The position numbers and the translations under genes were made by a program. The notes beneath the pieces are model-generated. The model saw nothing but the letters and a program-made list of their open reading frames with translations. It had not been told where the DNA came from and searched no databases. Shown one piece after another: positions 1 to 32,014 of a stretch of DNA of 32,014 bases (position 1 is its first letter; the number at the start of each line of letters is the position of its first letter). This DNA is from Solirubrobacterales bacterium (GTDB lineage Bacteria; Actinomycetota; Thermoleophilia; Solirubrobacterales; 70-9), in NCBI GenBank assembly GCA_018883025.1, contig VEQW01000006.1, positions 1 through 32,014 on the forward strand. The letters are read 5' to 3'.

Positions 1-141
1 GATGGTTCGAAGGATGTCTTCGTCCATCACACGGCGATCCAGTCGGAGGGTTTCCGAACCCTCGCGGAGGGCGCCAAGGTCTCTTACGAGGCAGAGGACG
101 GACCCAAGGGTCCGGCCGCCGCTTCGGTCGAGGCGATCTGA
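1..141 (+). CDS. Cold-shock protein (CspA family), 3' part only; gene begins before the window
   Basis: Frame 1 reads [46 protein letters not shown], matching the CSD RNP2 motif (DVFVHHTAI) and typical C-terminus. Not in the ORF track because there is no start codon in the window. Confidence 0.93.
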
Positions 142-170
142 GCTGGACCAGGCAACAAAGCCGAGCGACT

Positions 171-191
171 GCGCCCGCCTAGAGCGGGCGC
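171..191 (+). terminator. Candidate hairpin terminator after the cold-shock gene
   Basis: Perfect 8-bp stem GCGCCCGC (171-178) / GCGGGCGC (184-191), loop CTAGA, 30 nt after the csp stop; only a weak T-run follows. Confidence 0.55.
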
Positions 192-252
192 TTCGCGTTC
201 ATGGGGCTTGAAACAGGCCGACCCCGCCGATCCTTCCTGGGAGTCATCGAGG

Positions 253-1137
253 GTGGGTGACCCGATCGCACTCGACTCCGGCCTGATGGGCAGGGCGGGT
301 CTCCAGTCCCCCTGGCTCATCCCCGGGGAGCGAGCCGCAATCATCGACCCTGGGCCGGCCAACCGGGCCGTCGAAGTCGATCGCCAGTTGCACGAGCACG
401 GCGTCGAAGAACGCGGGGCGATCGTCCTCACGCACATCCACTTCGACCACGCAGGAGGGGCGGCCGAGCTCGCGACCCTCAATCCCGGCGCGAAGATCTA
501 CGTCCATCCGAAGGTCGCCGGGCTCCTGGTCGATCCGACCGGATTGAACCGGGCCGTCGCCTCGGTCTGGGGGGAGGCGACCGGAGAGCTCTTCGGATTT
601 CCCAAGCCGGCGCCTCAAGGCTCGGTGGTCGCGGTTGCCGAGGGCGATGCGATCGAGCTCGGGGGAGGCCGGAGCCTCGAGGTAGTTGAGACGCCCGGGC
701 ATACCCGGGCGCACCTCGCCTTCCTCGACCGCAGTTCGGACTCGATCTTCTGTGGCGATGCGGTGGCGATCCAGATGGGTGATGTGCCGGCGGTCCGACC
801 CTCGACACCGCCCTCCGACTACGGTCGGGATTCGACGGAGGCTTCGATCGAGCGGCTGCGGGGAGTCGGCCTCGGCCGCCTGCTCCTGCCCCACTTCGGT
901 GAGGCCCAATCGGATCCGAACACGATGTTCGACCTCGCCCTCGAGTCCCTGGCCCGCTGGCACGAGGCCTTCGAGGAGCTCGAAGCGGGCCCGGATGCCG
1001 CGGCGGAGCTGCTCGCACGAGCCGAAGGGGAGATCGACCCGGCGATCCAGGAACGCTTCGAGATGGTCAACCCGGGCTGGCTGAACCTTGCCGGACTGGA
1101 GGGCGAGAGCCGGAGGCTGGCCGCGGCCGAGGGTTAG
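253..1137 (+). CDS. MBL-fold metallo-hydrolase
   Basis: ORF 208..1137 contains LTHIHFDHAGG (HxHxDH), ETPGHTRAHLAF and FCGDAV. The GTG at 253 (VGDPIALDSGLMG) is a plausible start; the ATG at 208 is an alternative. Confidence 0.88.
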   Translation: MGDPIALDSGLMGRAGLQSPWLIPGERAAIIDPGPANRAVEVDRQLHEHGVEERGAIVLTHIHFDHAGGAAELATLNPGAKIYVHPKVAGLLVDPTGLNRAVASVWGEATGELFGFPKPAPQGSVVAVAEGDAIELGGGRSLEVVETPGHTRAHLAFLDRSSDSIFCGDAVAIQMGDVPAVRPSTPPSDYGRDSTEASIERLRGVGLGRLLLPHFGEAQSDPNTMFDLALESLARWHEAFEELEAGPDAAAELLARAEGEIDPAIQERFEMVNPGWLNLAGLEGESRRLAAAEG

Positions 1138-2447
1138 GCCGGCTCGATCGTGGCCGATTCGAGGTCGTCTGCCACGTACCGGGGGCGGGCGAGCTCGAGC
1201 TGGTGGCGGTCCCCCGGCACCGCTGCGAGCAGTTGGAATATCGAGACGTCCCCGCGCTCGAAGGCGAGGGCACTGGCTGCCATGTAGAGACGCCAGACCC
1301 GCTCCCGCTCCTCACCGACCTCGGTGATCGCCTCATCCCGACGGGCGTCGAGGTTCGCGACCCAGTGCCTCAGGGTGAGGGCGTAGTGCTCCCGCATCGA
1401 CTCGGCGTCACGCAGCTCCTGACCCGAGCGCTCCAGTGCAGCGATCACCTGGTTGACCGGATGGAGTTCCCCGTCCGGGAAGACGTAACGCTGGATGAAG
1501 GTGTTGGGCATGTCCTCGTCCCGGTGGATCTGGCAGATGCCGTGGTGGAGGGCCAGGCCCCCGGGCCGTACGAGGTCCCGGGTGATCTCCATGTACCTGT
1601 CGAGCTGGCTGGCACCGACGTGTTCGTACATCCCGACCGAGACGACCTTGTCGTAGGGACCGTCGGAGACCTCCCGGTAGTCCTGGACCCTGACCTCGAG
1701 GCTGTCTGAGAGGCCGGCCTCCCGGATCGCCGCCCGGGCATACTCGGCCTGCTCTTCGGAGAGGGTCACCCCGACCCCCCGGACCCCGTAGTTCCTGGCG
1801 GCGTGGATCAGCAACGAACCCCAGCCGCAGCCGATGTCGAGCATCCGCTCCCCCGGCTCGAGGTGGAGCTTCCGGCAGATCACGTCTAGCTTCCGCTCCT
1901 GTGCAGCCTCGAGGGTGTCGGCCGGATCGGCGAAATAGGCGCATGAGTAGACCATCGTCGGGCCGAGGAACATCCGGTAGAAGTCGTTCGAGACGTCGTA
2001 GTGGTGGGAGATCACGTCCCGGTCGCGACCGAGCGAATGGAGCCTGCCCTGAGGGCGTGCCTCGGCCTCGGGGGGCTTGGGTGGTGGGATCTTGATCGCA
2101 CCCAATGAGACAGCGGCCAGGAAGGCCCGAACCTTCTCCCCGAGGGTGAACTGGAATCCGTAGAGCCGCGAGCCTTTCGACATGACCCGGTAGAGGTCCC
2201 CGTCGAGGTCGACATCACCGGCCACCCAGGCCCTGCCGATCCCGAGCTGGTCGGGTCGCATCACCGCATACTGGAGCGCCCTCGGGTCGCGAACGATGAT
2301 CGTGTCCTCTGCCGGACCGGATTCCCCCGGTCCGACTTCGGATCCGTCCCAGAAGCGGACGGCTGCGGGCAGCGGTCCATCGACCCGCTCCTCCACTCCC
2401 GCGACCAGCTTTGCGAACTTGTCGGCTATTCCCCCCGTCGAATACAT
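1134..2447 (-). CDS. Cyclopropane-fatty-acyl-phospholipid synthase family SAM-dependent methyltransferase
   Basis: RDVISHHYDVSNDFYRMFLGPTMVYSCAYF, LDIGCGWGSLLIHAA, GVTLSEEQAEYA and VSVGMYEHVG are CFA-synthase hallmarks. Confidence 0.92.
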   Translation of the reverse strand: MYSTGGIADKFAKLVAGVEERVDGPLPAAVRFWDGSEVGPGESGPAEDTIIVRDPRALQYAVMRPDQLGIGRAWVAGDVDLDGDLYRVMSKGSRLYGFQFTLGEKVRAFLAAVSLGAIKIPPPKPPEAEARPQGRLHSLGRDRDVISHHYDVSNDFYRMFLGPTMVYSCAYFADPADTLEAAQERKLDVICRKLHLEPGERMLDIGCGWGSLLIHAARNYGVRGVGVTLSEEQAEYARAAIREAGLSDSLEVRVQDYREVSDGPYDKVVSVGMYEHVGASQLDRYMEITRDLVRPGGLALHHGICQIHRDEDMPNTFIQRYVFPDGELHPVNQVIAALERSGQELRDAESMREHYALTLRHWVANLDARRDEAITEVGEERERVWRLYMAASALAFERGDVSIFQLLAAVPGDRHQLELARPRYVADDLESATIEPA

Positions 2448-2454
2448 GGCGCGG

Positions 2455-2460
2455 ACCCTA
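2455..2460 (-). promoter_or_regulatory. -10-like box (TAGGGT), leaderless arrangement for the CFA-type gene
   Basis: Reverse complement of ACCCTA; 7 nt before the ATG at 2447. Confidence 0.5.
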
Positions 2461-2472
2461 CCGACAGAGCGA

Positions 2473-2952
2473 TCAGCCGTCCAGATCCCGATCGGAAACG
2501 GCTCCGTAGACCTCGGACCGGATCAGCCCGATCGACCGGATCGCCGAGTCGAGGAACGGCTTGATCTCCTTCAGCAGTCGTGCGTATTCGTCCTCACCCG
2601 ATGAGGTGATCGAGTAGAAGCGCCTCGTCCGGCGATCGGGGTGCTCCCAGCTGCCGACGATCAGACCCTGCTCCTCCATCGAACGAAGCAGCGGGTACAT
2701 CGTGTTCGGGTTGACCGAGACCAGGCCCTGGGTCATGTCTTCGATCGATTCGATCAGCTGGTTCCCGTAGGAGGGCTCGTTCCGGATCAAGTGGAGGACC
2801 AGCATCGGGAAGAGATCCCTGCGGCGAAGCTCCCCGCCGAATACGTCCGAGGGGCGCCCCCCTCCCCTCTTTGACTCCCGATCCTTCCCGGCAGCCCTGC
2901 CCGTCGCCTCGGCGACGGCCTTCTTCAGTGGCTCTCGAACTTCGTCCGGCAT
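2473..2952 (-). CDS. PadR family transcriptional regulator
   Basis: LRRRDLFPMLVLHLIRNEPSYGNQLIESIEDMTQGLVSVNPNTMYPLLRSMEEQGLIVGSW...RRTRRFYSITSSGEDE is a PadR winged helix. Confidence 0.92.
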   Translation of the reverse strand: MPDEVREPLKKAVAEATGRAAGKDRESKRGGGRPSDVFGGELRRRDLFPMLVLHLIRNEPSYGNQLIESIEDMTQGLVSVNPNTMYPLLRSMEEQGLIVGSWEHPDRRTRRFYSITSSGEDEYARLLKEIKPFLDSAIRSIGLIRSEVYGAVSDRDLDG

Positions 2953-3020
2953 CGGGTCCGGTCGAGTCTAGGGGCCCCTGGCCCGGCGATCGTCCCGGGG
3001 CCACGCTCCGATCCGGTTAC

Positions 3021-3026
3021 TACCCT
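3021..3026 (+). promoter_or_regulatory. -10-like box (TACCCT), leaderless arrangement for recD2
   Basis: 7 nt before the GTG at 3034. Confidence 0.5.
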
Positions 3027-3033
3027 CAGTCAC

Positions 3034-5184
3034 GTGGAAGACGGAGGCGAAACGCTGTTCGACGGGGACGACCGGGGGTTCGAGGGGACGGTCGAGATCG
3101 TCCGGCAGATCTTCGTTGCCGATGACGACGGTTTCGCCATTCTCGAGGTGAGGGACGACTCAGGTGAGGAGATGGTCCTGACCGGATCGCTGGCCCACCT
3201 CTCGCCCGGGGAGAAGGCAAAGGTGACCGGCGACTGGGAGCACCACGAGAAATTCGGACCCCAGCTCAGGGCAGCCGTCGCCCTGCCCCTCGACCCGGAG
3301 GACCGGGAGGGCCAGATCGCATTCCTCGGGACCCTGAAGCACATCGGTCCGGTCAGGGCCGAGGCGCTCTGCGAGATCTACGGACCGGAGGTCCTCGAGA
3401 CGATCGCCCGGGATCCGGTCGGCGCCTTCTCGGCACTTCCCAGGATGAGTCGCGGCAACGCCGAGGCCGCGGCCGAAAGCTGGGTCGAGTCGCGGGCCGT
3501 TCGGGACCTCTACGTCCAGCTCGCCCCGCTCGGACTGGCCCACCTGGCCCAGAGAATCCATTCGAGGTTCGGCGATCGAGCGCTGGCCGTGATCCATGAG
3601 GACCCCTACTCCCTGACCGAGGTCGAGGGGGTCGGGTTCCGACGGGCGGACGCGATCGCCCTCGAGTCAGGAGTGCCACCGGACTCCGACCGGAGGGCCC
3701 AGGCTGCGACCCTCTACCTGCTTGTCGAAGGGGAGAAGCGCGGCCACACTCACCTCCCGATGTCGGAGGTGGCGAGCGGACTGGAGGGGCTCCTCGAGCG
3801 GGTCCCCTCGGAGGAGGTAATCCTCGCCGGCCCCGGGCTGGCATCGGACGGCGATCGCCTCTATCGCGAGAGCACCCTCGCCCGGGAGAGGTGGTGCGCC
3901 TCCGACCTGATTGAGCGTGCAGGGGAACCGGCCTGGCTCGACCTCGAACCCGCGCCTCCCGAGGGGACCGAGCTGACCGGGGAACAGTGGCGGGCGGTCG
4001 AGGGGGCTTTCACCTCCCGGGTCTCGGTGATCACGGGTGGCCCGGGAGTGGGCAAGACGGTCTGCACCCGGGAGCTGGTCCGCGCAGCGAAGGGGGCCGA
4101 CCTTCGCGTTCTGCTGGCGGCCCCGACCGGTCGTGCCGCCAGGCGCATGTCGGAGGCAACCGGAGTGGAGGCCTACACCGTCCACAGGCTGCTCGAGTGG
4201 CGACCGGGAAGCGAACCGGGCTTCGGTCCGGGGAGAACGCTCCCGGCCGATCTGATCGTGGTCGACGAGGCATCGATGATCAACCTCCGGATGTTCGAGG
4301 TCCTGCTGGGTGGCGTTGCCCACGAGACCCACCTGGTTCTGGTCGGCGATGCCGACCAGCTGCCGCCGGTCGGAGCTGGAAAACCGTTCTCCGACCTGAT
4401 CGAGTCGGGCCTGGTCCCGGCGACCCGACTTACCCACATCTTCCGTCAGGCGGCCCGGTCGATGATCATCACCGCGGCCCACCAGGTGAATGCGGGCGAG
4501 GCGCCTGACTTCGAGCCCTCCGGCGACCAGCAGACCGACCTCTTCTTCCTCGACCGGCCGTCGCCCGACCAGGTGGCCGATTCCGTGGTCGAGCTGGTCG
4601 CCGAAAGGGTATCGGCCGGGCTCGACCTCGATCCGAGCCGGGACGCCCAGGTCCTCGCACCGATCTACCGGGGCGAGGCCGGGATCGATGCGCTCAACGA
4701 ACGTCTCCAGGAGCGACTGAACCCGACCGGCAGACCGGCCTTCGAGGGTCGCTTCAGGCTCGGCGACAGGCTTATCCAGACCCGCAACGCCCACGAGATC
4801 GGCCTGATGAACGGGACCATCTGCTTCCTGGTCGAAGACGACCCCGAGGACGGCTCGCTGGTTCTCGAGACGGACGGCGGGGAAACCGTGGTCCTCCCCT
4901 ACGAGGAGGCCCGTGACCTGAAGCTTGCCTACGCGATTTCGGTCCACAAGTCGCAGGGATGCGAGATCCCAGTCGTCGTCTTCGTCTGCCAGAGGGCCAA
5001 CGCCGGCATGCTCACCAGGCCGCTGATCTACACGGCGATCACCCGGGCGAAGGAAATGTGCGTCGTGGTCGGCGACCGCCTGACCCTCGATCGCGGTGTC
5101 AAGAGGGACGACGGTGGCCGAAGGCACTCGTCGATGGTGGAGCGCCTCGAACCCAGCACCGCCGGATCCGACCTGGCGCCCTGA
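3034..5184 (+). CDS. recD2: RecD2-like SF1 DNA helicase
   Basis: 716 aa from GTG; N-terminal HhH-like region, Walker A GGPGVGKT, VVDEASM, LVGDADQLPPVGAG, AISVHKSQGCE, YTAITRAKE. Confidence 0.9.
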   Translation: MEDGGETLFDGDDRGFEGTVEIVRQIFVADDDGFAILEVRDDSGEEMVLTGSLAHLSPGEKAKVTGDWEHHEKFGPQLRAAVALPLDPEDREGQIAFLGTLKHIGPVRAEALCEIYGPEVLETIARDPVGAFSALPRMSRGNAEAAAESWVESRAVRDLYVQLAPLGLAHLAQRIHSRFGDRALAVIHEDPYSLTEVEGVGFRRADAIALESGVPPDSDRRAQAATLYLLVEGEKRGHTHLPMSEVASGLEGLLERVPSEEVILAGPGLASDGDRLYRESTLARERWCASDLIERAGEPAWLDLEPAPPEGTELTGEQWRAVEGAFTSRVSVITGGPGVGKTVCTRELVRAAKGADLRVLLAAPTGRAARRMSEATGVEAYTVHRLLEWRPGSEPGFGPGRTLPADLIVVDEASMINLRMFEVLLGGVAHETHLVLVGDADQLPPVGAGKPFSDLIESGLVPATRLTHIFRQAARSMIITAAHQVNAGEAPDFEPSGDQQTDLFFLDRPSPDQVADSVVELVAERVSAGLDLDPSRDAQVLAPIYRGEAGIDALNERLQERLNPTGRPAFEGRFRLGDRLIQTRNAHEIGLMNGTICFLVEDDPEDGSLVLETDGGETVVLPYEEARDLKLAYAISVHKSQGCEIPVVVFVCQRANAGMLTRPLIYTAITRAKEMCVVVGDRLTLDRGVKRDDGGRRHSSMVERLEPSTAGSDLAP

Positions 5185-5185
5185 C

Positions 5186-5770
5186 TCAACCCTCGGTCGC
5201 TGGCACCGCCTGGAGCCGGTATCGCATCGCCTTCTCCGAGGCACCGAACTCGGCGCAGAGCGCTGCCAGGTCGTCGTCGAGTGCGACCCGCCGCGCCGCG
5301 ACCAGTGCGGCCGGCATCAGCAGGGCTGCCGCAAAGGCATCTGCCTCCCGCTCCAACTCCGCCCTGGGGTCCTCAACCGGCCCGGGCTCCGCTCCGTCCA
5401 CGACCTCGATCCGTCGACAGAAAACGGTCGGCTCGAGACTGTCCTGGTGGATTACGTAGTGGCCCAGCTCGTGGCAGATCGTGAAACGTTTCCGCCCCTC
5501 CCACTGGCGGGCCTCGGCCGCGTTGACCCAGATCTCCCCCGGTCCGGTCAGGAGCAGTCCGGAAACGTTGGTGCTCCGCTCCTCTTCCAGCCCAGGGGCC
5601 TCGGTCATGTCCTCGACCTCCCGGATCAGGAGACCGAACGTATTCGAGACGATCTTCTCCACCGGGACCGGGAGCTCTTCCCCGTTCCAGATGTAGTCGG
5701 GGACCCCCTCGAGAATCGCATCGGCTCGGGCCTCGACCCAACCTCGGTTCGCTTTGTCTTCGCGGGTCAC
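5186..5770 (-). CDS. ImmA/IrrE family metallo-endopeptidase
   Basis: HELGHYVIHQD zinc site at residues 100-104 plus downstream EREADAFAAALLMP. GTG start overlaps the upstream stop (GTGA). Confidence 0.92.
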   Translation of the reverse strand: MTREDKANRGWVEARADAILEGVPDYIWNGEELPVPVEKIVSNTFGLLIREVEDMTEAPGLEEERSTNVSGLLLTGPGEIWVNAAEARQWEGRKRFTICHELGHYVIHQDSLEPTVFCRRIEVVDGAEPGPVEDPRAELEREADAFAAALLMPAALVAARRVALDDDLAALCAEFGASEKAMRYRLQAVPATEG

Positions 5771-6438
5771 GTCCGATCCGCCTCACGCGAGGTGAACAGG
5801 CGATCGATTTCGTCGGACTCCACCGAAGGACTCCTCATCCCGCCCTCCCCGGAATCCACCAGTCCCAGGTTGAGCGCCTCGACGGAAGGCCTGCGGGCAA
5901 AGGTCGCCCCACCCGCCGGATCGGGCTGGCGTCGGCCGATTGCCTCCCCTGCCTGGCGGAGCGCATCCCGCGATGAATCGAGGATCAGGGCCAGTCTGTC
6001 GAGGACGGTGTCGGTGACCCTCCGTGCGTCGAGCGTCCCCCAGGTCATCCCATGGAAGTAAACCCTCACCTTCTCCACCTGTTCGGGACCTTCGGCGCCG
6101 AGTCCTTCAGCCAGTTCGGCCACCACCGCGTCCCGTTCGAGTTCGCGTTCGGCCATCAGATCGGGGATCAGCTCCGGCCACTCCCCCGAGGGGCAACGGG
6201 ACTCCTCGATGACCTCCCCTACTACCCGTTCCGCCAGCGATCCCCGATAGGCCGCGGGGTCCCACTCCCTGGGCTCCCCATCCTCTTCCACCGGACTCGC
6301 CATCAAGAGGATCTCGATCCGTCGTTCCAGCCGGTCCCGGTCGGGGCCCTCGACCTCCGCCAGGAAAGGAGCCGGATCGGCATCCCCCGACCTCGCCGCG
6401 GCCGCATACCGCTCGAGGAGTTCGTCAACCCTGTCCAT
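5767..6438 (-). CDS. Uncharacterised protein between a sigma factor gene and an ImmA/IrrE peptidase gene; possible anti-sigma or substrate protein
   Basis: ORF from ATG at 6438 (MDRVDELLERYAAAARSGDADPAPFLAEVEG...). Contains KVRVYFHGMTWGTLDARRVTDTVLDRLALIL. Overlaps upstream CDS by 14 nt and downstream CDS by 4 nt. Confidence 0.8.
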   Translation of the reverse strand: MDRVDELLERYAAAARSGDADPAPFLAEVEGPDRDRLERRIEILLMASPVEEDGEPREWDPAAYRGSLAERVVGEVIEESRCPSGEWPELIPDLMAERELERDAVVAELAEGLGAEGPEQVEKVRVYFHGMTWGTLDARRVTDTVLDRLALILDSSRDALRQAGEAIGRRQPDPAGGATFARRPSVEALNLGLVDSGEGGMRSPSVESDEIDRLFTSREADRT

Positions 6439-7111
6439 CAGCGCCCCCACCTTCCCGATCGGCCGTTTCGAGGACATCGACCTCCATCTCCTCGAGGAAG
6501 AGTTCCCTGTTCTTCTTCTTGAACCGGGAGTAGATCGTGTCGACGTTGTCGGTCGTGATGCCTTCCCCTCGGTCGAGTCCCTCGTCCTCGACCATCGTTA
6601 CGACTTCCTGGGCCGAGTATCCCTCAGCCTTGAGGCCGACGATGAAGGCATCCCGCTCACTCTCATCCTCCAGAGCACGATCCCAGAGCAGCCGTAGCTC
6701 CACGGCCTTCTCGATGTCGGTGCCATGGTCGGGGACCACTTCGTAGAGACCCCGCTCCTCACCGACCTCGCTCACCGTCCCGTCGTATGCCTCGATCCTC
6801 GGGGCCCCGTCCCTGGCCCGGAACCAGTCGATGACCCTCCGATCGACGATCGTCTGGACGAACTTGTGGAACTGCGGGGCGACCGCGCCCTCGAAGCGTT
6901 CGACACTCCCGAAGACGTCCTTGAAGGCCTCGGCGACGATGTCCGCTGCCTCCTCGTCGACCGATGTCGTGCCGGCCCTGGCGCAGGATGCCTCGATCCG
7001 ACGGCGCGCCCGATTGAAGAAGATGCCCTCCCACTTGAAGATGAGGACCGCGAGCGCAGAGCGGTACTCGGAGGTCTCGCCGAGATCCCTCGCTTCGACC
7101 ACGTACGCCAT
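6425..7111 (-). CDS. Divergent sigma-70/ECF-type RNA polymerase sigma factor
   Basis: Region 2-like ADIVAEAFKDVFGSVERFEGAVAPQFHKFVQTIVDRRVIDWFRARDG and region 4/HTH-like GYSAQEVVTMVEDEGLDRGEGITTDNVDTIYSRFKKKNRELF. Confidence 0.7.
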   Translation of the reverse strand: MAYVVEARDLGETSEYRSALAVLIFKWEGIFFNRARRRIEASCARAGTTSVDEEAADIVAEAFKDVFGSVERFEGAVAPQFHKFVQTIVDRRVIDWFRARDGAPRIEAYDGTVSEVGEERGLYEVVPDHGTDIEKAVELRLLWDRALEDESERDAFIVGLKAEGYSAQEVVTMVEDEGLDRGEGITTDNVDTIYSRFKKKNRELFLEEMEVDVLETADREGGGADGQG

Positions 7112-7298
7112 GACTTCGGCGTCCTCGAGCGCCGAGAGCTGCTCCTGTGACTTCCTCCTGAAGATGAATTCCCCCTTTCGGCCCCTAAGAGTCGGGCCCT
7201 GGGTCCATTCCTGACGGACGGGAAGAAAAATCCTTCCATCCGGCGCCGGTATTCGACCAGCCCCTCACCGGACCCGCGAGGATAACGGCGGGGTCGGT

Positions 7299-7304
7299 TA
7301 CGCT
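7299..7304 (+). promoter_or_regulatory. -10-like box (TACGCT), leaderless arrangement
   Basis: 7 nt before the ATG at 7312. Confidence 0.5.
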
Positions 7305-7311
7305 CGGGGCG

Positions 7312-8760
7312 ATGTACCGGGAAGCTGACAGTCCAGGATCCGGCGTCTGGCCGACCGGACCACCGAGTGATTCGGATCGGGCCTCCTACGCCGAGGCTGA
7401 ACCGGTCCCGTTCTGGCTGGACCGACGGCGGCCGGCGAGGCGAGCCCCCCTCGAGGGAATGACCGATGCCGACCTGGTCGTCGTCGGCGGGGGGCTGACT
7501 GGACTCTGGGCCGCCCTCACTGCGATCGAACGCGATCCGGACCGGCGGATCGTCGTCCTCGAGTCGGAAGGGATCGCAACCGGGGCTAGCGGCCGAAATG
7601 GCGGGTTCATGTCCTCTTCGCTGGTCCATGGGATCGCCAACGGCCTTTCCCGGTTCCCCGGGGAAGTTGGCACGCTCGAGCGCCTGGGACTGGAAAACCT
7701 CGACCAGATCGGTGAACGGATCGACCGGTACGGGATCGAGTGCGAACTCGGGAAGCCGGGGGCAATCGAGGTGGCGATGACGCCCGGACAGCTCGAAGAG
7801 CTCTCCGGTACGGAGGAAGAGCTCCAGAGCTACGGACACCAGGCCGAGCTGCTCGACCAGACAGCTATGCGCGAGCAGGTGAACTCTCCCCTCTTCACCG
7901 GCGGCCTCTGGCAAAAGACGGGGGAATGGTCGGCCGACCCGGTCGCGCTGACTCTCGGCCTGGCGAATGCGGCTACCGAACTCGGGGTGACGATCCACGA
8001 GGACTCGGAAGTGACCGGGCTGGGCGCCGAAGGCGAAGGCGTGCTGGTCGAGACCGCTTCCGGTTCGATCCGGACGAAACGGGCCCTCCTTGCGACCTCG
8101 GCCTTCAGGAGCCCTGTCCGGGCGATCAGGTCCAGGGTAATTCCGGTCTTCGACTACGTGTTGGTCACCGAGCCGCTGACTCCCTCCCAGTGGGAGTCGG
8201 TCGGCTGGGCTGCCCACCAGGGGCTCTCCGACTCGTCAAACCGTTTCCACTACTACCGGCCGATCGCCGATGGACGGATCCTCTGGGGTGGCTACGACGC
8301 GATCTATCACTACGGCGGTCGGGTCGAGGAGCGCTACTACCAGCGTGACCAGAGCTTCGCCGGCCTCGCCCAGCGGTTCTTCACGGCATTTCCCCAGCTC
8401 GAAGGGATCCGGTTCAGCCATCGCTGGGGAGGGGCGATCGACACCTGCTCCCGCTTCTTCGCCTTCTACGGCACGACCATGCGTGGCAGGGTCTCCTACG
8501 CGGTGGGGCACACCGGATTGGGGGTAGGAGCGAGCCGGTTCGCAGCCCGGGTGGGCCTCGCCCTGCTGGACCAGACCGAACCGGAACTGCTCGAGCTCGA
8601 CTACGTGAAGAAGAAGCCGGTTCCCTTCCCGCCGGAACCGTTCCGATGGGCGACGATCCAGCTGACAAGGAACCGGCTGGCAGCCGCCGACCGAAAAGAC
8701 GGCAGGGAAGGACTCTGGCTGCGCCTTCTCAGCAGACTTGGGCTCGGCTTCGACAGCTGA
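7312..8760 (+). CDS. FAD-dependent oxidoreductase (DAO/DadA-like)
   Basis: DLVVVGGGLTGLWAAL (GxGxxG), SGRNGGFMSSS, C-terminal SYAVGHTGLGVGASRFAARVGLALL. Confidence 0.9.
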   Translation: MYREADSPGSGVWPTGPPSDSDRASYAEAEPVPFWLDRRRPARRAPLEGMTDADLVVVGGGLTGLWAALTAIERDPDRRIVVLESEGIATGASGRNGGFMSSSLVHGIANGLSRFPGEVGTLERLGLENLDQIGERIDRYGIECELGKPGAIEVAMTPGQLEELSGTEEELQSYGHQAELLDQTAMREQVNSPLFTGGLWQKTGEWSADPVALTLGLANAATELGVTIHEDSEVTGLGAEGEGVLVETASGSIRTKRALLATSAFRSPVRAIRSRVIPVFDYVLVTEPLTPSQWESVGWAAHQGLSDSSNRFHYYRPIADGRILWGGYDAIYHYGGRVEERYYQRDQSFAGLAQRFFTAFPQLEGIRFSHRWGGAIDTCSRFFAFYGTTMRGRVSYAVGHTGLGVGASRFAARVGLALLDQTEPELLELDYVKKKPVPFPPEPFRWATIQLTRNRLAAADRKDGREGLWLRLLSRLGLGFDS

Positions 8761-8775
8761 GGCCGGGACCCCGCC

Positions 8776-11328
8776 CTACTCGTAGGAGATCGCCTCGAGC
8801 ACGTCGAGTCGGGCGGCCTTCCTCGCCGGATAGACCGAGGCGAGGACGCCTGCGAGCGCCGAAAGCACCAGGATCGCCACCAGGGTCGGTATCGGGTAGC
8901 TGAGTACGAATCCCTCGCCCTCCAGCGGTATCCCCATCAGGAAGGCGAAGACGATTCCGAGGACGAGGCCGGCCGAGGCCCCGAGCACCGCGGTGATCAC
9001 TGCCTCGAATCGGATCATCCGCTTGACCTGCCTCCTCGACATTCCGACCGCCCTGAGCATCCCGAGCTCCCTGGTCCGCTCGTAGATCGAGAGGATCAGG
9101 GTGACCACGATCCCGACCAGGGAGACCACGACCGCGAGTGCGAGCAGGACGTAGATCAGGGCGAGGATGGCGTTGATCTGTTCCCGTTGGCGCTGTTCGA
9201 GCTCGTCCTGGTTGAGGACCTCGACCGTCGGGTACGGCCGGTCGAGGGTCCGGGAGATCCGATCCTTCACCTTCTCGACGTCCTGACCGGGCTTCACCCT
9301 GACGAATCCGAAGAAGTCGGCCTTGACCCCGAAATCCCGGTCCATCTGGGTCTCGGAGACGACTACCTCCCCGAGGAAGTCGAGATTGCCCGAGGCCATG
9401 ATCGCGGTGACTTCGAGTTCGGGGCGGCGGCCGGTCTTGGTCAACGGTCGGAAGCGATCCCCGAGGCCGAGTCGAGCCTCGTCGGCGAGCTTCTGGCCGA
9501 TCACCGCCCGGCCCGGCGCGAGTGCCCGGAGGTCCGCCTGGGTGCCCTCGACCAGATCGATCTCGAGGACCCGGTCCACCGATCGGGGATCGACCGAGGC
9601 GACCGCCGTGCCGCCGGCACGCGGAACCCGCGCCTGGGTGTAGCGGACCCCGGATGCCGCTTCCACCCCCTGGACCGTTTCGGCATCCCGCACGGCCTCC
9701 GGTGGGATCTCGACGAACCCTCCCGGCCCCTGGAGGATGATCTGCCCCCTGACGTTCTGGGCGATCACGTCGGTAACCGAACTGTTCAGGCCCGAGGCGA
9801 AGATGGTCACGAAGGCGACCAGGGCGATACCGATCATCAGGGCCGCAGAGGTGACCGCCGTCCGGGCCGGAGTCCTCAACGAATTCTCCCTGGCGAGCTT
9901 GCCGGTGAGTCCCCCGAACCTGGCGATCGGCCAGCCGATTACCCGGACCAGCGGCTGAATCAGCCTCGGGCTGAAGATCGCGATCGACACCACGAGACAG
10001 ACGGCCCCGGCCCCGATTCGTGCAGCCCCCGCCCCACCTTCGATGTTTCCGACCAGGACCCAGGCGATCAGTGCAACGCCCGCAACCCCGAGGACGAAGG
10101 AGACCAGGCCCCTGATCCACAGCCTGGTGCTGCCTGCCTGGAGGACGTCCTCCGAGAGGGCTGCGATCGGTGGTACACGGGTGGCCCGCACCGCCGGAAT
10201 CATCGAGGAGACGAGGGTCACGCCTACCCCGATCAGGAAGGAAACGATCACGGTTCGGGGCACGACCACAAGTGAGTTCCCGGGGAGGTCGATCCCGAAC
10301 CCCGAAAGAAGGGCACTCAGCCCCTCCGCCAATCCGATCCCTACCAGCACCCCGAAGACCGAGGCAACCAGGCCGATCACCAGCCCCTCGACCAGGACAT
10401 TCCGCAGGATCTGACGTCGTGAGGCCCCGAGCGTCCGGAGCATCCCGAACTCGCGGGTCCTCTGGGCGACGGTGATCGAGAAGACGTTGAAGATCACGAA
10501 GGAGCCGACGAAGAGGGAGATCGCCCCAAAGGCAAAGAGCGCGATCGTCAGGAAGCTGAGTCCATCTCGAACGTCACTGGCCTGGCGTTCGGCATTCTCG
10601 GTCCCGGTCTCGACCAGCAGCGATTCGGGCAGGACCGCGGCAATCCGGCGCTTTAGCTCCTCCGGACTGATCGAGTCCCTGCCGGCAACCGAGATCTGGT
10701 CGAACTCACCCCTCTTGCCGGTGATCCGCTGGGCGACCGGGAGGATGACCTGGGAAATCGAGGAGCCACCGAAGGAGGCCGAGCCGAGTCGGGTCAGGCC
10801 GACCAGCCGGTAAGGCCGGGCGGCCCCGGTACCGACCAGACGAATCGTGTCGCCGACCCGGAGCCCTCCGCGCTCGGCTGCTGCCTCATCGAGGGCGGCT
10901 TCGTTCGGCTTGCGGGGCGGTCTTCCTTCGACGTAATCGAGGGCCTCGAGTCGGACCGGCAGGACCGAGGAGATGAACTGGGGAGCAAAGGGCGCCCCGG
11001 TCGACTTGCCCTTGTCATTGAGGATCGAGCCAGGGGTGAAGACCGATCCCGCCGCGTCGGAGACCCCGTCGACGGCGCGGACCTCTCCCAGGTATCGCTC
11101 GGGGAATGCCGGGACGCTGCCGTCCGGCTGGTCGACCCGCTCACGTCCGGTAATCGTCACGTCGATCTTCTCGTTCGACTTGACGAAGATCTCGTCGAAG
11201 GCCTGGTTGGTGGTGTCGGTCAGTACGTAGGTACCGGCCACAAGGGCGATCCCGAAGACGACCGCGAGCGCGGTCATCGCCGAGCGCCACTTCCTCGCGA
11301 GGAGGCTCTTTAGCGTGAGCCCCAGCAA
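8776..11328 (-). CDS. ABC transporter permease, FtsX/MacB family
   Basis: 850 aa; duplicated FtsX-type domains (REFGMLRTLGASRRQILRNVLVEG and RELGMLRAVGMSRRQVKRMIRFEA); C-terminal SVYPARKAARLDVLEAISYE. Confidence 0.93.
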   Translation of the reverse strand: MLGLTLKSLLARKWRSAMTALAVVFGIALVAGTYVLTDTTNQAFDEIFVKSNEKIDVTITGRERVDQPDGSVPAFPERYLGEVRAVDGVSDAAGSVFTPGSILNDKGKSTGAPFAPQFISSVLPVRLEALDYVEGRPPRKPNEAALDEAAAERGGLRVGDTIRLVGTGAARPYRLVGLTRLGSASFGGSSISQVILPVAQRITGKRGEFDQISVAGRDSISPEELKRRIAAVLPESLLVETGTENAERQASDVRDGLSFLTIALFAFGAISLFVGSFVIFNVFSITVAQRTREFGMLRTLGASRRQILRNVLVEGLVIGLVASVFGVLVGIGLAEGLSALLSGFGIDLPGNSLVVVPRTVIVSFLIGVGVTLVSSMIPAVRATRVPPIAALSEDVLQAGSTRLWIRGLVSFVLGVAGVALIAWVLVGNIEGGAGAARIGAGAVCLVVSIAIFSPRLIQPLVRVIGWPIARFGGLTGKLARENSLRTPARTAVTSAALMIGIALVAFVTIFASGLNSSVTDVIAQNVRGQIILQGPGGFVEIPPEAVRDAETVQGVEAASGVRYTQARVPRAGGTAVASVDPRSVDRVLEIDLVEGTQADLRALAPGRAVIGQKLADEARLGLGDRFRPLTKTGRRPELEVTAIMASGNLDFLGEVVVSETQMDRDFGVKADFFGFVRVKPGQDVEKVKDRISRTLDRPYPTVEVLNQDELEQRQREQINAILALIYVLLALAVVVSLVGIVVTLILSIYERTRELGMLRAVGMSRRQVKRMIRFEAVITAVLGASAGLVLGIVFAFLMGIPLEGEGFVLSYPIPTLVAILVLSALAGVLASVYPARKAARLDVLEAISYE

Positions 11329-11331
11329 CTG

Positions 11332-12096
11332 CTAGCCGAGGGTCTTGAGTAGCTCGATCACGGCGTCCGCCGAGACTGGCGGGGCATCGTGGACGAGCCT
11401 TCCGTCCCTGAGGGCGATCAGGCGGTCCCCATGGGCAGCCGCATCGGGTTCGTGGGTGACCATGATGACCGTCTGGCCGAATTCATCGACCGCACTCCGG
11501 AGGAGCTGGAGGACCTGGTGGGAGGATTCGGAGTCGAGGTTGCCGGTCGGCTCATCGGCGAACAGGACCGATGGCCTGGTCACCAGGGCCCTGGCGATCG
11601 CCACCCTCTGCTGCTGTCCCCCGGAGAGCTCGGCCGGGCGGTGGGTCTTGCGGTCGGCCAGGCCGACCGTTTCCATCAGTTGATCGACCCACTCCTGGTC
11701 GGGCTTTCGACGAGCGATGGTCAGGGGCAGCACGACGTTCTCCTCGGCGGTGAGCACGGGCAGGAGGTTGAAGAACTGAAAGACGAACCCGAGCTTGTCC
11801 CGCCTCAGCTGGGTCAGGTCGGCGTCGTCGAGGTCGGTTATCTCCACGCCATCGATCTGGACCGTTCCGGCGGTCGGCCTGTCCAGCCCGGCGAGGATGT
11901 GCATCAGGGTCGACTTGCCAGATCCAGACGGACCCATGATCGAGGTAAAGAGACCGTGGTCGAAGTCGACATCGACCCCGTCGAGCGCCCGGACCGAGGC
12001 CTCGCCCTCTCCGTAGATCCGCTCGAGACCCCGGGCAGAGACAACCGGCGACCCGGAGGGATCGGATGACTCGGTCGAGGGGAGAGCCGACTCCAC
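11332..12096 (-). CDS. ABC transporter ATP-binding protein (MacB/LolD type)
   Basis: GPSGSGKSTLMHILAGLDRPT, LSGGQQQRVAIARAL, LFADEPTGNLDS; 3 nt from the FtsX permease gene. Confidence 0.95.
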   Translation of the reverse strand: MESALPSTESSDPSGSPVVSARGLERIYGEGEASVRALDGVDVDFDHGLFTSIMGPSGSGKSTLMHILAGLDRPTAGTVQIDGVEITDLDDADLTQLRRDKLGFVFQFFNLLPVLTAEENVVLPLTIARRKPDQEWVDQLMETVGLADRKTHRPAELSGGQQQRVAIARALVTRPSVLFADEPTGNLDSESSHQVLQLLRSAVDEFGQTVIMVTHEPDAAAHGDRLIALRDGRLVHDAPPVSADAVIELLKTLG

Positions 12097-12125
12097 GAAG
12101 ACTCAGATTACCGGCAGGGCCCGTA

Positions 12126-12157
12126 GGCGGGTGACGGCCTTTCGACCGTCACCCGCC
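12126..12157 (-). terminator. Strong hairpin, likely terminator of the acyl-CoA dehydrogenase transcript
   Basis: Perfect 12-bp stem GGCGGGTGACGG / CCGTCACCCGCC with 8-nt loop, 33 nt past the acyl-CoA dehydrogenase stop; no clear U-tract. Confidence 0.6.
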
Positions 12158-12190
12158 CGGAGAGAGGGACCGGGCCCTTGGGGGAGGGGG

Positions 12191-13339
12191 TCAGACGTTT
12201 CGGGGAAGCAGGATCTCGCGGGCGATCACCATGCGCTGGATCTGGCTGGTGCCCTCATAGAGCTGCATGATCTTCGCGTCGCGCATGAACTTCTCGACCG
12301 GGTATTCCTTGATGAAGCCGTATCCGCCGAATACCTGGACGGCATCGGTGGTGACCTCCATCGCCGAGTCGGCCGCGAAGCGCTTTGCCTCGGACGAGGT
12401 GAGCGTGTTGCGGATCCCCTGGTCGAGCTGAACGGCCGACTGCCAGGTCAGGAGCCTCGAGGCGTCTACCTTGACCGCCATGTCGGCGATCAGGAACTGG
12501 ATCGCCTGGTGCATCGCGATCGGGACGCCGAACTGCTGGCGCTCCTTCGAGTAGTCGGCTGCGGCCTCCATCGCGGCCCTGGCGATCCCGACCGCCATCG
12601 CTGCCACGCCGGGACGGGTCCGATCGAGGGTCATCATCGCGAGCTTGAAGCCCTTGTTCTCCTCGCCGATCATGTTCTCGGCCGGAACCTCGACATCGTT
12701 GAAGGTGACGGTCGCGGTGTTCGAAGCCCGCTGCCCCATCTTGTCTTCCTTCTTGTCGATGGTGATCCCGTCCTGGCGATCGACCACGAAGGCCGAGATG
12801 CCGCGGCTTCCGGCGTCCGGGTCGGTCTTGGCGTAGACCGTGTAGAAGTCGGCGTACTGGCCGTTGGTGATGAAGCACTTGGAGCCGTTGAGGACGTACT
12901 TGTCCCCCTTCTTCTCGGCTCTCGTCTTCATCCCGGCCACGTCCGAACCGGCGTCCGGCTCGGTCAGGCAGAAAGCGGCCATCTTCGGGGACTCGGTGAG
13001 CATCTCGAGGTACTTCTTCTTGGTCTCCTCGGATCCGCCCACCTGGATCGGGGCGGCGGCAAGGCCGTTGGCGGCAAGGCTCGTGCCGATCCCGGAGCAG
13101 CCCCAGCCGAGTTCCTCCTCGATCAGGCAGCCGGACAGGTAATCGAGGCCCGGACCTCCGTACTCCTCCTCGATGTGGGTGTTCATCAGGCCGACTTCCC
13201 AGGCCTTGTCGATGATCTCCTGGGGCCAGGTGCCGTCCTTGTCGTACTCCCAGGCGACCGGCCGGATCTCGTTCTCGGCGAAGTTGTGCGCCATCTCACG
13301 GAGATCCTTCTGCTCGTCAGTAAGGGTGAAATCGACCAC
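12191..13339 (-). CDS. Acyl-CoA dehydrogenase
   Basis: FCLTEPDAGSDVAGMKT, YVLNGSKCFITNGQYADFYTVYAKTD, DAVQVFGGYGFIKEYPVEKFMRDAKIMQLYEGTSQIQRMVIAREIL. Confidence 0.97.
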   Translation of the reverse strand: MVDFTLTDEQKDLREMAHNFAENEIRPVAWEYDKDGTWPQEIIDKAWEVGLMNTHIEEEYGGPGLDYLSGCLIEEELGWGCSGIGTSLAANGLAAAPIQVGGSEETKKKYLEMLTESPKMAAFCLTEPDAGSDVAGMKTRAEKKGDKYVLNGSKCFITNGQYADFYTVYAKTDPDAGSRGISAFVVDRQDGITIDKKEDKMGQRASNTATVTFNDVEVPAENMIGEENKGFKLAMMTLDRTRPGVAAMAVGIARAAMEAAADYSKERQQFGVPIAMHQAIQFLIADMAVKVDASRLLTWQSAVQLDQGIRNTLTSSEAKRFAADSAMEVTTDAVQVFGGYGFIKEYPVEKFMRDAKIMQLYEGTSQIQRMVIAREILLPRNV

Positions 13340-13410
13340 TTGAACTCGGTTTCCTTTCGTCTGGTTGGACCCCGGCGGACCTGGCTGACCAGGCCGTTCC
13401 AGAGGACCGA

Positions 13411-13426
13411 TTGACTAGTCAGTCAA
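13411..13426. promoter_or_regulatory. Candidate TetR-family (FadR-like) operator upstream of the acyl-CoA dehydrogenase
   Basis: TTGACTAGTCAGTCAA: inverted repeat TTGACT-N4-AGTCAA containing the perfect palindrome TGACTAGTCA (13412-13421), 72 nt upstream of the GTG start. Confidence 0.6.
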
Positions 13427-13487
13427 CAAACTCTCCGAAAGGGTAGCGAACCCGGCGGAGCATGTCCCGGAGACCGCCCGTCTGGCC

Positions 13488-13493
13488 TACTCT
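13488..13493 (+). promoter_or_regulatory. -10-like box (TACTCT), leaderless arrangement
   Basis: 7 nt before the GTG at 13501. Confidence 0.5.
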
Positions 13494-13500
13494 TACCGAG

Positions 13501-13959
13501 GTGAGCGGAGCGCTTTCACCCACCGATTTTCCCTTCCTGACTGGGATAGTCCCGATCGTCCTGGTGGTAGCGCTGATCGCTGCGGCGATCCTCTTCACCC
13601 GTTCGGGGAAGGCCCTCAGGGATCTCGGCGGCGGCAAGTGGGCGATCGATCGGGAGGATCGTTCAGAAACGAGTGAGCCGGTCGGTCCGGAGCTCGACCC
13701 CGAAGCACGGGAGGAGGTTCGGCAGATGGTCGAGGCCAGGGACTACCGCCTGCGACGCCGGGGCGCCGACGGGATCGACGTCGAGGCAGAGGTGATCCGG
13801 TTGACCTCGGTAGAGCAGGACCCCGACGGCCGGGTGGCCGCCTGGACGGTCGAGATACGGCAGCTGGTGGTCGCCAACAACGAGCGGCGCAAGCGACGGG
13901 GCGAGCCGCCATTGGACGTCGAGGCTGAGGTTGCCCGCCGGCTCGCCGAGTGGACCTGA
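13501..13959 (+). CDS. Conserved hypothetical protein with one N-terminal transmembrane helix
   Basis: GTG at 13501 in the ORF 13462..13959; FPFLTGIVPIVLVVALIAAAILFT helix followed by a charged cytoplasmic domain. TACTCT box 7 nt before the GTG. Confidence 0.75.
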   Translation: MSGALSPTDFPFLTGIVPIVLVVALIAAAILFTRSGKALRDLGGGKWAIDREDRSETSEPVGPELDPEAREEVRQMVEARDYRLRRRGADGIDVEAEVIRLTSVEQDPDGRVAAWTVEIRQLVVANNERRKRRGEPPLDVEAEVARRLAEWT

Positions 13960-13986
13960 GCGATCCCCTCTGGCTACGATTCTGCC

Positions 13987-14373
13987 GTGACCGAAGACCT
14001 CGAGACCTACGAGCTGGAGGAGCTGGCCGAGCAGCCGGGCATCTACTTCAATCCACGGACCGAGGTTGTGATCGCGGTCGACGATTCCGCCTCGGTCGAT
14101 CAGGAGGCCTTCGACCCGGCCCGCCTGGGCGACGCCGACTGGATCCGGATCTCCGAGGAGGTGCCGATCGACGAGCAGGCAAGGGACGAGGCGTTGGAGG
14201 AATTCCAGGCCGAGTTCCACGCCGGCGGGGGCGGCTCCCTCTCGGCAACCGTTCGCGATCAGGAAGAAGACATCGAGGACGGATCCGACGCCCCGGAGGC
14301 CGACCCCGATCCGGATGGGGGCGAAGGCGACACCCTCGAGGGGGATTCCGAAGCGGAGGGAAACGGGGAGTGA
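13987..14373 (+). CDS. Acidic hypothetical protein
   Basis: GTG-start ORF rich in D/E with a low-complexity acidic C-terminus (EADPDPDGGEGDTLEGDSEAEGNGE). Confidence 0.7.
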   Translation: MTEDLETYELEELAEQPGIYFNPRTEVVIAVDDSASVDQEAFDPARLGDADWIRISEEVPIDEQARDEALEEFQAEFHAGGGGSLSATVRDQEEDIEDGSDAPEADPDPDGGEGDTLEGDSEAEGNGE

Positions 14374-14392
14374 GCGCCGAGGGAGCGCCGAG

Positions 14393-14857
14393 GTGATCGC
14401 AGAGGGCGACACCGCGCCGGGATTCACCCTCGACGACCAGGCCGGGAGGCCGGTCTCCCTTGCCGACTTCGCCGGGACCCGTGTCGTCCTCTACTTCTAT
14501 CCGCGGGCCGACACCCCCGGCTGCACGACCCAGGCCTGTGGGATTCGCGACCGGGCGGCCGAATATGCCGAGGCCGGGGTCAAGGTGCTCGGCGTCTCAC
14601 CCGACCCGGTAGAGGACATAGCCGGGTTCGCGGACAAGAATGACCTCTCCTTCACCCTCCTGGCCGACCCCGACCACGAGGTCTCCGAGGCCTACGGGAC
14701 CTGGGTCGAAAAGTCGATGTACGGCAAGAAGTACATGGGCGTCCAGCGAGCGACCTTCATCATCGGAGGGGACGGGAGGGTCGAGAAGGTCTTCCCCAAG
14801 GTCCAGCCGAAGAAGCACGACGACCTCGTGCTCGGTGCCCTGGCCGAACTCGACTGA
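14393..14857 (+). CDS. bcp: Thioredoxin-dependent thiol peroxidase (Bcp/PrxQ peroxiredoxin)
   Basis: GTG at 14393; VVLYFYPRADTPGCTTQACGIRDR, VLGVSPDPVEDIAGFADKNDLSFTLLADPDHEVSEAYGTWVEKSMYGKKYMGVQRATFII. Confidence 0.95.
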   Translation: MIAEGDTAPGFTLDDQAGRPVSLADFAGTRVVLYFYPRADTPGCTTQACGIRDRAAEYAEAGVKVLGVSPDPVEDIAGFADKNDLSFTLLADPDHEVSEAYGTWVEKSMYGKKYMGVQRATFIIGGDGRVEKVFPKVQPKKHDDLVLGALAELD

Positions 14858-14869
14858 AGCCCGACCCGC

Positions 14870-15871
14870 TCAGGCCGTCACGAAGACGATGAACGAGGCG
14901 TAGAGCAGGAACCAGATCGCCACCGGAAGGGCCCCGAACTGGCCCTTCAGCCGAAGTGCCCAGTAGGCGACGGCACCGCCTGCGAGGCCGAGCAGCATCG
15001 AGACGACCGCGTTGGTTTCCAGCGACCAGTCGATGAAGACCATCCCGACGAAGACCGGGATCATCGACTGGAAGACCATCGCGCCCGTGATGTTGCCGAG
15101 GGCAAGCGAGTCCTTGCCCTCGCGGACCCAGAAGAAGGAGTTCGCCTTCTCCGGTAACTCGGTCGCGAGCGGGGCAAGGATCAGCGACAGGACGATCGCC
15201 GAGGCGCCCAGGGCGTCGGCGATCTCGACCAGTTCATGGACGAACAGGTGTGCTCCGCCGACCATCGCCCCCAGCCCGATCAAGGCCTGGATGGCGATGA
15301 TCCCTGTCGGGGCCGGACTCTCGTGGCGTTCCTTGCGGCGATCCATGATCAGCGGATCGAGCTCGTGGTGCTCGGCGACCTCTCCACCACCCCGCAGGGT
15401 CAGCCAGACGTAGACGACGTAGGCGAGCAGGAAAACGATCCCCGCCACCACTTCGGCCCAGGCAGGCAGGTCGACAACCCCGAACAGAAGGGCGAGCCCG
15501 AAGAAGGCCATGAAGACGAGCAGGTCACGGTCGAGGGTCTCGACGTGGACGTCGAGCTTCCTCCCGGTCGGCCTCCGCCTGGCGTACGCGAGGGCCGAGA
15601 GGCCGACCAGGGCCATCGCGATGGTCGCCAGGAGGAAGGGGGCGCCGACGATCGCGCCCACCGCCACCTCGTCGCTCCCCTCGATTCCCCCGATGATCGC
15701 GACGATCGGGATCAGGGTCTCCGGCATCGCGGTACCGACGGCAGCGAGCAGGCTCCCCACCGCGCCCTCACCGACGTTCATTCGGTGGCCGGCCCACTCG
15801 ATCGCGTTGGTGAACAGGAGGGCCCCTGCGAGGATGATTGCGAAGCTTGCGAGAAGGAGGATGACGTTCAT
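14870..15871 (-). CDS. Sodium/calcium exchanger (CaCA) family membrane protein
   Basis: ATG at 15871 (MNVILLLASFAIILAGALLFTNAIEW...); alpha-repeat motifs GTAMPET and APLATELPEKANSFFWVREGKDSLALGNITGAMVFQS. Confidence 0.88.
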   Translation of the reverse strand: MNVILLLASFAIILAGALLFTNAIEWAGHRMNVGEGAVGSLLAAVGTAMPETLIPIVAIIGGIEGSDEVAVGAIVGAPFLLATIAMALVGLSALAYARRRPTGRKLDVHVETLDRDLLVFMAFFGLALLFGVVDLPAWAEVVAGIVFLLAYVVYVWLTLRGGGEVAEHHELDPLIMDRRKERHESPAPTGIIAIQALIGLGAMVGGAHLFVHELVEIADALGASAIVLSLILAPLATELPEKANSFFWVREGKDSLALGNITGAMVFQSMIPVFVGMVFIDWSLETNAVVSMLLGLAGGAVAYWALRLKGQFGALPVAIWFLLYASFIVFVTA

Positions 15872-15992
15872 CGTGGTCTTCCCGGGTAAGTGCTCGGCCC
15901 GCCCTGTTCGGCCCCCCGGTCGGTGGAGTATCCCGGAGCAAGGGGATGGAGGGGTTCCGTCCCTGGCCGCGATCCGGCCCCGTTCCTTCGGA

Positions 15993-15998
15993 TACGCT
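15993..15998 (+). promoter_or_regulatory. -10-like box (TACGCT), leaderless arrangement for the ArsA-type gene
   Basis: 7 nt before the GTG at 16006. Confidence 0.5.
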
Positions 15999-16005
15999 CG
16001 CCGAC

Positions 16006-17172
16006 GTGCCGCCAAGGACGATCCTCTACACCGGCAAGGGCGGGGTGGGCAAGACGAGCGTCGCGGCGGCGACGGCCGCCGACTGTGCCTCCCGTGGACA
16101 CCGGACGCTGGTCCTCTCGACCGATCCCGCCCACAGTCTCTCCGATGCCCTGGAGACTGAGCTCGGGCCGGAGCCCGGGGAAGTCACCCCGGGACTCTGG
16201 GGACAGGAGATCTCCGTGGCGGAGGGCGTCGAGCGAAACTGGGACCGGGTTTCCGCCTGGCTCGGCGACGTCCTGGCCGGCAAAGGGGTCGACCGGGTCC
16301 GTGCCGAAGAGCTGACCGTCCCCCCAGGCATGGACGAACTCTTCTCCCTTCTCGAAATCGGGCGCCATTGGAAGGAAGAGGAATTCGATGTGCTGGTGGT
16401 CGACTGCGCCCCGACGGCCGAGACGATCAAGCTGCTCGGATTCCCCGAGGTCGCCGAATGGTGGATGGAGAAAGTCTTTCCCTGGAACAGGAACCTGCTC
16501 AGCACCGCCGCCCCGCTGGCCCGAGCCCTCGACATCGCCCTTCCCGACCCCGAGATGGTCGAGCAGGTCGAGCAGGTCGTCGAGCAGCTCGTCGAGATGG
16601 ACGCAATTCTCAAGGACGGGGAGAGGACCTCGGTCCGGCTCGTCATGAACCCGGACCGGATGGTGATCAACGAGTCGAGGCGGACCTTCGCTCTGCTCTC
16701 CCTCTACGGCTACGGGACCGATGCGGTCGTGGTCAACCGGATTTTCCCCGAGGAGGTCGAGGGGACCTACTTCGCGGCCTGGAGGGAGCGCCAGGAGTCG
16801 GACCTCGCCGAGGTGACGGACGCTTTCGCCCCGGTTCCGGTGCTGACCGCCCGCTACTTCGATCGGGAGGTGAGGGGATCCGCCATGCACGACGCGCTCG
16901 CCCGGGAACTGTTCGGGGAGCTCGACCCGGGCGCGATCCTGGGCGAGGGGCGTGGACGGGAGATGGTCCGGGAGGACGGCAGGACGATCATCCGGATACC
17001 GGTTCCCTTCGCAACCGGCGAGGACCTGGGCCTTTCCCGCCAGGGGGATGAGCTGACCGTGACCCTCGGGGACCTCAGGCGGACTATCATCGTCCCTTCC
17101 GGGCTGAGGGGTCGCGATCCGACCCGGGCCTCGCTGGAGGACGGCAGCCTGGAGATCCTTTATGAGGACTGA
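16006..17172 (+). CDS. ArsA/GET3-type ATPase with a C-terminal Hsp20-like domain
   Basis: GTG at 16006; deviant Walker A YTGKGGVGKTSVAAATA, STDPAHSLSDAL, C-terminal IRIPVPFATGEDLGLSRQGDELTVTLGDLRRTIIVPSGLRG. Confidence 0.9.
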   Translation: MPPRTILYTGKGGVGKTSVAAATAADCASRGHRTLVLSTDPAHSLSDALETELGPEPGEVTPGLWGQEISVAEGVERNWDRVSAWLGDVLAGKGVDRVRAEELTVPPGMDELFSLLEIGRHWKEEEFDVLVVDCAPTAETIKLLGFPEVAEWWMEKVFPWNRNLLSTAAPLARALDIALPDPEMVEQVEQVVEQLVEMDAILKDGERTSVRLVMNPDRMVINESRRTFALLSLYGYGTDAVVVNRIFPEEVEGTYFAAWRERQESDLAEVTDAFAPVPVLTARYFDREVRGSAMHDALARELFGELDPGAILGEGRGREMVREDGRTIIRIPVPFATGEDLGLSRQGDELTVTLGDLRRTIIVPSGLRGRDPTRASLEDGSLEILYED

Positions 17173-17605
17173 CGAGCTGAGAGTCGAGCCGAGCGGACCG
17201 GTCCAGGGACACGGTCCAGGAACCGATCCACCAGGGTCGGCCGCCAGTGGTGGTCAGGCCCGAAACGGCGGGATGGGTGGTGCCGAGCGATTCTGGGGCG
17301 GCTTCTCCCGAACCCGGGCCGGGAGGTCGAATCCCGGGGGATCCGGCAACGGGTCCGAGGGGAATCGGCCGGAGGAGGCAGCCGAATGCCTGGAGTGGTG
17401 CCCGATATGCCGCTCGGCCGAGCTGATCCGGGGCAGTGCGCCGCCCGATCTGAAGAGCCAGCTCGAGGCGATCCAGGGCGAGGCCTTCAATGTTATGAAG
17501 GCCTTCATGGCCGCCTACGCGGAAAAGGCGCCCACTCCAGGGGTCCGGCGGACCGACGCGTCCGGCAGGGCGGACGGCGAGCGGGTCGACATCCCGGTCG
17601 ACTGA
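17162..17605 (+). CDS. Small hypothetical protein, translationally coupled to the ArsA-type ATPase
   Basis: ATG at 17162 overlaps the ATPase CDS by 11 nt; conserved-looking core EWCPICRSAELIRGSAPPDLKSQLEAIQGEAFNVMKAFMAAYAE. Confidence 0.75.
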   Translation: MRTDELRVEPSGPVQGHGPGTDPPGSAASGGQARNGGMGGAERFWGGFSRTRAGRSNPGGSGNGSEGNRPEEAAECLEWCPICRSAELIRGSAPPDLKSQLEAIQGEAFNVMKAFMAAYAEKAPTPGVRRTDASGRADGERVDIPVD

Positions 17606-17611
17606 CCGGGA

Positions 17612-18370
17612 TCAGCCTGGCGGGACCGGGACCCCCCACCGCTTCATCCCGGCCTCGATCCTCGCGTTTACCTCCTCGACGACTGCGATCCGGGCATAGC
17701 GCTTCGATTCGGCCGGAACGACCACCCAGGGCGCAAACTCGCGGTCGGTCTCCTCGATCATCTCCTCGACCGCCTGCTCGTACTCGTGCCAGCGTTCCCG
17801 GTTCCGCCAGTCCTCCTCGGTCAGCTTCCACTGCTTGATCGGATTCTTCGCGCGAGCCTCGAACCGTTTGAGTTGCTCGTCTTTCGAGATCTGCATCCAG
17901 AACTTGACGATCACCATCCCCTCGGCCGCAAGGCCTTCCTCGAAGTTGCGGATCTCCCCGTAGGACCTGCGCCAGACCGGCTCCGGCGTAAACCCCTCTA
18001 CCCGCTCGACGAGCACCCGTCCGTACCAGCTCCGATCGAGGATCGCCATCCCGCCCCAGCCCGGCAGCGACGACTGGAACCGGTTGAGGAAGTGGTGACG
18101 CTTCTCGTCCTCGGTCGGGGCTGCGAACTGCGAGACGCGGACGTGCCGTGGATCGAGGGGGAAGACCAGCCGCTTGATCGCCCCGCCCTTCCCGGAGGCG
18201 TCCCACCCCTCGAAGAGGATCAGGACCGGCGGCCCGAGGGACCCGTCACCGAGCTGCCCACCCAGGGTCAGCCGGAGCTCGGTCAGGCGAGCCTGCTCCC
18301 CGGCAAGCTGGTTCAGGGCCTTCTTCTTGCTGATATCGAGCGAGAGGTCGACCTCTCCGAGCCGTCCCAT
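17612..18370 (-). CDS. Polyphosphate kinase 2 family protein
   Basis: ILFEGWDASGKGGAIKRLVFPLDPRHVRVSQFAAPTEDEKRHHFLNRF, AILDRSWYGRVLVERVEGF, KFWMQISKDEQLKRFEAR; ATG at 18370. Confidence 0.95.
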   Translation of the reverse strand: MGRLGEVDLSLDISKKKALNQLAGEQARLTELRLTLGGQLGDGSLGPPVLILFEGWDASGKGGAIKRLVFPLDPRHVRVSQFAAPTEDEKRHHFLNRFQSSLPGWGGMAILDRSWYGRVLVERVEGFTPEPVWRRSYGEIRNFEEGLAAEGMVIVKFWMQISKDEQLKRFEARAKNPIKQWKLTEEDWRNRERWHEYEQAVEEMIEETDREFAPWVVVPAESKRYARIAVVEEVNARIEAGMKRWGVPVPPG

Positions 18371-18418
18371 CAAGCGAGAGCCTAGGGCAGCCCCGGGGAG
18401 GCGTGAGCGCCCCTCCCC

Positions 18419-18424
18419 TATCCT
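18419..18424 (+). promoter_or_regulatory. -10-like box (TATCCT), leaderless arrangement for the MoxR gene
   Basis: 7 nt before the GTG at 18432. Confidence 0.5.
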
Positions 18425-18431
18425 TCGCGCG

Positions 18432-19349
18432 GTGACCGGCCCCGAGGCAGATTCCCCGCAAACCCCGACCGAGGTCCGAGATGCCCTGGGCGAGGCTTCC
18501 TACCTGGCGGATGAATCGGTAGCCCTCGTCGCCTTCCTCGCCCAGAGGCTGGGTCGGCCGGTACTGGTAGAAGGTCCGGCGGGGGTCGGGAAGACGGAGC
18601 TCGCCAAGGCGCTGTCGCGAGCTACCGGGCGGGAGATGATCCGCCTCCAGTGCTACGAGGGCCTCGACGAAGCCAAGTCCCTCTACGAGTGGAACTACCG
18701 CAAGCAGCTGCTCGGGATCCAGGCCCGGGCCGCCGCCGGTGACTCGGACGAAGCGAGTGCGCTGGATGAGCTCTTTGCCCCCGAGTACCTCTTGGAGCGA
18801 CCACTCCTCGAAGCGATCTCCTCTGAGGAGCCGGTGGTCCTGCTGATCGACGAGATCGACAAGACCGACCAGGAGTTCGAGGCGATGCTGCTCGAGCTGC
18901 TCTCGGACTTCCAGGTGACGATTCCCGAGCTCGGTCGGATCGAGGCCGCGACCCACCCGATCGTGGTCATCACCTCGAACGACTCGAGGGAGTTGACCGA
19001 GGCCCTCAAGCGCCGCTGCCTCTATCTCTGGATCGACTACCCGGACCCGGAACGCGAAGCCGAGATCGTCCGGCTGCACGAACCCGGAATCGATGAGCGC
19101 CTGGCCAGGCGCCTGGTCGAGGTCGTGGCGATGGTCCGCGACCTGGACCTGAGGAAACCGCCCTCGATCTCGGAGTCGATCGACTGGGCCCGGACCCTCG
19201 TCCTGCTCGGCGCAGATGACATCGACGAAGGGACCTTCAGGGAGTCGCTCTCGACGATCGTCAAGCATCGGGCCGACCTGGACCTGGTCGCCGAGAAGGT
19301 TGCCCCGGCTCTCGGTCGGGGCGAGCCGGCCGGCTCGCCCGGGGGATGA
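18432..19349 (+). CDS. MoxR family AAA+ ATPase
   Basis: GTG at 18432; RPVLVEGPAGVGKTELAKALS, LLIDEIDKTDQEFEAMLLELLSDFQVTIPELG, PIVVITSNDSRELTEALKRRCLYLWIDYPD. Confidence 0.93.
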   Translation: MTGPEADSPQTPTEVRDALGEASYLADESVALVAFLAQRLGRPVLVEGPAGVGKTELAKALSRATGREMIRLQCYEGLDEAKSLYEWNYRKQLLGIQARAAAGDSDEASALDELFAPEYLLERPLLEAISSEEPVVLLIDEIDKTDQEFEAMLLELLSDFQVTIPELGRIEAATHPIVVITSNDSRELTEALKRRCLYLWIDYPDPEREAEIVRLHEPGIDERLARRLVEVVAMVRDLDLRKPPSISESIDWARTLVLLGADDIDEGTFRESLSTIVKHRADLDLVAEKVAPALGRGEPAGSPGG

Positions 19350-20761
19350 GCACCGATCCGGACCGGGGCCCGGCCCGGATCGCGGACCGGCTGATCGAGT
19401 TCTGCGGGGCCCTGCGAGCCGAAGGTCTGGCAGTCGGGACCTCGGAGGTCCTGGACGCCTCGAACGCGCTCGAATCGATCGGCTGGGAGGATGAAGAGGG
19501 TTTCCGGGAAGCCGTGGCAGCAACCGTCGCAAAGTCCCGAGGCGATCGGGAGGTATTCGACCTCGTCTTCGACCGGTTCTTCTTCCGGGAGGCGGAGGCC
19601 GAAGCCCTCCGCCGTGAACCCGAGGTCGAGGGCCCTGAAGGCATCGGGGACGATCGTCTGGCCGACCTGTCGGTCGAAGGGCTGGCGGAGGCCGTTGCCG
19701 AGGCGATCGACTCCGGAGACGCGGGCAGGATGAACGACCTCGCTCGCCTGTCGATCGAAGTGTTTGCCAGGGACGGCGAGCGCTCGGGGGTGGTCGGAGT
19801 CGACCTCCAACGGATCCGGCGCGGCCTGGGGATCGCCCCGGGAGGGGATGGAACTGGTCCCGATCCGGAAGGCCGCCGGGAGTTCGAACGCCAGCTCCGC
19901 CGTGAGCTCGAGCGTAGGCAGATAGGGCAGCTAGGGAAGCTGCCGCCGGCCCGGCCACTCCGGGACCTCAACCGAACCCTGCCGACCCGGGGAGCGGCGG
20001 ACCTCGCACAGGTCCAGCGAGCCATATTCCGGATGAAGCGGAGGCTGGCGACGGTCGGACACGATCCCCGCAGGGGCGGAAAGGGACGGTCGATCGATTT
20101 CCGTCGAACGGCTCGGGCGTCGCTCGAGACGGGCGGAGTCCCCCTCGACCTCAGATACCGGCCCAGGCGCCCCAGGAAGCCCGAGATCTATGTCCTCTGC
20201 GACGTCTCGTCGTCGGTCAGTTCGGCCTCGACCTTCTTCCTCTCGGTGGTCCACGCACTCCATGACTCCTTCCGGCGCCTGAGGAGCTTCGTGTTCATCG
20301 AACGAATCTCCGAGGTCACGGACCTGTTCCAGTCGGAGAGGGATTTCGCCTCGATATCCGAACGGATCACCGCCCAGGGCGGGGTCGCCGACGTCTCGGG
20401 CTACACCGATTACGGCCGGGTCTGGCGGGAATTCCTGGAGGACGTCTCTAGCGACCTCGGGCCGCGCTCCACCGTGATCGTCCTGGGGGATGCCCGGACC
20501 AACGGCCGCCCCCCGGGATCGGACAGCTTCAGGGCAGTCGCCGACCGGGCCAAGCGGACCCTCTGGCTCAACCCGGAACCGGCCGCATACTGGAACTATG
20601 GGGACTCGGCGATGGCCGCCTACGCCCCATTCTGTGACGGGGTCTTCGAGTGCTGGACGACCGACCAGCTGGAGGACTTCGTCGACCTGCTCGCCCGGAC
20701 GGGTGGAGGCACCCCGTCGCTCCACCCGGCTGCCATGGCCCCGCCCCGGCCGCGGTACTGA
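19346..20761 (+). CDS. VWA domain protein, CoxE-like
   Basis: CDVSSSVSSASTFFLSVVHAL (MIDAS DxSxS) and STVIVLGDARTN; 4-nt overlap with the MoxR gene. Confidence 0.9.
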   Translation: MSTDPDRGPARIADRLIEFCGALRAEGLAVGTSEVLDASNALESIGWEDEEGFREAVAATVAKSRGDREVFDLVFDRFFFREAEAEALRREPEVEGPEGIGDDRLADLSVEGLAEAVAEAIDSGDAGRMNDLARLSIEVFARDGERSGVVGVDLQRIRRGLGIAPGGDGTGPDPEGRREFERQLRRELERRQIGQLGKLPPARPLRDLNRTLPTRGAADLAQVQRAIFRMKRRLATVGHDPRRGGKGRSIDFRRTARASLETGGVPLDLRYRPRRPRKPEIYVLCDVSSSVSSASTFFLSVVHALHDSFRRLRSFVFIERISEVTDLFQSERDFASISERITAQGGVADVSGYTDYGRVWREFLEDVSSDLGPRSTVIVLGDARTNGRPPGSDSFRAVADRAKRTLWLNPEPAAYWNYGDSAMAAYAPFCDGVFECWTTDQLEDFVDLLARTGGGTPSLHPAAMAPPRPRY

Positions 20762-20797
20762 CCGGAGCGGGCGGGCGCTCCTACACTCGGATCGGCG

Positions 20798-21583
20798 ATG
20801 ACCGCGATGGTCCAGGCAGACGGCGTCGGACGCCGATTCGGGGGGCTCGAGGTCCTCGAGGGGATCGACTTCGGGCTCGACGAGGGCGAAGTCCTATCGG
20901 TGATCGGACCGTCGGGCTGCGGGAAGTCGACCCTCCTCGGACTGATCGCCGGCCTCGACCGGCCAACCACCGGGACGATCACGGTTGGCGGGGGTACGGC
21001 TTCGGACGATCGGCTGGCCCGGTGTGCCTACATGCCCCAGGAGGACTGCCTCCTCCCCTGGTTCAGCGCGCTCGACAACGCCGCCCTGGCCCTTCGAAAC
21101 CAGGGCCGGGGCCGGAAGGTGGCCCGGGAGGAGGCATTTCCGGTGTTCGAACGGCTCGGACTCGGTGGCTTCGAGGACGCGAAGCCTGCCGAGCTGAGTG
21201 GAGGCATGCGCCAGCGGGTCGCCTTCGCCAGGACCTGGCTCGCCGGGAAGTCCGTCCTCCTGCTCGATGAGCCGCTTGCCTCGCTGGACGGCCTGACTCG
21301 TCGAAGCATGCAGGCCTGGCTCGCCCCACTCCTTGCCGGTGGCGAACGCTCAGCCGTGCTGGTCACCCACGACCTCGACGAGGCGCTCTACCTCGGTGAT
21401 CGGGTCCTGGTGCTCTCCGGGCGACCCGGACGGGTCCTGGGGATCAGGGAGGCGCCCGGGCGGGGGGAGATGGACCCGGTCGAGGCATCCGGGAGCCGGG
21501 CCTTCAGCGAGTCCCGGAACGAGTTGGCTTCGCTTCTCGAGTCGGCCTCTCCCGGCGACCAGATCGGGGGATCCCAGTCGTGA
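20798..21583 (+). CDS. ABC transporter ATP-binding protein (nitrate/sulfonate/pyrimidine-precursor type)
   Basis: GPSGCGKSTLLGLIAGLDRPTTG, LSGGMRQRVAFARTWL, LLLDEPLASLDGLTR. Confidence 0.93.
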   Translation: MTAMVQADGVGRRFGGLEVLEGIDFGLDEGEVLSVIGPSGCGKSTLLGLIAGLDRPTTGTITVGGGTASDDRLARCAYMPQEDCLLPWFSALDNAALALRNQGRGRKVAREEAFPVFERLGLGGFEDAKPAELSGGMRQRVAFARTWLAGKSVLLLDEPLASLDGLTRRSMQAWLAPLLAGGERSAVLVTHDLDEALYLGDRVLVLSGRPGRVLGIREAPGRGEMDPVEASGSRAFSESRNELASLLESASPGDQIGGSQS

Positions 21584-22338
21584 AGGCCTCCCAGATAGTG
21601 CCGCCGCTGGTCCTGGCCGTCCTCTTCCTCGCTGCGTGGCAGGTCGCAGCTGCCACCGGATTCCTCGCCGAGACCCTGGGCCTCGACCCGCTGCTCGTCC
21701 CATCCCCGTCGGAGATCGCCGCGGCCCTCTACGAAGACCGGGCGGTCCTGGCCGAGAACGCCCTGGTCACGCTCTGGGAGGTCCTGGCCGGGTTCGCGGT
21801 TGCCCTGGTGATCGGAGTAGGAGCTGCTGTCCTGCTCCACCTCCATGAGCCGCTCAGGCGGGCAACCTATCCGCTGGTCGTCGCCTCCCAGACCATCCCG
21901 GTGATCGTGATCGCACCGATCCTGGTCGTCTGGTTCGGTTACGGGATCGGACCGAAGCTGGCAGTGATCGCCCTGATCTGCTTCTTCCCGATCGCGGTCA
22001 ACACCCTCGACGGTCTCCGCTCGGTCCCGGTCCCGCTGGTCGAGATGATGCGCACGCTCGATGCCCGGAGGTCCCGGATCCTGGTCGACGTCGAACTGCC
22101 GGCCTCGCTGCCCTACCTGTTCAGCGGCGCGAAGATTGCGGTCGCCGTTGCAGTGATCGGGGCGGTCTTCGGCGAGTGGGTCGGGGCGAGCAGTGGACTC
22201 GGTTACCTGATGCTCCAGGACAACGCGCAGCTCGAGACGGCAAGGCTGTTCGCCTCGGTCTTCCTGCTTTCGGTGATCGCCCTCGTCCTGTTCGGGACTG
22301 TCGCGCTACTTGAACGCCTGTCCATCAGCTGGCGTTGA
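21580..22338 (+). CDS. ABC transporter permease (BPD_transp_1, SsuC/ThiX-like)
   Basis: Hydrophobic protein with VASQTIPVIVIAPILVVWFGYGIGPKLAVIALICFFPIAVNTLDGL and SGAKIAVAVAVIGAVFGEWVGASSGLGYLM. Confidence 0.93.
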   Translation: MKASQIVPPLVLAVLFLAAWQVAAATGFLAETLGLDPLLVPSPSEIAAALYEDRAVLAENALVTLWEVLAGFAVALVIGVGAAVLLHLHEPLRRATYPLVVASQTIPVIVIAPILVVWFGYGIGPKLAVIALICFFPIAVNTLDGLRSVPVPLVEMMRTLDARRSRILVDVELPASLPYLFSGAKIAVAVAVIGAVFGEWVGASSGLGYLMLQDNAQLETARLFASVFLLSVIALVLFGTVALLERLSISWR

Positions 22339-22393
22339 TTTTCATCCGGGGGTACGGGAAGGGGTCGATCGCCGCGGGTAGAGTCCGAGCTCG

Positions 22394-23464
22394 ATGAACC
22401 CCGGTCAAGTCCGAACCAGACGATCCCGCGCGACCGTCCCGGTCCTCGGCCTCGCACTCGCGTCGGCCACACTTCTGCTCGCCGCCTGCTCGTCCAAACC
22501 CGAGACCGTCGATCCCAGCGATCCGCAGCGGACTCCGGTCTCGGTGGCGCTCGACTGGTACGCGAACCCGGACCACGCCGGTTTCCTGGTCGCCCGGGAT
22601 GAGGGCTTCTTCGACGACGCCGGGCTGGAGGTCGACCTCCAGGAGCCGACCGACCCCTCGCTTCCACTCAAGCTGGTGGCAGCCGGGGAGGTCGACCTCG
22701 CGATCTCCTACCAGCCCGAGGTCCTGCTGGCGAGGGAGAAGGGGAGCGAAGTAGTTGCGGTCGCGTCCCTGGTCGGGCGACCGCTGACCTCGATGATCTG
22801 GCTTCCCGCTTCGAAGATCCGTTCCGCGGCCGACCTCAAGGGCAAGACGGTGAGCACGGCCGGAATCCCCTACCAGAAGGATTACCTCGAGACGATCCTG
22901 CGGCGGGCCGGAGTGAACCCGGGGACCGTCCGGACGGTTTCGGTCGGCCAGGGACTCATCCCCTCGATCATCAGCGGCCGGGCCGACGCGACCCTCGGGC
23001 CGTTCTGGAACATCGAGGGCGTCAAGCTGAAGCTCGAGGGTCGGAAGCCGACCGTCAAGCCCGTGGATCGCCTCGGCGTCCCCTCCTACGACGAACTGGT
23101 GCTGGTCGCGAACCGGAAGCGGCTGGTCGAGGATCCGACCGACATCTGCCTTTTCATCTCGGCCCTCTCCCGGGGAACGAAGGAGGCGGTAGCCCGGCCC
23201 GGCCTGGCGACTGCATCAGTGGTCGCGGCGAACCCGGCCCTTGGCCGGGACCGAAAGGCGACCCGCGCCCAGGTCGAAGCGACCCTGCCACTGCTCGCGG
23301 GCGAAGGCGGCTCCCGCCCGTTCGGCTACATGAGCTCAGTCGAGTGGCAGCGATTCACCAACTGGGCCTTCGAGAACGGAGTCCTCGAGGAGAGCCAGCG
23401 GGCGGTCGATGCCCTGAGCAACGACTACCTGCCGGGCGAATGCATCGAGTCCGGTTCGGGCTGA
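22394..23464 (+). CDS. ABC transporter substrate-binding lipoprotein, NMT1/THI5-like
   Basis: Lipobox LLLAACSSKP; VALDWYANPDHAGFLVARDEGFFDDAGLEVDL and VDLAISYQPEVLLAREKG typical of THI5-like binding proteins. Confidence 0.92.
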   Translation: MNPGQVRTRRSRATVPVLGLALASATLLLAACSSKPETVDPSDPQRTPVSVALDWYANPDHAGFLVARDEGFFDDAGLEVDLQEPTDPSLPLKLVAAGEVDLAISYQPEVLLAREKGSEVVAVASLVGRPLTSMIWLPASKIRSAADLKGKTVSTAGIPYQKDYLETILRRAGVNPGTVRTVSVGQGLIPSIISGRADATLGPFWNIEGVKLKLEGRKPTVKPVDRLGVPSYDELVLVANRKRLVEDPTDICLFISALSRGTKEAVARPGLATASVVAANPALGRDRKATRAQVEATLPLLAGEGGSRPFGYMSSVEWQRFTNWAFENGVLEESQRAVDALSNDYLPGECIESGSG

Positions 23465-23481
23465 GTCCGGCCGGAGCCGCT

Positions 23482-23835
23482 TCAGCGCCCGAGCATGTGG
23501 ATGTCGACCAGGAAGGAGCGGCTCGCGACCACGTCCGAGGAGCGGGGCTTCCGCCTCAGCCTCCTCCTTCGTGACCGGCGACTGCCGGTGGCAACCGAGC
23601 CGACTGCCCGTACTGCGGCGACCGTCGCGGCACCCGCCAAGGCACCCCCGGCAACCGCGAGGGCTGCCGTGGTCACCTCTCCCTTGATCGGCTCGCCCGG
23701 CGATCCCGGCGCTGCGTAGGGCTCTGGCATCGACGCCGGGCGGACGGGACCCTGGCTGCCCAGGTCCTCCTCGGAGACGATCTCCCCGTCGATGTCCTCC
23801 ACCTCGTCCTCGACTGCCTGTCCCTGGGACTCCAC
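23482..23835 (-). CDS. Hypothetical protein with a central Ala/Gly-rich hydrophobic segment and basic tail
   Basis: GTG at 23835 (VVESQGQAVEDEVEDIDGEIVSEEDL...TTAALAVAGGALAGAATVAAVRAVGSVATGSRRSRRRRLRRKPR...). TAGGGT box 8 nt upstream of the GTG. Confidence 0.6.
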   Translation of the reverse strand: MESQGQAVEDEVEDIDGEIVSEEDLGSQGPVRPASMPEPYAAPGSPGEPIKGEVTTAALAVAGGALAGAATVAAVRAVGSVATGSRRSRRRRLRRKPRSSDVVASRSFLVDIHMLGR

Positions 23836-23887
23836 GACCGTCAACCCTAGCGGCGCCCAACCCGCTGCCGTTGCCCGGGGGATGGCC

Positions 23888-25027
23888 CTAGACGAGCGGT
23901 TTTCCGTAAATACGGAACTTCTTACGTACCTCGCCACCCATCCCCTCGAGCGCCCGGTTCATCGGCTCGTTCGTCTCGAGGATCCAGCCGGCCTCGCCCT
24001 TCATCACGCCGTCGGGATCGGTGGTTTCGATGTGGCGTACGTACATCGCTGCGGCCGCCCCGGTCTGCTGCCACTTCTTGCGGACGCCCAGGGCGAGGAT
24101 CCGCACCGTGTCGATCTTCCTTCGCCCGAGCAGGAAGTGCAGCCAACCGAAGGGGAAGAGGCGACCCTTCATCTTCGGAAGCACCTGATTGATGTCGGGC
24201 AGGGTGAGCGCGGCGCCGACCACCTCACCGTCGTCCTTCTCGGCGATCATCGCCCAGTCCTCGTCGAGGATCACCTTGAGGAGCTTGGCGTGGAACTCGA
24301 CCTCGTCGGGGTCGAGCGGGACGAAACCCCAGTTGTCTCCCCAGGCCTCGTTGTAGACCTCGTGGAATCGGCCGATCTCGGCAGCCATGTCGGATCGGCG
24401 CATGCTCCTGATCGTGATCCCGTTGTCATCGAGGCTCTTCTGTGCCGCCTCGTGGATCGCCGGATGGAAAGCCAGGCCTTCCTTGAGGTTCCCCATCTCG
24501 AGATGCCACATCAACAGGTCGATCTCCTTGGAGAAGCCGTTCTCCTCGAACAGACGGGCGTAGTAGGGCGGGTGCCAGGGTTCGAGGATCACCGGGCGGT
24601 ACTCGAACCCCTCGATCATGATCCCGAGCTCGTCGTTGGTGGTGAAGTCCATCGGTCCGAGGGCCCGCTCCCTTCCCCGTTCGGCCAGCCAGCCCGTCGC
24701 GGCATCGAACAGCGCAGTGGCCGCCTCGGGGTCGTCCCTGCACTCGAAGAAACCGAACTGGCCGTCGTTGCCTCCCCGGTAGGCGTCCCAATTGGCATCG
24801 ATCTGGGCGCTGATCCGGCCGACCGGCTCGCCGCCGCGCTCGGCGAGGAAGAGCTCGACCTCGGCGTGGCCGAAGTAGGGGTTCTTCGAGCGATCCAGGT
24901 ACTCCATCCGCTCCCTGATCAACGGAGGGACCCAGTTCGGGTGGTCGCGATGGACGTCGAAGGGGACGCGTACGAACCGCTTCAGGTCGCGGCGCCCCCC
25001 CACCGGCCTGACGGTCACCTCCGGCAT
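23888..25027 (-). CDS. GNAT superfamily acyltransferase, long (about 380 aa, likely two-domain) type
   Basis: HPNWVPPLIRERMEYLDRSKNPYFGHAEVELFLAERGGEPVGRISAQID...FGFFECRDDPEAATALFDAATGWLAERGRERALGPMDFTTNDELGIMIEGFEYRPVILEPWHPPYYARLFEENGF; ATG at 25027. Confidence 0.88.
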   Translation of the reverse strand: MPEVTVRPVGGRRDLKRFVRVPFDVHRDHPNWVPPLIRERMEYLDRSKNPYFGHAEVELFLAERGGEPVGRISAQIDANWDAYRGGNDGQFGFFECRDDPEAATALFDAATGWLAERGRERALGPMDFTTNDELGIMIEGFEYRPVILEPWHPPYYARLFEENGFSKEIDLLMWHLEMGNLKEGLAFHPAIHEAAQKSLDDNGITIRSMRRSDMAAEIGRFHEVYNEAWGDNWGFVPLDPDEVEFHAKLLKVILDEDWAMIAEKDDGEVVGAALTLPDINQVLPKMKGRLFPFGWLHFLLGRRKIDTVRILALGVRKKWQQTGAAAAMYVRHIETTDPDGVMKGEAGWILETNEPMNRALEGMGGEVRKKFRIYGKPLV

Positions 25028-25034
25028 CGGCCGC

Positions 25035-25040
25035 AAACTA
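25035..25040 (-). promoter_or_regulatory. -10-like box (TAGTTT), leaderless arrangement for the GNAT gene
   Basis: Reverse complement of AAACTA; 7 nt before the ATG at 25027. Confidence 0.5.
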
Positions 25041-25067
25041 GCAGCCCGACCTCCGGCCCCGGAAGGG

Positions 25068-25859
25068 TCAGCCGGCCTGTTCGGCCTGGCGCAGTCCCCG
25101 GATCGCCCAGAAGCCCATCAGGGCGATCAGGCCGAAGACGACCAGGTAGGCGGTCAGGACCCCGGTCGGCTCGCCGGCCATCAGGCTCCTTGCCGCGTTC
25201 AACAGGGCGGTGATCGGGTTTACGGTGGCCACCGGCTCGATCCAACCGGTCAGGAGCTCCTTCGGGACGTAGACCGGTGCGAGGAAGAGGATGATGAAGA
25301 CCGGGAGCTGCATCAGCGGTCCTGCCGAGAGGGACCGGAACCTGAGCGCGATCCCTGCCGAGAACAGCAACGCGGCCACGTTCGAGAGCAGGGCGATCCC
25401 GTAGATGCCTGCGAGGTCGAAGCCACCGCCGGCGATCTGCATCCCTCCGGCCAGTGCCACCCCGGTAACGATCGTCCAGGTGACGATCAGTCGGGAAGCG
25501 GCCCCGATCCCGTAACCGAGGACGATCGAGCTCCGCCGCCTGGTCGCCAACATGATCCGCCTGCCCATCCCCATCTCAAAATCACCGGCGATCGAGAACC
25601 CCGCGAACACCCCGGCCAGGGTCGAGGCCTGGATCAGGATGAAGCAGAACTGGAAGGCCGTGAAGTCGTAGTAATCGAAGCTCGGGGCATCACCCACCAC
25701 CGAGAGGCCCCCGGCGAAGGCCGCCAGGAAGAAGAGCGGGAAGACCAGCGAGGGAATGAACATCGAAGGTCGGGAGTAGAGGTTGTGCAGGTACCGCCAG
25801 GCGACGCCCAGGGCCGCCGAGAGGTACCGGGTCGGGCCCGCCTCGGTGGTCTTGATCAC
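25068..25859 (-). CDS. ABC-2 type transporter permease (DrrB-like)
   Basis: GTG at 25859 (VIKTTEAGPTRYLSAALGVAWRYLHNLYSRPSMFIPSLVFPLFFLAAFAGGL...); multi-TM, ends TALLNAARSLMAGEP...; 4-nt GTGA overlap with upstream permease. Longer track ORF (to 26678) runs antiframe through the upstream gene. Confidence 0.9.
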   Translation of the reverse strand: MIKTTEAGPTRYLSAALGVAWRYLHNLYSRPSMFIPSLVFPLFFLAAFAGGLSVVGDAPSFDYYDFTAFQFCFILIQASTLAGVFAGFSIAGDFEMGMGRRIMLATRRRSSIVLGYGIGAASRLIVTWTIVTGVALAGGMQIAGGGFDLAGIYGIALLSNVAALLFSAGIALRFRSLSAGPLMQLPVFIILFLAPVYVPKELLTGWIEPVATVNPITALLNAARSLMAGEPTGVLTAYLVVFGLIALMGFWAIRGLRQAEQAG

Positions 25860-26659
25860 CTGTCCATCCTCCCCGCGAGGAGCTTCGCGGCGATCGAGAT
25901 CGTGATCAAGGCGAGGACGATCGCGATCGCGAATCCCGCGGCCAGTACCGGCGGATCCCAACCGGTGATCATCAGCGATCGGAGCGCCTCGATCAGATAG
26001 CTGACCGGGTTCAGGTCGGTGATCGTGCGAAACCAGGTGGTCTCGATCAGGTCGCGGGGCAGCGCCATCGAGCTGAAGAAGAGCAGGACGAACATAAGCG
26101 GGAACATCCCCTGGACCGCCTCGCTGGACCCCGTCTTCAGCGCCATGATCAGGCCTATCCCCCCGAAGCCGAGGGAGATGATGACGACCAGGAGGAGGAG
26201 CACGGCGACCCCGGCGGGCCCGGCTGCGAAGTCGGCGCCGAAGACCAGGCCGATCGTCAGGTAGAGAAAGGCCTGGAAGACCCCCAGCAGGGCGAGCCCG
26301 GTCAGCTGGCCGACCATCAGGGCCGACGGGCGCATCGGGGTGAGGACGAGGCGGTCGAAGAAACCGTTCTCGATGTCCTGGGAGACGGCCTGGCCGGCGT
26401 TCATCGTCGAGAAGATCGCCGACTGGATGAAGGTAAAGGCGAGTGCAAAGGTGAGATAGGAGTCGGTCGGGAATCCGGGGAGCTCGGTCGCCGAGTCGAG
26501 GCCGCCGACGTTGACCGCGAGCAGGAAGATCGGGAAGACGAGGGTCGGAACGAGGGTCGCCGGCGACCTGATCATGCGGAGGACCGAGCGGGTTGCCAGG
26601 GCCCGGATCTGGAGTCCGATCACCGGCTCGGACTGGATGGTGAGGCTCGCCCCGGTCAT
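25856..26659 (-). CDS. ABC-2 type transporter permease (DrrB-like)
   Basis: RMIRSPATLVPTLVFPIFLLAVNVGGL, DIENGFFDRLVLTPMRPSALMVGQL, LNPVSYLIEALRSLMITGW. Confidence 0.92.
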   Translation of the reverse strand: MTGASLTIQSEPVIGLQIRALATRSVLRMIRSPATLVPTLVFPIFLLAVNVGGLDSATELPGFPTDSYLTFALAFTFIQSAIFSTMNAGQAVSQDIENGFFDRLVLTPMRPSALMVGQLTGLALLGVFQAFLYLTIGLVFGADFAAGPAGVAVLLLLVVIISLGFGGIGLIMALKTGSSEAVQGMFPLMFVLLFFSSMALPRDLIETTWFRTITDLNPVSYLIEALRSLMITGWDPPVLAAGFAIAIVLALITISIAAKLLAGRMDR

Positions 26660-27645
26660 TCGTCGTCCCCCGAGTCATCCTCGCCCGGGAGCGCCTCCCC
26701 TTCCAGGTGGTGGCCGGTCTTGGCGAGGAAGACGTCGTCCAGGGTCGGTTCGTTCAGGACGAGGCTGGCCAGGCCGATCCCGGCTGCGTCCAGCTCCCTG
26801 ACAATCGCCCCGAGTTCGTCGACCCCCCGGTCGAGGCGGACCTCGACGGTCCCCTTCTCCGCCGGGAGACTCTTCCCGAACCTCTCGAGCACCGCCGCCG
26901 TGTCCTCCAGCCTTCCCGGATCGGACGGAGCCACCACGACGCTGGGCCTGCCGATCTCGCTCTTCAGCTCCGCCGGTGTCCCCTCGGCGACGATCCGGCC
27001 CGCATCGATGATTCCCACCCGATTCGCCAGGTGGTCGGCCTCCTCCAGGTACTGAGTGGTGAGGAAGACCGTCACCCCCTCCTCGCCCGAGAGTCGTTCG
27101 ACCTCCTCCCACAGGGCAGATCTGCTCTGGGGATCGAGGCCGGTGGTCGGCTCGTCGAGGAAGAGGACCCTCGGCCAGTGGACCAGGGCCAGGGCGAGGT
27201 CGAGCCGGCGCTTCATCCCGCCCGAGTAGCCACCGACCTTCCGGTCTGCCGCCTCTTCGAGGCCGACCCGCTCGATCAGCTCGTCTCCCCTCGACACCCG
27301 CTCGGCATGGGGCAGGCCCTGGAGGGCGGTCTGGAGGCGCATGTGCTCACGGGCCGTCAGGTGAGGGTCGAGCGCCGCTTCCTGCAGGGCGGCCCCGATC
27401 ACGCCCCGGACCGCCGGGCCCTGGTCGACCACGTCGAAACCGCCGACTGTCGCCTTTCCCGACGTAGGCGGGAGCAGGGTGGTGAGGATGTGGACGGTCG
27501 TCGACTTGCCGGCTCCGTTCGGACCGAGGAAACCGTAGATCTCGCCCGGTTCGACGGCCAGGGAGATCCCGTCGACCGCGCGGGGACCGTTCCGGAACTC
27601 CCGGACCAGGTCTTCCGCGGTTATGCCTTCGTCGGCTGCACTCAT
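26656..27645 (-). CDS. ABC transporter ATP-binding protein (DrrA/daunorubicin-resistance type)
   Basis: ATG at 27645 preceded by SD GGAGGACAGA; GFLGPNGAGKSTTVHILTTLLPPTSG, YSGGMKRRLDLALALVHWPRVLFLDEPTTGLDPQSR. Confidence 0.95.
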   Translation of the reverse strand: MSAADEGITAEDLVREFRNGPRAVDGISLAVEPGEIYGFLGPNGAGKSTTVHILTTLLPPTSGKATVGGFDVVDQGPAVRGVIGAALQEAALDPHLTAREHMRLQTALQGLPHAERVSRGDELIERVGLEEAADRKVGGYSGGMKRRLDLALALVHWPRVLFLDEPTTGLDPQSRSALWEEVERLSGEEGVTVFLTTQYLEEADHLANRVGIIDAGRIVAEGTPAELKSEIGRPSVVVAPSDPGRLEDTAAVLERFGKSLPAEKGTVEVRLDRGVDELGAIVRELDAAGIGLASLVLNEPTLDDVFLAKTGHHLEGEALPGEDDSGDDE

Positions 27646-27729
27646 TCTGTCCTCCGTCCACTGCCCGCCCCTTGCCGCCCGGGCGGGCTCCCCCCCAAAA
27701 CGGCTAGTGCGGACGAGACGCCGAATCCG

Positions 27730-27750
27730 GTCCGGAAAAGCCTTCCGGAC
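27730..27750. repeat. Inverted repeat in the divergent DrrA-like / alpha-oxoamine synthase intergenic region
   Basis: GTCCGGAA (27730-27737) AAGCC TTCCGGAC (27743-27750): perfect 8-bp arms, 5-nt spacer. Confidence 0.6.
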
Positions 27751-27825
27751 GACCAGGAGGGGCCTCCGATTATGCCAAGGGCCGTAATTCGGGCCGGAAT
27801 CATCGGTATTTGGCAGACTTGGGGC

Positions 27826-29082
27826 ATGAGCGAGACCGGGGTCGCCCCTGCAGACCTGTTCGAGAAGGTCTTCAACCATGAAAGGCGCGAGCAGCTCGAG
27901 GCGGCCGATGCGGCCGACCTCAACCCCTACTTCAGGCTGCTGACCTCCCAGGCCGGGCCGGTGGTCGAGATGGAAGGGCGCGAGACGATCATGCTCGGGT
28001 CGAACAACTACCTCGGCCTGACCGGGGACCCACGGGTCAAGGAGGCTGCGGCGCGGGCGCTCGAGCAGTACGGGACCGGGGTGACCGGATCCCGCCTGCT
28101 CAACGGCACCACCCCACTCCACGTCGAGCTGGAGAGGGAGCTGGCCGACTGGATGGGGAGCGAGGCCACGGTCGTCTTCTCGACTGGCTACCAGTCCAAC
28201 GTCGGCTGCCTCCAGGCGATCCTCGGACCGGGAGACACGGTGATCTGCGACTCGGGTGACCATGCCTCCCTGCTCGACGGCTGCAAGCTCTCCGGGGCGA
28301 AACTGAGGCCGTTCCGCCACAACCAGATGGAAAAGCTCGAGAAGATGCTCCGCCGGGCCCAGGATGACGGCGGTGGGATCCTCGTCGTGGTCGATGGCGT
28401 CTACTCGATGGAAGGCGACGTCTGCGACCTCCCGCAGGTCGTCGAGCTCTCCAAGCGCTACGGCGCCCGGGTGATGGTCGACGAGGCCCACGGGGTCGGC
28501 GTCCTCGGGGCAAGGGGAGCCGGAGCGACCGAGATGTTCGGACTCGAGGACGAGGTCGACATCCGGATGGGGACCTTCTCGAAGAGCCTCGCGTCCTGCG
28601 GCGGGTTCATCGCCGCCGATGAAGAGGTGGTCCGTTACATGAAGATTTCGGCCCGCTCCTTCATCTTCAGTGCCTCGGGGGTCCCGGCTTCGGTCGGTGC
28701 TGCGCTCGAGGCGCTCCGGATCATCCTGGCGGAAGGCCCCCAGATGTTCGAGCGGTTGCTGGCCAACGCCGATTACCTGAGGGAAGGCCTCAAGTCGCTT
28801 GGCCTGAAGGTGGTCGAGCCGGGAATGCTCCCCGACGGAACGGTCGCCACCACACCGGTCGTCCCGGTGGTCGTCGGAGACGACTGGAAGGCAGTCCTGC
28901 TCTGGAAGGCGCTCTTCGACGCCGGTCTCTACACCAACGTAGCCCTCCACCCGGCCGTCCCGCCGGGCGGGGCGCTGCTCAGGACCTCCCTGATGGCAAC
29001 CCACGAGCGCGAGCACCTCGACCGGGCGCTCGAAATCGTCGAGCGGGTCATCCCCGAGTTCGACGGACTGACCTCCGACTGA
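27826..29082 (+). CDS. PLP-dependent alpha-oxoamine synthase, serine-palmitoyltransferase-like (annotators may call it AONS/KBL)
   Basis: ATG at 27826; LGSNNYLGLTGDPRV, GTGVTGSRLLNGT, FSTGYQSNVG, VVDGVYSMEGDV, VDEAHGVGVLG, GTFSKSLASCGGF, ALFDAGLYTNVALHPAVPPGGALLRTS. Confidence 0.88.
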   Translation: MSETGVAPADLFEKVFNHERREQLEAADAADLNPYFRLLTSQAGPVVEMEGRETIMLGSNNYLGLTGDPRVKEAAARALEQYGTGVTGSRLLNGTTPLHVELERELADWMGSEATVVFSTGYQSNVGCLQAILGPGDTVICDSGDHASLLDGCKLSGAKLRPFRHNQMEKLEKMLRRAQDDGGGILVVVDGVYSMEGDVCDLPQVVELSKRYGARVMVDEAHGVGVLGARGAGATEMFGLEDEVDIRMGTFSKSLASCGGFIAADEEVVRYMKISARSFIFSASGVPASVGAALEALRIILAEGPQMFERLLANADYLREGLKSLGLKVVEPGMLPDGTVATTPVVPVVVGDDWKAVLLWKALFDAGLYTNVALHPAVPPGGALLRTSLMATHEREHLDRALEIVERVIPEFDGLTSD

Positions 29083-29211
29083 GCACGGCCGGACCGGTTC
29101 GTTCCTACTCGGTACGACCGCCACCGGTCGACCGGCGAGGGCCCCTTCGGGTCGTCCGAACGACGCGGGAAGAAGTTGGTGCTCTTAGCGCGAAACCTCC
29201 TCACGGACGCG

Positions 29212-29240
29212 TTGACGAGTTGTAGGTTGCGTTGTAGTTT
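29212..29240 (+). promoter_or_regulatory. Housekeeping-type promoter for mihF
   Basis: TTGACG (29212-29217), 17-nt spacer, TAGTTT (29235-29240); implies a leader of about 115 nt. Confidence 0.6.
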
Positions 29241-29361
29241 CCACGCGTCGGCAAGCCCGGGAGGCGGCTCGGCCGGCAAGGGATACGACCGGGGTCGGAC
29301 CGAGAGTTCGATCCGAGGTGGACCCAAACCCCGAACTTCGACCCTCAAGGGAGGACCTGAC

Positions 29362-29706
29362 GTGACTTCACCAGCTGCCGCCACCGCCAAGACCGAGAAC
29401 GACGAAAGCGCGGCAGCGCCTCCCCAGCACCTCCGAGCACTCGCCCGGGCAAATGAGGTCCGACTCGCCCGAGCTGCACTGAAGCGCTCGATCGCATCCC
29501 GCGAGACCAGCGTCGTCGAGGTGATCTCCGAGGTCCCCTGGGAGGCCGAAACGATGAACCTCTCCGAACTCCTCACCGCTCAGCCGCGCTGGGGAAGGAC
29601 TCGAACCCGGAAACTGCTCGGGTCACTCGGGCTGAGCGAGAACAAGCGGATCGGGACCTTGACCGAGCGGCAGCGGTCGCTCCTGGTCGAGCGCCTCGGC
29701 GGCTGA
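29362..29706 (+). CDS. mihF: Integration host factor, actinobacterial type
   Basis: GTG at 29362 with SD GGGAGGA; LARANEVRLARAALKRSI...VISEVPWEAETMNLSELLTAQPRWGRTRTRKLLGSLGLSENKRIGTLTERQRSLLVERL. Confidence 0.95.
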   Translation: MTSPAAATAKTENDESAAAPPQHLRALARANEVRLARAALKRSIASRETSVVEVISEVPWEAETMNLSELLTAQPRWGRTRTRKLLGSLGLSENKRIGTLTERQRSLLVERLGG

Positions 29707-29733
29707 GACCGCCAGCAGCCAACTCGTCCTCGG

Positions 29734-30186
29734 CTACCTGATCTTGTAGGCGAGCCCGCCGCTCGCCCGGACGAAGGCCTGGCGAAGCACGAGGAACAAA
29801 AGTACGAAGGCTCCCGCCGCCAGACCGACACTCACGGCAAAGGGCAGGCCGATCGCAAACCAGGTGATCAGGGCGACCGCCACCGCCCCTACGGCGGCCA
29901 GCAGCGTGGTGTGCGAGCGATAGCCGGCGAAATGCTCCCTGATCGAAAGCTCGAGCCCCCCCAGTGAGCCGAGCAGAAGCCCGCCCAGCAGGAGTGCCGG
30001 ATCGCCGGAGATCAGGCCGATCACGATCAGCACCAGGCCCGCGAGGACCGAGAGTTGGGTGAGTGGAAAGTTTCCCCAGGGCGCAGGGGGGCGCTCGTCA
30101 CCTGGCTTCCCGTCCTTGCTTGCGGACGAGCGCTCAGGGGCAGCCTGAGGCGCCCCCTTAGCCTTGCGCTTCTTTCGCCTGGCCAT
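29734..30186 (-). CDS. Small membrane protein, hypothetical
   Basis: Basic N-terminus then several hydrophobic helices (LSVLAGLVLIVIGLISGDPALLLGGLLLGSLGGL; TTLLAAVGAVAVALITWFAIGLPFAVSVGLAAGAFVLLFLVL). Confidence 0.75.
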   Translation of the reverse strand: MARRKKRKAKGAPQAAPERSSASKDGKPGDERPPAPWGNFPLTQLSVLAGLVLIVIGLISGDPALLLGGLLLGSLGGLELSIREHFAGYRSHTTLLAAVGAVAVALITWFAIGLPFAVSVGLAAGAFVLLFLVLRQAFVRASGGLAYKIR

Positions 30187-30805
30187 CCAGGAACGAGCGT
30201 ACCTGCGCGCTTAGACGCCGGTAGTCCGTCTCACCGGCTTCGGCCCTGACGATGGTCCCACCGGGAGCGACGAAGAGGAAGGTCGGACAGCCCCCTACCC
30301 GGAAGAGGTTTGCCACCGCCCCGTCCCGGTCGTGGCCTACCGGTACCTCCCAGCCGCGCTCCATGACGATCTCGTCGACCCGGTCCCGGTCATCGAGAAC
30401 GTTGATCGAGAGCATCGCCACCCGGTCGCCGAACTTCCTCGCCACCCGATCGAAGTCGTCCTGCACCTCGACGCACTTTTCGGCTCCCCGGGTGAACCAG
30501 AACGAGATCACCAAAGGCCGATCGAAAAAGTCGCAGACCCGGATCGCACCCTCGACGCGGACCGAGCAGGCCTCCTCCCGATCGACGTTGGCGTCGCCTT
30601 CGAGACCGGAACGGACATCGGGGATCGCAAAGGGATCGACCTTCTCCCCGACCCGGTAGTCGCCCAGTCCGACCGTCTTCGACTCCTGCCCGGCGAGGAT
30701 GTTGATCACAACGATCCCGACCACCGCAGCGGCCACCACCCCGACCAAGGCGACGATCGAGGTCCTGCCGACCCCATAGTCCTGTTTCTCGCGTCGCTTC
30801 CTCAT
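30158..30805 (-). CDS. Membrane-anchored thioredoxin-like/redoxin-family protein lacking a canonical CXXC
   Basis: N-terminal TM helix, RPLVISFWFTRGAEKCVEVQDDFDRVARKFGDRVAMLSINV, VANLFRVGGCPTFLFVAPGGTIV. Confidence 0.8.
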   Translation of the reverse strand: MRKRREKQDYGVGRTSIVALVGVVAAAVVGIVVINILAGQESKTVGLGDYRVGEKVDPFAIPDVRSGLEGDANVDREEACSVRVEGAIRVCDFFDRPLVISFWFTRGAEKCVEVQDDFDRVARKFGDRVAMLSINVLDDRDRVDEIVMERGWEVPVGHDRDGAVANLFRVGGCPTFLFVAPGGTIVRAEAGETDYRRLSAQVRSFLDGQAKEAQG

Positions 30806-32014
30806 CGTCTTTCCCCCGTCAGGACTAGGGCGGCCGGAAGGACGAAGACGACCCCGGCAACCGCGATGGCGAGGTCGAGGACGGCGACCAGGCCGAACTC
30901 CCTGACCACCGGGATGTCACTGGCTCCCAGCGCTGCGAAACCGGCCAGTGCCGTCACGGCCGAAGCCGCCACCGCCATCCCGGTACGACCGTAGGCCGCC
31001 CTCATCGCCTCGACCGAACGTGAACCGGAGGCGAGCTCCTCCCGGTATCGGGAAGAGAGGATCACCCCGAACTCGGTCGAGACCGCGACGACCATCACCG
31101 AGAGGACGGCCGAGAGTGGATTGAGCGGGAGGCCGATGGTCGCGAGGAGCAGGGCTGACCAGCCGACCGCGATCAAGACGGGGAGCATCACCGAGAGCAT
31201 CCGGGAGAGGGACCTGCCGGTGACGAGCAGGACCGCTGCAACTGCCACCAGCGAGATGAGGAGGAGGACGTAGCGCTCGCCCGAGAGGCGGTCGAGCGAC
31301 TCGGCCAGCACCACGGGGACCCCGGTTACCTCGGCAGTCGCTCCGTCGGGTGGCGGGCCCGCAGCCGAATCGGGGTCGAGAGCCCGTTCGATCGTCCCGA
31401 TCGCCTCCTGCTGGCCCTCCACCGATGGGGATCGAAGGGCGAACGGGATCCGGGTCACCGTTCGCCGTCCCTCCCCGGCCAGTCCACCGGGCAGTATCGA
31501 TTCGAGTTCCTCCGGGGGAAGCTCGGCCAGGCCGGCACGAACCCCGGCCGCGTTGAAGTCGGCCGCGGTGACCGGAACGAAGTCCGGTATCGACGGTCCG
31601 GGGCAGAGTTCGGCCCCGCGACAGCTCTCGACCGGTTGCCCGTTATCCCCGGGGCGCAGGTATCCGGCCTCGGTAAGGATCTCCGAGCGGACCGCTGCCA
31701 GCCACTCGACCACGGCCGGCTCGGTGACGTCCTCGGCCCGGACGACCAGGTCAACCTCCCCCGAGGTGCCGGTCGCCTCCTCCGCGGCCCGGTAATCGGC
31801 CATGACCTCGCTTCGGGACGGGAGGAGCTCCGAGATCGCAGTGGCAGATTTCGCCTGCGTACCGACTGCCCATCCACAGATGGCAACGAGCGAAGCGACC
31901 AGGAGGACCCGTCCCGGGAAGAGCAATCCGGTACCGACGATCGACCGGGCGATCCGCCTGGGCAGACCGGTCGGGATCCGGGACGACATCTTCCTCCCGG
32001 TGCCAGCCCCCTCG
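30802..32014 (-). CDS. RND/MMPL-type transporter, C-terminal portion in window; reading frame stays open past the window edge
   Basis: Track ORF 30802..31989 is open upstream to 32014 (EGAGTGRKM...). LPLNPLSAVLSVMVVAVSTEFGVILSSRYREELASGSRSVEAMRAAYGRTGMAVAASAVTALAGFAAL is typical of MMPL TM regions. ATGA overlap with the thioredoxin-like gene. Confidence 0.8.
   Translation of the reverse strand, partial: EGAGTGRKMSSRIPTGLPRRIARSIVGTGLLFPGRVLLVASLVAICGWAVGTQAKSATAISELLPSRSEVMADYRAAEEATGTSGEVDLVVRAEDVTEPAVVEWLAAVRSEILTEAGYLRPGDNGQPVESCRGAELCPGPSIPDFVPVTAADFNAAGVRAGLAELPPEELESILPGGLAGEGRRTVTRIPFALRSPSVEGQQEAIGTIERALDPDSAAGPPPDGATAEVTGVPVVLAESLDRLSGERYVLLLISLVAVAAVLLVTGRSLSRMLSVMLPVLIAVGWSALLLATIGLPLNPLSAVLSVMVVAVSTEFGVILSSRYREELASGSRSVEAMRAAYGRTGMAVAASAVTALAGFAALGASDIPVVREFGLVAVLDLAIAVAGVVFVLPAALVLTGERR

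What the first reader, a model, noticed from the sequence alone, without database searches (positions are those of the whole stretch)
5186..7111. Three-gene cassette: divergent sigma factor, uncharacterised protein, ImmA/IrrE metallopeptidase
Seen: three minus-strand genes with overlapping ends (14-nt overlap, then GTGA 4-nt overlap), so almost certainly one operon. The first has sigma region 2-like and region 4-like motifs, the last has HELGHxxxH and EREADAFAAALLMP of ImmA/IrrE. Known: ImmA/IrrE peptidases act by cleaving partner regulators (ImmA-ImmR in ICEBs1, PprI/IrrE-DdrO in Deinococcus). Inference: the middle protein may be an anti-sigma factor or inhibitor destroyed by the peptidase, releasing the sigma factor; this would be a sigma switch controlled by an ImmA/IrrE protease rather than by an intramembrane protease cascade. 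The position beside recD2 makes a DNA-damage or stress link worth testing.
Basis: partly seen in the sequence, partly recalled or inferred. Interest (0 to 1): 0.8.

Follow-up and report, generated by a model that had tools for sequence, protein, structure and literature searches.

The report
Protease-gated sigma factor switch
Three overlapping genes, kept together across many soil and freshwater actinobacteria, encode a transcription-starting (sigma) factor, a likely inhibitor of it and a protein-cutting enzyme that probably destroys the inhibitor; this points to an undescribed way for bacteria to switch on a set of stress, DNA-handling and perhaps defence genes.

Summary
The three genes are real and overlap as described. 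The trio is conserved across the class (Thermoleophilia by named relatives), with one locus in another family of the phylum. Of 85 non-redundant copies of the middle protein, 84 have a sigma gene upstream and 79 an adjacent ImmA/IrrE (M78) gene; four of the six exceptions are contig ends. Gene 1 is an ECF-type sigma. The middle protein has a helical N-terminal domain, a Cro/C1 (XRE) fold like known ImmA/IrrE substrates, a disordered linker with an Arg invariant in 69/69 (candidate cut site), and a C-terminal D-x-[IV]-D-x-L-F helix. The protease is closest in sequence to CapP and carries the Cys of CapP's 'cysteine switch'. A promoter-like element, TGTCAG-N17-GAC, precedes the sigma operon and recurs genus-wide exactly 9-10 or 14-15 nt before start codons, upstream of an exonuclease, AddB, DUF2130 and a cas9 fragment among others. 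Best reading: a sigma/anti-sigma switch opened by an ImmA/IrrE protease. Anti-sigma binding, cleavage and trigger are inferred, not shown. The recD2 neighbour is ordinary synteny. I found no report of an ImmA/IrrE-controlled sigma factor; each half has precedents (CalpL/T/S, Csx29/Csx30; CapP/CapH, PprI/DdrO).

The parts
6425..7111 (-).
   Evidence: Pfam Sigma70_r2 23.7 bits; 34/51 family members Sigma70_r4_2; AlphaFold two-domain model pLDDT 84 matching ECF sigmas in PDB; reading frame homologous upstream of ATG
7191..7216 (-). Promoter-like element CGTCAG-N16-CGAC (consensus TGTCAG-N17-GAC), probable autoregulated promoter of the operon
   Evidence: Present in most cassettes among L002-L024 and in further order-level loci, mostly 39-58 nt before the sigma start; anchored alignment of 27 upstream regions; window site located
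5767..6438 (-). Middle protein, 223 aa, proposed anti-sigma factor and protease substrate
   Evidence: Alignments A1/A4; AlphaFold pLDDT 84
6241..6438 (-). Middle protein N-terminal helical domain (residues 1-66), proposed sigma-binding module
   Evidence: Confident helices 3-16, 22-26, 32-47; found alone as a ~77-aa ORF directly after a second sigma gene in genome G081
5935..6186 (-). XRE (Cro/C1-type) HTH fold, residues 85-168
   Evidence: HTH_31 hits 21/69 members, best 4.9e-6; Foldseek matches C.AhdI, SinR, P22 c2, DdrO HTH
5893..5895 (-). Codon of invariant Arg182 in the disordered linker: candidate ImmA/IrrE cleavage site ([FY]-A-R)
   Evidence: R in 69/69; hydrophobic-x-R motif in 60/69 linkers vs 7.6 after shuffling, max 17; pLDDT <50 there
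5788..5814 (-). Conserved C-terminal tail helix D-x-[IV]-D-x-L-F (residues 209-217)
   Evidence: D212 65/69, L214 68/69, F215 67/69; tail helix 210-216 in the model, block pLDDT ~86
5186..5770 (-). ImmA/IrrE-family metallopeptidase (Peptidase_M78), 194 aa
   Evidence: PF06114 57 bits; HExGH, third H and ExEA invariant in 17/17; closest solved structure CapP 7t5t E 6e-13
5459..5473 (-). HELGH zinc-binding motif (residues 100-104)
5417..5419 (-). Codon of Cys118 (C-R motif), proposed cysteine switch
   Evidence: C-R after HExxH in 66/80 family M78s vs 1/62 other M78s; aligned to the Cys of CapP; CapP cysteine-switch loop described in PMC13273310

Best explanation
A cytoplasmic sigma switch. The ECF-like sigma factor is held inactive by the middle protein, probably through its acidic N-terminal helical domain and/or its C-terminal helix. 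The ImmA/IrrE peptidase is kept latent by a cysteine switch. When activated, it recognises the XRE-fold half and cuts the flexible linker at the invariant [hydrophobic]-x-Arg site, which destroys or separates the inhibitor and frees the sigma factor. The sigma then transcribes from TGTCAG-N17-GAC promoters, including its own operon (positive feedback plus fresh inhibitor to reset), and in related species a small set of nuclease/DNA-handling, defence-like and unknown genes. Shown by computation: operon, conserved linkage, folds, catalytic residues, conserved linker motif, promoter element and its recurrence. Inferred: sigma binding, cleavage and its site, and that this sigma reads that promoter. 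Speculative: the trigger; ssDNA or DNA damage by analogy with CapP and PprI.
For: Linkage 79/85 (M78) and 84/85 (sigma), with 15 cases where M78 lies on the opposite strand yet stays adjacent, and correlated divergence of all three proteins (Mantel r 0.74-0.81; null max 0.11). Sigma. XRE fold, the fold of known ImmA/IrrE substrates. The middle profile also weakly hits XRE domains next to M78 in unrelated bacteria. Invariant Arg in a disordered linker; DdrO is cut at Leu-Arg (PMC4374696) and VapB52 is thought to be cut at a Phe-Arg motif (PMC13273310). Cysteine-switch residue. N-terminal domain alone beside a second sigma gene. Promoter element; start codons at +9 in 10 sites vs 0.76 expected. 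Precedent for sigma / anti-sigma / soluble protease triads: Csx29-Csx30-CASP-sigma (PMC10028731), CalpL-CalpT-CalpS (PMC11417357).
Against: No complex was modelled and no interaction or cleavage was tested. The middle protein matches no known anti-sigma family. Its XRE domain could still bind DNA; the charge comparison was not decisive for the family. M78 here lacks the C-terminal GAF-like domain of CapP/PprI, so their ssDNA-sensing mode may not apply. The Cys is missing in the sublineages with convergent M78. In the window's own incomplete genome the only convincing promoter match I saw is the cassette's own. The predicted regulon is functionally mixed, and the promoter excess is clear only in this genus.
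Confidence: 0.62

Rival explanations
1. ImmR/DdrO/CapH-type circuit: the middle protein is a DNA-binding repressor of the sigma operon; M78 cleaves it and derepresses the operon, so that sigma is only the downstream output and is not bound by the middle protein.
For: XRE fold; the ImmA/IrrE partner substrates described in the papers read (DdrO, CapH) are DNA-binding repressors.
Against: Anchored upstream alignment of 27 cassettes shows only promoter-like positions and no conserved inverted repeat; the middle gene directly follows and often overlaps sigma as anti-sigmas usually do; extra N-terminal domain and tail that DdrO-like repressors lack (own knowledge); very acidic protein, window HTH net charge -9 (family mean about 0, so weak); N-terminal domain alone next to another sigma.
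Confidence: 0.22
2. Both at once: the middle protein binds sigma through its N-terminus and DNA or RNA polymerase through its XRE domain (co-regulator), with M78 resetting it.
For: Composite architecture with three conserved modules.
Against: No direct evidence for a second binding partner.
Confidence: 0.1
3. The M78 protein is an inactive scaffold or acts on an unrelated target, and the cluster is a neutral gene neighbourhood.
For: Proteolysis not demonstrated here; some M78-fold domains are non-catalytic parts of regulators (own knowledge).
Against: Catalytic residues invariant; adjacency kept across several families and in either orientation of M78.
Confidence: 0.06

Closest known systems
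CapH + CapP (CBASS-associated repressor/protease)
   Same: ImmA/IrrE protease (closest solved structure to this M78, E 6e-13) with the cysteine-switch Cys aligned, and a neighbouring HTH protein as substrate
   Different: CapH is a DNA-binding repressor; no sigma factor; CapP has a GAF-like domain (291 aa vs 194 aa here); linked to immune operons
PprI/IrrE - DdrO (Deinococcus)
   Same: M78 protease and XRE-fold partner; cleavage after the HTH at a residue-Arg bond (Leu108-Arg109, PMC4374696)
   Different: DdrO is a repressor with a DNA operator and is not linked to a sigma factor; lacks the N-terminal domain and the D-x-I-D-x-L-F tail (own knowledge); PprI has a GAF-like domain
CalpL-CalpT-CalpS (type III CRISPR)
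   Same: Three-gene soluble protease / anti-sigma / ECF sigma switch
   Different: Lon-SAVED protease sensing cA4; different anti-sigma; tied to CRISPR
Csx29-Csx30-CASP-sigma (type III-E CRISPR)
   Same: Protease-cleaved sigma inhibitor; the window sigma's best NCBIfam hit is the III-E sigma model (28.9 bits, far below its cut-off of 100)
   Different: Caspase-like protease guided by RNA; no Csx30 match to the middle protein in the searches done here
ICEBs1 ImmA-ImmR
   Same: ImmA/IrrE peptidase adjacent to an XRE-type partner (own knowledge)
   Different: Mobile-element repressor; no sigma factor

Membership tests
ImmA/IrrE (Peptidase_M78) | PF06114 match over the curated cut-off | tested here: met
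   57 bits vs 22
ImmA/IrrE (Peptidase_M78) | HExxH plus downstream Glu zinc ligands | tested here: met
   H100 E101 H104, E140/E142 invariant in 17/17
ImmA/IrrE (Peptidase_M78) | Metal-dependent cleavage of a partner regulator | not testable with these tools
   needs biochemistry
ECF sigma-70 factors | Regions 2 and 4 only, no region 3 | tested here: met
   Pfam r2 borderline in the window protein; r4_2 in 34/51 and r2 in 17/51 family members; two-domain model with ECF sigma matches, best Foldseek E 7e-3, prob 0.99
ECF sigma-70 factors | RNA polymerase binding / promoter recognition | not testable with these tools
   Conserved autoregulatory promoter-like element supports it indirectly
XRE (Cro/C1) HTH proteins | Cro/C1 HTH domain | tested here: met
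   HTH_31 in 21/69 members; XRE structures dominate fold matches (individual E-values weak, about 0.4-2, prob up to 0.97). The window's own sequence gives no Pfam HTH hit.
XRE repressors cleaved by M78 (DdrO/ImmR/CapH) | Binds an operator at its own promoter | tested here: inconclusive
   No conserved inverted repeat upstream; binding not testable
CapP | Cysteine-switch Cys near the active site | tested here: met
   C118 aligned with the CapP Cys; 66/80 of the family
CapP | C-terminal GAF-like domain | tested here: not met
   Protein ends at 194 aa; the profile alignment covers only the peptidase region of CapP
Known anti-sigma families | Match to a curated anti-sigma domain | tested here: not met
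   None among listed hits in Pfam (69 members) or NCBIfam (window protein)
CalpL/T/S or Csx29/30 systems | Lon-SAVED or TPR-CHAT protease | tested here: not met
   The protease of the cassette is M78

The most novel reading that the evidence does not exclude
A previously undescribed class of sigma/anti-sigma system, widespread in Thermoleophilia, in which the anti-sigma factor is an XRE-fold protein and its destroyer an ImmA/IrrE cysteine-switch protease, coupling an intracellular signal (possibly ssDNA) to a sigma regulon that includes nucleases and, in one species, cas9.
Probability: 0.4. Interest if true: 0.88.

Novelty: new variant of a known kind. Interest (0 to 1): 0.74.

Why it matters
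If true, ImmA/IrrE proteases, so far known in the papers read here mainly as destroyers of DNA-binding repressors, would also control sigma factors, giving a purely cytoplasmic route to activate a sigma factor outside CRISPR systems. It would give Thermoleophilia, little studied genetically, a testable stress or DNA-damage regulon, and it makes exact predictions: cut site, switch cysteine, promoter, target genes. Cultured hosts of the trio exist (Conexibacter arvalis DSM 23288, Solirubrobacter taibaiensis KCTC 29222).

Tried and rejected
recD2 as functional neighbour: rejected, genus-level synteny only. Naming organisms with the middle-protein alignment failed for lack of conserved stretches, so the M78 alignment was used. 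PDB sequence search with the middle profile gave only helical-bundle noise. Fusion proteins joining any two of the three families: none found. Surface charge as proof against DNA binding: not decisive. Promoter element as an XRE operator: judged less likely, since the element is not palindromic, the two halves have near-fixed spacing and start codons sit at fixed distances. Literature searches for a sigma factor with ImmA/IrrE, DUF955 or Peptidase M78 found nothing relevant (open-licence papers only). AlphaFold complexes and inter-protein coevolution: not run (no tool, too few sequences).

Full report
Observation. The three minus-strand genes are present as described: sigma 6425-7111, middle protein 5767-6438, metallopeptidase 5186-5770, with 14-nt and 4-nt overlaps. 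M78 is well over its Pfam cut-off; sigma region 2 is borderline in the window protein; the middle protein has no family. The probable sigma start is an ATC at 7165, preceded by GGGGG: the frame upstream of the ATG reads IFRRKSQEQLSALEDAEV-MAYVVEARD, matching the MKFRPKDDHELENLSDDDL-VAYLVEARD type N-terminus of relatives that mostly start with TTG.

Conservation. A sigma search of 61 related genomes hit 26, and most of the strong hits had a ~215-aa middle gene and an M78 gene behind them. A profile of the middle protein hits 78 of 299 genomes of the class, 57 of 192 among the good ones, and is nearly absent from the sampled rest of the phylum except for one clear trio in another family, L190. 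After removing duplicates there are 85 middle proteins: sigma upstream in 84, M78 adjacent in 79 (64 same strand, 15 opposite strand); four of the six without M78 lie at contig ends. The three proteins diverge together, Mantel r 0.74-0.81 against a null maximum of 0.11. Caution: the sigma model used for that count was trained partly on these same loci, but 34 of 51 aligned sigmas independently match Pfam region 4. Named carriers are Solirubrobacterales/Thermoleophilia MAGs plus Conexibacter arvalis and Solirubrobacter taibaiensis.

Neighbours. recD2 and the FAD oxidoreductase beside the window's cassette recur only in the same genus, and two loci of genus members (L110, L112) show no recD2 in the flank held. 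They are not evidence for function.

Sigma. AlphaFold gives two helical domains joined by a disordered linker (residues 104-130), pLDDT 84, and the best PDB matches are ECF sigmas (M. tuberculosis SigH and SigL, E. coli sigmaE); Foldseek E-values are modest, about 0.007-0.1, with probabilities 0.9-1.0, as expected for two domains in a different mutual arrangement.

Middle protein. Model pLDDT 84: N-terminal helices (1-47), an XRE-type helix set (87-168), a disordered linker, and a confident short helix at 210-216. HTH_31 is found in 21/69 family members, and structure matches are dominated by XRE proteins including C.AhdI, SinR, P22 c2 and two DdrO entries (individual E-values weak). The same profile weakly hits XRE domains beside M78 genes in unrelated bacteria (E down to 4e-4). 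Within the disordered linker one residue, Arg182, is invariant in 69/69, and a [FYLM]-x-R type motif is present in 60/69 linkers against 7.6 (max 17) after shuffling. Conservation of a single residue in a disordered segment is what a protease site looks like; DdrO is cut between Leu108 and Arg109 (PMC4374696) and VapB52 is proposed to be cut at a Phe-Arg motif (PMC13273310). In genome G081 a second sigma gene is followed by an ORF of about 77 aa consisting of the N-terminal domain alone, without HTH, linker or tail. That suggests that the N-terminal domain is the sigma partner, but it is one case.

Protease. Catalytic residues are invariant. The closest solved structure is CapP (7t5t, 6e-13); IrrE follows. 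A Cys-Arg pair after the HExxH helix occurs in 66/80 of this family and in 1/62 other M78 proteins fetched; the Cys aligns with one in CapP. A 2026 paper describes a zinc-coordinating 'cysteine switch loop' that occludes the active site in VapB52 and, by its account, in CapP until ssDNA binds (PMC13273310). The window M78 lacks the GAF-like domain of CapP/PprI, so the sensing step is left open.

Promoter and predicted regulon. Upstream of sigma, an element TGTCAG[A] followed by GAC at near-fixed spacing is present in most cassettes among L002-L024 and in further loci, mostly 39-58 nt before the start (window: 7216-7191, minus strand); outside TGTCAG[A] and GAC no other column passed the conservation threshold in the aligned 120 nt of 27 loci, and there is no inverted repeat. 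In the more distant families sampled (for example L056, L061-L080) the element was not seen. Genus-wide, TGTCAG-N15/16-CGAC is more frequent than its reversed control; the stricter form (A after TGTCAG, one spacing) has about 45 sites against about 10 control sites in the 18 genus genomes, and 9 against 4 in the 32 other genomes of the family. Of 61 fetched sites, a start codon of an ORF of at least 60 aa lies at exactly +9 in 10 (0.76 expected), at +10 in 4, and at +14/15 in 7 (1.6 expected): the geometry of promoters for leaderless or very short-leader transcripts. Sites were chosen mostly by sequence (A or G after TGTCAG), not by distance to genes. Genes behind such sites: RNase_T exonuclease (3 genomes), AddB-like (2), DUF2130 (2), a 232-aa unknown (4), a ~95-aa unknown (3), and single cases of ARPP-1, VWA, metallo-beta-lactamase, AAA/DUF5925, N6-methylase plus AAA, and a cas9 N-terminus (TIGR01865, 4.5e-9) at a contig end. 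That this sigma reads these promoters is inferred from the autoregulatory site. The window's own genome shows only the cassette's own site convincingly.

Interpretation. The parts add up to a protease-gated sigma switch. The main rival is an ImmR/DdrO-type repressor circuit with sigma as output; absence of an operator, gene order and the extra modules favour the anti-sigma reading, without proof. The protease-on-XRE step is the better supported half, the sigma-binding step the less supported, the trigger a guess.

Novelty. Each half has precedents: CapP/CapH, PprI/DdrO and ImmA/ImmR for protease and XRE partner; CalpL/T/S and Csx29/Csx30/CASP-sigma for soluble protease, anti-sigma and sigma. 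The combination was not found in the literature available here, which excludes most subscription papers; the ECF reclassification paper could not be read. I file it as a new variant of a known kind.

Noticed in passing
window 7163-7165 (-): Sigma gene lacks ATG/GTG/TTG at its homologous start; GGGGG-AATTC-ATC suggests a rare ATC start, also in the 96%-identical relative (L003); most relatives use TTG there, i.e. weak initiation codons.
   Followed up: partly
upstream regions of L005-L023 (e.g. L010, L016, L019): A second conserved block, about CTGACT-N17-TATCTTGG, upstream of TGTCAG looks like a housekeeping promoter for the same operon (or for the divergent gene).
   Followed up: no
L265 (G004:C42:1-600): cas9 N-terminus (TIGR01865, 4.5e-9) starts 15 nt after a TGTCAG-N16-CGAC site at a contig end.
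   Followed up: partly
L244, L248, L256, L268: A 232-aa protein family with a CxxC-type N-terminus and no family assignment lies 9-10 nt after the promoter element in four genomes.
   Followed up: partly
L235, L276, L279: A ~95-aa acidic protein ending WIYFESPEWTWQNLCGRSGWLLIDPETIDQYDFVM or similar, unknown, 9 nt after the element in three genomes.
   Followed up: no
L187:2649-3312 (G081): Second sigma gene followed by an ORF of about 77 aa that is only the N-terminal domain of the middle protein, on the opposite strand from a complete cassette.
   Followed up: partly
L053-L059, L081, L087, L092: Sublineages, mostly with M78 on the opposite strand, lack the switch Cys and have a different M78 subtype, as if the protease gene had been replaced while staying adjacent.
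   Followed up: no
L255 (G001:C122): Two divergent TGTCAG elements back to back between an AAA/DUF5925 ATPase and a 208-aa zinc-ribbon-like protein.
   Followed up: no
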